DNA of 64,000 nt from Occultella glacieicola. GTDB taxonomy: Bacteria > Actinomycetota > Actinomycetes > Actinomycetales > Beutenbergiaceae. The notes beneath the pieces were generated by a model, which saw only the letters and a program-made list of their open reading frames with translations, searched no databases and was not told the origin of the DNA. Below, in pieces: positions 1 through 64,000 of the stretch (position 1 is its first letter; the number at the start of each line of letters is the position of its first letter). Position numbers and translations under genes: made by a program. The stretch covers positions 310,001 to 374,000 of the forward strand of contig NZ_SMNA01000006.1 of NCBI RefSeq assembly GCF_004353825.1, in the 5' to 3' direction.

Positions 1-414
1 TACGGCATCGTCGCCGCGCCGGCCGGCCCGGACGGCGACCAGGCCTCCGGCCTCGGCGGGTTCGGCATGATCATCCCGGAGGGCGCGCCCAACGCCGAGG
101 GTGCCTGGGAGTTCATCACCTGGTGGACCACGCAGCCCGAGAACGGCGTCGCCTTCGCCGAGCTCAGCGGGAACATGCCGGCCAATCTCGAGGCCGCAGA
201 GGACCCGTTCTTCACCGAGAACGAGGCCTACTCCGCGCTCCTGGAGACCATGGCGTTCGCGACCGCACGGCCCACGATCCCCGGCTACTCCGACGCCGAG
301 GGGCAGGGGCTCATCCCCGAACTGCAGCGCTTCATGGCCGGTGAGATCAGCGCCCAGGAGGCCCTCGACAACGCCGAGGAGTCCTTCAACCGGATCCTGG
401 CCGAGAACGCCTGA
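1..414 (+). CDS. ABC sugar transporter substrate-binding protein, C-terminal part
   Basis: The reading frame is open from the first base of the window, so the gene starts upstream; 137 residues are visible. The visible part resembles the C-terminal lobe of family 1 extracellular solute-binding proteins for sugars: a GFGMIIPEGAPN segment, a helix with WEFITWW, and a final helix predicted to carry EEALDNAEESFNRI-like residues that usually closes such proteins. It would capture an oligosaccharide outside the membrane for an ABC importer. The stop codon lies 3 bases before a GH76 mannanase-type gene, with no ribosome binding site between them, which suggests one operon and translational coupling. 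The likely ligand is therefore a mannose oligosaccharide, an inference from context only. Signal peptide and permeases lie outside the window. Confidence 0.85.
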   Translation, partial: YGIVAAPAGPDGDQASGLGGFGMIIPEGAPNAEGAWEFITWWTTQPENGVAFAELSGNMPANLEAAEDPFFTENEAYSALLETMAFATARPTIPGYSDAEGQGLIPELQRFMAGEISAQEALDNAEESFNRILAENA

Positions 415-417
415 CCG

Positions 418-1491
418 ATGACGACCACGGAACGGCCCGACTGGGCCACGCGCGCCGACCTCGCCCACCGCAGCCTGGCGACGCTCTACGGCGCACCCGC
501 GCCGCAACTGCTGAACAACGCCCATCCCGCGGACGAGAACGCCACGTTCAACTACTGGTGGCTCGCCCACGCGATCGACGTCGCGATCGACGGCTGGGAC
601 CGCACCGGCGATCCGGCCCACCTGCGCACCGCCGTCGAGATCTTCGAGAACATCGTGGACCGGAACTCCGGGAACCTGTTCAACGACTACTTCGACGACA
701 TGCTGTGGCTCGGGCTGGCCCTGGAGCGGCTGTCCCGGGCCCCGGGCCACGAGCGGTACCTCGAGCCGGCCGCCGAGATCTGGCAACACTGCCTCGACGA
801 CGGCTGGAACGAGGTGATGGGCGGCGGGATCGCCTGGCGCAAGAGCCAGACGTACTACAAGAACACCCCGGCGAACGGGCCGTTCATCATCCTCGGTGCC
901 CGGCTCGCGTCCCGGTTCGAGGGTGACGGCCCCTACCTTCCCTGGGCACGGCGGACCATGGACTGGCTCACCGAGCACCTGGTGCGCTCCGACGGAACCG
1001 TGGAGGACGGCGTCAACCGTACCGACGACGGTCGCATCGACACGGACTGGCGCTACACCTACAACTACGGCCTGTTCATCGGAGCGTGCGTCGAGCTCTT
1101 CGCCCATGACGAGGACCCGGCCCGGTTGGGCCTCGCCGAGCGCAGCGCGCGCCGAGCGGTCGAGCTCCTCGCCACCGACGGGGTGTTCCCCGAGACCGGC
1201 GGCGGTGACGTGGGCCTGTTCAAGGGCATCTTCTACCGCTACCTGGACCAGCTGCTCGTCGTGCGGCCGTCGGCGGACCTGATCGCGTTCGTGCGGTCGG
1301 GCACCGACCGGCTCTGGGACGTGAGCTGGGCCGACCGGGTGGACTCCTCCGACGGCGTCCTCTGGGCCGGCGACGACTGGCGGGTGCCGGCCACGGCTCC
1401 GACGTCGATGTCCACCCAGCTCTCGGCCGTCATGGCGACCGAGATGCGGGCCCGCACCGAAGCACGTGAACTCACCCACGCGCCGCGCTGA
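418..1491 (+). CDS. Glycoside hydrolase family 76 protein (alpha-1,6-mannanase type), no signal peptide
   Basis: This 357-residue protein has the GH76 pattern: an aromatic YWW helix near the start, an Asp-Asp pair in NDYFDDMLW (D93/D94, matching the catalytic pair of the family), and conserved YYKNTPANGPF and DTDWRYTYNYG segments. GH76 enzymes cleave alpha-1,6-mannosidic bonds in an (alpha/alpha)6 barrel. No signal peptide is visible, so it is probably cytoplasmic and would act on oligosaccharides taken up by the preceding transporter. It starts 3 bases after the binding-protein stop. Its end overlaps the next GH76 gene by 26 bases in another frame. The family call is firm; the exact substrate is inferred. 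Confidence 0.9.
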   Translation: MTTTERPDWATRADLAHRSLATLYGAPAPQLLNNAHPADENATFNYWWLAHAIDVAIDGWDRTGDPAHLRTAVEIFENIVDRNSGNLFNDYFDDMLWLGLALERLSRAPGHERYLEPAAEIWQHCLDDGWNEVMGGGIAWRKSQTYYKNTPANGPFIILGARLASRFEGDGPYLPWARRTMDWLTEHLVRSDGTVEDGVNRTDDGRIDTDWRYTYNYGLFIGACVELFAHDEDPARLGLAERSARRAVELLATDGVFPETGGGDVGLFKGIFYRYLDQLLVVRPSADLIAFVRSGTDRLWDVSWADRVDSSDGVLWAGDDWRVPATAPTSMSTQLSAVMATEMRARTEARELTHAPR

Positions 1492-2686
1492 GCAGCCCCG
1501 CCCGGTGCCACCGGCAGAGGCGGCGATCACCCGCCGTCGGGCCCTGGCACTGGGCGGTGCCAGCGCCCTCGGTGCCGCCCTGCTCACCGCCTGCGGACCC
1601 GCGCCGGAACCGCCACCTCGGACCATCAGCGCGATGCCACCGGCGGATCCACGACGTGCCGCACCGTGGCGTGCCGAGGTGGTGCAGGCGGGCCTGGACG
1701 CGTACTTCGGCGCTCCGTCCCCCCAGCTGTTGCACTACGCCCATCCGGTCGACCCGGCGGCGGACGCGCCCTTCCACTACTGGTGGAACGCGCACGCGAT
1801 CGACACCGCCCTGGATGCGGCCGAACGCACCGGGGACCCAGCGGACCTCGACCGGGCGCAGGAGCTGCGCCGGAACCTGACCCTGCGCAACGGCGACGAG
1901 CTGTTCAACGACTTCTTCGACGACATGGGCTGGTTCGCCCTCGCCCTGCTCCGGCTCGCGAACGCCACCGGCGCGGCCGGTGACGAGAGCGCACTCGAGG
2001 ACGCGATCAGGCTGCACGACCACATCTGGGACCTCGGCTGGAGCAGGCAGGGCGGCGGGATCGTCTGGGAGAAGGGTCAGTACCACTACAAGAACACGCC
2101 CGCGAACGGACCGTTCGTGATCGCCGGCCACCGGCTGCACCGCGCCACCGGCGAGTCCAGGTTCCTCGAACGGGCCCGGGCCAGCCTGCAGTGGTGGGAG
2201 GAGACCCTGGTGGAGCCGAGCGGCTTCGTCCACGACGGCATCAACCGCAACCGGGACGGCGCGATCGACACCGACTGGCGGTTCACCTACAACCAGGGCC
2301 TTTACATCGGCGCGTGCGTCGAGGAGTTCCGGACCGGTGGTGATCCGGCCCGGCTCGAGCGCGCCGCCCTGACGATCGACGTCAGTCTGGCCGAGCTCAC
2401 CAACGGTCCGGTCTTCGCACCCGACGGGGACGGCGGCGACGCGGGCCTGTTCGCGGGCATCTTCTACCGGTACGCCGGTCAGTTCCTCGCCGAGGCCGAG
2501 CACCCCGCCCTCCGCGAGTTCATCACCACCAGCACCGACGCGCTCTTCGAGAACCAGTACCGCGGCGACGGCACGCTGCTGGCCGGGGACGACTGGTCGG
2601 CGCCGGCGCCGGCGAGCACCGACCTGTCCACCCAGCTCACCGCGGCGATGGCGACCGAGGTGGCGGCAGTCCTCGCGCGAGCCTGA
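1466..2686 (+). CDS. GH76 family lipoprotein (alpha-1,6-mannanase type) with Tat signal
   Basis: This 406-residue paralogue of the preceding gene carries the same GH76 landmarks (YWW helix, DD pair D152/D153 in NDFFDDMGW, KNTPANGPF, DTDWRFTYN). Unlike its neighbour it has an export signal: a twin-arginine region TRRRALAL at residues 22-29, a hydrophobic stretch, and a lipobox LLTAC ending at C43, so it should be a membrane-anchored lipoprotein on the outer face. The start is GTG, inside the previous gene. The pair suggests division of labour: the lipoprotein trims mannan outside, the binding protein captures products, and the signal-less enzyme finishes the job inside. That scheme is inferred from localisation signals. 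Confidence 0.9.
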   Translation: MNSPTRRAEQPRPVPPAEAAITRRRALALGGASALGAALLTACGPAPEPPPRTISAMPPADPRRAAPWRAEVVQAGLDAYFGAPSPQLLHYAHPVDPAADAPFHYWWNAHAIDTALDAAERTGDPADLDRAQELRRNLTLRNGDELFNDFFDDMGWFALALLRLANATGAAGDESALEDAIRLHDHIWDLGWSRQGGGIVWEKGQYHYKNTPANGPFVIAGHRLHRATGESRFLERARASLQWWEETLVEPSGFVHDGINRNRDGAIDTDWRFTYNQGLYIGACVEEFRTGGDPARLERAALTIDVSLAELTNGPVFAPDGDGGDAGLFAGIFYRYAGQFLAEAEHPALREFITTSTDALFENQYRGDGTLLAGDDWSAPAPASTDLSTQLTAAMATEVAAVLARA

Positions 2687-2715
2687 ATCGAGTCGCGGTC
2701 GCCGGGTCGCCAGGC

Positions 2716-3690
2716 TCAGACCCAACCGCGACGGACGGCCTCCGCGCCGAGCTGGAACCGCGTGGCCACGCGGGTCAGCTCCATGAGCACGCTGACCCTG
2801 CGCTGCACGGTGCGTGCCGAGATGCCGAGCTGGCCCGCGATCCGCGCGTCGGTCAGGCCGACCATCAGCAGCGTCAGCAAGGACCGGTCCAGGTCCTCCA
2901 CCTCCTCGCCCACGACTCCCGGCTCGCCCTCGTCGGTGAGGCGTGCTGCGCGCGACCACGTCGACTCGAACACCTCCACCAGCAGGTCCAACAGGCTCGA
3001 CGGGTGCACGAGGATCGCACCGTAATGCTCATCGGTCGTGCGGCGCATCGGCAGCAGGGCGATGTCGTCATCGATGATGAGCAGCCGGGTCGGCAGCGTC
3101 GGCGCCACCCGCACGTACTCGCCGTACGGCAGCGCCTCCCGGGCGGCCGCATAGAAGTGGGCGTCGTCCATGACACCGCGCTCGACGAGCACCCGGTACC
3201 GGACGCCCCGCAGCAGGGCACGTTCCTCCTCGGCGTTCTCCTCCGCAGACACGAACGGTACGTCCGAGCGGACGAAGGCCCGCACCTGGTGCGCCGCGGC
3301 CGCCTGGAGCTGGGCGAACCGCTGCCGGACGGCGTCGGCACCGAGAACGACGTCGACGACGTCCGCAGCCGTGCGGCCCGCGAGCGACTCCCGATAGACG
3401 GCCTCGAGGTCGACGAGGTCGGAGCGAACGGTATCTAGTCGACGTTCCTGCTCGGCCAGGAGCGCCCGGAGCGCGATGCCCGGTGGGGACGCCACCGCAC
3501 GCTCGGAGTCCGCCCCCTGCCGCGCCGCGAGACCCATCGTCTCGAGGGCAGCGAGTAGCTCGGTCACCCGTCCGACCGCGAGAGCGACGTCCGACGCCAG
3601 CTCGGCGGCCGTGGCGGACGGTCGCGCGACCAGCGCGCGATACACCCGCGCCGAGTCCTCGTCCAACCCGATCCCATCAAGCATGTACAT
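2716..3690 (-). CDS. TrmB-like / LuxR-type HTH transcriptional regulator
   Basis: A 324-residue regulator. The N-terminal third resembles a TrmB-type winged helix (LDEDSARVYRALVARPSATAAELA). The middle resembles the sensor region of Streptomyces regulators of this type. The C-terminus is a LuxR-like helix-turn-helix (LLMVGLTDARIAGQLGISARTVQRR). ATG at 3690 is preferred because a purine-rich GGGAGAATGAGG lies just upstream; a longer in-frame extension reaches into the divergent gene and looks non-coding. It is transcribed away from the large subtilase gene. Regulators of this architecture often sit beside S8 peptidases in actinobacteria, so it probably controls the peptidase through the palindrome between the two genes. 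Confidence 0.85.
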   Translation of the reverse strand: MYMLDGIGLDEDSARVYRALVARPSATAAELASDVALAVGRVTELLAALETMGLAARQGADSERAVASPPGIALRALLAEQERRLDTVRSDLVDLEAVYRESLAGRTAADVVDVVLGADAVRQRFAQLQAAAAHQVRAFVRSDVPFVSAEENAEEERALLRGVRYRVLVERGVMDDAHFYAAAREALPYGEYVRVAPTLPTRLLIIDDDIALLPMRRTTDEHYGAILVHPSSLLDLLVEVFESTWSRAARLTDEGEPGVVGEEVEDLDRSLLTLLMVGLTDARIAGQLGISARTVQRRVSVLMELTRVATRFQLGAEAVRRGWV

Positions 3691-3761
3691 CGCCTCATTC
3701 TCCCGAGCGGGCGGGCGGCCGGGGTGTCGAGAATCTGCCATGGCGTAAAGACGCCACCCAC

Positions 3762-3782
3762 AGTGCCACTCCGTGTGGCACT
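3762..3782. promoter_or_regulatory. Candidate operator: perfect 8-bp inverted repeat
   Basis: AGTGCCAC, then five bases, then GTGGCACT. The repeat lies between the regulator start (3690) and the subtilase start (3823), about 40 bases before the latter. It is a plausible binding site for the adjacent TrmB/LuxR regulator. Its position would let one site serve both divergent promoters. Confidence 0.5.
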
Positions 3783-3822
3783 TTGTCTCCACCCGACCTC
3801 TTCGTCCCCCGGAAGGCCACCC

Positions 3823-6800
3823 GTGCGCGCTCGACCTCCCCGCTCCTCCGCCCGTCGCCGCGGCACCCGTTCGGCGCTCGCCGGACTCGCCGCCGCCCTC
3901 GTCCTGACGTCCGGGTCGTTCGCGGCCGCAGACCCCGGTGACGGCGCAGACGCCGGTTCGGGAGGATCCGGTCACGGAGCCGGTGCGGCCACTCCCGCGG
4001 ACCGTCACACCATCACGCTCCTCACCGGTGACGTCGTCACCCTCACCGACCTCGCGGACGGCAGCCGGACCGTCGACATCGAGCCGGCGGACCCGGCGGC
4101 GCTCGTCCGGACCTACGTCGTCGACGACCACATCCACGTCATCCCCGAGGCGGCGCTGCCCTACCTCGCGTCCGGCGCCCTCGACGACGCGCTGTTCGAC
4201 GTCTCGCAGCTCGTCGAGTTCGGGTTCGACGACGCGTCCGTGGCCGCGACCCCGGTCATCGTCGAGTACGCCGGCGGCCCGACGCCACGCACCGCACCGG
4301 TCACCGGTCTCGACCTCGAGGTCCCGCTGACCAGCATCGGTGGAGCCGCCGGTGGCGCCGACCGCTCGGTCGCGGAGCAGGCCTGGGCCGAGCTCACCTC
4401 GTCATCCCGACGGCTCGCTGCGGCGGGCACACTCGCGGGCGGGATCGAGACGATCCACCTGGACGCCCCCGTCGAGGCCTACCTCGACACCAGCGTCGGC
4501 TACATCGGAGCGCCCCAGGCCTGGGCCGCCGGATTCGACGGCACCGGCGTGCGCGTCGCCATCCTCGACAGCGGCGTCGACGCCGCTCACCCCGACCTGG
4601 CCGGGGCCGTGATCGAGTCCCAGAGCTTCGTGCCCGGTGAGAGCGTCGACGACGTCAACGGTCACGGCACGCACGTCGCCGCCACGGTCGCCGGCTCGGG
4701 TGCGGCGTCCGACGGGCTCTACAGCGGGGTGGCGCCCGGAGCGGACCTCCTCGTCGGCAAGGTGCTCGGCGACAACGGCGAGGGCCTCACCTCCTGGATC
4801 ATCGAGGGCATGGAATGGGGCGCGGCGAACGCCGATGTCGTCTCCATGAGCCTCGGCAGCCGCGAGCCGTCGGACGGCACCGACATCATGTCCGAGGCGC
4901 TGAACGAGATCACCGCCGAGACCGGCACGCTGTTCGTGGTCGCCGCCGGCAACAGCGCCGCACCGGGCACGATCGGCGCGCCCGCCGCGGCCTCCTCCTC
5001 GCTCGCGATCGGCTCGGTCGACGACACCACGGAGGAACTCTCCTGGTTCTCCAGCCAGGGTCCGCTGTCCGGCTCGGGCGGACTGAAGCCGGACGTCAGC
5101 GCGCCTGGCTCCGGCATCACAGCGGCCCGCTCACAGTTCTCTCCTGGAGAGGGCTCGTACGTGAGCATGGACGGGACGTCGATGGCGACGCCGCACGTCT
5201 CCGGCGCCGCGGCGATCGCACTGCAGGCGGACCCGACGCTCACCGCGCAGCAGCTCAAGGATCTGCTGGTCAGCTCGGCGCGCGACCTCGGCTTCACGCC
5301 GTACCAGGCGGGCAGCGGCGTCATCGACGTCGTGGGCGCCGTCGAGCGCGACGTGTTCGCGACCGGCAGCGCCGACTTCGGGATGCTCCCGTGGGGCGAG
5401 TCCGTCGGCACCGTGGACCGCGACGTGACCTTCACGAACCGGTCCGACACCGACCTGACGCTCGATCTCGCGCTGTCCGTCGCCGTCACGACCCCGGGCG
5501 AGGGTGACGGCGGCGGTGGCGTCGAGCCGGGCGTCGCGCCCGGCAGCACGACACTCGCGGCGGATGACGCCGTCCTGCTGCCGCAGGCGCAGGTGACGGT
5601 GCCCGCGGGCGGCACGGCATCGGTCACGCTCTCCGGCGATCACGCAGCCCTCGCACCGGGCGAGCAGCTGTCCGGGACCCTGGTCGGGTCCGTGGCCGGT
5701 GAGCCCGTCACCCGCACCTCGATCGGCATGATCACCGAGGCCGAGCGCTACGACCTGACGCTGCGCGCCACCGGGATCGATGGTCAGCCGGCCACGATGT
5801 ACGCGATGTTCTTCAACCTCGACACGCGCAGCGCCGAGAGCATCCCCGTCGACGGCGAGACGACGCTACGCCTGCCGGCCGGCCGGTACAGCGCCATGGC
5901 GTTCGCCGACGTCGAGACGGCGCCCGGCACCGACGCCATCGCACTCGTCGGCGACCCGGACATCGTGCTCGACGCCGACGCCACGGTCGAGCTGGACGTC
6001 CGCACCGCGGATCGGGTCACAGTCGACGTCGGTCGCGACGACCTGTCCGCCGAGAACCGGCGCATGGACTTCAGCGTCGAGCAGATGATGGGCTCGGCGA
6101 TCATCCCGCTCCTCGTCGACGAGCTGCTCGCCCAACCGCTCGTCGCCGAGAGCGCCTCGGACTTCGGGTTCACGACGCGCTGGCGCCTGCGCGACCCGCG
6201 CATCTCCCTCACGCTCGACGGCGCCGACCTCGGCGCCCGCGAGCAGCCCGCCGCGCCCTACCTCGACGGCGAGCTGTCCGCGACCGCCACCGACCTCGGC
6301 ACCGGGAGCAGCGCCGACGTGGCGGGCGTCTCGCTGGACGGCGGGATCGCCGTCGTCCGCACCTCCACCGAGGTGGGGCCGGTGGAGCGTGCCGCGAACG
6401 TCGCCGCCACCGGGGCGTCCCTGCTCGTCGTCGTCCAGGGCGAGGAGTCCCTCGAGTGGTACGGGGACGACTACGGCAACGACGCACCCCTACCGGTCGC
6501 CGCGATCAGCGGCGCGGCCGGTCAGACCCTGCTGGACGCGCTTGCCGCTGGCGAGGTGGACCTCGGCGCCGTCGGGAGGCCGGTGGCCGACGACGTCTAC
6601 GACATCCAGCTCTACACCGATGGCGAGATCCCGGAGAACCCGACGAAGGTCGCCGATGACCTGGCGCTCGTCACGACGACCTACCACGGCGCCGAGACCA
6701 CCCTCGTCGGCGAGTTCCGCTACGACTTCGCCCCGGGTGTCGAGGTCGGTCAAGGCTTCCGGTTCGCCACCGATCGGCCCGCGGTGCGACGCGAGTGGGT

Positions 6801-7929
6801 GAGCACCACCGACGTCGCGTGGTACCAGGACGCCACCGACATCGCCTCGACATGGGAGGTCCGTGACGTCCGACGCACCTACACCGCCGGCGATGAGCTG
6901 GAGGCGTCGTACTTCTCGCCGATCGTGCGGCCATACGTCGGAGCGGGGTTCTGGGCTCCGTTCCGGCAGGCCGACATCGTGCAGGTGAACCTGCCGTCGT
7001 GGGCGGATGGCGGCAGTGCGCACCATACCGGGATACTGGACGTGTTCTCGGGCCTGCCCGGCATCAGCCAGTTCACCCAGTTGTACGTCGACGACGTGCT
7101 CGTGGTGGAGTCCGGGTTCCAGGGGGTGACGACCTGGGGCCTGCCGGCCGAGGAGTCCCGCTTCCGGATCGTCAACACCACCTCGCACGACGCTGCGGTG
7201 CTGGCGACGTCGACCGCGACCCGGACCGAGTGGGCGTTCGACTCCTCGGCCACCGACGCCGAGAGCGTCCTGCCGATGATCCAGGCGTTCTACGACGTCG
7301 ACGCCGCGATCGACGGCACGGTCGGCACCGGCCGGACCGATGGAGAGCCGGTTCCGCTCGCGATCGAGCTCGGGCATCTGGCGGGCGCCTCCGGGTCCGC
7401 GGCGCTCTCCTCCGTGAGCGCCGAGTTCTCGACCGATGCCGGCGTCACCTGGCAGGCGCTCGAGCTCGCCGAGACAACGGCGGTCCCGGAGTCCGGCGCC
7501 GTGACACCCCTGGCGTTCGTGGGTGAACGCGAGCACGTGCGCAGCTTCGACACCGCGGTTCCCGTGCCCGACGGCGGTGGAACCGTCTCCCTGCGAGTCC
7601 TCGCCGCCGACGCGGCCGGGAGCACGTTCAGCCAGGAGATCGCGGCAGCGTTCGTCGTGGCCCCCGCGCTGGACCCGGTCGATCCGACGGATCCGCCGAC
7701 CGACCCGGGCACCCCGACCGACCCGGGCACGCCACCGGCCGGCCCGGACGGCCCCGGTGACCCCGGACCCGGCGACCCGACGGACGCCGGCGCCGGACCG
7801 ATCGGCCCCAGCGGCTCCCTTCCCAGTACCGGCGCAACCATCGGCCTGCTGGTGCTGCTCGCGGCCGCGACAACCGGCGCCGGACTGCTCCTGCGGCGCC
7901 GGGCGGCCCTGGCTCACCTGCGCGGGTAG
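3823..7929 (+). CDS. S8 family serine peptidase (subtilase), cell-wall anchored (LPXTG)
   Basis: A 1368-residue secreted protease. The GTG start at 3823 is preferred because GGAAGG lies 7 bases upstream and an Arg-rich, hydrophobic signal peptide follows immediately; the longer frame from 3724 starts with non-signal sequence. The catalytic triad is visible: D249 in AILDSGVD, H281 in NGHGTHVA and S453 in DGTSMATPHVSG, with the oxyanion region AAGNS. A long C-terminal part contains beta-rich repeats. A Pro/Asp/Gly/Thr spacer leads to LPSTG at about residues 1333-1337, a hydrophobic segment and RRR, so sortase should attach it to the peptidoglycan. It probably degrades extracellular proteins. 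A hairpin follows the stop. Confidence 0.92.
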   Translation: MRARPPRSSARRRGTRSALAGLAAALVLTSGSFAAADPGDGADAGSGGSGHGAGAATPADRHTITLLTGDVVTLTDLADGSRTVDIEPADPAALVRTYVVDDHIHVIPEAALPYLASGALDDALFDVSQLVEFGFDDASVAATPVIVEYAGGPTPRTAPVTGLDLEVPLTSIGGAAGGADRSVAEQAWAELTSSSRRLAAAGTLAGGIETIHLDAPVEAYLDTSVGYIGAPQAWAAGFDGTGVRVAILDSGVDAAHPDLAGAVIESQSFVPGESVDDVNGHGTHVAATVAGSGAASDGLYSGVAPGADLLVGKVLGDNGEGLTSWIIEGMEWGAANADVVSMSLGSREPSDGTDIMSEALNEITAETGTLFVVAAGNSAAPGTIGAPAAASSSLAIGSVDDTTEELSWFSSQGPLSGSGGLKPDVSAPGSGITAARSQFSPGEGSYVSMDGTSMATPHVSGAAAIALQADPTLTAQQLKDLLVSSARDLGFTPYQAGSGVIDVVGAVERDVFATGSADFGMLPWGESVGTVDRDVTFTNRSDTDLTLDLALSVAVTTPGEGDGGGGVEPGVAPGSTTLAADDAVLLPQAQVTVPAGGTASVTLSGDHAALAPGEQLSGTLVGSVAGEPVTRTSIGMITEAERYDLTLRATGIDGQPATMYAMFFNLDTRSAESIPVDGETTLRLPAGRYSAMAFADVETAPGTDAIALVGDPDIVLDADATVELDVRTADRVTVDVGRDDLSAENRRMDFSVEQMMGSAIIPLLVDELLAQPLVAESASDFGFTTRWRLRDPRISLTLDGADLGAREQPAAPYLDGELSATATDLGTGSSADVAGVSLDGGIAVVRTSTEVGPVERAANVAATGASLLVVVQGEESLEWYGDDYGNDAPLPVAAISGAAGQTLLDALAAGEVDLGAVGRPVADDVYDIQLYTDGEIPENPTKVADDLALVTTTYHGAETTLVGEFRYDFAPGVEVGQGFRFATDRPAVRREWVSTTDVAWYQDATDIASTWEVRDVRRTYTAGDELEASYFSPIVRPYVGAGFWAPFRQADIVQVNLPSWADGGSAHHTGILDVFSGLPGISQFTQLYVDDVLVVESGFQGVTTWGLPAEESRFRIVNTTSHDAAVLATSTATRTEWAFDSSATDAESVLPMIQAFYDVDAAIDGTVGTGRTDGEPVPLAIELGHLAGASGSAALSSVSAEFSTDAGVTWQALELAETTAVPESGAVTPLAFVGEREHVRSFDTAVPVPDGGGTVSLRVLAADAAGSTFSQEIAAAFVVAPALDPVDPTDPPTDPGTPTDPGTPPAGPDGPGDPGPGDPTDAGAGPIGPSGSLPSTGATIGLLVLLAAATTGAGLLLRRRAALAHLRG

Positions 7930-7937
7930 GGCGGATC

Positions 7938-7981
7938 GGGACGAGCGCGCACCTACACCACCCCGGCCGCGCGCTCGTCCC
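7938..7981. terminator. Bidirectional hairpin terminator, perfect 13-bp stem
   Basis: GGGACGAGCGCGC at 7938-7950 pairs exactly with GCGCGCTCGTCCC at 7969-7981 across an 18-base loop. It lies between the convergent ends of the subtilase and the GntR/LacI regulator. It has no U-tract, as is common in very GC-rich actinobacteria. Confidence 0.7.
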
Positions 7982-8003
7982 GTGGTGCGCCCGCAGGTGC
8001 CGC

Positions 8004-9110
8004 TCAGGCGCGCGGAGGCGCCGTGGTCTCGCCGACCACGAGTTCGGTGGGCAGCACCTGCTTGGCGACCCGGCCCCGCTCGGTCAGCTGGGCGAGGACC
8101 GACTCCAGGGTCGCCTCGCCGAGCGCGTGCTCGTGCTGGTCGATGTGGGTGAACCGGCGCACCTCGTCGTCGAACACGTGCTGCGGGGCATCGAACGACA
8201 CGACCGAGACGTCCCGGGGCACCTCCAGCTCGAGCTCGCGCAGGGCCCGGACCAGTAGCAGCCCGACGGCGTGCTCGGAGGCCACGAATCCGGTCAGTTG
8301 GGAGTTGGCGGTCAGGAACTCCTTGAGGCTGGCGAGGTCGTCCGCCACGCTCACCTCGTGGTCGGGGACCACCGAGGAGACCTTCCGGTACTCGTGCACG
8401 GAACTGAACGCCAGCCCGTGCTCGGCGTGGGCGTACACGAAGCCGCGGTGCCGGTCGTCGAGCGTGGACACGGTTCCGGAGGAGGTGATCAGCCCGATGT
8501 TGCGGTGCCCGAGCCCGAACAGGTGCTCGGCGGCGGCCCGGCCGGAGGCCACGTTGTCCGAGCACACGGTCGAGACCGGCAGTCCGTCCAGGTTCCGGTC
8601 CAGGATCACGAGCGGGAGCTGTGCCGAGACCAGGTCGAGGATCGCCGGGGCGATCCACTCCGAGGAGCCGGGCTGCAGGATCAGGCCGTCCACCCCGAGG
8701 TCGCGGTACTGGGCGAGCAGCCCCTGCTCACGGTCGTGGAAGCCCTCGGTCCGACCGAGCACCACGTTCGCCCGGCCGAGGCTGGCATCGAGGATGCCCC
8801 ACAGCACCCTGGTGCCGAAGCTGTCGTCGAAGCTGGTCAGCACGCAGCCGATCGTCGGCAGCGTCGTGGACCTGCGGTCCGGGCTGGGCCCTGCCGTCCG
8901 CGAGATCACCTCGGAGCCGAGCCGGGGGCGCCGCTTGATGTACCCGTCCCGGTCCAGCAGGTCCAGGGCGTGCTTGATCGTGATCGTGGAGACGCCGAAC
9001 TCCTCGGCGAGCTGGCTCTGCGTGGGCAGCCGCTCCCCCACGGCGATCGCGCCCGACTCGATCCGGCCCTGCAGGCTGGCGAAGACCCGGGCGTACAGCG
9101 CGTCGTTCAT
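8004..9110 (-). CDS. GntR-HTH / LacI-type ligand-binding transcriptional regulator
   Basis: A 368-residue hybrid regulator. Residues 1-70 form a GntR winged helix (LYARVFASLQGRIESGAI, LPTQSQLAEEFGVS, DGYIKRRPRLGS). The rest is a periplasmic-binding-like domain of LacI type (GCVLTSFDDSF, VDGLILQPG, GHRNIGLITS, DVSVVSFD), as in AraR-like sugar regulators. The ATG at 9110 is chosen because AGAGAGG lies 6 bases upstream; an earlier in-frame ATG lacks one. It probably represses a sugar-use operon and releases DNA on binding a sugar. No sugar genes adjoin it directly, so its targets are unknown. The promoter region contains a GGACATATTGA element shared with the inositol-region sites. Confidence 0.88.
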   Translation of the reverse strand: MNDALYARVFASLQGRIESGAIAVGERLPTQSQLAEEFGVSTITIKHALDLLDRDGYIKRRPRLGSEVISRTAGPSPDRRSTTLPTIGCVLTSFDDSFGTRVLWGILDASLGRANVVLGRTEGFHDREQGLLAQYRDLGVDGLILQPGSSEWIAPAILDLVSAQLPLVILDRNLDGLPVSTVCSDNVASGRAAAEHLFGLGHRNIGLITSSGTVSTLDDRHRGFVYAHAEHGLAFSSVHEYRKVSSVVPDHEVSVADDLASLKEFLTANSQLTGFVASEHAVGLLLVRALRELELEVPRDVSVVSFDAPQHVFDDEVRRFTHIDQHEHALGEATLESVLAQLTERGRVAKQVLPTELVVGETTAPPRA

Positions 9111-9130
9111 CGTGACCTCTCTGGGAAGAA

Positions 9131-9141
9131 TCAATATGTCC
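9131..9141 (-). promoter_or_regulatory. GGACATATTGA element upstream of the GntR/LacI gene
   Basis: On the minus strand these 11 bases match the core of the site at 18846-18863 exactly. They sit 21 bases before the regulator start, overlapping where a -10 box would be, so they may be an operator or just an AT-rich promoter core. Confidence 0.35.
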
Positions 9142-9180
9142 AGAGCGTAGCGCAGCGCGTCCGTCTCCACGTCGATCCGC

Positions 9181-9234
9181 GCCGATCCGGGCCGATGCGG
9201 GCCGATGCGGGCCGATGCGGGCCGATGCGGGCCG
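9181..9234. repeat. Tandem decamer repeat GCCGATGCGG
   Basis: Four exact copies of GCCGATGCGG (9191-9230) are preceded by one copy with a single change (GCCGATCCGG) and followed by a truncated one. The array fills the gap between the lactonase-like gene end (9240) and the GntR/LacI promoter. Copy number could vary by slippage; function unknown. Confidence 0.85.
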
Positions 9235-9239
9235 GAGCG

Positions 9240-10184
9240 TCAGTGGCCGTCCGTCGTGGCCGTGGGCGCAACCGGCCGGTCGACGAAGTCGACCTGTCCG
9301 ATGACCGAGCCGGGCTCGGCCCGGAACCGCGGCCGGCTCGGCTCGAGGAGGTCGAGGCGTCCGTCGAACGTGGCCGCCATGAAGGCACGCAGGTCGGCGA
9401 GGCCCGCAGGGTCCGGCGAGCCCTGGAACGTGCGTTCCAGCAGGGTGCCGTACTCGGTGTGGTCGTGGCCGGGCGCCAGCACCAGGTCCGGCATGGACGC
9501 CATCAGGGCGCGAATGCGGGCGATCGAGTCCAGCTGCAGGCGCTGGGCCCGGCGTCCGAGCATGATCGGGCGGAGCCGGTCGACGGCCAGGTGGCGGACG
9601 GTGTACAGCGTGTCGCCGGCGCAGAGCAGGTCCCAGCCGGGGCCCCGGACCAGCACGCTCAGGTGCCCCGGTGCGTGGCCCGGGGTCGGCAGCAGCACCA
9701 CCGAACCGTCGCCGAAGAGGTCCTGGGTGGCCGCGAACGATCCGAACGGCCCGGAGTCGAGCCCTACGAGTTCTGGCTGCAGCCCGAGACCCTTCAGGGA
9801 CGGCGTCCGACGGTACGGGAAGATCCCCAGGTTCCGGGCCCGCCACTGCTCGCGGGACACGAACACCCGGGAGCCGACGAGGTCCCGAACCCCGCCGAGA
9901 TGGTCCTCGTGCAGGTGGGTGAGGACCACCACGTCGATGTCCGACGGCGTCAGGTCCAGTCCGGCGAGTCGGTTCACCAGGTGCTCGCGTTGCTCGAGCT
10001 CGTACTCGTCCTCGTCGAACGCTGCCCGCAGCAGCGGGCCGTCGTAGTACTCGCGGTGGCGGTGTGCCTGGTCGTGGTTGATCCCGGTGTCGACGAGGAT
10101 CCGGCCGTGCTCCGGATGCTCGACGAGGAAGGCGAAGATCGGGACCCGGATGAAGTGGGACTTGTCACTCAGGAAGCTCACCAT
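9240..10184 (-). CDS. MBL-fold metallohydrolase, lactonase-like; 5' end probably frameshifted
   Basis: A 314-residue metallo-beta-lactamase-fold protein with the zinc motif HLHEDH (H90, H92, D94, H95), a later TPGHAPGH histidine and an AGDTLY aspartate. It resembles N-acyl-homoserine-lactone lactonases (quorum quenching), though many MBL hydrolases look alike. The ATG at 10184 has no good ribosome binding site. A 36-codon frame starting with GTG at 10288, overlapping the tetR stop by GTGA, encodes a typical family N-terminus (VLRIGATKVPFGQFYGG) and then stops at 10178-10180. One extra G in the GGGG run opposite 10205-10208 would join the two frames seamlessly. The gene is co-transcribed with the upstream tetR. 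Confidence 0.8.
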   Translation of the reverse strand: MVSFLSDKSHFIRVPIFAFLVEHPEHGRILVDTGINHDQAHRHREYYDGPLLRAAFDEDEYELEQREHLVNRLAGLDLTPSDIDVVVLTHLHEDHLGGVRDLVGSRVFVSREQWRARNLGIFPYRRTPSLKGLGLQPELVGLDSGPFGSFAATQDLFGDGSVVLLPTPGHAPGHLSVLVRGPGWDLLCAGDTLYTVRHLAVDRLRPIMLGRRAQRLQLDSIARIRALMASMPDLVLAPGHDHTEYGTLLERTFQGSPDPAGLADLRAFMAATFDGRLDLLEPSRPRFRAEPGSVIGQVDFVDRPVAPTATTDGH

Positions 10185-10288
10185 CGCGCGCAGCCCCAGC
10201 CACTCCCCTCGGTCCCGCCGTAGAACTGCCCGAAGGGAACCTTCGTCGCCCCGATCCGGAGCACGTGCACCGCGGTCGGATCGCTCAC
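10178..10288 (-). pseudogene. Out-of-frame N-terminal piece of the MBL-fold gene
   Basis: This 36-codon frame begins with GTG overlapping the TetR stop by 4 bases, a usual operon junction. It reads VLRIGATKVPFGQFYGGTEG before running into TGA. The downstream frame picks up with EWLGLRAMVSFLSDKSH, so the two halves look like one interrupted protein. The break is consistent with loss of one G in a run of four near 10205-10208. Either the sequence has an error here or the gene has lost its natural start. Confidence 0.6.
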
Positions 10289-10998
10289 TTCTCCTCCGGC
10301 ACGCGCCGGCGCGCGGCCGCGCTCGCCCACGCCTCGATGTCGGGCCCGGTGACGAAGTCCAGCTCCCCGTGGTCGAGCGCGAGGACGCGCTGCAACGCCC
10401 CGACGTGTGCCGTGACGGTCCGCCGCAGGTCGTCCGGGCCGGCGCTGCCCTGCATGATGGCGAGAATGGCCCGGCCGGACCGGTCGGCGAGGTCCTGGAC
10501 GAGGGTGATCACGATGTCGGCGAGCGCCGCGGGGTCGTCCTGCGTGATCGAGCCCTCGTCCCGGGCGTCCGTCAGCACCCGGGTGACGAGCGGGGTGAGC
10601 CGGGCGGCACCCTCGCGTCGCAGGCGAGCCGCGACGATCGCGTTCGACTCGGCGAGTACCGGGGCGGCCGCCTCCACGAGGAACTCCCGGTCCGCCGACT
10701 TCGCCCCGGACAGCGTGGCCAGGAACGCGCGCAGCCGGTCCAGCGCCGGTCCGGGGCGCTCGACGATCGGCGCCAGCGCGACCTCCCAGGCCCGGAGCCG
10801 ACGCTCGAGCAGCGCCGTGAGCACGTCGTCCTTCGCTTGGAAGTAGTGATAGAAGGCACCCTTCGAGATCCCCGCGGCACCGAGGATGTCCGCGATGGTG
10901 ACGCGGTCGTAGCCCCTCGTCACGATCAGGTGCTCGAGCACGTCGAGGATCGCCTCACGTTTGCGCCGATGAGCCTGCGGGTCGAGCGTGCGCGCCAT
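10285..10998 (-). CDS. TetR family transcriptional regulator
   Basis: A 237-residue repressor. The N-terminal helix-turn-helix is clear (EAILDVLEHLIVTRGYDRVTI, LGAAGISKGAFYHYFQAKDD); the rest is a helical ligand pocket of unassigned specificity. ATG at 10998 is preceded by GGAGG. An almost perfect 23-bp palindrome lies just upstream, so it should repress its own promoter together with the lactonase-like gene, which overlaps it by 4 bases. The pairing suggests that the lactonase-like enzyme is induced by a compound sensed by this repressor. Confidence 0.92.
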   Translation of the reverse strand: MARTLDPQAHRRKREAILDVLEHLIVTRGYDRVTIADILGAAGISKGAFYHYFQAKDDVLTALLERRLRAWEVALAPIVERPGPALDRLRAFLATLSGAKSADREFLVEAAAPVLAESNAIVAARLRREGAARLTPLVTRVLTDARDEGSITQDDPAALADIVITLVQDLADRSGRAILAIMQGSAGPDDLRRTVTAHVGALQRVLALDHGELDFVTGPDIEAWASAAARRRVPEEK

Positions 10999-11000
10999 GT

Positions 11001-11030
11001 GACCTCCAATAAACCGACTGTCGGTCTATT
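11001..11030 (-). promoter_or_regulatory. TetR operator and ribosome binding site
   Basis: The palindrome at 11008-11030 has arms AATAAACCGAC and GTCGGTCTATT around a central T; 10 of 11 pairs match and the core ACCGAC/GTCGGT is perfect. A GGAGG ribosome binding site at 11001-11006 lies between it and the tetR ATG. This is the classic layout of an autoregulated TetR gene. Confidence 0.75.
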
Positions 11031-11096
11031 ATTCACGCAGCCGACTCCACCTGGCAAGGCCACCGATCACGAGCGGCGGTTTCGGCTCGACCAGCG

Positions 11097-13394
11097 TCAG
11101 GGCCGGGCGAGCTCCACCAGCAGGTCGCGCACCTCGAGCCGGTCGACCTGGTTGCCGGAGTCGCCGAATCCCCGGGAGGCACTCTCGGCCGCGGCCAGCG
11201 CCGCGCCACGCTCGCCCAGTGCCTGGTGGCCCCGGGCCCGGAGCAGGTGCATCCGCGCGATGCCGTTCCGGTCCCCGACCCGCTCCAGGGCGTGGATCGC
11301 CGGGCCCGCACTGCCGACGGCGGCGCGCCAGTCCGCGTGCTCGGACCAGACCCGGGCGATCGCGGCCAGCGCCTGCGCGGCGGTGAACTCCGCGACCTGC
11401 CCCCGCGGGCGCGTAGCGGGGTCGGTCACCAGGTCCACCACCTCACGCAGGGTTCCGACCGCCTCGGTCGCGCGACCGAGCCGGGCGAGGGCGATCGCGC
11501 GGCACATGATCGCCTGCGGCAGACCCTCGCGGTCCCCGACCTGACGGAACAGCCCGGCCGCGGCCGCCGCCCCGCTCAGGGACAGCACCGGGTCGTCCTC
11601 GCGTGCCGTCCAGGCGACGTAGTACTGGGCCCAGGCCGTCAGCACCGGATCGCCGGACCGCCGAGCCGCCTCCAGCCCGGCGCCCGCCGCCGCCATCGCC
11701 GCGGCGTGGTCACCCCGGCATCGGCGCTGGGCCCACGCGAGATAGCCGAGGTGGGTGGCCCGCAGTCCCTCGTCGCCGAGCGACTGCGCGGCCTCGGCCG
11801 AGGCTCCGAAGAGCGTGTGCCAGCGCCCCCAGGTCGGCCACAGGTCGGAGAACCAGTGCAGCGACTCCGCCACCTCGATGACCCGCTCGTGCGCGTCGGC
11901 TCGCGCCGCGCGCTGGAGCGCCGGGAACCAGTTGTCCGCCTCCGCGGTGAGCCAGGCTCGAGCGTCGTCTGCGCACCGCAGCGGCACCGGGTCGTCGAGG
12001 TCCGCAGAGCCCGCACCGAGGATCTCGGGCTCGAACCAGCGTCCGGCCCGGACCACGGTGTCCAGCAGCCAGGTGTCGGCGACGGCGCGGGCCTGCTCCC
12101 GTGACGCCGGTGCCTCCTGCGCACCGAACTCCGCGTGCGCGTACAGGCGCAGCAGGTCGTGCAGCAGGTAGCGGTCACCCACCGCCGGCTGTACCAGGCC
12201 CAGTTCCACGAGTTCGTCGAGGAGGTCCTCGGCGTGCCAGACCTCCAGTCCGGAGACCGCGGCTGCCACGCCCGGCCCGAAGGTCCGCCCGTCCGCGAGG
12301 GCCAACCGCCGGAACAGCCGTTGCGCGGCCGCGCCGAGCTGCCGGTAGGAGAGTCCGACCGCCGTGCGGATCGTGAGGTCCCCGGCCGTGAGCGCGTCGA
12401 GCCGCCGATCCGGCACGGCGAGCCGCTCCGTCAACTTGGCGACCGTCCACCCGCGGCGGCTGGCGAGCCGGTTCCCGGCGATCCGCAGGGCGAGCGGGAC
12501 GCCGTCGCAGAACTGGGCCAGGCGGGCGAGCTCGGGGGCCGATGCCTGCCACCGCGGCAGGATCGTCGCGAGCATCGCCTGCGCGTCCGCGTCCGCGAGG
12601 CGGTCGAGATGGATCCGGTGCACCCCGTCGAGCCCGGTGAGCGCTCGGCGGCTCGTCACCAGGACCGCAGCCGGGCCGGAACCGGGCAGCACCGCCCGGA
12701 CCTGGGCCTCGCTGCCGGCGTCGTCGAGGATCAGCAGCACCCGGCGTTCCTTGAGCAGGTCGCGCAACCGCGCCGGATCCGAGCGGCCCTCGACCCGCTG
12801 GGAGCCCAGGGCGCCCATCAGTTCGGCGATCACCTCGCCGGGTGCGAGGGTCACCGGGGACATGGCCCCGAGATCGAGGAAGACCTGCTCGGGGAACGTC
12901 TCCCGCAGCAGGGCCGCCGCCTGCACGGCGAGGCTGGTCTTGCCGTACCCGGGTGGCCCGGTCACGACCACGACCGGCGCCGGAACGAGGGTCGGGCCCG
13001 TCCCGTCGCCGTCGCGCTCGAGATCGCGCAGCGCCGCCGTCAGGGCGGCGAGCTCCCTGGCGCGGCCCGCGAAGTCCGCAACCGCACGCGGCAACGGAAG
13101 GTGCGTGCCGCCGTCGGGCAGGGAATCGGGCGGGACGGGCGGCGCACCACGCGGGCCGGCGCGACGTCGCCCGGCCCGCGCCGCGGCGACCAAAGCCGAC
13201 CGCTCCGGCTCCGGCAGCCGCAACCCTCCGGCGATCGCGAGCATGGTGCGGTGGTGCGGGCCGAGAGCCGCGCCGCGCTCGATGTCGCCGAGCGCCCGGT
13301 CGCTGACCCCGGATCGCTCGGCGAGCTGCTCGAGGGTCAGGTCGGCGCCGGTGCGCAGCCTGCGCAGCAGGGTCCCGAGGGGTTCGGGCGCCAT
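11097..13394 (-). CDS. XRE-HTH / NB-ARC ATPase / TPR-type regulator (AfsR-like)
   Basis: A 765-residue STAND-type protein. Residues 1-75 hold an XRE helix-turn-helix (LGTLLRRLRTGADLTLEQLAERSG). An NB-ARC ATPase follows, with P-loop GPPGYGKT at 146-153, a Walker B-like RRVLLILDDAG near 205-215 and a sensor VLVTSRR. The C-terminal half is alpha-helical with TPR-like pairs. Such proteins bind ATP, oligomerise on a signal and regulate transcription, in Streptomyces often of secondary metabolism or stress genes. The ATG at 13394 has GGAGAG upstream. It is divergent from the esterase gene, and a small palindrome lies in the shared promoter region. Targets are not evident. Confidence 0.88.
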   Translation of the reverse strand: MAPEPLGTLLRRLRTGADLTLEQLAERSGVSDRALGDIERGAALGPHHRTMLAIAGGLRLPEPERSALVAAARAGRRRAGPRGAPPVPPDSLPDGGTHLPLPRAVADFAGRARELAALTAALRDLERDGDGTGPTLVPAPVVVVTGPPGYGKTSLAVQAAALLRETFPEQVFLDLGAMSPVTLAPGEVIAELMGALGSQRVEGRSDPARLRDLLKERRVLLILDDAGSEAQVRAVLPGSGPAAVLVTSRRALTGLDGVHRIHLDRLADADAQAMLATILPRWQASAPELARLAQFCDGVPLALRIAGNRLASRRGWTVAKLTERLAVPDRRLDALTAGDLTIRTAVGLSYRQLGAAAQRLFRRLALADGRTFGPGVAAAVSGLEVWHAEDLLDELVELGLVQPAVGDRYLLHDLLRLYAHAEFGAQEAPASREQARAVADTWLLDTVVRAGRWFEPEILGAGSADLDDPVPLRCADDARAWLTAEADNWFPALQRAARADAHERVIEVAESLHWFSDLWPTWGRWHTLFGASAEAAQSLGDEGLRATHLGYLAWAQRRCRGDHAAAMAAAGAGLEAARRSGDPVLTAWAQYYVAWTAREDDPVLSLSGAAAAAGLFRQVGDREGLPQAIMCRAIALARLGRATEAVGTLREVVDLVTDPATRPRGQVAEFTAAQALAAIARVWSEHADWRAAVGSAGPAIHALERVGDRNGIARMHLLRARGHQALGERGAALAAAESASRGFGDSGNQVDRLEVRDLLVELARP

Positions 13395-13453
13395 GGCGGC
13401 TCTCCAGGGTGGGTCGCGGATGCTGACACCAACTCAGACCGGGCGGACCACCA

Positions 13454-13466
13454 GGGTGTGACACCC
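13454..13466. promoter_or_regulatory. 13-base palindrome between divergent genes
   Basis: GGGTGT-G-ACACCC is a perfect short palindrome located 60 bases upstream of the NB-ARC regulator and 130 bases upstream of the esterase. It may be a binding site for that regulator, but it is short enough that chance cannot be excluded. Confidence 0.3.
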
Positions 13467-13595
13467 GACCCGGCGTCGGTGGAACGCAGGAGGGAACGCA
13501 CTTCCTGCCGGAGAACTTCCTGGTCCGCCGGGCACCTCCTTGCGAACCTCGATGAGGCGACACGACCTGCCGCCCGAACCCGAGAAGGAGAGAGC

Positions 13596-14549
13596 ATGAG
13601 CGAGATCATCCTGGAGCCCGAGGCCCAGGCGGTCGCGGACGCTTCGTCCAAGCCGCCGTACCTGTACGAGCTGGGCACCGAGGGCGCCCGCAGGGCGCTC
13701 GACGACATCCAGGCCGCACCGGTCGACAAGCCGGATGTCGACGAACGGTGGCTACGGGTGCCGGCGGAGGTCGGCGGTGTGGACGTCCGGATCGTGCGAC
13801 CGGTCGGGGCCGAGGGCCCGCTGCCGGTCGTGCTGTACGTGCACGGCGGCGGCTGGGTGCTCGGCAACGCCGGCACGCACGACCGCCTCGTCCGCGAACT
13901 CGCCGTGGGCGTGCACGCCGCGATCGTGTTCGTGGAGTACACCCGCTCCCCCGAGGCGCGCTACCCGGTCGCCATCGAGCAGGCCTACGCGACCGCCCGC
14001 TGGATCAGCACCGACGGCGCCGATCATGGTCTCGATGCCACTCGGATCGCCGTGGCCGGGGACTCCGTCGGCGGCAACATGACCGCTGCGCTCACGCTCC
14101 TCGCCAAGCAGCGCGGCGACGTGACGTTCGTGCACCAGTCCCTGTACTACCCGGTCACCGACGCCGCCCAGGACACCGCCAGCTACCGCGACTTCGCCGA
14201 CGGCCCGTTCCTGACCGCGAAGGGCATGGCCTGGTTCTGGGACGCCTACTCCCCCGACGCCGACGGCCGCCGCGGCGAGATCACCGCTTCACCGCTGCGC
14301 GCCACCCTCGACGAGCTCGCCGACCTGCCGCCCGCGTTCGTGATCGTGGACGAGAACGACGTCCTGCGGGACGAGGGCGAGGCCTACGCCAGGCGCCTCA
14401 CCCAGGCCGGTGTCCCGACCACGAGCGTCCGCTACAACGCGATCATCCACGACTTCATGATGCTCAACCCGGTGCGCCGGAGCCAGGCGAGCACGGCCGC
14501 GATCGAGCAGGCCGTGCACGTGCTGCGCAAGGCCCTCGGCACCCTCTGA
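13596..14549 (+). CDS. Alpha/beta hydrolase, hormone-sensitive-lipase family esterase
   Basis: A 317-residue esterase of the HSL (bacterial family IV) type. The oxyanion-hole motif HGGGW is at 83-87, and the nucleophile elbow GDSVGG puts Ser157 at the catalytic position. The acidic residue sits in DENDVLRDEG, and the histidine is in IIHDFMML. It should hydrolyse short-chain esters in the cytoplasm; the natural substrate is unknown. ATG at 13596 has GAGAAGGAGAG upstream; the frame is open further upstream but on antisense-looking sequence. It is followed after 44 bases by a second alpha/beta hydrolase in the same direction, so the two probably share a transcript that ends at the hairpin after the second gene. 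Confidence 0.92.
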   Translation: MSEIILEPEAQAVADASSKPPYLYELGTEGARRALDDIQAAPVDKPDVDERWLRVPAEVGGVDVRIVRPVGAEGPLPVVLYVHGGGWVLGNAGTHDRLVRELAVGVHAAIVFVEYTRSPEARYPVAIEQAYATARWISTDGADHGLDATRIAVAGDSVGGNMTAALTLLAKQRGDVTFVHQSLYYPVTDAAQDTASYRDFADGPFLTAKGMAWFWDAYSPDADGRRGEITASPLRATLDELADLPPAFVIVDENDVLRDEGEAYARRLTQAGVPTTSVRYNAIIHDFMMLNPVRRSQASTAAIEQAVHVLRKALGTL

Positions 14550-14593
14550 CCAGCCCATCCCCCGCAGTACCCCACCGAAGAGAGAGAAGAACC

Positions 14594-15307
14594 ATGTCCA
14601 CCACCCCCACAGTGCTGCTCGTGCACGGCGCGTTCGCCGAGTCCGCGAGCTGGAACGGTGTCATCACGCGCCTGCAGGGCGAGTCCGTCCGGGCGGTCGC
14701 GGTCGCGAACCCGCTGCGTTCGGTCGCCGGCGACGGTGACCACGTGCGCGCCGTCGCCGACGCCATCGGCGGCCCGGTGCTGCTCGTCGGTCACTCCTAC
14801 GGCGGCATGGTGATCAGCCATGCCGGCGCGGACAACCCGAACGTGGCCGGCCTCGTCTACGTCGCCGCGTTCGTCCCCGAGACCGGCGAGTCCGCCCTGG
14901 AGCTGTCCGCGAAGTTCCCCGGCAGCACCCTCGGCGACGCACTGCTCGGCTACCCCGTGCCCGGCGGCGACGTCGAGCTGCGGATCACCGGCGAGAAGTT
15001 CCACCAGCAGTTCGCCCACGACGTCCCGGCCGACCTCGCGGCGACCATGGCCGCCACCCAGCGGCCGGTCACCGAGGCGGCCCTGAAGGAGGCGCTGGCC
15101 GTGCCGGCGCCGTGGCGGGCGGTGCCGACCTGGTCCATCTGGGCCGAGCAGGACCGCAACATCCCGGCCGAGCTCGAGGCGTTCACGGCCGAGCGGGCCG
15201 CGACCCGGGCGGCGATCGAGATCGCGGGCGCGTCCCACGCGCTCTCGGTCTCGCAGCCCGACGCGGTGGCCAAGGTGATCCTGGAGGCGGTGCGCACTAC
15301 TTCCTGA
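14594..15307 (+). CDS. Alpha/beta fold hydrolase
   Basis: A 237-residue alpha/beta hydrolase with an N-terminal VLLVHGAF strand-turn, the nucleophile elbow GHSYGG (Ser68), an acidic residue in IWAEQDRNI and a catalytic histidine in GASHALSVS. The size and motifs match the small esterase/salicylate-esterase-like group common in actinobacteria. It has AGAGAGAAG as ribosome binding site before ATG 14594. It lies in tandem with an HSL-type esterase, so the pair may process the same ester, which cannot be named from sequence. Confidence 0.88.
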   Translation: MSTTPTVLLVHGAFAESASWNGVITRLQGESVRAVAVANPLRSVAGDGDHVRAVADAIGGPVLLVGHSYGGMVISHAGADNPNVAGLVYVAAFVPETGESALELSAKFPGSTLGDALLGYPVPGGDVELRITGEKFHQQFAHDVPADLAATMAATQRPVTEAALKEALAVPAPWRAVPTWSIWAEQDRNIPAELEAFTAERAATRAAIEIAGASHALSVSQPDAVAKVILEAVRTTS

Positions 15308-15311
15308 ACGC

Positions 15312-15352
15312 CCTCCGGCCGCCGGCGAGGTTGCCCCGTCGGCGGCCGGAGG
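15312..15352. terminator. Hairpin terminator, perfect 13-bp stem
   Basis: CCTCCGGCCGCCG (15312-15324) pairs exactly with CGGCGGCCGGAGG (15340-15352) across a 15-base loop, starting 5 bases after the hydrolase stop. It separates the hydrolase pair from the encapsulin operon. Confidence 0.7.
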
Positions 15353-15399
15353 TCGTGACTCCTCCGGCGCGCCCCTGCGGTCTCAGCCGGTCCTTCCCG

Positions 15400-15428
15400 T
15401 TGAGGCCCGCGGTGGCCGGGCGTAGTGT
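15400..15428 (+). promoter_or_regulatory. Promoter of the encapsulin operon
   Basis: TTGAGG at 15400-15405 and TAGTGT at 15423-15428 are separated by exactly 17 bases, a good vegetative sigma-factor match. A GGAGG ribosome binding site follows at about 15456, just before the ferritin-like gene. Confidence 0.55.
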
Positions 15429-15463
15429 CGCCGGTGACCGCGGACGTTCGCTCTGGAGGCACG

Positions 15464-15859
15464 ATGCCCACCGACCAGTACCACGAACCACCCGGGGAGC
15501 TCTCCGAGCAGACCCGCACGTTCGCCCGGATGTGCGCGAGCCTGGCCGAGGAGGCCGAAGCCATCGGCTGGTACGAGCAGCGCATCTCCGTGGAGCCGGA
15601 CGAGGTCTCCCGGGCGATCATGCTCGACTCCCTCAAGGAGGAGTACAAGCACTTCTCGATGGAACTGGAGTTCCTGTTCCGGGCCAAGCCGCTCTGGGCG
15701 GAGATCGCCCGCGGGGTGCTGTTCCAGGAGGGCGACATCGTCGCGAACGGGGGCGCCGCCGAGGAGGGGGCCGGTACCGCGGAAGCGCCCGACGGCGCAG
15801 GTACTTCCGACGCCTCGGGCACCTTGGGCATCGGGTCACTGAAGGGGCAGGGACTATGA
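15464..15859 (+). CDS. Encapsulated ferritin-like protein (EncFtn), encapsulin cargo
   Basis: A 131-residue EncFtn-family ferroxidase. The metal and entry-site residues known from the Rhodospirillum rubrum protein are all present with a constant offset of two: E29, E30, E32, W36, E59, E60 and H63, in AEEAEAIGWYEQR and KEEYKHF. After the two-helix ferritin-like core comes a flexible Gly/Ala/Glu-rich linker. The C-terminus is LGIGSLKGQGL, the encapsulin-targeting peptide that docks cargo inside the shell. It oxidises Fe(II) for storage in the encapsulin compartment. ATG at 15464 has GGAGG upstream. Its stop overlaps the encapsulin start by 4 bases, giving a cargo-shell operon. Confidence 0.93.
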   Translation: MPTDQYHEPPGELSEQTRTFARMCASLAEEAEAIGWYEQRISVEPDEVSRAIMLDSLKEEYKHFSMELEFLFRAKPLWAEIARGVLFQEGDIVANGGAAEEGAGTAEAPDGAGTSDASGTLGIGSLKGQGL

Positions 15860-16665
15860 ACCACCTCCTCAGGTCGCATGCGCCGATCTCGTCGGCCGCC
15901 TGGGACCAGCTCGACGCCGAGGCCACCGAGCGGCTCACCGTGGCGCTCGGCGCGCGCAAACTCGTCGACTTCTCCGGCCCGCTCGGGTGGGAGGCCTCCG
16001 CCACGAACCTGGGCCGGGTCGGCCCGGTCGCCGACACCCCCGCGCCGGGCGTGATCGCGCGGTCGCGCCGCGTGCTGGCCATGATCGAGGTCCGGGCGGA
16101 CTTCAGCGTGTCCCGCGACGAGCTTGCCGCCGCCGACCGCGGTGCCCCCGACCCGGACCTGACCGCCCTGGACGAGGCGGCCGTGCGGATCGCCGAGGTC
16201 GAGAACACCGCGATTATGCACGGCTGGACCGAGGCCGGCATCACCGGCATCACGCAGGCGAGCTCGCACCGGGCCCTGCCGCACGACCCGGACGCGACGC
16301 ACTACCCGCAGCAGGTGGCCGCCGCGGTGGCGACCCTGTTGCGCGCCGGGGTGGCCGGGCCGTACGGGCTGGCCCTCGGTCCGGCCGACTACACCGAGGT
16401 GATCGAGTCCGCCGAGAACGGCGGGTACCCCCTGTTCGACCACCTCCGCAAGATCCTCCAGGGCGGCCCCATCGTGTGGGTCCCCGGCCTGCGGGGCGGC
16501 ACCGTGATGAGCATGCGCGGCGGCGACTTCCTGTTCACCGCGGGCCAGGACTTCGCCATCGGTTACAGCCACCATGATTCCGAATCGGTGCACCTGTACC
16601 TGGAGGAGTCGTTCACGTTCCAGGTGGCCACCCCCGAGGCCGCGATCGAACTCTCGGACGAATAG
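15856..16665 (+). CDS. Family 1 encapsulin shell protein
   Basis: A 269-residue encapsulin of the HK97-like linocin/CFP29 group, recognised from the N-terminal MNHLLRSHAPISSAAWDQLDAE-type helix, the DFSGPLGWEASATNLG segment and the C-terminal SYTF-like region ending ESFTFQVATPEAAIEL. It self-assembles into an icosahedral nanocompartment; the N-terminal helix and inner surface bind the targeting peptide of the ferritin-like protein encoded just upstream. Translation is coupled through an ATGA overlap. The operon should act in iron storage and oxidative-stress protection. It converges on the MerR gene, with a hairpin between. Confidence 0.95.
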   Translation: MNHLLRSHAPISSAAWDQLDAEATERLTVALGARKLVDFSGPLGWEASATNLGRVGPVADTPAPGVIARSRRVLAMIEVRADFSVSRDELAAADRGAPDPDLTALDEAAVRIAEVENTAIMHGWTEAGITGITQASSHRALPHDPDATHYPQQVAAAVATLLRAGVAGPYGLALGPADYTEVIESAENGGYPLFDHLRKILQGGPIVWVPGLRGGTVMSMRGGDFLFTAGQDFAIGYSHHDSESVHLYLEESFTFQVATPEAAIELSDE

Positions 16666-16666
16666 T

Positions 16667-16691
16667 CGCCGTGGCGGGGCCCGCCCCGGCG
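16667..16691. terminator. GC-rich hairpin between encapsulin and MerR genes
   Basis: CGCCGTGGCGGG and CCCGCCCCGGCG are complementary at 11 of 12 positions. The hairpin begins right after the encapsulin stop codon and touches the convergent MerR gene end, so it can serve both directions. Confidence 0.55.
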
Positions 16692-16692
16692 A

Positions 16693-17493
16693 TCAGTCCA
16701 CCCGGGCCTCGCCGGCCTCGATCACGTCGGCCAGGTCGGCGCCGGCCCGGAGCAGCGCGAGGCTCCGGGTGCCGACGTCCGCGAGCCGGGCCTCGAGGAT
16801 CCGGTTCGTCTCGCCCGGTTCACGTCCCAGCCGCACGAGGAGTCCGCGGACCGCATCGATGCCGTAGCCGGCCGCGCGCAGGGCCGCGACGATCCGAGCG
16901 GTCCGGGTCGTCGCGACGTCGTACCGGCGCACCCGCAACGAGGTCACCCGGTCGGGGTGCAGCAGGCCCTCGTGCTCCCAGTGCCGCAGCGTCGAGGTGC
17001 GCACCCCGAGTGCCCCGCCGAGCTCGGTGATGCTCATCGCGTCGGCCGGCCCGCCCACTCCGGCACCGGCGTCGGACCCGGGCGCCACGTCGGTCCGGGT
17101 GAGTCCCGTCGGCCCGTCCGCCTCGGCGGCGATGGCCCGCAGCGCGGCGCCGGCCGCGAGCAGGTCGGCTCGCTCGCGGTGAAGTCCCGCATGCAGCGCA
17201 CTGACCGCCGCCGCGGCAGCGGTGGCCGGACCCTCCGTGAGTCCGCGCAGGGTCCGGCGCGCCGTCACCGGCCCGGCGGCGACCGCGAGCCCCCGATACG
17301 CGCGCAAGGCACGCACGTGCCGTCGCGAGTAGACGCGGTACCCGTTCGGCGCCCTGGGCGCCGCCGGGATCACTCCGAGCCGCTCGAGGTCGCGGACCTG
17401 CTGGACCGAGTATCCGGTGATCCGGGCGAGGTCGACCGTTCGCAATGTGGGGTCCGCTGCTCCATCGGACGTGGAGCCTGCACGATCGCTCAT
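16693..17493 (-). CDS. MerR-type regulator with two tandem HTH domains
   Basis: A 266-residue protein (start ATG 17493; alternatives at 17505 ATG and 17511 GTG add 4-6 residues). It is unusual in having two MerR-like DNA-binding regions. The first (about 19-86) reads TVDLARITGYSVQQVRDLERLG and NGYRVYSRRHV. The second (about 153-220) reads SITELGGALGVRTSTLRHWEHEGLL and VRRYD. An Ala-rich helical segment links them. Classic MerR proteins have one such domain and a C-terminal effector domain; here the second unit replaces it. The gene is divergent from a DUF6194 gene 38 bases away, its likely target. No cysteine metal ligands are evident, so a metal sensor is unlikely. Confidence 0.85.
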   Translation of the reverse strand: MSDRAGSTSDGAADPTLRTVDLARITGYSVQQVRDLERLGVIPAAPRAPNGYRVYSRRHVRALRAYRGLAVAAGPVTARRTLRGLTEGPATAAAAAVSALHAGLHRERADLLAAGAALRAIAAEADGPTGLTRTDVAPGSDAGAGVGGPADAMSITELGGALGVRTSTLRHWEHEGLLHPDRVTSLRVRRYDVATTRTARIVAALRAAGYGIDAVRGLLVRLGREPGETNRILEARLADVGTRSLALLRAGADLADVIEAGEARVD

Positions 17494-17531
17494 CCAACCC
17501 CACATAAGCACTCGAAGGTCACACTTGAACT

Positions 17532-18008
17532 ATGACCACGAACTCGAGTATGGCTCAGATCATCGACACCGTGCACGCCCTTCCCGGTTCCCTCGTCCTC
17601 GCGCCCGGACCGGGATCGGAGTTCCCCGAGCTCGCCTGGGGTGACTCCTTCTTCTACTACGCCCCGGACGGACAGGTGCCCACGAACACCCAGCCGTACG
17701 CGACCGTCGTCACGAAGGACTATCCGGACGATACCGGTTCCGATCTCGACCCTGCGGGCCGCTGGCGACTCAACCTCCATGTGGGCCGGGACCGCTTCAC
17801 CGAGCTCACCGGCGCGACCCCCGGCGACCTCGCCGTCGGGCGGGACCCGAGCGCGACCGATGTCGTCATGGCGCACCCGGTCTACTCCGCCCTCGGGTGG
17901 GTCGCGATCGTCAACCCGGCGGAGGGCACCCTGAGCCTCGCGCTCGACCTGCTCCGGGAGGCGCACGAGGCGGCCGCCGCCCGGTACCGACGACGTCACG
18001 CCGAGTGA
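17532..18008 (+). CDS. DUF6194 family protein
   Basis: A 158-residue protein matching DUF6194: a conserved GDSFFYYAPDG segment, PYATVVTKDYPDDTGSDLD, the strand WRLNLHVGRDRF and the HPVYSALGWVAIVNP segment near the C-terminus. These proteins are soluble and of unknown function. The start at 17532 has no strong ribosome binding site. It is divergently transcribed from the double-MerR regulator, whose site probably lies in the 38-base gap. This arrangement suggests that the DUF6194 protein is part of a small inducible response, of unknown signal. Confidence 0.85.
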   Translation: MTTNSSMAQIIDTVHALPGSLVLAPGPGSEFPELAWGDSFFYYAPDGQVPTNTQPYATVVTKDYPDDTGSDLDPAGRWRLNLHVGRDRFTELTGATPGDLAVGRDPSATDVVMAHPVYSALGWVAIVNPAEGTLSLALDLLREAHEAAAARYRRRHAE

Positions 18009-18045
18009 TCGGCGAGCGCCCGCGCGCGACCGGTGGGCAGCGCCC

Positions 18046-18795
18046 CTAGGCCGGGACCGCGCCGACGGCGAACCGGAACCTGTTGACCAGCCGGTACCCG
18101 CCGTCGGGCGTGCGAAACCTCCGCGCTGCCGCGAGCACGGTCGCCGCTCGCGCCGCCCGAGTGGCCCGGTCCTCGCCGAGGAGCACGGCGCGCACGAGCA
18201 GCGCATCGTCGGGGACCTGCCACGGGACGTCGACCACACCGGCCTCCCGCACCCGAAGGCCGGCCTCGGCGAGGGCGTCCTCGAGACCACCGGCAATCCT
18301 GAGGTCGCCGTCCGGGCCCGGTTCCTCCCCCGCGTGGGCCGCCAGCGCCGCCTCGATCGCGTCCAGATCGTTGAGGGCTGCCTCGGCCCAGTTCGCGATC
18401 GCGACCAGCCCACCTGGTCGGAGCACGCGCGCGGCCTCGGCCAGGGCGTCGGTCGTGTCCGGCGCGAACTGCAATGCGTTGACGCCGGTGACCACGTCCT
18501 GGCTGGCGGCCGGCCAGGGCAGCCGCTCGAAGCCCGCCCGGCGGACATCGGCGCCGGGCACCCGCCGCCGGGCCAGTTCGAGCATCGCCGGCGCGGGATC
18601 CGCACCCGAGACGACCGCCCCGGTCGCCTCCAACGTCGCCAGGAACTCCCCGCTTCCGCAGCCGACGTCGAGCACTCGCGTTCCCGGCACGATGCCGGTC
18701 GCCGCGATGGTCCGCTCGTGCACGGGCGCGGCCACCGCGCCCCAGTGCGCCGCCCACTCCGTGGCGAGCTCGGACCATACCTGCGCGGCGGACAC
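18046..18795 (-). CDS. Class I SAM-dependent methyltransferase
   Basis: A 249-residue methyltransferase. Motif I VLDVGCGSGEF binds S-adenosylmethionine; PAPAMLELARR and the later VVTGVNALQFAPD and VLRPGGLVAIANW are motifs of the UbiE/COQ5-like small-molecule group. The substrate is unknown. The start is GTG with no ribosome binding site; a TAGGCT box sits 6 bases before it, so its message is probably leaderless. It converges on the DUF6194 gene. The 18-bp site at 18846-18863 lies about 50 bases upstream of its start. Confidence 0.88.
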   Translation of the reverse strand: MSAAQVWSELATEWAAHWGAVAAPVHERTIAATGIVPGTRVLDVGCGSGEFLATLEATGAVVSGADPAPAMLELARRRVPGADVRRAGFERLPWPAASQDVVTGVNALQFAPDTTDALAEAARVLRPGGLVAIANWAEAALNDLDAIEAALAAHAGEEPGPDGDLRIAGGLEDALAEAGLRVREAGVVDVPWQVPDDALLVRAVLLGEDRATRAARAATVLAAARRFRTPDGGYRLVNRFRFAVGAVPA

Positions 18796-18801
18796 CCGGG
18801 C

Positions 18802-18807
18802 AGCCTA
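18802..18807 (-). promoter_or_regulatory. -10 box (TAGGCT) of a leaderless methyltransferase transcript
   Basis: TAGGCT on the minus strand, 6 bases before the GTG start, which lacks a ribosome binding site; transcription would start at or next to the start codon. Confidence 0.5.
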
Positions 18808-18845
18808 CCCACGGCTCAGCCCAGGCGCCGAGAACTGGTGACCCC

Positions 18846-18863
18846 TTGTACGGACATATTGAC
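18846..18863 (+). promoter_or_regulatory. Candidate inositol-regulator operator, copy A
   Basis: TTGTACGGACATATTGAC. It matches 16 of 18 bases of copy B (19793-19810, opposite strand). The two copies flank the GntR/UTRA gene. Copy A lies upstream of the methyltransferase gene. Confidence 0.55.
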
Positions 18864-18895
18864 ACTCTGACGCTTGCCACGAAGGCCGAGGAGCG

Positions 18896-19663
18896 TCAGC
18901 GGGCCACGACCGTGGTGTCGAAGGTGTAGCGCGAGCCGCGGTACAGGTGCGATCCGAACTCCACGACGGCGTTGACGTCGTCGAAGGCGATCCGCTCCAT
19001 GGTCAGGAGCGCAGCACGGGGCCGTTCGTCGAGGACCCGCGCCTCGGCGGCGGTCGCGAGCCTGGCGCCGATCGTCTGGCGGGCGAGCCGCATCTGCACC
19101 CCGGTGGCGCGCAGCGCGGCGTACAGCCCCACCTCGGCGAGCTCGGCCTCGGTGGGTGCGATCTCCGCGCGGAGGTGGTTGGTCATCAGCGCCAACGGCT
19201 CGTCGTCGGCGAACCGCAACCTCTCGATCGTGACGACCTCCGCGCCCGGCTCGACCCCGAGTCGCTCCGCGATGATGTGATCGGCCGGGTGCGCCTCCAG
19301 GCTCAGCACCTCGGTGCGCGGGGTCCGGCCGGCGGCCGCCAGGTCGTCGTACAGGCTGGTCAGCTCCACCGGACGGCGGATCAGTTCCGAGGCCACCTGG
19401 GTGCCGATACCGCGCCTGCGGATCAACAGACCCTGCTCGACGAGGTCCTGGAAGGCCCGCCGTGCCGTGGGGCGGGAGACCCCGAGCCGAGCGGCCATCG
19501 CGAGTTCGTTCTCGACCCGGGTGCCCGCCGGCAGGTCCCCGGAGGTGATCATCGCCTTCATCGCCTCGGCGATCTGATGGTAGAGCGGCACCGGGCTCGA
19601 CCGGTCCAGCGCGACCCGTGGCAGGTGCACAGTCTCCCCCGTGCTCGCGGTGTCCATCTCCAT
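18896..19663 (-). CDS. GntR family (HutC/UTRA) regulator of inositol catabolism
   Basis: A 255-residue regulator: GntR winged helix at about 15-80 (SSPVPLYHQIAEAMKAMI, NELAMAARLGVSRPTARRA, RRRGIGTQVA) followed by a UTRA effector domain. The ATG at 19663 is chosen because GAGGGGG lies upstream; earlier in-frame starts exist. It is divergent from the seven-gene inositol operon, so it very likely controls that operon in response to an inositol intermediate. Two near-identical 18-bp sites flank the gene; the one at 19793-19810 falls in its own promoter, suggesting autoregulation. Confidence 0.88.
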   Translation of the reverse strand: MEMDTASTGETVHLPRVALDRSSPVPLYHQIAEAMKAMITSGDLPAGTRVENELAMAARLGVSRPTARRAFQDLVEQGLLIRRRGIGTQVASELIRRPVELTSLYDDLAAAGRTPRTEVLSLEAHPADHIIAERLGVEPGAEVVTIERLRFADDEPLALMTNHLRAEIAPTEAELAEVGLYAALRATGVQMRLARQTIGARLATAAEARVLDERPRAALLTMERIAFDDVNAVVEFGSHLYRGSRYTFDTTVVAR

Positions 19664-19792
19664 GTCGGTCCCCCTCGTCGCAACCATCAGCAGGCCCCTC
19701 GTTGACATCCATCGGCGGCGCGCCTCGCCTCGCCTCGTGCGCTCCCTCACGCAGCGGACTCATGGTCACGTTAACGCGATTCAAAGCCTAAA

Positions 19793-19810
19793 GTCCATAT
19801 GTCCTTACAA
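19793..19810 (-). promoter_or_regulatory. Candidate inositol-regulator operator, copy B
   Basis: On the minus strand TTGTAAGGACATATGGAC. It lies between the divergent regulator and iolC, just upstream of a TTGACG element (19815-19820) that fits a -35 box for the iol operon, and upstream of TAGGCT (minus strand, 19790-19785) that fits a -10 box for the regulator. Binding here could control both promoters. Confidence 0.6.
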
Positions 19811-19929
19811 AGACTTGACGGGGCGCGCGACGATGAGGCACGGTTGAGACCCGCCCGGTGGCGGACAGTCGAGATCGCCCCGAGACGTGGGTGAGGTCGC
19901 CCCTGAACGGGGCAGAGGGGTTGCAGACG

Positions 19930-20913
19930 ATGACGGCGCCAACGACGCCCGCGGAGGTCCTCACCATGGGGCGCTCCGGGGTGGACATCTATCCGCTGCA
20001 GACCGGAGTGGGCCTCGAGGACGTGACCAGCTTCGGCAAGTTCCTCGGCGGCAGCCCGATGAACGTGGCGGTCGCCTCCGCCCGGCACGGGCACACCGCC
20101 GCGGTGCTGACCGGTGTCGGCGACGACCCGTTCGGGGTGTACGTGCGCCGGGAGATGCGTCGGCTGGGCGTCAGCGACGAGTTCGTGATCACCAGCACCA
20201 CGCTCAACACGCCGGTCACGTTCTGCGAGATGTTCCCGCCGGACCACTTCCCGATCTACTTCTACCGTCAGCCGAGCGCCCCCGACCTGCAGCTGACGCC
20301 GGCGGACCTCCCGGCCGAGGCGGTCCGGGACGCCCGGATCATGTGGTTCTCGGTCACCGGGCTCTCGGAGGAGCCGAGCCGGTCGGCCCATCACGCCGCC
20401 CTCGCCCACCGCGAACGGCGCGAGCACACCATCCTCGACCTCGACTACCGGCCGATGTTCTGGGCGGACCCGACCGAGGCGAGCGCCCAGGTCCGCGCGT
20501 TCCTCACCGGGGTCACGATCGCCGTCGGGAACCGGGAGGAGTGCGAGGTCGCCGTCGGCGAGCGGGACCCCGACCGGGCCGCGGACGCGCTCCTCGAGGC
20601 CGGCGTGGAGCTGGCGATCGTCAAGCGCGGCCCCGAGGGGACGCTCGCCAAGACCCGCGAGGAGCGGGTGGAGGTGCCACCGGTCCCGGTGGACGTCGTC
20701 AACGGGCTCGGCGCCGGGGACGCCTTCGGCGGTGCGCTGTGCCACGGACTCCTGTCCGGGTGGTCCCTGCGCCGGACCATCACGGCGGCGAGCGCGGCGG
20801 GCGCCATCGTCGCGGGCCGGCTGGAGTGCTCGACGGCGATGCCCACGGAGGCCGAGGTGCTCGCCGTGATCGACGAGGGCCGCTCCCCGAACGACCTCGA
20901 GCGGGCCGCGTGA
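19930..20913 (+). CDS. iolC: 5-dehydro-2-deoxygluconokinase (IolC)
   Basis: A 327-residue PfkB-family kinase. It has the N-terminal GRSGVDIYPLQTGVGLEDVTSF region typical of IolC, the GGSPMNVAVASARHG sugar-binding motif and the C-terminal NGLGAGDAFGG motif with the catalytic aspartate. It phosphorylates 5-dehydro-2-deoxygluconate, the fifth step of myo-inositol breakdown. The start at 19930 (ATG) is preceded by GAGGGG at some distance. It heads a seven-gene operon in which the first four genes overlap by 4 bases. Confidence 0.93.
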   Translation: MTAPTTPAEVLTMGRSGVDIYPLQTGVGLEDVTSFGKFLGGSPMNVAVASARHGHTAAVLTGVGDDPFGVYVRREMRRLGVSDEFVITSTTLNTPVTFCEMFPPDHFPIYFYRQPSAPDLQLTPADLPAEAVRDARIMWFSVTGLSEEPSRSAHHAALAHRERREHTILDLDYRPMFWADPTEASAQVRAFLTGVTIAVGNREECEVAVGERDPDRAADALLEAGVELAIVKRGPEGTLAKTREERVEVPPVPVDVVNGLGAGDAFGGALCHGLLSGWSLRRTITAASAAGAIVAGRLECSTAMPTEAEVLAVIDEGRSPNDLERAA

Positions 20914-21830
20914 GCGCTCCGACCACACGGCCACTGCCGGCGTTGGGCCGAAGCGGCATCGCCGCGACCCTCGAGGGCATCCGGGACCTGCGCACGCATG
21001 CGCCCGGGCGCATCGCCGAGGTCCTCGCGGCCAGGCCGCGGGGAGAGTTCCCGACCGACCCGAGCGCCCGCCTCATGATCATCGCCGCGGATCACCCGGC
21101 CCGTGGCGCGCTGACCGCCGGTCCCCGGCCGTTGGCGATGGGCGACCGCCGCGACCTGCTCGAGCGGTGCGCGACCGCCCTCGCCCGGCCCGGCGTGCAC
21201 GGTTTCCTCGGCACCGCCGAGATCGTCGAGGAACTTGCCCTGCTCGGAGCGCTCGACGGCAAGTTGGTGTACGGCTCGATGAACCGCGGCGGGTTGGCCG
21301 GGGCGGCCTTCGAGCTGGACGACCGGTTCACCGGCTACGACGCCGACGGCATCGTCGCGTCCGGCCTGGACGGCGGAAAGATGCTGCTGCGCATCGACTA
21401 CGACGAGCCGGCGTCCGTGGCGACCATGGAGTCGGCGGCGCGGGCCGTCGACGCCCTCGCCGCCGCCGGGGTGATGGCGATGGTCGAGCCGTTCATCTCC
21501 ACGCGGGCCGAGGGTCGGGTGCGCAACGACCTCTCGGTGGAGGCGGTGGTCCGGTCCGTGACGATCGCGGCAGGGCTCGGCCGGACCTCCGCCCACACCT
21601 GGCTGAAACTGCCGTACGTGCCGGAGATGGAGCGGGTGATGGCGGCGACGTCGCTGCCGGCCCTGATCCTGGGCGGCGAGGTCGACCCGGACCCGGGCGC
21701 CGCGGCCGAGGGCTGGGCCCGGGCCGTGCAGGTGCCCGGCGTGAAGGGCCTGATCATCGGCCGCTCGCTGCTGTACCCGCCGGACGACGACGTCGAGGCA
21801 GCCGTGGACCGGGCGGTGTCGGTGTTGTGA
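20910..21830 (+). CDS. Cgl0159-type (beta/alpha)8 aldolase-like protein of inositol operons
   Basis: A 306-residue TIM-barrel protein starting with GTG that overlaps the iolC stop by GTGA. It resembles the Cgl0159 family found in the inositol clusters of Corynebacterium and relatives, related to class I aldolases: SARLMIIAADHPARG, a central KLVYGSMNRGG strand, and HTWLKLPYVP containing a Lys that could form the Schiff base. By position it could replace IolJ, cleaving 2-deoxy-5-keto-gluconate 6-phosphate into dihydroxyacetone phosphate and malonate semialdehyde, the step between IolC and IolA; no separate iolJ is present. That role is an inference. Confidence 0.8.
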   Translation: MSAPTTRPLPALGRSGIAATLEGIRDLRTHAPGRIAEVLAARPRGEFPTDPSARLMIIAADHPARGALTAGPRPLAMGDRRDLLERCATALARPGVHGFLGTAEIVEELALLGALDGKLVYGSMNRGGLAGAAFELDDRFTGYDADGIVASGLDGGKMLLRIDYDEPASVATMESAARAVDALAAAGVMAMVEPFISTRAEGRVRNDLSVEAVVRSVTIAAGLGRTSAHTWLKLPYVPEMERVMAATSLPALILGGEVDPDPGAAAEGWARAVQVPGVKGLIIGRSLLYPPDDDVEAAVDRAVSVL

Positions 21831-22816
21831 GCACCGGAGACCTGAGGAGCTCGCAGCCGCTGAGGCGCGCCGGTGCCGATGCCACCGGTCCGTTCACCGT
21901 GAGCCTGTCCCCGGAGGACGCCGGCTGGGCGTTCTCCGGCCTGCGGGTCCTGGACCTACCCGCCGGGGGCCGTCAGGACCTCGAGACCGGCGCCGACGAA
22001 CTGCTGGTGCTGCCGCTGACGGGAGCCTGCACGGTCACCGTGACCACGGACACCGGGATCACGGGCGGCGGCGGCGCGGGCGGCGGCGGCAGCGCGGACC
22101 CCGAGAACATGCCGAGCGCTCACACCCGGACCTTCGCGCTCCAGGGCCGAGCGGACGTGTTCTCCGCCGTCACCGACCACCTCTACGTCCCGATGGGCGC
22201 GACGCTGACGATCACGTCGGCGGGCGGCGGCCGGTTCGCGCTGCCGAGCGCACGCGCGAGCCGTCGGCTGCCGGTCAGCCACCGGAGAGCCGACGAGGTC
22301 CGCGTCGAACTGCGCGGGGCCGGAACGTGCTCGCGGCAGGTCAACAACTACGCACTCGGGAATGATCTGGACACCGACCACCTGCTGGTCTGCGAGGTAC
22401 TCACGCCGGGCGGCAACTGGTCCTCCTATCCCCCGCACAAGCACGATGTCCACTCCGAGGTCGAGCGCGAGCTCGAGGAGATCTATTACTTCGAGGTCGC
22501 GCCCGGCCCCGACGGCCCCGGCTTCGCGTTCCATCGCACCTACGGCACGGCGGACCGGCCGCTCGAGCTGACCGAGGAGGTACGCACTGGGGACGTCGTC
22601 CTCATCCCGCACGGCTACCACGGCCCGTCGATGGCCGCCCCGGGCTATGACCTGTACTACCTGAACGTGATGGCCGGGCCCGCGTCGGACCAGCAGTGGC
22701 TGATGACCGACGACCCCCGCCACCACTGGATCCGCGACACCTGGGCCGACCAGGAGATCGATCCCCGGCTGCCGATGACGAGCACGCCGGCCGAGGGCCG
22801 GGAGGGCCACACATGA
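21827..22816 (+). CDS. iolB: 5-deoxy-glucuronate isomerase (IolB)
   Basis: A 329-residue cupin-type isomerase converting 5-deoxy-glucuronate to 5-dehydro-2-deoxygluconate. The C-terminal half carries the metal-binding cupin motif: SSYPPHKHD with the histidines, ELEEIYYFEV and IPHGYHGPSMAAPGYDLYYLNVMAG. The GTG start overlaps the preceding stop by GTGA. A Gly-rich insert (GGGGAGGGGSADPE, near residues 80-95) interrupts the N-terminal cupin domain and is not typical of the family; it is probably a loop expansion. Confidence 0.93.
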   Translation: MSTGDLRSSQPLRRAGADATGPFTVSLSPEDAGWAFSGLRVLDLPAGGRQDLETGADELLVLPLTGACTVTVTTDTGITGGGGAGGGGSADPENMPSAHTRTFALQGRADVFSAVTDHLYVPMGATLTITSAGGGRFALPSARASRRLPVSHRRADEVRVELRGAGTCSRQVNNYALGNDLDTDHLLVCEVLTPGGNWSSYPPHKHDVHSEVERELEEIYYFEVAPGPDGPGFAFHRTYGTADRPLELTEEVRTGDVVLIPHGYHGPSMAAPGYDLYYLNVMAGPASDQQWLMTDDPRHHWIRDTWADQEIDPRLPMTSTPAEGREGHT

Positions 22817-24717
22817 GTGCTGCACCCGGAACTCCGACCGAGCGGCTCACGGTGGGCCAGGCGCTGGTCCGGTTCCTCGCCGCCCAGCACACCGAGCGCG
22901 ACGGCCTCACCCAGCCGCTGTTCGCGGGCGTGTTCGGGATCTTCGGGCACGGGAACGTGGCCGGCCTCGGCCAGGCGCTCGTCCAGAACGAGCTGGATCC
23001 GGCGCCCGGCGAGGAGCGCCTGAAGTACTACCACGCCCGCAACGAACAGGCGGTGGTGCACGCCGCCGTCGGGTTCGCCCGCACCCGCAACCGGCTCCAG
23101 ACGATGGCGTGCACGGCCTCCATCGGACCGGGGTCCACGAACATGGTGACCGGGGCGGCCCTGGCCACGATCGACCGGATCCCGGTGCTACTGCTGCCCT
23201 CGGACATCTTCGCGACCCGGTTCCCCGACCCGGTGCTGCAGCAGCTGGAGGACCCACGCAGCCTCGACGTCTCGGTGAACGACGCGTTCAAGCCGGTGTC
23301 GCGGTTCTGGGACCGGATCAACCGGCCCGAGCAACTGATTCCGAGCGCGCTGGCCGCGGTGCGCGTGCTCACCGATCCTGCCGAGACCGGCGCGGTGACC
23401 CTGTGCCTGCCGCAGGACGTCCAGGCGCAGGCGTACGAGTGGCCGGTCGAGTTCTTCCGCAGGCGGGTCTGGCACGTGGCCCGACCCTTCCCCGAACCGG
23501 CTGCCCTGGACCGGGCCGTGGCCGCGATCCGCGCCGCGAAGCGCCCGCTCCTGGTGGCCGGCGGCGGCGTCGTCTACTCGGAGGCGAGCGCGGCTCTGGC
23601 CGCGTTCGCCGACGCGACCGGGATCCCGGTCGCGGACACGCAGGCCGGCAAGGGTGCGATCGCGTTCGACCACCCGAGTGCCGTCGGCGGGGTCGGGGCC
23701 ACCGGCACCGCGGCTGCGAACGCCCTCGCCGCCGAGGCGGACCTGGTGATCGGGGTGGGCACCCGGTACACGGACTTCACCACCGCCAGTCATACCGTGT
23801 TCGCGAACCGCGACGTCGCCTACGTCAACGTCAACGTGCTCGCGTTCGACGCGGCGAAGCACGCCGCGGACATGGTCGTGGCCGATGCCCGTGAGGGCTT
23901 GCGCGCGCTCACCGAGGCACTCGCCGGGCACCGCGTGGATCCTGCCTACGAGGCCCGGGCCACCCGGCTCGCTGCCGAGTGGGCCGCCGTCACGGACGAG
24001 TGCTACCACCGCGGCCACGGACCGCTGCCCGCCCAGACCGAGGTGTTCGGCGCCCTGAACGAGCTCATGAGCGACGAGGACATCCTCATCAACGCGGCCG
24101 GTTCGATGCCCGGGGACCTGCAGGCGCTCTGGCGGGCCCGCAGCCCGCACCAGTACCACCTGGAGTACGGCTACTCCTGCATGGGTTACGAGATCCCCGC
24201 TGCGATGGGCGCCAAGCTGGCGGCCCCGGAGCGCGAGGTCGTCGCGATCGTGGGCGACGGCACCTACCAGATGATGCCCGCCGAGCTCGCGACCATCGTC
24301 GCGGAGAACCTGAAGGTGATCGTGGTGCTCCTGCAGAACCACGGTTACGCCTCGATCGGGGCACTGTCGGAGTCCGTCGGCTCGCAACGGTTCGGCACCA
24401 GGTACCGGATGCGCACCGACGACAGCGACCGCCTCGACGGCCCCCCGGTGCCCCTCGACCTCGTCGCGAACGCCCGCAGCTTCGGCCTGGACGTGCTGGA
24501 GGCCCGGACCATCGAGGAGTTCCGAGCCGCCTACATCGCGGCCGCCGCCGCACCCCGGGCCACCGTGATCCACATCGAGACCGACCTGCAGGGCCCGAAC
24601 CCGCCGTCGTCGGCGTGGTGGGACGTGCCCGTCGCCGAGGAGTCCCGGCTGGCGAGCACCCGCGCCGCCCACGAGGCCTACCTGGAGGCGAAGAAGAACC
24701 AGCGCCACTACCTGTGA
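22813..24717 (+). CDS. iolD: 3D-(3,5/4)-trihydroxycyclohexane-1,2-dione acylhydrolase (IolD)
   Basis: A 634-residue thiamine-diphosphate enzyme that opens the inositol ring. E78 in YHARNEQAVVHAAVG is the ThDP-activating glutamate. GPGSTNMVTGAAL and IVGDGTYQMMPAEL contain the substrate region and the Mg/ThDP-binding GDG motif; NHGYASIGALS completes it. ATG at 22813 overlaps the iolB stop by ATGA. The length is normal for the family. It gives 5-deoxy-glucuronate, the substrate of IolB encoded immediately upstream. Confidence 0.95.
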   Translation: MSAAPGTPTERLTVGQALVRFLAAQHTERDGLTQPLFAGVFGIFGHGNVAGLGQALVQNELDPAPGEERLKYYHARNEQAVVHAAVGFARTRNRLQTMACTASIGPGSTNMVTGAALATIDRIPVLLLPSDIFATRFPDPVLQQLEDPRSLDVSVNDAFKPVSRFWDRINRPEQLIPSALAAVRVLTDPAETGAVTLCLPQDVQAQAYEWPVEFFRRRVWHVARPFPEPAALDRAVAAIRAAKRPLLVAGGGVVYSEASAALAAFADATGIPVADTQAGKGAIAFDHPSAVGGVGATGTAAANALAAEADLVIGVGTRYTDFTTASHTVFANRDVAYVNVNVLAFDAAKHAADMVVADAREGLRALTEALAGHRVDPAYEARATRLAAEWAAVTDECYHRGHGPLPAQTEVFGALNELMSDEDILINAAGSMPGDLQALWRARSPHQYHLEYGYSCMGYEIPAAMGAKLAAPEREVVAIVGDGTYQMMPAELATIVAENLKVIVVLLQNHGYASIGALSESVGSQRFGTRYRMRTDDSDRLDGPPVPLDLVANARSFGLDVLEARTIEEFRAAYIAAAAAPRATVIHIETDLQGPNPPSSAWWDVPVAEESRLASTRAAHEAYLEAKKNQRHYL

Positions 24718-24777
24718 CCGCGCTCAGCCACACCCCGCACCACCCGTCCCGCACCACCCATGGAGGGCCCACCCCTG

Positions 24778-26739
<1,962 letters not shown>

Positions 26740-27302
26740 GCTCACACCGGCGGCGTGGGACCTGTACGTGCGGAACGCGAACCGGCTCGGCAAGCTCCTC
26801 AAGGACGACTACGGGCTGAAGATGGTGCTGCACCCGCACGGCGACTCCCACATCGAGACGCCCGAGGACATCGACCGGGTGTTCGCGGCGACGGACCCGG
26901 AGTACGTCGGTTTCTGCCTGGACACCGGACACATCGTCTACGGTCAGGGCGACCCGATCGAGATGATCAGGACCTACCCCGACCGGATCTCCTACGTGCA
27001 CATCAAGGCCTTCGACCCGGAACTCGTGCGGCAGGCCCACGAGCTGGACTGGCCGTTCGGTGAGGCCGTGGCGCGGGGTGCGTCGGTGCGACCGCCGGCG
27101 GGCGAGCCGGACATGCCGCAGCTGATCGAGGCGCTGGCGGACCTCGACAAGGAGCTCTACGTCATCCTCGAGCAGGACCTGTACCCGGCGGACCCGGCGC
27201 TGCCGCTGCCGAACGCCATCAAGACCCGCGAGTACCTGGCCGAGTGCGGCCTCGGCCTGCTCTGACCCGCGCCCGACGAACCCGACCCACGAGGACCAGC
27301 AC

Positions 27303-28313
27303 ATGAGCGTTCGCATCGGCATCATCGGCCCCGGCGGCATCGGCCGCGCCCACATCGCCAGGATCAGCGACCGGCTGGCCCGCGGCCGCGTGGTCGCGGT
27401 CACCGACATCGACCCCGCCCACGCCCAGCGGGTCGCGGAACCGATCGGCGCGGCGGTGTACCCCGACGATGCAGCGCTGATCGACGCCGACGACGTCGAC
27501 GCGGTCATGGTCACCAGCTTCGGGCCGGCGCACGAGGGCTCGGTGGTCCGCGCGATCGAGGCCGGCAAGCCGGTCTTCTGCGAGAAGCCGCTGGCCCCGA
27601 CGGCGGCCGAGTGCCTGCGCATCATGGATGCCGAGCAGCGTGGTGGTCGGCGCCTCGTCCAGGTCGGCTTCATGCGCCGCTACGACGCGGGGTACCGGGA
27701 GATCAAGGCGACGCTCGAGCGTGGTGAGCTCGGTGCCGCGCTCATCGTGCACAACCGCCACCACAACCCGCACTCCCCGCAGACCTACCTGGAGGGCATG
27801 TCCATCACGGACACCGCGATCCACGAGATCGACGTGATGCGGTTCCTCCTCGGCGAGGAGATCGTCTCCGCCCGGGTGGACAAGCCGAAGCGGACCACGA
27901 GTGCGTTCGCGCACCTCTCCGACCCGCTCATGCTGGTGCTGCGGACCGCCTCGGACGTGCTCATCGACGTCGAGATCTTCGTCAACAACACCTACGGCTA
28001 CGACATCAAGTGTGAGGTCGTCGGCGAGCGTGGCCTCATCGCGCTGAGCGACCAGAACGCCACCGTGCGTACCTCTCCGACGGGGCGCGGCAACCGGATC
28101 GCAGCCGACTACAACGAGCGGTTCGAGGCGGCGTTCGAGACCGAGCTGCAGGAGTGGATCGACTCCGTGCAGGCCGGCGAGATCGTGGGGCCGACGAGCT
28201 GGGACGGGTACGCGGCCGCCGTGGTGTGCGACGCCGGCGTGCGGTCACTGCGCGCGCACGGATCCCAGGAGTTTACGGTCGACCTCATCGAGAAGCCGGC
28301 GTTCTACGCCTAA
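27303..28313 (+). CDS. iolG: Inositol 2-dehydrogenase (IolG)
   Basis: A 336-residue Gfo/Idh/MocA oxidoreductase. The N-terminal Rossmann motif GIIGPGGIGRAH binds NAD, CEKPLAPT contains the catalytic-site lysine, and SITDTAIHEIDVMRFL carries the conserved D-x(3)-H pair. It oxidises myo-inositol to 2-keto-myo-inositol, the first pathway step. It is the last gene of the operon. No inositol transporter lies nearby, so uptake must be encoded elsewhere. Confidence 0.93.
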   Translation: MSVRIGIIGPGGIGRAHIARISDRLARGRVVAVTDIDPAHAQRVAEPIGAAVYPDDAALIDADDVDAVMVTSFGPAHEGSVVRAIEAGKPVFCEKPLAPTAAECLRIMDAEQRGGRRLVQVGFMRRYDAGYREIKATLERGELGAALIVHNRHHNPHSPQTYLEGMSITDTAIHEIDVMRFLLGEEIVSARVDKPKRTTSAFAHLSDPLMLVLRTASDVLIDVEIFVNNTYGYDIKCEVVGERGLIALSDQNATVRTSPTGRGNRIAADYNERFEAAFETELQEWIDSVQAGEIVGPTSWDGYAAAVVCDAGVRSLRAHGSQEFTVDLIEKPAFYA

Positions 28314-28331
28314 GGTGACCGGCCGCCGTCG

Positions 28332-28349
28332 GCCTCCCGCTCAGGAGGC
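28332..28349. terminator. Possible short hairpin after iolG
   Basis: GCCTCC and GGAGGC flank a 6-base loop, with CCGGCC/GGCCGG outside it. It sits between the convergent iolG and AraC genes and overlaps the AraC stop. The stem is short, so this is tentative. Confidence 0.3.
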
Positions 28350-29198
28350 GGGGCCGGCCACGCCCGCCCACGCCTTCGCGAACTCCCTCGGAGTGAGCGC
28401 GGTGACCCTGGTGAAGTCGCGGCTGAAGTGGGCCTGGTCGGCGTAACCGAGCACGGCGGCGACGTCGGCGAGGCTGCGCGGCTGCTCCCGCAACCGCTGC
28501 GCCGCCTCCTGCAGCCGGCGCCGCTGGATCAGCCACTTCGGGCTCAGCCCGACCCGGCGCCGCACCAGCCGCTGCAGCGACCGTTCGGTCAGGTCGAACT
28601 CGGCGCAGACCTGGGCCACCCGGAGCACGTCCGGGTTCTGCTCGACGAACGCGACCACGGCGTTGATGAGCTGGCCCTCCTCGTCCACCGGCAGGGAGCC
28701 GCGCAGGACGTCGGTGTAGGCAGCCATCGCCTCGCCGTGGGCGGTGGCTGCGGTCGGGTCGGACCGCATGACGGTCCGGACCCGTTCGGTGAGCTGCTCC
28801 CCCGCCGCGCCGAGCACGTCGGCGACGGGGACGTGGGTGTCGGTGTACTCCGAGACCGACCGGCCCGTGATCAGGTAGCCGGCCGACGGTGCGCACATCA
28901 CGCCGACGGCCCATCCGTCGCCGGTGAGCGTGGTGGTGGACAGCCCCGAGACCACACCATAGAACCGTGCGTAGGTGTTCGTGATGACGAACAGGCAGTG
29001 CGGATACTGGAGCACCCGCTGGGGCGCCTCCTGTCCCGGCGGCACCGACCAGACCGGGATCCAGAACCGTTCCACTAGGCCGTGCAGTGCCGGGTCCGGC
29101 TCGTACCGGAACATCGTGTGGGAGGCGTCCCCGGGTTCCTTCAGGTGCGCACGCTCGATGGTGTCGATCGGCCGCAACGGGCCACTGTCGGATTTCAT
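28341..29198 (-). CDS. AraC family transcriptional regulator (DUF6597-type N-terminus)
   Basis: A 285-residue regulator with an N-terminal domain of the DUF6597 type (HGLVERFWIPVW, PHCLFVITNTYARFYG, GYLITGRS) and a C-terminal AraC double helix-turn-helix (VCAEFDLTERSLQRLVRRRVG, LADVAAVLGYADQAHFSRDFTRVTALTPREF). The ATG at 29198 is preferred over a TTG 9 bases upstream because GGGAGG sits 10 bases before it. It is divergent from a TIGR03086-type gene, a likely target. The ligand is unknown. Confidence 0.9.
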   Translation of the reverse strand: MKSDSGPLRPIDTIERAHLKEPGDASHTMFRYEPDPALHGLVERFWIPVWSVPPGQEAPQRVLQYPHCLFVITNTYARFYGVVSGLSTTTLTGDGWAVGVMCAPSAGYLITGRSVSEYTDTHVPVADVLGAAGEQLTERVRTVMRSDPTAATAHGEAMAAYTDVLRGSLPVDEEGQLINAVVAFVEQNPDVLRVAQVCAEFDLTERSLQRLVRRRVGLSPKWLIQRRRLQEAAQRLREQPRSLADVAAVLGYADQAHFSRDFTRVTALTPREFAKAWAGVAGPAS

Positions 29199-29296
29199 CA
29201 AGACCAAGCCTCCCGCACCTGGCTAGCGTCGAAGGCATCAGAGTTCACCAGCGCCGCTGCCGCCGCGCACGTCGCTAACCCGTTCGGAGCCTCCCG

Positions 29297-29917
29297 ATGA
29301 ACACGACCGACAACACCAGTTCGACCGATACGACGAGTTCGACAACTGGCACGAAGACGGCGGCAAGCTCGCGCGGCCCGGCGACGGCCCACCGTCGGGT
29401 CGATGAACCGTTGTCCGCGCTCCTCGGCTCGGTCCCGAGCGACGGCTGGTCCTCCAGTTCGCCGTGCGAAGGCTGGTCGGCCCGGGACGTGGTCCGCCAC
29501 CTGATCGAGACGCAGCGCGAGTTCCTCACCGGACAGGACCTGGACCTCGGTCCGGCGCCGGACGTCGATGGGGATCCCGCCGCCGGCTGGAGTGTGCACT
29601 CGGCGCGAGTCTCGGCACTGCTCGCCGATCCCGAGGTCTCCGCACGGGGCTTTGACGGATTCTTCGGACCGACCACCATCGGTGCGACGTTCGAGCGGTT
29701 CTACGTCTGGGACATGGTGGTGCACCGCTGGGACATCGCGCGCGCCACCGGCACCGACGAGGCGCTCACCGGGTACGAACTCGACATGATCGAGGCGGGC
29801 GCGGAGAGCTTCGGCCCGACCCTGTACATGGACGGCATCTGTGGGCCGGCCGTCGTCCCGCCCGACGGCGCCGATCGCCAGACCCGTCTGCTCGCCCGCC
29901 TCGGTCGCGCCGTCTGA
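29297..29917 (+). CDS. TIGR03086 / mycothiol-dependent maleylpyruvate isomerase-like protein
   Basis: A 206-residue DinB-like helical-bundle protein. The segment SPCEGWSARDVVRHLIETQ and the later VWDMVVHRWDIARATG carry the histidines that bind metal in TIGR03086 and mycothiol-dependent transferases. A Ser/Thr-rich stretch of about 30 residues precedes the domain. It probably acts on a mycothiol conjugate or small metabolite; the reaction is unknown. It is divergent from the AraC gene with about 100 bases between. Confidence 0.8.
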   Translation: MNTTDNTSSTDTTSSTTGTKTAASSRGPATAHRRVDEPLSALLGSVPSDGWSSSSPCEGWSARDVVRHLIETQREFLTGQDLDLGPAPDVDGDPAAGWSVHSARVSALLADPEVSARGFDGFFGPTTIGATFERFYVWDMVVHRWDIARATGTDEALTGYELDMIEAGAESFGPTLYMDGICGPAVVPPDGADRQTRLLARLGRAV

Positions 29918-29956
29918 GGAATGGGACCCCAAGCCGTCTCGAAGTGAATCCATGGC

Positions 29957-32184
29957 TCAGAAGGGTGCTGGTTCGTCGGGGTCGGGTGCGGTGCGGTAGC
30001 TGGGGCCTCCGGAGCTCGCGGGTCGGGTTCTGGGGAGTTCGGTGATGGTGCCGTCGGGGGTGCGCATGTAGACGTGACCGGTCGGGGTGCGCCAGAACCG
30101 GTTGCCATGCGCGTCGACCTCGTCCTCGAAGTCGCCGTGGGTCTTGAGCAGGTGGCAGCGGCGGCACTTGGGGTCGAGGTTGTCGTCGCTGGTGGGGCCG
30201 AGCGGGAACGGGATCCGGTGGTCGAGCTCGGTCATCCGGGCGGTGGCCGAGCACCCGGGCGCGGTGCAGTGTGGTTCGTTCTCCTTGATCCGGTCGGCCA
30301 TGTTTTGCGGCGGGATGTACCTGGTGGTGCCGTAGTCGATGACCCGGTCGGTGATCGGGTCGGTGACCAGGCGTCTCCACTGCCCGCCCGCGGCGAACGC
30401 GCGGGCGACGTCGGCCGGGATCGGCCCCAGCCCCTCGACGTCGGCGGGCAGGTCACCGCCCATCAGCGTCGACAGGGGCACCCGGATCAGGATCTGGGCG
30501 CGCCGGCCGCCGAGCACCCCGACCGGCCAGATCCGCGGCAGTCCTCGATCCGGAGCCGGGTTGAAGACCCTTGGGTCGGCCCCGGTGTCCGCTCCATGCC
30601 ACGAGCCATGGAACCCACCCGTCTCGCCGAACGAACTGGAGGGCACATCCGTCCCCTCGGTCCCACCGGCCGGGTCGGCCGCAGGCACACCCGACCCCTC
30701 GGACCCACCGGTGCGAAGCACATCCGCGCTCTCGGGTTGGTCTTCGCGGCTGCGGGCGGGATCGCGATCAGCTTCGCCCACGGTGGCGGGCGCGGAAGTC
30801 TCAGTCTCCGACCCGGGGCCAGACCCGGAGTCAGCGGTCGCAGTTCCGGCCGTGATCTGGCCGTGGTCACCTGCGGACGCCTCGTCCTGCTCGCCGGCGC
30901 GATCTGCGACATCGTCGCCATGCTGATGCTCATGGGCGCACGGGCCGGTCCGGAGTTGGAGGCTGAATCCGCTCAGATCGCCGACCTGGCCCACGCCGAG
31001 GCCGTGGGCGGCGAGATCGGCGAGCACGTCCGCACGCAACTGTTCCAGGGTCCGGAGATCACCAGCGGCCTTGGCCGAGGACGCCGCACTGTCCAGAAGG
31101 AGGTCCAGCGCGAGCGCATCGGCGGCCGGCCAGTACACCGAGTGAGCGGCCATCCCGTCCACGTCAACCCGGGCGCGACCCACGTACCGGCGGGTGCTGG
31201 CGCGAGCGGCCCGCTGGGTGAACAGGCTCGGGTCTGCCGCCGCGACCAGCGTCGCGACCTCCCGGGCGACCCGATGCCTCGTCCAGAGCACCGCCTTCGG
31301 CAACAGTTCGTCCTGAACCTTGAACGCGTCCTCGGCGTCCAACACCGAGACCGCGACCGCGATCACGTCAGCCTTACCGGCATCGATGTCACCGCGTGCC
31401 AGCGCGTCCCCGGTGGGGGCGGCGATCCCGCGGAGGAACTGACCCACCCGGACCAGCCGGTTGGCCTCCTGCTTCGAACACCCCACCTTCGGCGCGATCT
31501 CGTCGGCGGCAAGGGACTCACGGAACGCCGGTCCTTACCCACCGCACGAGGACGGGCCATGATCATCGTGTCCCGGGATGCCAACTCTGCGGCGACCTCC
31601 CGCACCCCCGCCGCGGCGGCGGATTCCAGACGGCGGTAGCAGGCCAGGGCGTCGACGAGTTCGCGGTCCGCCATCGCGGCCAGGTCCGCACGATCGAGCT
31701 CATCGACCAGGAACCCGTCCACAGGCCGCCTCGACAACGCCTGCGCGTCGACACGCGGCAGATCGTCCCCGCCCAGGTCCTCGGGCACCTCCGCGCGCAC
31801 CACGCGACGCCTCGAGCCATCCGGCCCAGCAGTGCCGGACTCGCCTGTGCTCCCGGGCTCGCCGGCCACGCGGGCCACGCGGGCCGTGGGCCGGATGGCG
31901 TCGACACCGCTATCGGGAGCGAGGTCGACGCGCGCATCGTCCGGAGGCAGCCCGTCGAACTGATCGACGAACTCCGCGTACCAGTCCTGGTACTCCATCT
32001 CCCGCTCGAACGCGGCCACCTCGGCCAGGTCCTCAGGGGACAACTGGGCCAACGCGGTCTCATCCAGCGCGGCGTAGTCGATCACCCGGACGGCCGCACT
32101 CGGCGAAACGACCGAGCTCGCACAGCACTCGCCCGACGGCGTCTTCGCCTGCGGGTGGCTCTCGCCCTCGGGTCGATCGAACAT
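29957..32184 (-). pseudogene. DUF222 / HNH endonuclease (13E12 family), frameshifted
   Basis: Two overlapping frames together form one typical 13E12-type protein. The N-terminal part starts with ATG at 32184 (MFDRPEG) and contains the DUF222 region (LVDALACYRRLESAAAAGVREVAAELASRD). The C-terminal part, from about 31530 to the stop at 29957, continues DUF222 (FRESLAADEIAPKVGCSKQEANRL) and ends in an HNH nuclease domain (CTAPGCSATARMTELDHRIPF, NLDPKCRRCHLLKTHGD). At 31531-31533 one G:C pair appears to be missing: GTAAGGACCGGCG needs one more C to read VGKDPAFRES. A variable Ser/Asp/Gly-rich insert separates the domains. These genes are often multicopy; their role is unclear. Confidence 0.8.
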
Positions 32185-32191
32185 ACGTACT

Positions 32192-32197
32192 ACACTA
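32192..32197 (-). promoter_or_regulatory. -10 box (TAGTGT) of the DUF222/HNH gene
   Basis: TAGTGT on the minus strand, 7 bases before the ATG at 32184, which lacks a ribosome binding site; consistent with leaderless transcription. Confidence 0.4.
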
Positions 32198-32270
32198 CGC
32201 CCCGCGACGGACATTGGGAAGGCCCGCAACCCTCCTGTGGACGAGCCGATCGGCTGGGGCCCAGGGCGCA

Positions 32271-32276
32271 TAGGCT
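32271..32276 (+). promoter_or_regulatory. -10 box (TAGGCT) of the SRPBCC gene
   Basis: TAGGCT lies 7 bases before the GTG start at 32284, which has no ribosome binding site. Confidence 0.5.
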
Positions 32277-32283
32277 CGCTCCC

Positions 32284-32742
32284 GTGCCCACGATCCGACT
32301 CCAGACCCTGGTTCCCGCACCGGTCGAGGCCTGCTTCGATCTGAGCCTCTCGGTCGATGCGCACACCGCGTCGATGGCGCGCTCGGGCGAGCGTGCGGTC
32401 GGGCCGGTCACCGCCGGCGTGCTGGGACCGGGCGAGTCGGTGACCTGGCGGGCCCGCCACTTCGGGATCCCGTTCACCATGACCTCGCGGGTCGTCGAGT
32501 ACGAGGCGCCGCACCGGTTCGTCGACGAGCAGGTCTCCGGCCCGTTCTCCCGGTGGTGGCACGAGCACCGGTTCGAGGCGGTCGACGCCGGGACGCTCAT
32601 GAGCGACCTGGTCGAGTTCGCCTCCCCGCTCGGTCCGGTCGGCCGGGTGGCGGACCGGTTGCTGCTGACGGGCTACCTGACCCGTCTGCTCACCACCCGG
32701 AACGACTGGATCGTCGCGACGCTCGGCGCAGCCGCGAGGTGA
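32284..32742 (+). CDS. SRPBCC (polyketide cyclase/START-like) family protein
   Basis: A 152-residue single-domain protein with the pattern of the SRPBCC helix-grip fold: initial strand IRLQTLVPAPVEACFDLSLSVDAHT, MTSRVVEYEAPHRFVDEQVSGPFSRWWHEHRFE in the middle and a long C-terminal helix. Such proteins bind hydrophobic ligands; the ligand here is unknown. The GTG start at 32284 follows a -10 box directly, so the message appears leaderless. It converges on the dodecin gene, whose end lies one base after its stop. Confidence 0.85.
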   Translation: MPTIRLQTLVPAPVEACFDLSLSVDAHTASMARSGERAVGPVTAGVLGPGESVTWRARHFGIPFTMTSRVVEYEAPHRFVDEQVSGPFSRWWHEHRFEAVDAGTLMSDLVEFASPLGPVGRVADRLLLTGYLTRLLTTRNDWIVATLGAAAR

Positions 32743-32743
32743 G

Positions 32744-32953
32744 TCACTCCTCGATCCGGAACCCCAGCTTCATCGTCACCTGCCAGTCGGCGACGGCGTT
32801 GTCCTCGATGTGCCCACGCACCTCGCTCACCGCGAACCAGTCGAGGTTGCGGACGCTCCGGGCGGCCTTGGCGACGCCGTTCGAGATCGCCGCGTCGATG
32901 CCGTCCGGGGACGTGCCGACGATCTCCGAGACGCCGTAGGTGTGGTTGGCCAT
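32744..32953 (-). CDS. Dodecin
   Basis: A 69-residue dodecin: TYGVSEIVGTSPDGIDAAISNGV, a tryptophan in LDWFAVSEVRGHIED for flavin stacking, and the final strand VADWQVTMKLGFRIEE. Dodecins form hollow dodecamers that bind FMN or riboflavin and buffer free flavins. GAGGAGG gives a strong ribosome binding site before ATG 32953. Confidence 0.95.
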   Translation of the reverse strand: MANHTYGVSEIVGTSPDGIDAAISNGVAKAARSVRNLDWFAVSEVRGHIEDNAVADWQVTMKLGFRIEE

Positions 32954-33052
32954 GGTGGTTCCTCCTCGAACCTCCCGGGCGCGGGCGTGCGCGCCGGTGA
33001 CAGCACGCTAGACCCGCGGGCCGACGGCGGCGAGGCGACGGCCCCTCCGTCG

Positions 33053-33088
33053 CGTGCCCGACACCGACGGCGCCGATGTGTCGGCACG
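33053..33088 (-). terminator. Hairpin after the GH13 gene
   Basis: CGTGCCCGACA and TGTCGGCACG pair with one bulged base. The structure lies 20 bases beyond the stop of the minus-strand GH13 gene, so it probably ends that transcript before dodecin. Confidence 0.5.
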
Positions 33089-33107
33089 CCCCGACCGTCG
33101 GAGCGCC

Positions 33108-34424
33108 CTACTCGAGCACCGCCCACCCGTGCCCCGGCACGCGGACCCAGCACCCGCCGTCGCCGACCTCGGCCTGCCCGGCCACCACCGAGGTGACGCC
33201 GACCCCGTCAACCCGCGCGGCGCCGTCGGCGACGTTCAGCAACACGACGAGCCGCCCGCCGTCGCCGACCACCTCGAACGCGTACGTCTCGTTCGCCAGG
33301 CTCAGCGCAGCCGTACGCGCCGTGCGCAGCCACGGGTGCCGGCGCCGCACCGAGATCAGCTCCTGGTGCTGGTGGTAGACGTCCCAGCCGCCCTCCGGCA
33401 GGTCCGCCGGCGCGCCGGGAAAGGCGGGCCGGATCGCGTCGTCCCCGCCGAACCGCTCCTCCTTGACCGCCTCGAACCCCTGCTCGTCGCCGTAGTAGAC
33501 CGACGGCGTCCCACCCACGGTCATGAGTGTCACCACGGCGTGGGCACGCATCCGCGGGTCGGGGATCTGGGTCGCGATCCGGGTCACGTCGTGGTTGCCG
33601 ACGAAGGTCAGCGGCACGAACGTGTCGAGCATCTCGTTGTGGCGCCCGAGCGCGTGGTCGAGCTCGTAGAAGTTCCGCTCCCGGATCGAGTTCCAGATCG
33701 CCTTCCACAGCTCGTACTGGGTGACCGCGTCCATGCCGGACTCGGCGACGATCTGCGCGTAGTCGCCGTGGATCACCTCCCCGACCACGTACGCCTCGCC
33801 GAACTCGGCGCGCACCGCCGGCAGCACCCGCTGCCAGAAGGCGGCGGGCACCGCGTACGCCGCATCCAGCCGCCACGCGTCCGCGCCCGCACGCAACCAG
33901 TGCAGCATCACCTCCGTGACCAGTTCGGCGACCGCGTCGTCCTCGTGGTTGAGCGCCACCAGCGCGTCATGCCCCTCGAAGGTGCCGGCCACCGGCGATC
34001 CGGACTCGTCCCAGGTGAGGTCGAACAGCCGCGCCCGAGCTCCCCCGGGCCCCTCCTCGAGCGCGGCCCGGAACGCCGGGTGCTCCCGCCCGACGTGGTT
34101 GAAGACGCCGTCGAGCATCACCTTGAGGCCACGTTCGTGGGCGGCGGCGACCAGGGCGTCGAAGTCGGCTCGATCGCCCAGTCGCGGATCGATCGCGAGA
34201 TGGTCGAGGGTGTCGTAGCCGTGGGTGCTCGCCGTGAAGATCGGGCCGAGCGCGATCCCGGACACGCCGAGCCCGACGGCGTAGTCGAGCCAGTCGATCA
34301 GGTCACGTAGACCATGGGTCGCCTGGGTCGGCTCGGGCGCCGGCTCCCCCAGTTCCCTCGGTGCTCCGACGAAGCCGAGGGGGTACACCTGCCACCAGAT
34401 CGCGTGCTCCTGCCAGGACGTCAT
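33108..34424 (-). CDS. Alpha-amylase family glycoside hydrolase (GH13)
   Basis: A 438-residue cytoplasmic GH13 enzyme beginning WWQVYPLGF. Conserved regions are clear: region I DGVFNHVG, region II DAWRLDAAYA with the nucleophile Asp, region III VVGEVIHGD with the acid/base Glu, and region IV FVGNHDVTR. No signal peptide. It should act on short alpha-glucans such as maltodextrins or related sugars; specificity cannot be told. ATG 34424 (with GAGGG close upstream) is preferred; another ATG at 34433 is possible. It is divergent from the beta-lactamase-like gene. Confidence 0.92.
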   Translation of the reverse strand: MTSWQEHAIWWQVYPLGFVGAPRELGEPAPEPTQATHGLRDLIDWLDYAVGLGVSGIALGPIFTASTHGYDTLDHLAIDPRLGDRADFDALVAAAHERGLKVMLDGVFNHVGREHPAFRAALEEGPGGARARLFDLTWDESGSPVAGTFEGHDALVALNHEDDAVAELVTEVMLHWLRAGADAWRLDAAYAVPAAFWQRVLPAVRAEFGEAYVVGEVIHGDYAQIVAESGMDAVTQYELWKAIWNSIRERNFYELDHALGRHNEMLDTFVPLTFVGNHDVTRIATQIPDPRMRAHAVVTLMTVGGTPSVYYGDEQGFEAVKEERFGGDDAIRPAFPGAPADLPEGGWDVYHQHQELISVRRRHPWLRTARTAALSLANETYAFEVVGDGGRLVVLLNVADGAARVDGVGVTSVVAGQAEVGDGGCWVRVPGHGWAVLE

Positions 34425-34495
34425 GGCCCTCATCCTCGCAGCCTGGACCGGATGGGACCGGAGCCCCGGTCTCCCGCGGTCGGGATCGGTCCCTC

Positions 34496-34501
34496 TAGGC
34501 T
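34496..34501 (+). promoter_or_regulatory. -10 box (TAGGCT) of the serine hydrolase gene
   Basis: TAGGCT lies 6 bases before the ATG at 34508 with no ribosome binding site, as expected for a leaderless transcript. Confidence 0.5.
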
Positions 34502-34507
34502 CGGACC

Positions 34508-35998
34508 ATGTCGACGACGTCACCCGCGCAGACCACCCGCCTCCTCCCCCGCGCCGCCCCCGCCGACGCCGGCATCTCGGCCGCCGGGATCGGCGACTTC
34601 CTGGACGCGGTCGAGGACCGCGGGATCGAGTTGCACAGCCTGATGGTGGTGCACGGCGGCGCCGTGGCCGCCGAGGGCTGGTGGGCGCCCTACGCCCCGG
34701 AGCGACCGCACCTGCTGTACTCGCTCAGCAAGTCGTTCACCTCCACGGCGGCCGGGTTCGCGATCGCCGAGGGGCTGTTCTCCCTCGACGACCGGGTCGT
34801 CGACCTGTTGCCGGCGCACGTACCGGACGACGTCGATCCCGCGGTGGCGTCGCTCACCGTGCACCACGTGCTGTCGATGTCCACCGGGCACACGGCCGAC
34901 ACCCTCGGGACCGCCTACGACCTCGAACCCGGCGACCTCGTCCGCGGGTTCCTGCGTCAGCCGCCCCAGGACCAGGTCGGCTCGCGACACGTCTACAACA
35001 ACTCCTGCACCTACGTGGTCGCCACCCTGGTCCAGGAGCTCGGCGGCACCCACCTGACCGACTACCTGCGCCCCCGCCTGTTCGAGCCCCTCGGCATCAC
35101 CCCCGGGCACTGGGACGACGACGGCCACGGCCGGGCGATCGGCTTCTCCGGCCTGCACCTGACCACCGAGGCGATCGCCGCGTTCGGGCAACTGCTGCTC
35201 GCCGACGGCCGCTGGAACGGCGAGCAGGTGCTCCCGGAGGGCTGGGTGGCGCGGGCGACCCGGTCGCACGTGCGCACCGACTCCGACCCGGCGACCAACG
35301 TCGACTGGGCCCAGGGCTACGGCTACCAGTTCTGGATGGGGCGGCACGGCTTCCGTGGCGACGGCGCCTACGGGCAGTTCTGTGTGGTCGTGCCCGAGTC
35401 GGATCTGGTGCTGGCCACGACCTCGGTCACCGACGACATGCAGGGCATCCTCGACGCCGCGTGGGACCACCTGCTCCCAGCGGTCGGCACCGCGGACGCC
35501 GACCCGGCGGCCGGGGACCGGCTCGCCGAGCGGCTCGCGTCGCTCGCCCTGCCGGTGGTCGGGGCCGACCCGGGCGCCGCACCCACAGCGCCCATGGGGC
35601 CCGTATCGCCGGTCACGTTCGTGGTGCCCGACGGCGAAGGGCCGGGTCCGCTGCCGGCCGGCACCCGGGTGCAGGTCGCCCCGGCCGACGACGGCTGGCA
35701 GGCGAGCTTCACGTTCGACGGCGGCACCGTGCGCATCGACGGCGCGCCCTCGGTGTGGGTCGAGACCGAGGTGACGGCCGCCGTCGGGCACGACCGGAAC
35801 CCGACCCGGGGCCGCTCCCGGGAGGCCACCACGGTCCTCGCACGCGGCGGCTGGCGCGCCGACGGCACGTTCGAGGCGGACGTGCTGCTCGCGGAGATGC
35901 CGCACCGGTTCCGGCTGCGCGGCGCCGGCGGCGTGGCCACCGCCGCCTGGAACGCGGTGCCGCTGGCCGGGGAGCGGTTCGAGGCACACCTGCCCTGA
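34508..35998 (+). CDS. Serine hydrolase, class C beta-lactamase family
   Basis: A 496-residue protein with the penicillin-binding-protein/class C fold. The catalytic SxxK is in YSLSKSFTS and the YxN motif in VYNNSCTY. An HxG-like element may lie in YGYQFWMGRHGFRGDGAYGQ. Residues after about 380 form an additional beta-rich domain. No signal peptide is seen, so it is probably a cytoplasmic esterase or peptidase, not an antibiotic-resistance enzyme. It uses a leaderless start. Confidence 0.88.
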   Translation: MSTTSPAQTTRLLPRAAPADAGISAAGIGDFLDAVEDRGIELHSLMVVHGGAVAAEGWWAPYAPERPHLLYSLSKSFTSTAAGFAIAEGLFSLDDRVVDLLPAHVPDDVDPAVASLTVHHVLSMSTGHTADTLGTAYDLEPGDLVRGFLRQPPQDQVGSRHVYNNSCTYVVATLVQELGGTHLTDYLRPRLFEPLGITPGHWDDDGHGRAIGFSGLHLTTEAIAAFGQLLLADGRWNGEQVLPEGWVARATRSHVRTDSDPATNVDWAQGYGYQFWMGRHGFRGDGAYGQFCVVVPESDLVLATTSVTDDMQGILDAAWDHLLPAVGTADADPAAGDRLAERLASLALPVVGADPGAAPTAPMGPVSPVTFVVPDGEGPGPLPAGTRVQVAPADDGWQASFTFDGGTVRIDGAPSVWVETEVTAAVGHDRNPTRGRSREATTVLARGGWRADGTFEADVLLAEMPHRFRLRGAGGVATAAWNAVPLAGERFEAHLP

Positions 35999-36190
35999 CC
36001 CGGGCCCGGTCCGGGGCGGAGGGGATCCGCAGCCCATTGCCGCCGCGTCCACGACCGAGGCGTCCGCTCACCCGGTCGGCGTCCGAATTCACCCGCGGAC
36101 CACCCGATCAGCACCCTCCTCGCCGGCCTCCTCGCCGGTGACCATGGAGGACGTCCGGCAATGACGCCGGGCCCGCACCGGGAGTGACAC

Positions 36191-38560
36191 ATGAGCGACG
36201 ACGACCAGGGGTCGGGCTGCTGCGGCGACGACGGCCCGCTGTACTACGACGAGCAGGGCGACCTGCTGGACCTGCCGGTGATCGGCCCGCTCCTGAGCGG
36301 ACTGCCGTTCTGGCCCAGGCCGGCCCCGGTGGACCCACGGATCCCGGTGGAGCCACGGATCCCGATCGACCCACGGATCCCGGTCGAACCACACATCCCG
36401 ATCCAGGTCCGGCGCCCGTGTTCGCTGCCGGTGCTGAACGGGTCGTGGCTGATCGAGTTCACCGCGTCCCGGCCCATACCCGTGATCGCCGCGCAACAGA
36501 TCCGTGGGCCGATGCGGATCGAGGTCCGGGACACCTCGCTGCGGGTCAGCGGCGACGTGTACGTCCGGCGCACCCCGATCCTCGGCACCCTGGAGTCGAT
36601 GCGGACGGCCTTCCAGGACGAGGCCGAATCGTATTCGCCGGGACCGCCGGACGCCGGCGGGCAGGACCAGGACCTGAACCCCGACCTGGTCCTGCGCGGC
36701 GTCAACGGGGCGCCGCTGTTCCCCTCCTACCCCCAGCTGCCGACGAACCAGTACTCCTGGTACTTCCGCTCCACCGGCGTCACCTACTCCGGTGGCACGC
36801 TCACCTTCGGCCTGCGCCGGCACGTCTGGAACCGGACCAGCCAGGACTTCGTCTCGACGGACTCCGGGACGATGACCCTGACCTGCACGCGCAGCATCCT
36901 CGCACGCGCCGAGGTCGCCACCATGTCCGGCACCGCGACGATCGGAGGGGTCGCGTACCACGTGAACGCGAGGAAGACGTCGAACTCCTACCGGGGCTGC
37001 GCCGTCGAGGTGGACGTCATGACCGGCCGGGACTGGCCCGCCTCGGCGCTCAACCACGGCGTCTCGCGGACGTTCCAGAACGTGTACGCGTCGGCCGGCT
37101 GGGACGTCCGGGTGCGGGTGGACCAGCTCGACATCCCCAGCGATGCGTCGCTGAGCATGGCCGAGCTGCAGACCCTGCTGACCAGCCACCGTGGCCCCGG
37201 CGCCGCCGACCCGTGGCGGCTCTGGCTGCTCATCGGCTCCGCGCAGGGTGGGCTCCTCGGCGTCATGTTCGACGACGACTCGGTCCCCCGGGAGGGCGCC
37301 GTCGGGTTCGCCGACGCGACGCTGAGCAACTCGAGCGTGATCGAGGCGGGCGCCCGCGGTCAGGCGATCAACGACGTACCGGCGGCGCTGCTGCGCACGA
37401 TGGTCCACGAGGCGGGGCATGCGCTCAACCTGTTCCACCCCAAGCACGACGTCCACGACCCGCCGATCGGCACCGAGATCATGAACCAGACCGGCGACGT
37501 CATCTCCTTCGCGTCCGTCTCGAACCCCTACCCGGGCAATGCCACGTTCGCGTTCGCCGTGCATGACCGCGACTCCCTCATCCACGCCCCCGACCCCCAG
37601 GTGCGCCCGGGCTGGCAGAACTTCGGGTGGGGGCACGGCAGCCTCTCCTCCGGTCTTCCGGTCCCGACCGACGCCTCCGGTCTGGGCGGCGGGGACGACG
37701 CCGAGGGCCTCCGTCTGGAACTGACCCTGCCGGGTGAGATCTACGTCGGCGAGTACGTGACCGCCGAGCTCACGCTCACCAACACCGGCGACGAGCCCCG
37801 TGAGGTGACGGCCAGGCTGAACCTCGCCGAGGGGTACCTGCGACTGCAGCACGTGCTGCCGGACGGCAGCCTCGACCAGGTGCGGGACGTCGTCGTCGCC
37901 TGCGGAACCCGCCCGACGGCGGTGCTCGCCCCGGGCGAGTCGCTGTCCGCCCGTATGCAACTCTTCTTCACCAGCGAGGGGATCACCTTCTCCCAGCCCG
38001 GCACCCATGTGGTCCGCGCCGAGTTCGACGTGGACCTGTTCAGCACGGCCCGCAGCCCGCGGGCCACCGTGTACGTGCGCACGGCCGCCACGGAGACCGA
38101 GGTGACCATCGCCGCCCAGACCCTCGACTCCGCCGTCGGGCGCGCGTTCGCCCTGGGTGACTTCGGCACGGACACCGCCGTTCGCGACCGGCTGGTCGCC
38201 GTGGCCGAGGCCCACCACGACGCCGACACCGGCGCCGCCGCGGCCCTGGTCCTGGCGAACTCCTTCGCCCGCGCGCACGTGGACCATCGGTCCGACGCCC
38301 GCGCGGCGGACGACGGCGGGCGGGCCGCTGCCCGGAAGGCGGCGCCCGAGGAGGCCAAGCACTTCCTCGACCTGGCCATGCAGGGCCGGTCGGCGGAGGA
38401 GATGGTGCGGCTCGCGGCGACCGTGGCGAGCCCCGTGGAGTCCGATGCCCCGGTGGTCACGGACGCCCTCGGCCGGGCGAAGCGGGCCCGCAAGGGCAAG
38501 GCTGACCTGGCTGCGGCGGAGGCCATCGTGGCGGACTTCGTGGCAGCATCACCCGCATGA
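36191..38560 (+). CDS. Uncharacterised metzincin-like metalloprotease with Ig-like and helical C-terminal parts
   Basis: A 789-residue protein I cannot assign to a named family. Its N-terminus has a hexapeptide repeat (about residues 47-70) of the form DPRIPV. The centre carries a zinc-protease signature HEAGHALNLFH (H406, E407, H410, H416), followed 15 residues later by a possible Met-turn at M431 in EIMNQ, as in metzincins, although the usual Gly is Asn413. Residues 506-632 look like an Ig-like beta domain (ELTLTNTGDEPREVTARLNLAEGY). The C-terminal 150 residues are helical and Ala/Asp-rich. No signal peptide or membrane segment is seen. Its stop overlaps the next gene by ATGA. Confidence 0.75.
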   Translation: MSDDDQGSGCCGDDGPLYYDEQGDLLDLPVIGPLLSGLPFWPRPAPVDPRIPVEPRIPIDPRIPVEPHIPIQVRRPCSLPVLNGSWLIEFTASRPIPVIAAQQIRGPMRIEVRDTSLRVSGDVYVRRTPILGTLESMRTAFQDEAESYSPGPPDAGGQDQDLNPDLVLRGVNGAPLFPSYPQLPTNQYSWYFRSTGVTYSGGTLTFGLRRHVWNRTSQDFVSTDSGTMTLTCTRSILARAEVATMSGTATIGGVAYHVNARKTSNSYRGCAVEVDVMTGRDWPASALNHGVSRTFQNVYASAGWDVRVRVDQLDIPSDASLSMAELQTLLTSHRGPGAADPWRLWLLIGSAQGGLLGVMFDDDSVPREGAVGFADATLSNSSVIEAGARGQAINDVPAALLRTMVHEAGHALNLFHPKHDVHDPPIGTEIMNQTGDVISFASVSNPYPGNATFAFAVHDRDSLIHAPDPQVRPGWQNFGWGHGSLSSGLPVPTDASGLGGGDDAEGLRLELTLPGEIYVGEYVTAELTLTNTGDEPREVTARLNLAEGYLRLQHVLPDGSLDQVRDVVVACGTRPTAVLAPGESLSARMQLFFTSEGITFSQPGTHVVRAEFDVDLFSTARSPRATVYVRTAATETEVTIAAQTLDSAVGRAFALGDFGTDTAVRDRLVAVAEAHHDADTGAAAALVLANSFARAHVDHRSDARAADDGGRAAARKAAPEEAKHFLDLAMQGRSAEEMVRLAATVASPVESDAPVVTDALGRAKRARKGKADLAAAEAIVADFVAASPA
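36329..36400 (+). repeat. 18-base tandem repeat coding for the DPRIPV-type hexapeptide
   Basis: Four copies of an 18-base unit, with codon variation, encode VDPRIP, VEPRIP, IDPRIP and VEPHIP inside the metalloprotease gene. It forms a Pro-rich, probably rigid spacer. Confidence 0.8.
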
Positions 38561-39312
38561 GCTCGACGCTGACGCTGACCCTGACCGTGCCCGCGCGGTC
38601 GGGGTCGGACCAGGCCCTGCTCGGCGTGGTCGCCCTGACGAACACCGGCGCCGAGCCGGTCACCGTGAACGCCCGGCTGAACCTCGCCGACGGCGACCTG
38701 GTCATCGACGCGGCCGGGCCGGCGGGCACGCTCCGGGCCGGCTGGCCATGGCCGGCGGACAGCCTCCCCCGCGAGACGGAGCTCGGGCCGGGTCGAACGC
38801 TCGAGTCGGGCGTCCTGCTCCTGTGCACCGCGACGTCCGAGCCGCTGCTGCCCGACCCCGGCCCGTACACGCTCACCGTGTCCTACCGGGCGCACAGTGC
38901 CGGCAGTGCCGGTCGTGCCGGTGGTCCCGGGAGTGCCGGTGGCGGCGATCGATCCGGCGAGGTCACGGCCGAACCGGTCGCCCACACACGCACCCCCGCG
39001 ACCGGGCCGGCGGTGGCCGCGCTCCGGGACCGGGACGTGATCCAGTCACTGGTGTCCGCCTCGGTCCTCGGGCAGGCGGCCGACGGCCTCGCCGCCGTGG
39101 CCGAGCGGGGCGGCACGAACGCGGTGCTCGTGGCGCTGACCTCGGCGAGCACCGGGGTGGCCGACCTGACCGCCACCGCCGGCGACCCGGTGGCCGTGGC
39201 CGTCGCCGTGACCGCTGTGGTCCCGAGCACCGACCCACGCCGGGCCGACCTCGCCGACGAGTTCGCCGGCGACCCCCGCGCCACCGCGATCCTCGCGGAC
39301 CTGCCCCACTGA
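38557..39312 (+). CDS. Uncharacterised protein with the same Ig-like module as the upstream metzincin-like protein
   Basis: A 251-residue protein starting at ATG 38557, overlapping the previous stop by ATGA. Its N-terminal 100 residues parallel the Ig-like module of the preceding protein (VALTNTGAEPVTVNARLNLADGD against ELTLTNTGDEPREVTARLNLAEG). A Gly/Ser-rich linker and an Ala/Val-rich helical tail follow, with VIQSLVSASVLGQAADGLAAVAE echoing the partner's helical end. There is no protease motif. It looks like a duplicated partner subunit, perhaps an inhibitor or chaperone of the protease. That function is an inference. Confidence 0.7.
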   Translation: MSSTLTLTLTVPARSGSDQALLGVVALTNTGAEPVTVNARLNLADGDLVIDAAGPAGTLRAGWPWPADSLPRETELGPGRTLESGVLLLCTATSEPLLPDPGPYTLTVSYRAHSAGSAGRAGGPGSAGGGDRSGEVTAEPVAHTRTPATGPAVAALRDRDVIQSLVSASVLGQAADGLAAVAERGGTNAVLVALTSASTGVADLTATAGDPVAVAVAVTAVVPSTDPRRADLADEFAGDPRATAILADLPH

Positions 39313-39365
39313 ACCCGGCATCGTTCTCCGTCGCGCGACGGACGCGGCCGTGGTGGGCGGCCGGA

Positions 39366-39371
39366 TAACCT
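39366..39371 (+). promoter_or_regulatory. -10 box (TAACCT) of the first histidine kinase gene
   Basis: TAACCT lies 8 bases before the ATG at 39380, which has no ribosome binding site. Confidence 0.4.
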
Positions 39372-39379
39372 CGGTAGTC

Positions 39380-40894
39380 ATGTTCACCCCGTCGAGTTCG
39401 CCGACCGCGGGCCCCGGGCCGGCCGACGCCGCCGGGGCCGACGGGCAGGTCCGGGCCGCCTGGTCCACCCGCCTGTTCGCCTGGCTGAACGACCCCGGGG
39501 AGCCGCTCTGGGAGCGACCCGGCCCCTCCCGGGACCAGCAGCGCCGCGACATCGTCGGCGCCCTCGCGTTCGTCCTGGTGGGCCTCGGCATGACGGTCGC
39601 GACGAAGTCGTTCGGCATGGTGAACGAGGCGGAGGCCACCTGGCGCGCGTTCGTCGCCGTTGCCGCGATGATCGCCCCGTTGGCCATCCGTAGGCGTTTT
39701 CCGCTGATCGCGCTGCTGATCTCGTCGGTGCTGTTCCTGACGCTCAGCTACCTCAGCCCCGAGGCCAGCGTCCAGGCCCCCTTCCAGGTGGCGTACTTCG
39801 CCACCCTCTATGCGGCCGTGGCGTGGGCGCGGGACCGGCGACTCCTCTGGATCTCCGTGGCGCTGGTGCTGCTCGAGATGGCGGCCTGGATCGTCATCTC
39901 GTTCACCATCTCCCGGGGCATGTTCGCGGAGTCCTTCGGGGACGGCGTCGGCCCGCTCGAACCGGTCGTCGCCTACGGGCTGTACACGGCCGTGCTGAAC
40001 CTTGCGTACTTCGGCGGCGCCATCCTCGTGGGCCGCAACTCCTGGCGGACCGCCCTGCACCGGTCCCGGCTCGCCGAGCAGGCGGAACGGATCCGGGCGC
40101 AGTCCGACGAGCTCGCCCGCCGCGCCGTCGTGGACGAGCGGCTGCGGATCGCCCGCGAACTGCACGACGTGGTGGCCCACCACATCTCGGTCATCGGGAT
40201 CCAGGCCGGCGCCGCTCGGCGGGTGCTGACCCGATCACCGCAGTCGGCCGAAGGGGCGATGCGCACCATCGAGGGCGCCAGCCGCGAAGCCGTGGGTGAG
40301 ATGCGGTCCCTGCTCGGGGTGCTGCGCAGCGAGACGGAGACCGGCCGCCCGGGTGACTCGGGTGACTCGCGCGCGCCCGAGCCCGGGCTCGCGGACCTGG
40401 ACGGGTTGGCCGAGCGGCACCGCCGTCGCGGTCTGCAGGTGACCCTGACCCGGGTGGAGGCCGCGCCGGGCGACCTGGACCGGGTGCCGCCGGCGCTCGG
40501 GCTGTCCGTGTACCGCTGCGTCCAGGAGTCCCTGACGAACGTGGCCCGGCACTCCACCGCGGGCTCCGCGTCTGTCACGCTCAGGACCGGGACCGCGGCG
40601 GCCGGGTCCGAAGTCGGCGATGGCGATGCCTCCGACGCGCCGGCCGGCCCGTTCGTGGAGGTCGAGGTGCTCGACGACGGACAGCCGCGTGGCGGTACGT
40701 CCGGGACCGGGTACGGTCTTCGCGGGGTGAGCGAACGGGTCTCGCTGCACGGCGGCCAGGCCGAGATCGGCCCACGCCGGACCGGCTCGGGCTGGCGGGT
40801 CCGGGCCCGCTTCCACCTCCGCGACGCCGGCCCGCACCCGAGGCCGGAACCAGGCACCGACACGAACACCGAGAGCGAGCTCAAGGCCCGATGA
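39380..40894 (+). CDS. NarL-type sensor histidine kinase
   Basis: A 504-residue membrane kinase. About five hydrophobic segments lie in the first 240 residues. Then comes the dimerisation/phospho-acceptor helix with RIARELHDVVAHHIS (the His of ELHD is phosphorylated), and an HATPase domain with RCVQESLTNVARHS and GTGYGLRGVSERV. The signal is unknown. It partners with the response regulator that overlaps it by ATGA and probably controls the ABC exporter downstream. Confidence 0.92.
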   Translation: MFTPSSSPTAGPGPADAAGADGQVRAAWSTRLFAWLNDPGEPLWERPGPSRDQQRRDIVGALAFVLVGLGMTVATKSFGMVNEAEATWRAFVAVAAMIAPLAIRRRFPLIALLISSVLFLTLSYLSPEASVQAPFQVAYFATLYAAVAWARDRRLLWISVALVLLEMAAWIVISFTISRGMFAESFGDGVGPLEPVVAYGLYTAVLNLAYFGGAILVGRNSWRTALHRSRLAEQAERIRAQSDELARRAVVDERLRIARELHDVVAHHISVIGIQAGAARRVLTRSPQSAEGAMRTIEGASREAVGEMRSLLGVLRSETETGRPGDSGDSRAPEPGLADLDGLAERHRRRGLQVTLTRVEAAPGDLDRVPPALGLSVYRCVQESLTNVARHSTAGSASVTLRTGTAAAGSEVGDGDASDAPAGPFVEVEVLDDGQPRGGTSGTGYGLRGVSERVSLHGGQAEIGPRRTGSGWRVRARFHLRDAGPHPRPEPGTDTNTESELKAR

Positions 40895-41646
40895 CCATCC
40901 GCGTCGCCATCGTCGACGACCAGGCCCTGGTCCGGTCCGGCTTCGCCATGGTGCTCTCGGTCGAGGACGACATCGAGGTGGTCGGCCAGGCGTCCGATGG
41001 CGCCCGGGCCGTCGAGCTGCTCGCCGCCACGCCTGCCGACGTGGTGCTGATGGACGTGCAGATGCCGGTACTGGACGGGATCGCCGCCACCGAGCGGATC
41101 GTCGCCGCCGGTGGTCCGAAGGTGATCATCCTCACCACGTTCGACCGGGAGGACTACCTGTTCGCGGCGCTGCGCGCGGGCGCGAGCGGGTTCCTGCTCA
41201 AGAACGCCGACCCGGACGACCTGGTCGCCGCGATCCGGGCCGTCGCCGACGGCCATGCCCTGCTGTCCCCGGAGGTCACCGTCAAGGTGATCGCGCGACT
41301 GGCCGCCGAACCGGCGCCGTCCGGCACCCCCGCCCGGACGACCGGGCCGACCGGCCCGACCGGCCCGAGCGAGGGCGGCTCGAGCGAGAACGGCGCACGC
41401 TGCCGGCAGGCGACCAGCACGACCGTGTCGGCCCACGCCGTCGAGAGTCTGACCGCGCGCGAGCGGGACGTGCTCGCCCTCCTCGCGGAGGGGCACTCGA
41501 ACGCGGAGATCGCGAGCGAGCTCTTCGTCGGGGAGTCCACCGTGAAGACCCACGTCTCCCACGTGCTCGCCAAGATCGGGGCCCGGGACCGGGTCCAGGC
41601 CGTCGTGTTCGCGCACCGGGCCGGCCTCGTCGGCCACCACGACTGA
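40891..41646 (+). CDS. NarL/FixJ-family response regulator
   Basis: A 251-residue regulator. The receiver domain has the acidic VDDQ pocket, the phosphorylated Asp in VLMDVQMPVLDG and a Lys in FLLKNADPDD. The C-terminal LuxR helix-turn-helix reads LTARERDVLALLAEGHSNAEIASELFVGESTVKTHVS in overall pattern. A Gly/Pro/Thr-rich linker of about 45 residues, longer than usual, separates them. The gene overlaps the kinase by 4 bases. Confidence 0.92.
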   Translation: MTIRVAIVDDQALVRSGFAMVLSVEDDIEVVGQASDGARAVELLAATPADVVLMDVQMPVLDGIAATERIVAAGGPKVIILTTFDREDYLFAALRAGASGFLLKNADPDDLVAAIRAVADGHALLSPEVTVKVIARLAAEPAPSGTPARTTGPTGPTGPSEGGSSENGARCRQATSTTVSAHAVESLTARERDVLALLAEGHSNAEIASELFVGESTVKTHVSHVLAKIGARDRVQAVVFAHRAGLVGHHD

Positions 41647-41749
41647 CGACCCGGCGCAGCCGGTCTCCTCCCGACGACCCGGTCTCCCCCTCGCGGCGGA
41701 TCTTGACGGCTCCCCCGTGCGGCCGACGCGCCGTGGCATCCCCGTTTCC

Positions 41750-41755
41750 TAGGCT
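41750..41755 (+). promoter_or_regulatory. -10 box (TAGGCT) of the ABC exporter operon
   Basis: TAGGCT lies 66 bases before the exporter start, giving a leader of about 58 bases. A GGGAGG ribosome binding site near 41811 serves the ATP-binding gene. Confidence 0.35.
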
Positions 41756-41820
41756 CGGACCAGGCCGGACGGCAGCGACCAGCGCCACGGCGAGGACCAG
41801 CTCGACAACGGGAGGACCAG

Positions 41821-42714
41821 ATGAGGCAGACAGACGCCACGCTGGAGGTGCGGGGACTGACCCGGCGCTTCGGCGAGAAGGTGGCGGTCGACGACGTGTC
41901 ATTCACCGTGGAACCGGGCCGGATGACCGGCTTCGTCGGCGCGAACGGTGCCGGCAAGACCTCGACCATGCGGATGATCATGGGCGTCCTGCAGATCCAC
42001 GGCGGCGACGTCATCTGGGACGGCCGGCCGATCACGCCCGCGGACCGCTCCCGGTTCGGGTACATGCCCGAGGAGCGGGGCCTGTACCCGAAGCAGGGCA
42101 TCCTCGACCAGCTCTGCTACCTGGGCCAGCTGCGCGGGATGAGCCGTGGCGATGCCGCGAAGGAGGCCACGCGGCTGCTGGAGCGGTTCGGGCTGGCCGA
42201 CCGGGTCAAGGACAAGCTCGAGTCGCTGTCCCTCGGGAACCAGCAGCGCGTCCAGATCACCGCGTCGCTCCTGCACGGACCGACCGCGCTGATCCTGGAC
42301 GAGCCGTTCTCCGGCCTGGACCCGGTGGCCGTGGACTCGATGGTCGACCTGCTCCGTGACCGCCTCCGCCAGGGTGTGCCGGTGTTGTTCTCCAGCCACC
42401 AGCTCGACCTCGTCGACCGGCTCTGCGACTCGCTCGTGGTCCTCTCCGACGGCAAGGTCATGGCCGCGGGCGACGCGAACGACCTCCGCAACGCCGGGCC
42501 GACGCGCTACCGCATCGTCACCGCACCGGACGCCGGCTGGCTCCGGGACGTCCCGGGCGTCACCGTCCTCGATGTCGACGGCCCGCGCGCCGTCCTCGAA
42601 CTGGCCGAGGGCACCCGCGAGCCCCTGCTCAAGCGCGCCGCGGACCGCGGCCTCACGGAGTTCGCGCCGATCGTCCCGTCCCTGTCCGAGATCTACCGCG
42701 AGGTGACCCGATGA
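41821..42714 (+). CDS. ABC transporter ATP-binding protein (NatA-like)
   Basis: A 297-residue ATPase of an ABC-2 exporter. Walker A GANGAGKTS, signature SLGNQQR (a variant of LSGGQ, as in NatA), Walker B LILDEPFSGLD and H-loop SSHQ are all present. The C-terminal part after 210 resembles the extra domain of Na+/drug exporters. It overlaps the permease gene by ATGA. It follows a two-component system, which suggests regulation by it. Substrate unknown. Confidence 0.93.
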   Translation: MRQTDATLEVRGLTRRFGEKVAVDDVSFTVEPGRMTGFVGANGAGKTSTMRMIMGVLQIHGGDVIWDGRPITPADRSRFGYMPEERGLYPKQGILDQLCYLGQLRGMSRGDAAKEATRLLERFGLADRVKDKLESLSLGNQQRVQITASLLHGPTALILDEPFSGLDPVAVDSMVDLLRDRLRQGVPVLFSSHQLDLVDRLCDSLVVLSDGKVMAAGDANDLRNAGPTRYRIVTAPDAGWLRDVPGVTVLDVDGPRAVLELAEGTREPLLKRAADRGLTEFAPIVPSLSEIYREVTR

Positions 42715-43943
42715 CCGCCACCGACCGCTACCCGCAGACCCTGGCGCCGGCCCCGGACGGCCCGCCGGTGCCGCCGTCCCCCGTGCGTCACCCCTGGCTC
42801 GTGGTCACCACCCGCGAGATCATGGTGAAACTGACGGACAAGAGCTTCGTCATCTCCACCGTGGTGACGCTCGCGATGATCGCAGCCAGCGTCATCATCG
42901 GCTCCGTGGTCGGCAACCGCTCCTCCGACTTCACGGTCGGCACCAGCCAGGCCGAGGCGGCCGTGGTCGCCGAGGCCTCGACGGAGGTCGTCACCGAGGG
43001 CGGGGACACCCTCGAGCTCACCGAGTTCGACTCCGAGGACGCCCTGCGCACCGCGGTGCTGGACGGCGACGTGGACGCCGGCCTGGTCGCCGGCGACGAC
43101 GGCTGGGTGCTGCTCGGCGGCACCGAGGTGGACACCGATCTCGCGGCCGCGCTGACGACGGCCGTCAGCGAATCCGTCCTCGCGGCCAACGCCGAGGCCG
43201 CCGGCACCACCCTCGATGAGCTCACCGCAGGCTCGACGGTCACGACCGAGTACCTCGACCCCGATGCCGACCGGGGCGCCCTCGCGTTCGTCGTCGGCTT
43301 CGTCTTCGCGTTCCTGTTCTACATGGCCGCGATCGTCTTCGGGATGACCATCGCCAACTCCGTTCTTGAGGAGAAGCAGAACCGCGTCGTGGAGATCCTC
43401 GCGACCGCCATCCCGATCCGGCAGCTGCTCTACGGCAAGGTGCTCGGCAACTCGCTGCTGGCGTTCGCGCAGATCCTGCTCTACTGCGTGGTCGGCCTCA
43501 CCGCGGTCAACCTCACCGGCCTGGCGGGCGACATCGGCTGGATCCTCAGCGCGTCCGGCTGGTTCATCGCCTTCTTCGTGGTCGGCTTCACGGCGCTGGC
43601 CGCGGTCTGGGCCGTGCTCGGCTCGCTGGCCAGCCGCAGCGAGGACCTGCAGTCGAACACCGGACCGATCATCACCGTGATCATGGTGGCCCTGTTCGTG
43701 GGGCTGTTCGCCGAGGGCATCTGGCTCGACGTCGCGAGCTTCGTCCCGGTGGTCTCCTCGGTCGCGATGCCGATCCGGATGCTCGCCGGGGACGTCGCGC
43801 CCTGGCAGGGCATCGTCTCCCTGGCCCTGACCGCGGTCGCGGCGTACGGGCTGCTACGGCTCGGCGAACGCATCTACCAGCGTGCGGTGATGCAGGGCGG
43901 CACGGCCCTCACCTGGCGCCAGGCGCTCAAGCTCCAGGCCTGA
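42711..43943 (+). CDS. ABC-2 type exporter permease (NatB-like)
   Basis: A 410-residue membrane protein. One helix near residue 50 is followed by an external domain of about 130 residues, then about five helices from residue 185 on, including the conserved MTIANSVLEEKQNRVVEILAT cytoplasmic loop of this family. It forms the channel of the exporter with the overlapping ATPase gene. Substrates in this family include sodium, drugs and peptides; none can be assigned. Confidence 0.92.
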   Translation: MTATDRYPQTLAPAPDGPPVPPSPVRHPWLVVTTREIMVKLTDKSFVISTVVTLAMIAASVIIGSVVGNRSSDFTVGTSQAEAAVVAEASTEVVTEGGDTLELTEFDSEDALRTAVLDGDVDAGLVAGDDGWVLLGGTEVDTDLAAALTTAVSESVLAANAEAAGTTLDELTAGSTVTTEYLDPDADRGALAFVVGFVFAFLFYMAAIVFGMTIANSVLEEKQNRVVEILATAIPIRQLLYGKVLGNSLLAFAQILLYCVVGLTAVNLTGLAGDIGWILSASGWFIAFFVVGFTALAAVWAVLGSLASRSEDLQSNTGPIITVIMVALFVGLFAEGIWLDVASFVPVVSSVAMPIRMLAGDVAPWQGIVSLALTAVAAYGLLRLGERIYQRAVMQGGTALTWRQALKLQA

Positions 43944-43983
43944 GCACTCGGCCCGACCGGCCCGCAACATACCCCTCGAAGAA

Positions 43984-44000
43984 ATACCCTCGGGGGGTAT
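43984..44000. promoter_or_regulatory. CsoR-like copper operator
   Basis: ATACCCTCGGGGGGTAT is a near-palindrome of the type bound by CsoR copper repressors, 9 bases before the copper ATPase start. A second ATACCCC half-site lies at 43969. No csoR gene is present here. Confidence 0.6.
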
Positions 44001-44009
44001 GTTGTTGCC

Positions 44010-46145
44010 ATGGGCATGGAGTCACAGACCGGTCACCACGAGCAGCACGGCCATGCGGGTCACGACCCGCACGAGGGCGACGACCCGCACGAGGGCCACG
44101 CTGGCCACGCGGGTCACGTCGCCCAGTTCCGCCGCCTGTTCTGGATCATGCTCGTCCTGGCGATCCCGACGGTCCTGTTCAGCGGCATGTTCGCGGACCT
44201 TCTCGGCTACACCCTGCCGGCGGGGACGGCCTGGGTCTCCCCCGTGCTCGGCACGGTCATCTTCGTCTGGGGCGGGCGTCCGTTCCTGGCCGGCGCCGTC
44301 GCCGAGCTCCGGTCCCGCCGGCCGGGCATGATGCTGCTCATCGGGATGGCGATCACGGTCGCGTTCGTCGCCTCGGTCGGGTCGGGCCTCGGGCTGTTCC
44401 CGGCCGGTCTGGACTTCTGGTGGGAGCTCGCCCTGCTCGTGGTGATCATGCTGCTCGGGCACTGGATCGAGATGCGCTCGCTCGCGCAGACCACCTCCGC
44501 ACTCGACTCCCTCGCCGCACTGCTGCCGGACCGGGCCGAACTGGTGGACGGCGACCGGATCACGGAGGTGGCGCCGGCGGACCTGGCGGTCGGTGACGTC
44601 GTGCTGGTCCGCCCCGGCGGCCGGGTCCCGGCCGACGGTGAGGTCGTCGACGGCTCCGCGCACGTCGACGAGTCGATGATCACCGGGGAGTCCGCGCCGG
44701 TGCGTCGTGACGCGGGTACCCGGGTGGTCGCCGGCACCGTGGCCACGGATTCCGCGATCCGGGTCCGGGTGGCCGCCGTGGGCGAGGACACCGCCCTCGC
44801 CGGGATCGGACGCCTCGTGGAGGAGGCGCGCTCGAGCACCTCCCGTGCCCAGCTGCTGGCCGACCGGGCCGCGGCGGCCCTGTTCTGGTTCGCGCTCGGC
44901 GCCGGCGTGCTCACCCTGGTCGCCTGGCTCGTCCTGGGGACCCCGGAGGACGCACTGATCCGTGTGATCACGGTGCTCGTGATCGCCTGCCCGCACGCAC
45001 TCGGGCTGGCCATCCCGCTGGTCGTCTCGATCGCCACCGAGCGCGCGGCCCGGGCCGGGATCCTGGTCAAGGACCGGATGGCGCTGGAGCGCATGCGAAC
45101 GGTGGACACGGTGCTCTTCGACAAGACCGGCACCCTGACCAAGGGAACCCCCGCCCTGCTTTCGGTGACGGCCGCCGTCGGGCCGGACGCCGACGAGGCG
45201 CTGCGGTACGCAGCCGCCGCCGAGGCGGCGAGCGAGCACCCGCTGGCCCGCGCGATCGTCAGCGCGGCGGCGGAGCGGGGCCTGACGGTGCCCGTCGCCA
45301 CCGACTTCCGGGCGGTGCCGGGTCAGGGCGTGCGGGCCACGGTGCCCGACGGCGCAGGTTCACCCCACGAGGTCGCGGTCGGTGGTCCCGGGCTGCTCGA
45401 GACGACAGGGCGGGCGCCGCTGGACGAGGCCGCCTGGCTGGCCGAGCAGGCCGGGGCCGGCCGGACCGTCCTGCACGTGCTGGTCGACGCCGAACCGGTC
45501 GCCGCGCTGGCCCTGGCCGACGAGATCCGGCCGGAGTCCCGTGAGGCGGTTGCGGCTCTGGGCGCACGTGGCATCGACGTCGTGATGATCACCGGTGACG
45601 CCGAGCCGGTGGCCCGCGCGGTGGCCGCCGAGCTCGGCATCACCGAGGTCTTCGCCGGCGTCCACCCAGAGCACAAGAGCGCGAAGGTCCGTGCCCTGCA
45701 GGACCGCGGCGCCGTGGTGGCGATGGTCGGCGACGGAGTGAACGACGCACCGGCGCTGGCCCAGGCCGACGTCGGCATCGCGATCGGCGCCGGGACCGAT
45801 GTCGCGATCGCGTCGGCGGGAGTGATCCTGGCCTCGGACGACCCGCGGGCCGTGCTCTCGATCATCGAGCTGTCCCGGGCCGCGTACCGGAAGATGAAGC
45901 AGAACCTGTGGTGGGCCGCGGGCTACAACCTGGTCGCGGTGCCGCTCGCGGCCGGGGTACTCGCTCCGGTCGGGTTCGTCATGCCGATGGCGGCGGGTGC
46001 GCTGATGATGTCCGCCTCGACAGTCGTGGTGGCCCTGAACGCCCAGCTGCTGCGGCGGCTGGACCTGCGTCCGGACCGGCTGGGCAGGGTGGGCACTATG
46101 ACTGCTCCGGCCCCGCCGGTCCGGGCGCCGGTCACGTCACGTTGA
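44010..46145 (+). CDS. Heavy-metal P1B-type ATPase, CopB-like (CPH motif)
   Basis: A 711-residue copper/silver exporter. The N-terminal 40 residues are His-rich (HEQHGHAGHDPHEG pattern) and likely bind metal; a classical CxxC metal domain is absent. The transmembrane CPH motif (C327-H329, IACPHALG) is that of CopB-type pumps, in contrast to CPC of CopA. The phosphorylated Asp371 is in DKTGT; TGES and GDGVNDAPAL are present. The start codon lies right after a CsoR-like box, so expression should be copper-inducible. Confidence 0.93.
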   Translation: MGMESQTGHHEQHGHAGHDPHEGDDPHEGHAGHAGHVAQFRRLFWIMLVLAIPTVLFSGMFADLLGYTLPAGTAWVSPVLGTVIFVWGGRPFLAGAVAELRSRRPGMMLLIGMAITVAFVASVGSGLGLFPAGLDFWWELALLVVIMLLGHWIEMRSLAQTTSALDSLAALLPDRAELVDGDRITEVAPADLAVGDVVLVRPGGRVPADGEVVDGSAHVDESMITGESAPVRRDAGTRVVAGTVATDSAIRVRVAAVGEDTALAGIGRLVEEARSSTSRAQLLADRAAAALFWFALGAGVLTLVAWLVLGTPEDALIRVITVLVIACPHALGLAIPLVVSIATERAARAGILVKDRMALERMRTVDTVLFDKTGTLTKGTPALLSVTAAVGPDADEALRYAAAAEAASEHPLARAIVSAAAERGLTVPVATDFRAVPGQGVRATVPDGAGSPHEVAVGGPGLLETTGRAPLDEAAWLAEQAGAGRTVLHVLVDAEPVAALALADEIRPESREAVAALGARGIDVVMITGDAEPVARAVAAELGITEVFAGVHPEHKSAKVRALQDRGAVVAMVGDGVNDAPALAQADVGIAIGAGTDVAIASAGVILASDDPRAVLSIIELSRAAYRKMKQNLWWAAGYNLVAVPLAAGVLAPVGFVMPMAAGALMMSASTVVVALNAQLLRRLDLRPDRLGRVGTMTAPAPPVRAPVTSR

Positions 46146-47400
46146 CGGAGATGACGGCCGCGCCGGCGCCATCGGCGTACTCCGACATCATCAGGATGTA
46201 CACACCCGGGTCCACGGCCTCCTCGAGGTAGGGGTCGTAGGAGTCGCCCCCGACCTGCGCGGCGATGTCGGCACCGCGGTCGTCGTTCGAGATCCAGCCG
46301 CCCAGCGGGCTGATCACCGTCATCAGCAGGTCCGCGCCGTTCGTGGTCCGGGCGTCGATGGTCAGCGAACCGGCGGCATCGACGACGACGTAGTTCATCC
46401 AGACGTTCCCGGCCTCCATCGAGATGTCGACGTCCACGTCCTGCGGCAGCTCCGGGATCGCGGTGAGGTCCTCGGCCAGCACCTGGAACGAGGCGGCGGC
46501 GCCCGCGTACTCGGTGATCACGACCGCGTACTGACCCGCGTCGAGGTAGATCGGCAGCAGCGGGTTCAGGGAGTTGGGCTGGAGGCCGTCGCCACCCTGC
46601 GGAACGTCGTCGATGAACGAGATCGCGTTCAGTTCCTCGTCGAAGACGGTCAGCTGGAGGTCCTCGCCGCCGTCCGCGACGCCGTGCAGCAGGTAGACGC
46701 CCGGGGTACTGACCGGGAGCAGGGCACCCCAGCTCCCGTCGGCCGGGAACGAACCCGTGGCCGCCGTGCCGATGGTCAGGGTCTGGACCATCTCCGGCAT
46801 GTCGCCGGTCGGGGCATCGGTGGGACCGACGACCGGGTCGGTCGTGGGGGGATCGGCGACCTCGGTGGGCCCGTCGGTCGGTCCCGGCGTGGGCCCCGCG
46901 GTCGGTGCCGGGTCGTCCGGGTTGAGGGCGCGGTACCCGAAGAAGCCTGCAACCCCGAGCACGAGGACCACGACGGCGACGATCGCCACGATCAGCCCGG
47001 TGTTGTTCTTCCGCGGGCCGCCGGGGGTCCCGTAGCCACCGCCGTATCCGGCGCCGGGCTGTCCGTAGCCCCCGGAAGCGGCCGGCTGGCCGTAGGGTCC
47101 CGGGACGGCCGGCTGCCCGTAGGGCCCAGCGGCGCCGGGCTGGGCTGCCGGCGGCACACCCGGGGCGCTCCCTTGGCCGTACCCGCCGGACGGGACGGCA
47201 GGGGCCGGGGTCGACGGGGCGGCAGGTGCCGCGGGGGCGCCGGTCGCGACGCCGTAGGCACCGACGGCCGGGGTGGCGGCGGTCGCCGCATCGGCCGCGC
47301 CCGGCTTGGGCGCGTAGTTCTCGGTCCAGGCGGAACCGTCCCAGTACCGGAGCCGGTCCTGCCCCTCCGGATCGGGGAACCAGCCAGCAGTTGCACTCAC
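46132..47400 (-). CDS. DUF2510 membrane protein with extracellular beta domain (paralogue 1)
   Basis: A 422-residue protein. The first 35 residues are a DUF2510 domain (AGWFPDPEGQDRLRYWDGSAWTE pattern). A Gly/Pro/Tyr/Gln-rich stretch with GPYGQP repeats follows, then one transmembrane helix near 135-157 (GLIVAIVAVVVLVLGV), a Pro/Thr/Gly spacer and a C-terminal beta-rich region resembling pre-peptidase (PPC) domains. GTG 47400 with GGAGG upstream is the start. Its 3' end overlaps the copper ATPase end by 14 bases. Function unknown; it probably sits in the membrane with the beta region outside. Confidence 0.8.
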   Translation of the reverse strand: MSATAGWFPDPEGQDRLRYWDGSAWTENYAPKPGAADAATAATPAVGAYGVATGAPAAPAAPSTPAPAVPSGGYGQGSAPGVPPAAQPGAAGPYGQPAVPGPYGQPAASGGYGQPGAGYGGGYGTPGGPRKNNTGLIVAIVAVVVLVLGVAGFFGYRALNPDDPAPTAGPTPGPTDGPTEVADPPTTDPVVGPTDAPTGDMPEMVQTLTIGTAATGSFPADGSWGALLPVSTPGVYLLHGVADGGEDLQLTVFDEELNAISFIDDVPQGGDGLQPNSLNPLLPIYLDAGQYAVVITEYAGAAASFQVLAEDLTAIPELPQDVDVDISMEAGNVWMNYVVVDAAGSLTIDARTTNGADLLMTVISPLGGWISNDDRGADIAAQVGGDSYDPYLEEAVDPGVYILMMSEYADGAGAAVISVNVT

Positions 47401-47589
47401 AGCGAACCTCCAAAGCGATGGGCCCGGAACGGGCACCGATGAGATTGGGCTACGACGGGAGGCCGGGCCGCAGCCCAAGACATCTGGAGTGTAAGGTTCG
47501 CGAATCGCCGCCGTCCGGCGATCGAGGAGCGAGATTTCGGGGAGCTCTGGATCGTCGACGGGATGCGCGCCGACCGTGCCGGCGGGTCG

Positions 47590-48822
47590 TCAGTCCACCG
47601 TGATCGAGATGCTCGCCGAGGACGCCGCTCCGGACCAGTCGGAGACCATCACGAGGTACACCCCGGGTTCGACCGCGAACGTGAGGTAGGGGTCGTACTG
47701 GCCGCCACCGAACTCGGCCGCCGTGTCCACGCCCCGGTCGTCGGCGCCCTCCTCGGCCCCGTCCGGGTGGACCACCGTGAGGACCGGGTCGGCGTCGGTC
47801 GTGCTGCGGACGTCGATGGTGACCATGCCCTGCGCCGCCACCGGGACGTAGCCCAACCAGAGGTTGTCCGCGGGAACGTCGATCGTGTACGTGCCGTCGG
47901 TCGGGACCTCGGTGACGACGTCCAGGAAGTCGGCGGTCAGGTCGAAGCCGGTCTCGGCACCGTAGTACTCCGCGACACGAACCGTGTAGTCACCGGGCTC
48001 CAGGTACCGGCCCAGCAGGGCATCGCGATTGTTGGACACCAGGAGGTCCGCGTCGCCGGGCGCGTCGTCGTTGAACGCGATCTCCCGGCCGCTCGCGTCG
48101 AGCAGGGTGAGCGTGAGGTCGAAGCCGTCCGGGGCATGTCCGATGAAGGCATAGACCCCGGGATCCGTCACGGAGACGACGCCGTCCCACGTGCCGTCGG
48201 CCGGGAGCACCCCGCTGGACGTGGCGCCCAGGCCCACCGAGTCGGGCGCACCCTGCGTGGGCGGCGAGGTCGGTGACGGGGTGGTCGTCGGGGTCGGCGC
48301 GGCGGTCGGCCCGCTCGTCACCGGCGGCGCGGCCGTCGGGCCCGCCGTGGGACCGGGGTCGCCGCCGCCGGTGAGCGCCCGGACCCCGAAGAAGGCGGCG
48401 ACGGCGATCACGAGCACCGCGACCGCGGCGACCGCGATGATGACCGGGGTCTGGTTGCCGCTGCGCGGTGGCGCGCCGGCGGGCCCGTAGTAGCCGGGGC
48501 CACCGGGCTGCGCACCCGAGGCGGCCCCGCCGAAGGCGCTGGCGCTGCCGTACGCACTCGTGGTGTCGCTGGCGTAGGCGGCCGGCGCCGCCGCGTAGCC
48601 GGACAGCGCCCCACCGGCCCCCTGCCCGGACGGGCCACCCGCGTTGTGCCCGTACGGCTCGGTCACACCGCTCTGCCCGTACCCGGGGGCCGAACTCGGC
48701 TGCCCGTACCCGCTCGGCTGCGGTCCGTTCGGGGCAACCTGATCCGACCAGGTCGCGCCGTTCCAGTACCGAAGCTGGTCGGCGCCGCTCGGGTCGGGGA
48801 ACCAACCGGCTGGAGTCGTCAC
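47590..48822 (-). CDS. DUF2510 membrane protein with extracellular beta domain (paralogue 2)
   Basis: A 410-residue paralogue of the next gene downstream, with the same order: DUF2510 (AGWFPDPSGADQLRYWNGATW), a Gly/Ser/Ala/Tyr-rich region, one helix (VIIAVAAVAVLVIAVAAFFG), a Pro/Thr spacer and a beta-rich C-terminus. Shared landmarks include PADGTWDGVVSVTDPGVY and EPGVYLVMVSDWSG. The start is GTG 48822 with GAGAGG upstream. The gap to the other gene is 189 bases. Their tandem order suggests a recent duplication. Confidence 0.8.
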   Translation of the reverse strand: MTTPAGWFPDPSGADQLRYWNGATWSDQVAPNGPQPSGYGQPSSAPGYGQSGVTEPYGHNAGGPSGQGAGGALSGYAAAPAAYASDTTSAYGSASAFGGAASGAQPGGPGYYGPAGAPPRSGNQTPVIIAVAAVAVLVIAVAAFFGVRALTGGGDPGPTAGPTAAPPVTSGPTAAPTPTTTPSPTSPPTQGAPDSVGLGATSSGVLPADGTWDGVVSVTDPGVYAFIGHAPDGFDLTLTLLDASGREIAFNDDAPGDADLLVSNNRDALLGRYLEPGDYTVRVAEYYGAETGFDLTADFLDVVTEVPTDGTYTIDVPADNLWLGYVPVAAQGMVTIDVRSTTDADPVLTVVHPDGAEEGADDRGVDTAAEFGGGQYDPYLTFAVEPGVYLVMVSDWSGAASSASISITVD

Positions 48823-48951
48823 GGGGGGCCTCTCAGGTCGTCGGGGCCGGCGCCTGGGCGCCGCCGGCCGGATCGGAATCTCCGCGATCATATGGTCCGG
48901 ACCCGGGACACCGACGAGGCGTCCACGGGCAGAACTGCCCGCGGTCGAGCC

Positions 48952-51345
48952 TCACCCCTCCCGCAGGACTGCCACGCTCCATGGCATCACGGTGTAGTCG
49001 CCGGTCACGACCTCGGCCTCGGGCGTGGGGGCACCGGAGTCGTCGAGCCACACGTTGAACTCCGGTTCCGCCCACCCGGCCGTGTCGATGATGCGGCGCC
49101 AGCCGTCGCCATGCGGGCTGTCCGGGACCGCGAAGGTGACCTCCTCGGCGGCCATGTTGACCAGGAGCAGGTAGTCGTGGCCGCCCACCCCGGAGCCGTC
49201 GATGTGCACGCGCACCGCCCGGTCGCCCGCGCCGGGCCCAGCGGTCCCGTCCGGACGCGTGAAGAAGTAGGACACGTCGTCATCGTTGTGGTCCAGGTCC
49301 CCGTAGCGGGCCTGGCGCAGCGCCGGCTCGGCGCCGCGCAGTCGCGCGAGCGCGACCGCGAACCGGAAGTACGGGTTGACGTCCGACGGCGCCGCTGCCG
49401 TTCCGAAGTTGTCGTGGTAGCCGATCTCGGGTCGCGCCGGGTCGACCGCAACCCGGTGCGGGGCGTTCGTGGACACCATCGCGTAGTTGTTCCAGATCCC
49501 GATCGAGTTCAGGCTCCACGGGTTGTTGTTCCCGTTCTGGGTGCGGCCGAACTCGTCACCGGAGACCACCATCGGCACCCCGCGGGACAGGAACAGGATC
49601 GTCCAGAGGTTGCGCAGCCGGACCCGGCGCAGATCCCGGTCGCCGCCGGAGTCCCACGACCTGTTGTCGTCGCTGCCGCCGTCCGAGGGTCCGAACGGCG
49701 GCGGGCCGTCATTGACCTTGGCCGGGTAGCTGACCAGGTCCATCAGGGTGAACCCGTCGTGCGCCGTGACGAAGTTGACCGAGCGCTGCGGACCCCCCTG
49801 GTCGGCGAAGTGGCGGTGGTCGCCATTGAGCTTGCGCATGAACTCCTCGACGTTGCCGTCACCCTTGAGGTAGTCCCGCATGGTGTCGCGGTAGCGTCCG
49901 TTCCACTCGCCCCAGCCGGGCGGGAAGTTGCCGACCTCGTAGCCCCACAGGTCCCACGCCTCGGCGATCACCTCGACGTGCCGGCGCCGGGCGAACTCGG
50001 CAATCTCGACCAGCAGCGGATGCTCGGGGAAGAACCTGCGCTGCGCGGACCAGTCCTCCCGTTCGAAGGCGCTCGGGGTCCGACCGAGCACCGGCGCCAG
50101 ATCGAACCGGAAGCCGTCGACGTCCATCTCGTCGGCCCAGTAGCGCAGCGAGTCCAGGACCAGGGCCCGGCTGGCCGCGGAAGAGTGGTTCATCTGGTTC
50201 GACGTCCCGGTGGCGCCGTCGATGAGGCGGTGCTCGTCGGTCATCGAGTAGTACTCGGAGGCCGCGAATCCGCCGAGGCTGGTGAAGCCGGTCGTGTGCA
50301 GGTCACCGCCCCAGTGCCCACCCTCGCCGGTGTGGTTGTAGACCACGTCGAGATAGACCTCGAGGCCGTGGTCGTGGAACGCCCGGACCATCTCCTTGAA
50401 CTCGTGGGTCGGGCCGCCCGGATCCCGGTCGTAGGCGTAGTCGCGGTTCGGGGCGAAGAAAGCCAGGGTCTGGTAGCCCCAGTAGTTCGTGGTGCCGCCG
50501 TCGCCCGGTGCCGCGGTGGTGTCGCTGGCATGGACCGGGAGGAGTTCGACGGCGGTGAACCCGGCCGCCCGCAGGTAGGGCGCGAGCAGGCCCATCCCTC
50601 GGTAGGTGCCACGGAACTGCTCCGGGATGTCGACGACGTCGGCGAACCCGGGCACGCCGGCGAGGCCGGCGCGCAGGGTGCCGACCGAGGGGTGCGCCGT
50701 CGAGGTACGCACGTGCGCCTCGCAGATGACCGCGTCCTCGGCGCGGCGGCGGGGCCGCACCCCGGTGGCCGTCTGATCGTGCACGAGCACGGACTTCGGT
50801 GCCCACCGTCCGGAGTCGAGTTCACGGCGGGGACGTCCCCGGACGAGATCGCCGCCGGTGCCGAGCACCTCGGCACCACCCCGGTCGGCGGCCCGGGCAT
50901 CCTGGCCGGCGTGGGTGCCGGTGAGAGCCGGGTGCGACAGGTTGTGACTGATCTCGCGCGCGTACGGGTCGAACAGCACCTTGTTCGGGTTGAACCGGTT
51001 CCCGGACTCGTCGACGTCGGCGGTGAAGCCGGCGGCGCTGTCGCCACGCGCCCAGGTGGGCGCCACGTCCCACCCCGGACCCCAGACCCGGAAGGCGTAG
51101 TACACCCCCGGCTCGATGCCGCCGATCCGGGCGCGCCACACGCCGTCCGCACCTCGGGCGAGGTCCGACTCGGCCGCGGCGTCGGCGCCGACCGCCTCGG
51201 CGTAGAACTCCAGGAGCACCCGGGTGGCCCGCGGCGCGTGGACCGCGAACGACGCCGTCCCCGTGGCCTCGTCCCACTCGGCTCCGAGCGGCCAGGTGCC
51301 CTCGGACCAGCCCGCAGCGTCCTCGTTCGTGATGGTCAGCGTCAT
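48952..51345 (-). CDS. glgX: Glycogen debranching enzyme (GlgX)
   Basis: A 797-residue GH13 isoamylase-type enzyme. A CBM48 N-terminal domain (FAVHAPRATRVLLEFYAEA, GVYYAFRVWGPGW) precedes the catalytic barrel. Conserved regions are DVVYNHTGEGG, DGFRFDLAPVLG with the nucleophile, VIAEAWDLWGY with the acid/base and VTAHDGFTL. It removes alpha-1,6 branches from limit dextrins in glycogen breakdown. The start ATG 51345 has GGAGGG upstream. It is 129 bases from the DUF2510 gene and divergent from the drug exporter. Confidence 0.93.
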   Translation of the reverse strand: MTLTITNEDAAGWSEGTWPLGAEWDEATGTASFAVHAPRATRVLLEFYAEAVGADAAAESDLARGADGVWRARIGGIEPGVYYAFRVWGPGWDVAPTWARGDSAAGFTADVDESGNRFNPNKVLFDPYAREISHNLSHPALTGTHAGQDARAADRGGAEVLGTGGDLVRGRPRRELDSGRWAPKSVLVHDQTATGVRPRRRAEDAVICEAHVRTSTAHPSVGTLRAGLAGVPGFADVVDIPEQFRGTYRGMGLLAPYLRAAGFTAVELLPVHASDTTAAPGDGGTTNYWGYQTLAFFAPNRDYAYDRDPGGPTHEFKEMVRAFHDHGLEVYLDVVYNHTGEGGHWGGDLHTTGFTSLGGFAASEYYSMTDEHRLIDGATGTSNQMNHSSAASRALVLDSLRYWADEMDVDGFRFDLAPVLGRTPSAFEREDWSAQRRFFPEHPLLVEIAEFARRRHVEVIAEAWDLWGYEVGNFPPGWGEWNGRYRDTMRDYLKGDGNVEEFMRKLNGDHRHFADQGGPQRSVNFVTAHDGFTLMDLVSYPAKVNDGPPPFGPSDGGSDDNRSWDSGGDRDLRRVRLRNLWTILFLSRGVPMVVSGDEFGRTQNGNNNPWSLNSIGIWNNYAMVSTNAPHRVAVDPARPEIGYHDNFGTAAAPSDVNPYFRFAVALARLRGAEPALRQARYGDLDHNDDDVSYFFTRPDGTAGPGAGDRAVRVHIDGSGVGGHDYLLLVNMAAEEVTFAVPDSPHGDGWRRIIDTAGWAEPEFNVWLDDSGAPTPEAEVVTGDYTVMPWSVAVLREG

Positions 51346-51476
51346 CGGTCGTCCCTCCAGCTGCGGTGGCCCCCTCGGCCCAGCGTTGGCGGCGACGCTA
51401 TCCGGGCCCGATGAAGTCCGCACGGACATCACGTGAACCTCTCCCCTACCGGACGTGACCTGCGTCTCCCCGGTAT

Positions 51477-51496
51477 TAGTTGATGTGCCTCAACTA
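51477..51496. promoter_or_regulatory. MarR operator 1 on the exporter promoter
   Basis: TAGTTGA and TCAACTA form a perfect inverted repeat around six bases. It covers the -35 element TTGATG (51480-51485). Confidence 0.7.
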
Positions 51497-51508
51497 TCGG
51501 CGTATAGT
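51480..51508 (+). promoter_or_regulatory. Promoter of the drug exporter operon
   Basis: TTGATG at 51480-51485 and TATAGT at 51503-51508 are 17 bases apart, a near-consensus promoter. Both elements are overlapped by inverted repeats, which fits repression. Confidence 0.65.
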
Positions 51509-51524
51509 TGCTGTCGATCAACTA
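51505..51524. promoter_or_regulatory. MarR operator 2 on the exporter promoter
   Basis: TAGTTG and CAACTA form a perfect inverted repeat around eight bases. It covers the -10 element TATAGT and the likely transcription start. It shares the half-site of operator 1, 28 bases away. Confidence 0.65.
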
Positions 51525-51552
51525 ATTCTTCGTCGCTTAGGAGCACGCTCGC

Positions 51553-53394
<1,842 letters not shown>

Positions 53395-53404
53395 GATGCC
53401 CACC

Positions 53405-53905
53405 ATGACCCGGTCCGGATCCGATGTGGCGGCTGCCGCGTCGGGTCCGGACGACCCGGAACTGCAGGCAGCCATCCGTGAGGTGGAGATCCAGTTCTCC
53501 AACCTGTTCGTGCACGCCAAGCAGTTGTTCCGGCGCCGCGCGCTGGCTATCCACCCGGAGCTGTCCATCCTCGGGTACCGGATCCTCGGCACCGTCGTCC
53601 GCGAGGGCGCCCTGCAGCAGGGGCACATCGCGGAACGGCTCGAGCTGGACAAGGCCGTGGCCAGCCGGACGATCAAACATCTCGAGGACCTCGGCCTGGT
53701 GGAGCGAGCCCCGGATCCCCGTGACGGCCGCGCGTTCCTCGTCACCGCCTCCGAGTCGGGCCGGACCCGCTACGACGCGACCAGCGAGCGTGAGCGTGCG
53801 GTGCTCCAGGCGCGGCTCACCGAGTGGGGGGTCGAGGATCTCCATCGGTTCGGGGACCTCCTCGGCCGGCTCATCGATGGAATGGACCTACGCCCCGGGG
53901 AGTAG
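53405..53905 (+). CDS. MarR family transcriptional regulator
   Basis: A 166-residue winged-helix repressor: LSILGYRILGTVVREGALQQGHIAERLELDKAVASRTIKHLEDLGLVERAPDPRDGRAFLVTAS in outline, with the recognition helix and the DxRDGR wing. The ATG at 53405 is preferred; another at 53396 is possible. It is 10 bases after the exporter stop, so the two are co-transcribed, and its product should bind the paired operators of the exporter promoter, giving drug-inducible control. Confidence 0.92.
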   Translation: MTRSGSDVAAAASGPDDPELQAAIREVEIQFSNLFVHAKQLFRRRALAIHPELSILGYRILGTVVREGALQQGHIAERLELDKAVASRTIKHLEDLGLVERAPDPRDGRAFLVTASESGRTRYDATSERERAVLQARLTEWGVEDLHRFGDLLGRLIDGMDLRPGE

Positions 53906-53951
53906 GTCCGTCTGCACCCGGCAGCGGACGACGCCGGACGCCGTGACGGCC

Positions 53952-53957
53952 TAGCGT
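53952..53957 (+). promoter_or_regulatory. -10 box (TAGCGT) of the second histidine kinase gene
   Basis: TAGCGT lies 6 bases before the GTG at 53964, which has no ribosome binding site. Confidence 0.45.
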
Positions 53958-53963
53958 GGTCTG

Positions 53964-55121
53964 GTGACCTGGGCCTGGGACGAGCACACGCGCGAGCGAC
54001 GGCGTCGCCGCGCGGCCGTGTTCGGGCCGGTCGCCTTGGCCATCGTCCAACTGTTCGGGACCTTCGGGGCCTGGCACAACCAGCCGGACAGCAGACCGCC
54101 CGGCCCGCTGGGGATCCTCCTGCTGCTGGCCGGCCCGTTGGCGCTCCTCGGCGCGCGGTGGCGCCCTCGCACCGTGCTGGTCGCGGTGCTCGCGATCACG
54201 CTCACCTACCTCGCCCTCGGCTTCCCGTACGGACCGGTGGTGCTCTCGCCCGCCGTCGCGGCCATCATCACGGTGGTCCGCGGTCACCGTACCTTCGCGT
54301 GGCTGGCCGCCGGCGCCACCCTGCTCGGCATCCAGGTCATCCGGGTGACCCTGCGCGAGGAGACGTTCACCTGGTTCGGCACCACGGCGACGGTGGCGTG
54401 GGCGCTGATCGTCCTCGGTATCGGTGAGCTCATCCGGCTCAACCGGGCGCGGCAAGCGGAGTTCCGGCGAGCCCGCGCCGAGGCGGAGCGGCGGCGGGTC
54501 AGCGAGGATCAGCTCCGGGTGGCTCGGGAGCTGCACGACGTGGTGGCCCACCACATGTCCCTCATCAACGTCCAGGCCGGGGTCGCGCTGCACCTGGTCG
54601 ACCGGCGCCCCGAGCAGGTCGAGCTCGCCCTCACCACGATCAAGGACGCCTCCAAGGAGGCGCTCACCGAGCTCCGCGCCTTGATCGGCGTGCTGCGCGC
54701 CGAGGGCGAGGGCGCCCCACGCGCGCCGGCAGCTGACCTCGGCGGCCTCGCCCCGCTGATCAGCCGCGCCTCCCAGGCGGGCGTCAGCACCACCCTGGAG
54801 GTGGTGGGCGACCTCGACGACGTGCCCGCCGCCGTCGGAACCGCCGGATTCCGGATCGTCCAGGAGGCGATCACGAACGTGGTCCGGCACAGCGGCGCGA
54901 CCCGGGCCCGGGCCCGGGTCCGGATCACGGTCACGGACTCGGCGTTGGAGGTGGCCGTCACCGACAACGGCCGCGGCCCCGGTCCGGCCCCGGTGCCGGG
55001 CAACGGCCTGCGTGGGATGGCCGAGCGCGCCACCGCCGTCGGCGGGTCGGTCCGGCTCACCGACGGGCCCGACGGCGGGGCTGCGCTGGTCGCTCAGCTG
55101 CCCTGGAGGACGAACTCATGA
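53964..55121 (+). CDS. NarL-type sensor histidine kinase
   Basis: A 385-residue kinase with four to five membrane segments in the first 160 residues, the phospho-acceptor segment RVARELHDVVAHHMS and an HATPase domain with FRIVQEAITNVVRHSG, TDNGRG and GNGLRGMAERA. Unlike the first kinase of the window it lacks a long N-terminal extension. Signal unknown. Start GTG 53964 with an adjacent -10 box suggests a leaderless message. It overlaps the response regulator by ATGA. Confidence 0.92.
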   Translation: MTWAWDEHTRERRRRRAAVFGPVALAIVQLFGTFGAWHNQPDSRPPGPLGILLLLAGPLALLGARWRPRTVLVAVLAITLTYLALGFPYGPVVLSPAVAAIITVVRGHRTFAWLAAGATLLGIQVIRVTLREETFTWFGTTATVAWALIVLGIGELIRLNRARQAEFRRARAEAERRRVSEDQLRVARELHDVVAHHMSLINVQAGVALHLVDRRPEQVELALTTIKDASKEALTELRALIGVLRAEGEGAPRAPAADLGGLAPLISRASQAGVSTTLEVVGDLDDVPAAVGTAGFRIVQEAITNVVRHSGATRARARVRITVTDSALEVAVTDNGRGPGPAPVPGNGLRGMAERATAVGGSVRLTDGPDGGAALVAQLPWRTNS

Positions 55122-55783
55122 TCCGCGTCGCGCTCGTGGACGATCAGGCGCTGCTGCGCGCGGGCTTCCGCGCGCTCATCGACGCCGAGGACGGCCTGGA
55201 GGTCGTCGGCGAGGCCGGTGACGGTCGCGACGCCGTCGACCTGGTCCGGCGCGCCCGGCCGGACGTGGTCCTCATGGACATCCGGATGCCCCGTCTCGAC
55301 GGGCTGGAGGCGACCGCCCGGATCACCGCGGACCCGGACCTCACGGACACCCGGATCATCATCCTGACCACCTTCGAGCTCGACGAGTACGTGTTCGAGG
55401 CGATCCGGCAGGGCGCGAGCGGCTTCCTGGTCAAGGACACCGAGCCGGTGGACCTGCTCGCCGCCATCCGCGCAGTGGCGTCCGGCGACGCGCTGCTGTC
55501 GCCGTCCGTCACCCGGCGCCTCATCGGCGAGTTCGCCCAGCGCAGCCGCGCGGCCGCCCCGACCGGGCACCTCGACCGGCTCACCGACCGCGAGCGCGAG
55601 GTGGTGGCCCTGGTCGGCGAGGGCCTGAGCAACGACGAGATCGCCCAGCGCCTGGTGGTCAGTCCCGCGACCGCGAAGACGCACGTGTCCCGGGCGATGA
55701 TCAAGGTCGGGGCCCGCGACCGTGCCCAACTCGTCGTGCTCGCCTACGAAACCGGCCTGGTCCGGCCCGGGTGGGCGCCCTGA
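55118..55783 (+). CDS. NarL/FixJ-family response regulator
   Basis: A 221-residue regulator with receiver domain (VDDQALLRAGF, VLMDIRMPRLDG, FLVKDTEPV) and LuxR helix-turn-helix (LTDREREVVALVGEGLSNDEIAQRLVVSPATAKTHVS pattern). It pairs with the overlapping kinase. Its length is normal for the family. The likely target is the downstream membrane-protein gene or unlinked genes; the palindrome at 55955-55973 is one candidate site. Confidence 0.92.
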   Translation: MIRVALVDDQALLRAGFRALIDAEDGLEVVGEAGDGRDAVDLVRRARPDVVLMDIRMPRLDGLEATARITADPDLTDTRIIILTTFELDEYVFEAIRQGASGFLVKDTEPVDLLAAIRAVASGDALLSPSVTRRLIGEFAQRSRAAAPTGHLDRLTDREREVVALVGEGLSNDEIAQRLVVSPATAKTHVSRAMIKVGARDRAQLVVLAYETGLVRPGWAP

Positions 55784-55954
55784 CCGACCGGTCGGGTGTG
55801 GCCTGACAGGTCGGGTGGGGCGACCGGACCGGTCCCCATGCGGCCGGGTACTCCGTCGGGCGTAGCCCGACCCCCGCCTCTGCTCCCGGCGCGGCAGGGG
55901 AACTGCCTTCCCCCGCCCGACGACGCGGCCACCGGAACTCGCGAGGATCTGTCA

Positions 55955-55973
55955 CGTCCCGAAAATCGGGACG
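55955..55973. promoter_or_regulatory. Perfect palindrome before the SHOCT gene
   Basis: CGTCCCGA and TCGGGACG flank AAA. The site lies 25 bases before the SHOCT gene start and may be an operator or a hairpin in the leader. Confidence 0.45.
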
Positions 55974-55997
55974 GCACATTCCCCGAAGGAGCAGACC

Positions 55998-56273
55998 ATG
56001 AACACCCTCACGGACATCGCGGCCCAGCACGGGCCGATGTGGGCCGGTGGCGGCGGGCCGGGCTGGTGGATCGTCTTCCCGATCCTGTGGTTCCTGATCA
56101 TCGCCACCGTGGTCATCCTCGTCGGTCGCTTCGGCCGGCGTCGCTGGGCCGAGGCCCGCAGCGGCGTCGTCGCCGGGCGGTCCCGGCTGGCCGAGCGGTT
56201 CGCCAGCGGTGAGATCGACGAGCAGGAGTACCGTCGACGCCTCGCCGTCCTGGACGAGGTGCGTCGCACGTAG
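55998..56273 (+). CDS. Small membrane protein with SHOCT domain
   Basis: A 91-residue protein. One hydrophobic segment (WWIVFPILWFLIIATVVILVG) at about 23-43 is followed by a basic stretch and a SHOCT domain at the C-terminus (LAERFASGEIDEQEYRRRLAVLDEV). SHOCT domains mediate oligomer contacts; function unknown. AAGGAG precedes ATG 55998. Followed by a strong hairpin. Confidence 0.88.
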   Translation: MNTLTDIAAQHGPMWAGGGGPGWWIVFPILWFLIIATVVILVGRFGRRRWAEARSGVVAGRSRLAERFASGEIDEQEYRRRLAVLDEVRRT

Positions 56274-56317
56274 CCGGACCCGGACCGCCGATGAGCGGTC
56301 CCCCGGAGCCCATCACC

Positions 56318-56360
56318 CGAGGGTGTGGCTGCGGCCACAGCGGCCGGAGCCACACCCTCG
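56318..56360 (+). terminator. Hairpin terminator with 19-bp stem
   Basis: Left arm 56318-56336 and right arm 56342-56360 match at 18 of 19 positions around the loop ACAGC. It lies 45 bases after the SHOCT stop. The long stem is strong evidence for a terminator, although no U-tract follows. Confidence 0.75.
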
Positions 56361-56379
56361 ACACCCTCGACACCCTCGA
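56353..56379. repeat. 9-base tandem repeat CACCCTCGA
   Basis: Three exact copies of CACCCTCGA, starting in the right arm of the hairpin, with a partial fourth copy. It may have grown by slippage from the hairpin edge. Confidence 0.75.
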
Positions 56380-56405
56380 CACGGTTGCCCCGACCTCACC
56401 CCACC

Positions 56406-56411
56406 TAAACT
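56406..56411 (+). promoter_or_regulatory. -10 box (TAAACT) of azlC
   Basis: TAAACT lies 6 bases before the GTG at 56418, which has no ribosome binding site. Confidence 0.5.
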
Positions 56412-56417
56412 GGCCGG

Positions 56418-57209
56418 GTGAGGCGGTTGTGGGAGTCACCGGCGGTGCGGATCGGCGCCGCGATCTCCGTGGCAACCGGGCTGTACGGCATCTCGTTCGG
56501 TGCCCTCGCAATCGCCGCCGGGCTGAGCGTCGCCCAGACGATGGCGCTCAGCCTCCTGATGTTCACCGGCGGCTCCCAGTTCGCGTTCATCGGCGTGATC
56601 TCCGGTGGTGGGACCGGCTCGGCGGCGTTCGGGGCCGCCGCCCTGCTGGGACTGCGCAACGCGGTCTACGGCACCCAGATCAACCGGATGCTCCGGACGC
56701 CGTGGCCGCTCAAGCTCGCCGCCGCGCACGTCACCATCGACGAGTCCACGGCGACCGCCGTCGGACAGGAGGACCCGGCGGAGCAGCGTCGTGGCTTCTG
56801 GGTGGCCGGGATCGGCGTCTTCGCCCTCTGGAACCTCTTCACCCTGGTCGGCGCGTTCCTCGGCGGCGCGATCGGCGACCCCGCCCGGTGGGGGCTCGAC
56901 GGCGCCGCGGTGGCCGCGTTCCTGGGCCTGCTCTGGCCGCGGCTCAAGGGTCGCGAACCCGTCGCCATCGCCGTGGTCTGCGCGCTCGTGACCGTGCTCG
57001 CGGTGCCGTTCCTGCCGCCGGGCATCCCGATCCTGGTCGCCGGCCTGGTCGCCGCCGTCTGGGGCTGGATCAGCCACGGCCGGGCCGACGAGGGCCTCGA
57101 ACCGGACCTGGACCCGTACCGGGCCGATGGTCCCGGACCCGCCGCGGCCACCGAGATCCCCGACGACCGCCGGGGTCCCAGGGGCCCGCGAAGCGGTGAC
57201 CGGACATGA
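56418..57209 (+). CDS. azlC: AzlC family branched-chain amino acid exporter subunit
   Basis: A 263-residue membrane protein with about six hydrophobic segments and the AzlC pattern: GISFGALAIAAGLSVAQTMALSLLMFTGGSQFAFIGV and LLGLRNAVYGTQINRML. With AzlD it forms an exporter of branched-chain amino acids or related compounds, as in the BrnFE system. The C-terminal 40 residues are hydrophilic and Asp/Pro-rich, longer than usual. Overlaps azlD by ATGA. Confidence 0.92.
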   Translation: MRRLWESPAVRIGAAISVATGLYGISFGALAIAAGLSVAQTMALSLLMFTGGSQFAFIGVISGGGTGSAAFGAAALLGLRNAVYGTQINRMLRTPWPLKLAAAHVTIDESTATAVGQEDPAEQRRGFWVAGIGVFALWNLFTLVGAFLGGAIGDPARWGLDGAAVAAFLGLLWPRLKGREPVAIAVVCALVTVLAVPFLPPGIPILVAGLVAAVWGWISHGRADEGLEPDLDPYRADGPGPAAATEIPDDRRGPRGPRSGDRT

Positions 57210-57520
57210 GCGGGCTGTGGTTCTGGATCCTGCTCGGATGCGTGGTCGCCCTCGCCACCAAACTGGTCGGCCACCTGGTGCCGGCGCGGCTGCTCGAGGA
57301 CGAGCGGGCGACCCGCGTGGCGGGGGTCCTGACCATCGGCCTGCTCGCCTCCCTGGTCGCGATGAACACCGTCTCCAGCGGTCAGGAGGTGGTCCTGGAC
57401 GCCCGGCTCGGGGCACTCGTCGCCGCGGCGCTCGCGCTGATGCTCCGGGCCCCGTTCCTGGTGGTGGTGATCGTCGGCGCGGCGGCGGCCGCGCTGCTGC
57501 GCCTGACCGGGCTCGGCTGA
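57206..57520 (+). CDS. azlD: AzlD domain protein, exporter small subunit
   Basis: A 104-residue protein of four hydrophobic segments (LWFWILLGCVVALATKLVGHLVP, VAGVLTIGLLASLVAMNT, LGALVAAALALMLRAPFLVVVIVGAAAAALLRL in outline). It is the small partner of AzlC, read from an overlapping ATGA. Confidence 0.92.
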   Translation: MSGLWFWILLGCVVALATKLVGHLVPARLLEDERATRVAGVLTIGLLASLVAMNTVSSGQEVVLDARLGALVAAALALMLRAPFLVVVIVGAAAAALLRLTGLG

Positions 57521-57525
57521 CCGGT

Positions 57526-58002
57526 TCAGCCGCGCCGGAGCCGCCGGGGCAACAGCACCCACAGGCCGAGCAGGACCACGAGCGCCGACCCGGCCGCGAT
57601 CAGCGCGGCCGAGCGGCCCAGCACCACGTCGAACACGAACAGTGCGGTCCCGGTGATCACGAGCGCCAACGCGACCAGGCCGACCTGGGCGAGCCGGTTC
57701 CCGGCCGAGACGAGTTCCGGCTTGCGCCGACGCCGGAACAGCAGCCGGTGCAGGCTGACCGGCGCGACCACGAGGGCGGTCGCGACCAGCGCCAGTGCGA
57801 CCAGGACCAGATAGATCGCCACCTGATCGGGCCGCAGATCGGCGAAGCGCTGCTGGAACGGCAGGGTGAGCAGGAAGCCCGTGAGGATCTGGGTCCCGGT
57901 CTGGGTCACCCGCAGCTCCTGCATGAGCTCGTCCCAGTTCCGGTCGGCGCGCTCGGAGTCCGTCTCATCGCGGCCGTCGCGGTTCCCCTCCTGACTGTCC
58001 AT
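57526..58002 (-). CDS. DUF6328 family membrane protein
   Basis: A 158-residue protein: a hydrophilic N-terminus, the conserved WDELMQELRVTQTGTQILTGFLLTLPFQQRF segment and then about four hydrophobic helices. This matches DUF6328, whose function is unknown. Start ATG 58002 is the only internal choice with the domain intact; earlier sequence in frame looks non-coding. It converges on azlD with 5 bases between stops. Confidence 0.85.
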   Translation of the reverse strand: MDSQEGNRDGRDETDSERADRNWDELMQELRVTQTGTQILTGFLLTLPFQQRFADLRPDQVAIYLVLVALALVATALVVAPVSLHRLLFRRRRKPELVSAGNRLAQVGLVALALVITGTALFVFDVVLGRSAALIAAGSALVVLLGLWVLLPRRLRRG

Positions 58003-58132
58003 CCGCCCAGTGTGCCGTTTCCGGGGGTTCGGTGCCCGCGCTGACGCCACGTGCTGGACGTCACCCGCGCCGCACCACGGACCGGAGTAGGTTGCCGGAG
58101 GAGCGGGCGGCCACTGGCCGCGGAGAGTGAGC

Positions 58133-59398
58133 ATGGTGGCAGTGGGTAGTACGCCGGAACGCCGGCTGTGGACGAGGGACTTCGTCTTCTCGATCGTCAC
58201 GAACTTCTTCATCGCGATGATCTTCTATCTGCTGATGACGACCATGGCGGTCTACGCCGTGGACCGGTTCCAGGCGAGCGAGACCGGCGCCGGGCTCGCG
58301 GCCAGCGGGTTCATCCTGGGCGCCGTAGTGGGCCGGGTGTTCGCCGGGAAGCTCCTCGACGTGCTGGGGCGCCGACGGATCCTGATGGTCAGCCTGGCGG
58401 TCTTCGTGGCCATGTCGCTGCTCTACATCCCGGCCCAGAGTCTCGGCCTGTTCATCACCGTCCGGGTCCTCCACGGGATCGCGTTCGGCGCCGGCACCAC
58501 CGCCCTGGCCGCTTCCGTGATGAGTCTGATCCCGCCGCTGCGGCGAGGGGAGGGCACCGCGTTCTTCGGCACCAGCAACACGCTCGCCACCGCGATCGGG
58601 CCGTTCCTGTCCCTCCAGTTGGTGGACGGCCCCGGCTACCCCACGCTGTTCGCCCTGTGCGCCGTGGTCTCGGCCCTGGCGATGGCGTTCGGCCTGCTCA
58701 TCCGGTTCCCGGTCCCGACCCTCTCGCAGGAGCAGCGCGCCGCGGTCCGGCGCCTGCACCCGAAGGAGTTCGTCGAGGTGAGCGCCCTCCCGATCGCTTC
58801 GATGATGCTGCTGGTCGGGCTCGCCTACTCGGGCGTCCTGACCTTCATCAACTCCTACGCCCAGGAGCTCGACCTGGTCGACGCCGCCAGCGCGTTCTTC
58901 ATCGTGTTCGCGGTCGTGACCCTCATCTGCCGCCCGTTCGCCGGCCGCCTCCAGGACGTCCGCGGTGACAACATCGTGGTGATCCCGGCGCTGTGTGCCT
59001 TCGCGGCCGGACTCGCGACGCTCGCCTACGCGCAGACGCCGGCGATGATGTGGACGGCGGGCGGCCTGGTCGGCCTCGGCTTCGGCACCCTGATGTCGAG
59101 CTCACAGGCGATCGCGGTCACGGCAGCGCCGGTACACCGGGTCGGCCTGGCCACCTCGACGTTCTACCTCGCGACCGACCTGGGCGTGGGCGTCGGCCCG
59201 ATCCTGCTGGGGCTCCTGCTCGGCGGCACCGACTACGGCACGATGTACGCGCTGCTCGCCGCGCTGGTGCTGGGCGCCGTCGGGCTGTACTACGCGGTCC
59301 ACGGCCGTGCCCACGCCCGTCGGCGCGGCGCGCTCCAGCAGGCCTCCGAGGACGACTCCCCGGAGGGGCCGGAGCCGCAACCTCCGGGGCATCCCTGA
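58133..59398 (+). CDS. MFS transporter (12 helices)
   Basis: A 421-residue transporter with 12 predicted helices. Motif A-like GKLLDVLGRRRILM and a first helix FVFSIVTNFFIAMIFYLLMTTMAVYAVDRF place it in the group of sugar/drug exporters such as the YfcJ/SetA-like families; the substrate is unknown. ATG 58133 has GGAG 7 bases upstream; a GTG at 58127 is less likely. The final 30 residues are hydrophilic. Confidence 0.9.
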   Translation: MVAVGSTPERRLWTRDFVFSIVTNFFIAMIFYLLMTTMAVYAVDRFQASETGAGLAASGFILGAVVGRVFAGKLLDVLGRRRILMVSLAVFVAMSLLYIPAQSLGLFITVRVLHGIAFGAGTTALAASVMSLIPPLRRGEGTAFFGTSNTLATAIGPFLSLQLVDGPGYPTLFALCAVVSALAMAFGLLIRFPVPTLSQEQRAAVRRLHPKEFVEVSALPIASMMLLVGLAYSGVLTFINSYAQELDLVDAASAFFIVFAVVTLICRPFAGRLQDVRGDNIVVIPALCAFAAGLATLAYAQTPAMMWTAGGLVGLGFGTLMSSSQAIAVTAAPVHRVGLATSTFYLATDLGVGVGPILLGLLLGGTDYGTMYALLAALVLGAVGLYYAVHGRAHARRRGALQQASEDDSPEGPEPQPPGHP

Positions 59399-59477
59399 TC
59401 GTCGTCATCCCATCGGCCGATCCCGACGCCGTCACAGGTCCCTCCGTGGCGGGACGAACGGCGCCACGGCACGCCGT

Positions 59478-59483
59478 TACGCT
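59478..59483 (+). promoter_or_regulatory. -10 box (TACGCT) of cofD
   Basis: TACGCT lies 6 bases before the GTG at 59490, which has no ribosome binding site. Confidence 0.45.
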
Positions 59484-59489
59484 CGTGGG

Positions 59490-60425
59490 GTGCCCGAATC
59501 CACCCCAGTGACCGTCCTCGCCGGAGGCGTCGGCGGCGCGAAACTCGCCGAGGGTTTCGCCCGCGTCGGCGACGACCTGACCGTCGTCGTGAACACCGCC
59601 GACGACGCGCAGGTGTACGGGCTGTCCATCAGCCCGGACCTCGACACCGTCATGTACACGCTCGCCGGGATCGCGAACCCCGACACCGGGTGGGGCATCG
59701 CGGGCGACACCGTTGCCGTCCTGGACCAGTTGCGCCGGCTCGGCCAGGACACCTGGTTCACCCTCGGTGATGCCGACCTCGCGACCCACGTTTTCCGTTC
59801 CGACCGGCTGCGCCGCGGGGTCCCGCTCTCGATGGTGACGGCGGACCTCGCCGCAGCCCTCGGCGTGCGGGCCCGGCTGGTCCCGATGACCGATGACCCG
59901 GTCGCCACCCTCGTGGACACCCCGGCCGGCCGGTTCGGCTTCCAGGAGTACTTCGTCGCCCGCCGGCACGCGGACACCGTCACCGCGCTGACGTTCGACG
60001 GCGTCGCCGACTCCCGTCCCGCGCCCGGCGTTCTCGAGGCTGTGCGTGACGCGGACGTGGTCGCCATCGCGCCGTCCAACCCGTTCGTCAGCGTCGGGCC
60101 GATCCTGGCCGTCCCGGGTGTCCGGGACGCCCTGGCCACCTCGGGGGCCTGGCGGGTCGCGGTCAGCCCGGTGATCGCGGGCGCGGCGCTGAAGGGCCCG
60201 GCCGCGCAGATGCTCGCCGACCTCGGGCACGAGGTCTCCGCATTGGCCGTTGCCCGGCTCTACGCGGGGCTGATCGACGCCATGTGCATCGACGAGCGTG
60301 ACCGTGACCTCGCCCCTGCGATCGCCGACCTCGGCCTCCAGGTGATCGTCACGAACACCGTGATGGGCGATGGGCCCGACCGCGAGCGGTTCGCCCGCGA
60401 ACTCCTCACCGGGCGCGATCGATGA
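59490..60425 (+). CDS. cofD: 2-phospho-L-lactate transferase (CofD/FbiA), F420 biosynthesis
   Basis: A 311-residue CofD-family enzyme: VTVLAGGVGGAKLAEGF at the start, VVVNTADDAQVYGLSISPDLDTVMYTLAG, WFTLGDADLATH and IAPSNPFVSVGPIL. It joins the activated phospholactate or phosphoenolpyruvate unit to Fo in making coenzyme F420. It overlaps cofC by ATGA. The cofE/fbiB gene that usually follows in actinobacteria is not here. Confidence 0.95.
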   Translation: MPESTPVTVLAGGVGGAKLAEGFARVGDDLTVVVNTADDAQVYGLSISPDLDTVMYTLAGIANPDTGWGIAGDTVAVLDQLRRLGQDTWFTLGDADLATHVFRSDRLRRGVPLSMVTADLAAALGVRARLVPMTDDPVATLVDTPAGRFGFQEYFVARRHADTVTALTFDGVADSRPAPGVLEAVRDADVVAIAPSNPFVSVGPILAVPGVRDALATSGAWRVAVSPVIAGAALKGPAAQMLADLGHEVSALAVARLYAGLIDAMCIDERDRDLAPAIADLGLQVIVTNTVMGDGPDRERFARELLTGRDR

Positions 60426-61129
60426 CGTCCTCGGCAGCGCCCGACCCGGTGCGACGGCCGCCGGAGCCCACGACCGCCGTCGTCCCCCTCCGCGACGGCC
60501 ACACCGGAAAGACCCGCCTGGCCGAACACCTACCGGCAGCGCAGCGGGGCCGGCTCGTGGTGTCCCTGGCCCGGCACGTGGTGGCCACGCTGCTCGGGAC
60601 CGACGGCATCCGTCGGGTCCTCGTGGTGACCGCGGATCCCGGCTTCGTCGCCGAGGCCCTCGATCCCGACCCGCGCCTGGAGGTCCTCCGCCAACCGGCC
60701 GAGCGACCCGGCCTGAACGCCGGCGTGGAGTTCGGCCGCGAGCACGTGCGGCGCCACTGGCCGACGGACCGGCTGCTCGTCGTGCACGCCGACCTGGCGG
60801 CGCTGAGCGGCGCGGACACCGCAGCGCTGCTCGACAGGTCCACCCCGGTCACCCTCGCCCCGGACCGGTACGACCTCGGCACGAACGCGGTGCTGCTCGG
60901 TCCGGGCACGGAGGGCTTTCGGTTCCGGTTCGGCGAGGACAGCCTCGCCCGGCACCGCCGCGAAGCGAGGGCGTCGGGCGCCGAGGCCGTCCTGGTCCGC
61001 CGGGACGGCACGGCGATCGACCTCGACACCGAGGCCGACTGGAGTGCCCTGCCGCCCGACGTGCGGGCCCGCCTCCGCTCCGGTATCGAGGAGCCCGAGG
61101 ACGCGCGACGACAGGAGGCACTCCCGTGA
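60422..61129 (+). CDS. cofC: 2-phospho-L-lactate guanylyltransferase (CofC/FbiD)
   Basis: A 235-residue nucleotidyltransferase. The N-terminal TTAVVPLRDGHTGKTRLAEHL matches the GTP-binding start of the family, followed by VLVVTADPG and the metal-binding HADLAAL; LAPDRYDLGTNAVLL is conserved. It activates 2-phospholactate or phosphoenolpyruvate with GTP, supplying the substrate of CofD encoded just upstream in the same operon. Confidence 0.92.
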   Translation: MTSSAAPDPVRRPPEPTTAVVPLRDGHTGKTRLAEHLPAAQRGRLVVSLARHVVATLLGTDGIRRVLVVTADPGFVAEALDPDPRLEVLRQPAERPGLNAGVEFGREHVRRHWPTDRLLVVHADLAALSGADTAALLDRSTPVTLAPDRYDLGTNAVLLGPGTEGFRFRFGEDSLARHRREARASGAEAVLVRRDGTAIDLDTEADWSALPPDVRARLRSGIEEPEDARRQEALP

Positions 61130-61238
61130 GGTTCCTCGTTGACCGGCGCCGGACCCGTTATCTTCGAAGGGTTCATGCTGGGGCCACCTGCCCGGACTTC
61201 AGTGAGTCACACCGACGAGTTCGACTGGAAGTTGCTCT

Positions 61239-62336
61239 ATGACGCTCGCCTTCATCCCGCCCGACCGGTCCGCGGTCGCCACGTCGGACCAGGTCCGCAC
61301 GGATCTGCCGCGGATCAACCAGATGTCCGAGTCCGTGTTCGGTCCCAAGGGTCACGGCGTCCACACCGCGTTCCTGGAGACCACCCAGGGGCTGCGGGAC
61401 CTCGGCTACCAGGTGGGTACGAACGAACGCTGGCGGGACGGCATCCTGCACGTCCACACGCTCGGACCGTGGCCGTTGCTCCGGCTGCGGACCCATCGCG
61501 GACCGAAGGTCGTCTCGGCGCATGTCACGGCGGACAGTCTGCGCGGGAGCCTGCGCGGCTCGACCGTGTTCCGCAGGGCGATCGAGGCCTACCTGCGGCA
61601 CTTCTACGGCTCGGCCGACCAGGTCATCGCGGTGTCCGAGGCGGCGAAGGCGGAACTCGTCGCCGGGGGTGTGCGGACCCCGATCAGCGTCATTCCGAAC
61701 GGGATCGACCGGCGGGCGTTCGCCCGGTCCCCCGACAGCCGGGCCCTGGCCCGCCAGGACCTCGACGTCGGCGACCGGGAGTTCGTGGTGCTCACGGTGG
61801 GGCAGGTCCAGCCCCGTAAGGGCGTGGACACGTTCCTGGAGATGGCTCGGGCGCTGCCGCACGTGACATTCGTGTGGGTGGGCTCGGTGCTGTTCGGAGC
61901 GCTGGCGTCCTCGCGTGGGCAGCTGGAGGCCCAGATGCGCTCGGCGCCGGCGAACGTGCGGTTCGTGGGGCAGCTCGACCGGGACCGGGTGGCCCAGTGG
62001 TACCTCGCCGCCGACGTGTTCACCTCGACCGCCCGTCAGGAGACGTTCGGGCTCGTGGCCCTCGAGGCCGCGGCCGCGAGCCTGCCCATCGTGTTGCGGG
62101 ACATCACCGTGTTCCGGGAGTTGTTCGGCGCCGATGGCGCCCTGTTCCCCTCCGACGCCGCCGGGTTCGCCGAGGCGATCGAGGCCCTCCGTCTTGACCC
62201 GGGGGTGCGCGCCACCGCCGCCGCGAACGCGGAGCAACTGGCCCACCGGTACGGCGCCGAGGTGGTCGCGCAGTCGGCGGCCGACCTGTACCGCTCCGTC
62301 CTCGGAGCACCGGCCATGGCCCGCGTGCGCGGCTGA
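61239..62336 (+). CDS. Glycosyltransferase family 4 protein
   Basis: A 365-residue GT-B glycosyltransferase. The C-terminal domain contains VLTVGQVQPRKGVDTFLEMARALP and the donor-binding STARQETFGLVALEAAAASLPIV segment with the catalytic Glu motif E-x(7)-E. Position VISVIPNGID is the usual linker. It probably adds a hexose to a lipid or cell-wall glycan; the acceptor is unknown. GGAAG lies 7 bases before ATG 61239. Confidence 0.92.
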   Translation: MTLAFIPPDRSAVATSDQVRTDLPRINQMSESVFGPKGHGVHTAFLETTQGLRDLGYQVGTNERWRDGILHVHTLGPWPLLRLRTHRGPKVVSAHVTADSLRGSLRGSTVFRRAIEAYLRHFYGSADQVIAVSEAAKAELVAGGVRTPISVIPNGIDRRAFARSPDSRALARQDLDVGDREFVVLTVGQVQPRKGVDTFLEMARALPHVTFVWVGSVLFGALASSRGQLEAQMRSAPANVRFVGQLDRDRVAQWYLAADVFTSTARQETFGLVALEAAAASLPIVLRDITVFRELFGADGALFPSDAAGFAEAIEALRLDPGVRATAAANAEQLAHRYGAEVVAQSAADLYRSVLGAPAMARVRG

Positions 62337-62359
62337 GGAGGACGCGCGGGCCGGACGGT

Positions 62360-63484
62360 TCAGAGCCGGCCGCGGACCGGTGTCCGCTCGGCCGGGTCAC
62401 CTCCGTCGGGCATCACCATCTCGGCGCGCACCCCGAGCAGCCGCACCTCCCGCTCGGCGTCGAGCTCGGCGGCGAGGGCCAGGGCGGCGGCGACCACGTC
62501 CGCGCGCTCGCGCGTGGGCGCCTGCAGCTTGCGGGCCCGGGTGAACGTGAAGAACGGGGCGTACCTGACCTTCAAGGTGACCCGGGTCACGGCCCGATCC
62601 TCCGCGTCCGTGTCGGCGAACGCCTGCTCGGCCAGTTCGGTCACCGCCGCGGCCACCTGCTCCGGCGTGGTGAGGTTGCGCTGGTAGGTGGTCTCCCGGC
62701 TGTGACCGCGGGCGATCCACGGGCTGTCGTCGACCTCGGCGGGGCCCTCGCCGCGGCCGAGGTCGTGATACCACCGGCCCATCCGGGGGCCGAACTCACC
62801 GACGAGGAGGTCCTCGTCGGCGTCCGCGAGCTCGCGCACGGTGCGGATCCCGTGGCCGAGCAGTCGCTTGGACACCTTCGAGCCGACGCCCCAGAGCGCG
62901 ATGGTGTCCCGGTCCCCCATCACCTCGAACCAGTTCGCAGCAGTCAGCACGAACATCCCGCGGGGCTTGCCGAAGTCCGTGGCGATCTTCGCGCGCACCT
63001 TGTTGTCCCCGACGCCCACCGAACAGTGCAGCTCGGTCGCGTCCAGGACGGCGGCGCGGACCCGGGCAGCGAACGTCTCAGGGTCGGCGAACATGCCCGG
63101 ATCCGCGGCGGGGGCACCGAGGAACGCCTCGTCCCAGCCGAGGACCTCCACGACCACACCGAGGCCGCGCAACGTCGCCATCACCCGCTCGGATGCCTCG
63201 TTGTAGGCGTCATGGTCCACCGGCAGGATGACCGCGTCCGGCACCTTCCGGGCGGCGATCCGCAACGGCATCCCGGACCGGGCGCCGAACTCGCGGGCCT
63301 CGTAGGAGGCGGTGGACACGACGGCGCGCTCGGTCGGGTCGCCCCGGCCGCCGACGATCACCGGCTTGCCGGCGAGCTCCGGCCGGCGGAGCACCTCGAC
63401 GGCGGCGATGAACTGGTCCAGGTCGACGTGCAGCACCCGGTGCTCGGTGGTGCCGGGCGTGCTGTGGCCCGGCTCGGCGCTCAT
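62360..63484 (-). CDS. dinB: DNA polymerase IV (Y family)
   Basis: A 374-residue translesion polymerase. Catalytic acidic residues are D21 in HVDLDQF and D118/E119 in LGWDEAFLG (GWDEA here in place of the more usual SIDEA). The helix-hairpin-helix LWGVGSKVSKRLLGHGIRTVRELAD is clear, and the little-finger domain is in ETTYQRNLTT and later. It copies damaged DNA with low fidelity. ATG 63484 is preferred; a GTG at 63520 would add 12 residues. Confidence 0.93.
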   Translation of the reverse strand: MSAEPGHSTPGTTEHRVLHVDLDQFIAAVEVLRRPELAGKPVIVGGRGDPTERAVVSTASYEAREFGARSGMPLRIAARKVPDAVILPVDHDAYNEASERVMATLRGLGVVVEVLGWDEAFLGAPAADPGMFADPETFAARVRAAVLDATELHCSVGVGDNKVRAKIATDFGKPRGMFVLTAANWFEVMGDRDTIALWGVGSKVSKRLLGHGIRTVRELADADEDLLVGEFGPRMGRWYHDLGRGEGPAEVDDSPWIARGHSRETTYQRNLTTPEQVAAAVTELAEQAFADTDAEDRAVTRVTLKVRYAPFFTFTRARKLQAPTRERADVVAAALALAAELDAEREVRLLGVRAEMVMPDGGDPAERTPVRGRL

Positions 63485-63550
63485 ACGTTCAGTCTTGCGC
63501 CGATGCCGGGCCTCTGTCACGCCCGCAGACGATGTTCGCCGCGTCGCCTG

Positions 63551-64000
63551 CTACCAGGCGTAGTCCTCCGGCGCCGTGCGGTGGCCGGGGAAGATCTCAT
63601 CCAGTCGCGCGAGCGCGTCGGCGTCGAGGGTGACGTCCACGGCCCGGACGGCGGAGTCGAGCTGGTCCTGCACCCGCGGGCCGACGATGGGAGCCGTGAC
63701 CGCTGCCTGGTGCAGCAGCCAGGCGAGCGCCACGTCCCCGGCCGGGTGGCCGAGCTCGTCGGCGAAGTCCTCGTACGCCTGCACCGCTTCGCGCCGGTCC
63801 TCGAGCACCTGGGCGGCCCGGCCGGTGGTACGGCGCACCCCGTCGCGCTCCTTGCGCAGCACGCCACCGAGCAGCCCGCCCTGGAGTGGGGACCACGGCA
63901 GGATGCCGAGGCCGTAGTGCTGCGCGGCGGGGATCACCTCGAGCTCGATGGACCGGGTGGCCAGGTTGTACAGCGACTGCTCCGAGACGAGGCCGAAGGT
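63551..64000 (-). CDS. Aldo/keto reductase, C-terminal part
   Basis: The frame is open to the window edge, so the start lies beyond base 64000; 149 residues are visible. They contain QSLYNLATRSIELEVIPAAQHYGLGILPWSPLQGGLLGG, HPAGDVALAWLLHQAAVTAPIVGPR and a C-terminal helix, the NADPH-binding half of AKR enzymes. It reduces aldehydes or ketones; substrate unknown. Confidence 0.92.
   Translation of the reverse strand, partial: TFGLVSEQSLYNLATRSIELEVIPAAQHYGLGILPWSPLQGGLLGGVLRKERDGVRRTTGRAAQVLEDRREAVQAYEDFADELGHPAGDVALAWLLHQAAVTAPIVGPRVQDQLDSAVRAVDVTLDADALARLDEIFPGHRTAPEDYAW

Follow-up and report, generated by a model that had tools for sequence, protein, structure and literature searches.

A predicted metzincin without signal peptide and the adjoining paralogue of its C-terminal half in Occultella glacieicola

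Two overlapping genes of the actinobacterium Occultella glacieicola, ORF1 and ORF2, form a real and conserved pair that is apparently undescribed. By profile comparison we conclude that ORF1 encodes a metzincin of an unnamed family, most of whose members stand alone; a phylogenetic tree of C-terminal halves, together with profile searches, indicates that ORF2 most likely arose by duplication of the C-terminal half of ORF1 in the ancestry of one subfamily, here called the paired subfamily. We hypothesize, at a probability of roughly 0.45, that the pair consists of a leaderless metzincin and a translationally coupled, non-catalytic partner that would bind the protease to regulate or assemble it; proteolysis, binding and regulation are what we infer from the sequences.

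The gene pair and its conservation

The window analysed here is a 64,000-nucleotide stretch of one contig (NZ_SMNA01000006.1, positions 310,001 to 374,000) of the 5.3 Mb O. glacieicola genome; relatives in the same genus include Occultella aeris and O. gossypii. A preliminary description of the window had pointed to two overlapping genes at 36191-39312, the first encoding a protein with HEAGHALNLFH and a Met-turn-like IMN 15 residues later and no signal peptide, the second a protein lacking the protease motif. All of this was upheld (Table 1): both reading frames are in place and share ATGA, hydropathy finds no hydrophobic N-terminal segment in either protein, and ORF2 has no catalytic domain. 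In the relatives from Occultella and Ornithinimicrobium, too, GGAG or GGGAG precedes the start of ORF1. Scans for promoters and terminators gave no hit, which is uninformative in a high-GC actinobacterium.

Table 1. Features of the ORF1-ORF2 pair (nucleotide positions are those of the window)
Feature	Position	Strand	Residues	Description and basis
Putative ribosome-binding site GGGAG, 5' of ORF1	36177..36190	+		Direct reading of the sequence
ORF1	36191..38560	+	789 aa	ATG start 36191, stop 38560; predicted leaderless metzincin; ORF plus alignment, profile, selection
ORF1 N-terminal beta-rich region			about 75-264
ORF1 predicted metzincin domain			about 263-480
Extended zinc-binding motif HEAGHALNLFH	37406..37438	+	406-416	HExxHxxNxxH type
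Met-turn IMN	37478..37486	+	430-432	Met431 lies 15 residues past the last His
ORF1 Ig-like module, recurring in ORF2	37703..38086	+	about 505-632	Profile homology to ORF2
ORF1 predicted helical tail			about 633-789
ATGA start-stop overlap, ORF1/ORF2	38557..38560	+		No clear Shine-Dalgarno sequence before ORF2
ORF2	38557..39312	+	251 aa	ATG 38557, stop 39312; non-catalytic paralogue of the ORF1 C-terminal half; profile E-values, tree
ORF2 Ig-like module			about 1-146
ORF2 predicted helical tail			about 147-251

The preliminary description had named conserved pairing in distant genomes as support for its reading, and the two genes occurring apart as evidence against it. In the paired subfamily ORF2 adjoins ORF1 in all seven loci, which belong to four Occultella, Ornithinimicrobium cerasi, a further actinobacterium (G264) and, on a plasmid and with broken frames, the archaeon Halocatena salina. 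Wherever checked in the bacterial loci the overlap is kept, as ATGA or GTGA, and because this start-stop overlap is conserved, translation of ORF2 is probably coupled to that of ORF1. The Halocatena protease homologue is 44% identical to ORF1, and directly 3' of it lies the ORF2 homologue in two frames (9015-9350 and 9218-9838 of L019), the first piece being recognised at E 1e-11. The N-terminal part of this protease is also in a different frame, so that both genes carry frame breaks (L019 6732-9838), which points either to a decayed copy or to assembly errors. The genes were found apart solely as lone proteases of distant subfamilies: no ORF2-like gene stands beside the solo homologues in the available flanks, some of them short, and a search of 394 genomes with an ORF2 profile gave no ORF2 without ORF1. 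A weak match to that profile in G279 was set aside, being one Ig-like stretch with no adjoining protease homologue.

The genes around the pair in Occultella, Ornithinimicrobium and G264 have nothing in common except the pair itself. In the window a beta-lactamase-family serine hydrolase, recognised by Pfam, lies upstream (34508-35998), and a histidine kinase, a LuxR-type response regulator and an ABC transporter, identified by reading, lie downstream (39350-43943); these flanking genes are conserved within Occultella only. Searches of phage sequences and IMG/VR found no viral copy of either gene, a tblastn search of plasmids found no copy of ORF2, and the anti-phage defence models of PADLOC gave no match.

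ORF1 as a metzincin

Searches with the window proteins against Pfam, NCBIfam and PADLOC, and against the PDB as single sequences, returned nothing usable, ORF1 alone having no match in Pfam and a chance-level one in NCBIfam. Relatives of ORF1 were collected from whole genomes, plasmids and GTDB contigs, and when a profile of 13 diverse relatives was compared with all PDB chains, the top matches were metzincins throughout (MMP-14, ulilysin, myroilysin and serralysins). A profile of 14 catalytic domains matched ulilysin best (6e-6), in an alignment that spans the zinc helix to the Met-turn, followed by myroilysin (2e-4), the snake reprolysin BmooMP (6e-4) and MMPs. His406, Glu407, His410 and His416 are invariant among the 13 homologues and again among the 14 catalytic domains; so, in the catalytic-domain alignment, are Met431, whose Met-turn is aligned by profile to FMNY of ulilysin, and, among family-specific residues, His465. 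It is from these profile matches and from the invariant zinc histidines and catalytic glutamate that we conclude that ORF1 is a metzincin. The preliminary description had recognised no family for it; this stands in that no Pfam or NCBIfam family claims the protein, and gives way to an unnamed, mostly solo metzincin family.

The Pfam Reprolysin, M10 and M66 models match single members of the family; Reprolysin_3, 4 and 5 (M12B) are the commonest, with 8 of the 14 catalytic domains matched (best 5e-6), and one member, from Embleya, exceeds the gathering score of a Reprolysin-like model, while the window protein matches none of them. Nor does the window protein match the M43 (pappalysin) model, which recognises two of the 14 relatives weakly (best 0.013). 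Most metzincins have Gly at the eighth position of the zinc motif (HExxHxxGxxH/D), where ORF1 has Asn, as does ulilysin; a literature search for HEXXHXXNXXH found no paper. A Cys-Gly near the N-terminus, present in the six bacterial paired members and absent from Halocatena, recalls the cysteine switch of pappalysins (PMC6949598), which lies in a short propeptide, and is just a lead.

The metzincin likeness is borne out by profile searches and not by structure prediction. AlphaFold models of ORF1 and ORF2 reached pLDDT 41 (mean) and 51 from alignments of only four or five sequences, and the metzincin domain of ORF1, with its shallow alignment, about 25. Foldseek matches of the Ig-like module were CARDB, FN3-like and Ig folds, a hint only, given the weak underlying model. 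The helical tail that had been proposed for both proteins is indeed predicted in each, solely in these low-confidence models.

Origin of ORF2 and selection on the pair

An Ig-like segment had been said to recur in the second protein, which was taken to derive from a duplicated C-terminal part, and both claims are corroborated. The segment reads LTNTGDEPREVTARLNLAEG in ORF1 and LTNTGAEPVTVNARLNLADG in ORF2, and the homology extends over residues roughly 505-714 of ORF1. Because tblastn relates the two proteins at E 1.4e-4, an ORF2 profile finds ORF1 at E 5e-9 and a family profile finds the ORF2 of G264 at E 1e-14, the likeness is, on these comparisons, real homology rather than chance. A maximum-likelihood tree built from C-terminal halves puts ORF2 with the ORF1 proteins of the paired subfamily (support 89/91), apart from all solo homologues; this grouping assigns the duplication, which the profile E-values also support, to the lineage that gave rise to the paired subfamily. 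All seven ORF2 proteins group together in that tree with weaker support (47/63), too little to fix the exact order of the duplication and the transfer between bacteria and archaea.

Among the paired loci dN/dS is 0.10-0.46 for ORF1 and 0.25-0.94 for ORF2, the highest ORF2 values coming from distant comparisons with high dS. By this measure both genes are under purifying selection, which would mean that function is retained; compared module by module, ORF2 evolves faster than ORF1, by a factor of about 1.7-3.5 in the Ig module and tail.

Distribution of the family and small neighbouring genes

Within the taxonomic family, close relatives of ORF1 occur in Occultella only (4 of 24 genomes), and distant ones are rare and patchy in the class: 10 of 394 genomes, a count in which one genome is that of the window and one match covers the Ig-like part only. 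Homologues were also found in plasmid records of Halocatena, Caballeronia, Nonomuraea, Methylobacterium, Embleya and Arthrobacter, and in Salipiger; the protease family, in Actinomycetota and Pseudomonadota, consists mostly of solo members. In Embleya (L023 from 5936) and G447 (L017 from 349) the N-terminal repeats look hemopexin-like by eye, which Pfam did not confirm, and in Salipiger abyssi (L027 2916-7188) a multicopper oxidase gene shares its last part with the metzincin ORF.

Solo metzincins of two other subfamilies have unrelated small neighbours of their own. Those of Caballeronia (L020 8962-9360, plus strand) and the actinobacterium G434 (L036 5904-6227, minus strand), which belong to different phyla, are homologous (36% identity, E 3e-20), and their shared small protein is a candidate cognate metzincin partner conserved across phyla. 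A second, unrelated family of small proteins (E 3e-9) is encoded directly upstream of the metzincin in G659 (L039 6705-7094, plus strand) and G186 (L056 10071-10409, minus strand). Neither family of small proteins has a Pfam match.

Proposed function and alternatives

In the mechanism that we propose, ORF1 would be a zinc endopeptidase made without a signal peptide; ORF2 would have begun, in the ancestor of the paired subfamily, as a separate copy of the C-terminal half of ORF1 with its Ig-like module and helical tail. Ribosomes that terminate on ORF1 probably reinitiate at once on ORF2, so that the two proteins would be made together. The contact between them most likely runs through the duplicated module and replaces a contact of like with like. 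Bound in this way, ORF2 may be a regulatory subunit, or it may keep ORF1 inactive, or properly assembled, until the protease is triggered or released. The reading of ORF2 as a regulator is weakened by the solo relatives, which manage without ORF2, and by two departures from what is known: to our knowledge, characterised bacterial metzincin-partner pairs are exported, whereas ORF1 and ORF2 have no signal peptide, and known metzincin inhibitors are unrelated to the enzyme they act on, whereas ORF2 corresponds to a part of ORF1.

The same module could instead serve a non-inhibitory end, with ORF2 a structural or targeting subunit, an adaptor through which a substrate or scaffold would be attached to the protease, in a constitutive hetero-oligomer that replaced an ancestral homo-oligomer. 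ORF2 is the protease's own non-catalytic module, and such modules are a usual origin of heteromer subunits; its gene lies directly 3' of that of the protease, with probable translational coupling. Yet ORF2 changes faster than the matching parts of ORF1, and no conserved neighbour is fit to be the scaffold, and we regard such an adaptor as possible though unlikely. We favour regulation over pure scaffolding because ORF2 evolves faster, because precedents exist and because other subfamilies have unrelated small neighbours. That ORF2 is a bystander duplicate with its own function, standing beside ORF1 by chance of origin, while the protease acts alone as a housekeeping or stress peptidase, would suit both a mostly solo family and the fast divergence of ORF2. 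It is hard to square with co-occurrence in seven of seven loci over two domains of life, a conserved overlap and purifying selection on ORF2, and we consider it improbable.

The missing signal peptide also brings to mind export by another route, with protease and companion as leaderless cargo of a contractile injection system encoded elsewhere in the genome. A complete eCIS-type locus does lie on another contig of the window's genome (G000:C11, about 165-187 kb; L060 3228-19001 and L061 177-7800), where reading of the translations identified PAAR, DUF4157-like, sheath, tube, LysM/VgrG-like, gp25 and baseplate proteins and an AAA ATPase, the sheath being confirmed by Pfam. All four Occultella carry sheath genes, as do several homologue-bearing genomes, yet so do about half of the 20 members of the taxonomic family that lack the pair, and sheath genes are absent from many homologue-bearing genomes (G083, G395, G387, G447, G240, G150 and G659); the pair, moreover, does not adjoin the eCIS. 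Examined by co-occurrence, sheath presence does not track the pair, and this explanation is left unsupported and very improbable. The regulating or assembling partner is the reading that we retain.

Comparison with known systems

In the zinc motif ORF1 resembles the pappalysins (MEROPS M43): ulilysin shares Asn at the eighth position with ORF1 and has an MNY Met-turn, and mirolysin has Asp there rather than Gly (PMC6949598). Similarity of the ORF1-family profile to ulilysin is limited to the active-site helix and the Met-turn; ulilysin and mirolysin are secreted zymogens, unlike the leaderless ORF1, and no duplicated partner gene was found described for either. Likeness to the Reprolysin-like Pfam models (M12B) resides in the catalytic domains of relatives and not in the window protein.

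As a gene arrangement, the pair resembles three described systems. In Pseudomonas aeruginosa, Mep72-BamI and AprA-AprI each consist of a metzincin and an adjacent cognate partner gene, and BamI complexes Mep72, relieving its toxicity (PMC4334185). Adjacency is shared with ORF1-ORF2; in Mep72-BamI, by contrast, the protease is exported, bamI is the upstream gene, no derivation of the partner from the protease is described, and Mep72 bears carbohydrate-binding modules where ORF1 has its Ig-tail half. In Listeria the metzincin gene mtz is followed directly by that of its partner Tim, and the two are conserved as a pair (PMC8235301), as ORF1 and ORF2 are; unlike them, Mtz-Tim is a phage-linked system of a secreted protease and a lipoprotein, in which Tim resembles TIMP and is cleaved by Mtz. 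The pair is thus best described as a variation on the known theme of a metzincin with a cognate partner, distinct in the partner's origin from the protease and in the want of signal peptides.

Implications

Metzincins are generally exported enzymes. The family to which ORF1 is assigned has no name and is missed by the standard libraries, and its paired form is made without a signal peptide. Tentatively, and as a whole doubtful, a broader picture can be drawn: a metzincin with a dedicated inhibitor or activator copied from its own C-terminal half, translationally coupled to it and carried across the divide between bacteria and archaea, in a family several of whose subfamilies may each have gained a small partner of their own. 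Were ORF2 to restrain or activate ORF1, a domain of the protease would have given rise to the protease's regulator, and the recurrence of differing small neighbours in other subfamilies suggests that a cognate partner is generally needed.
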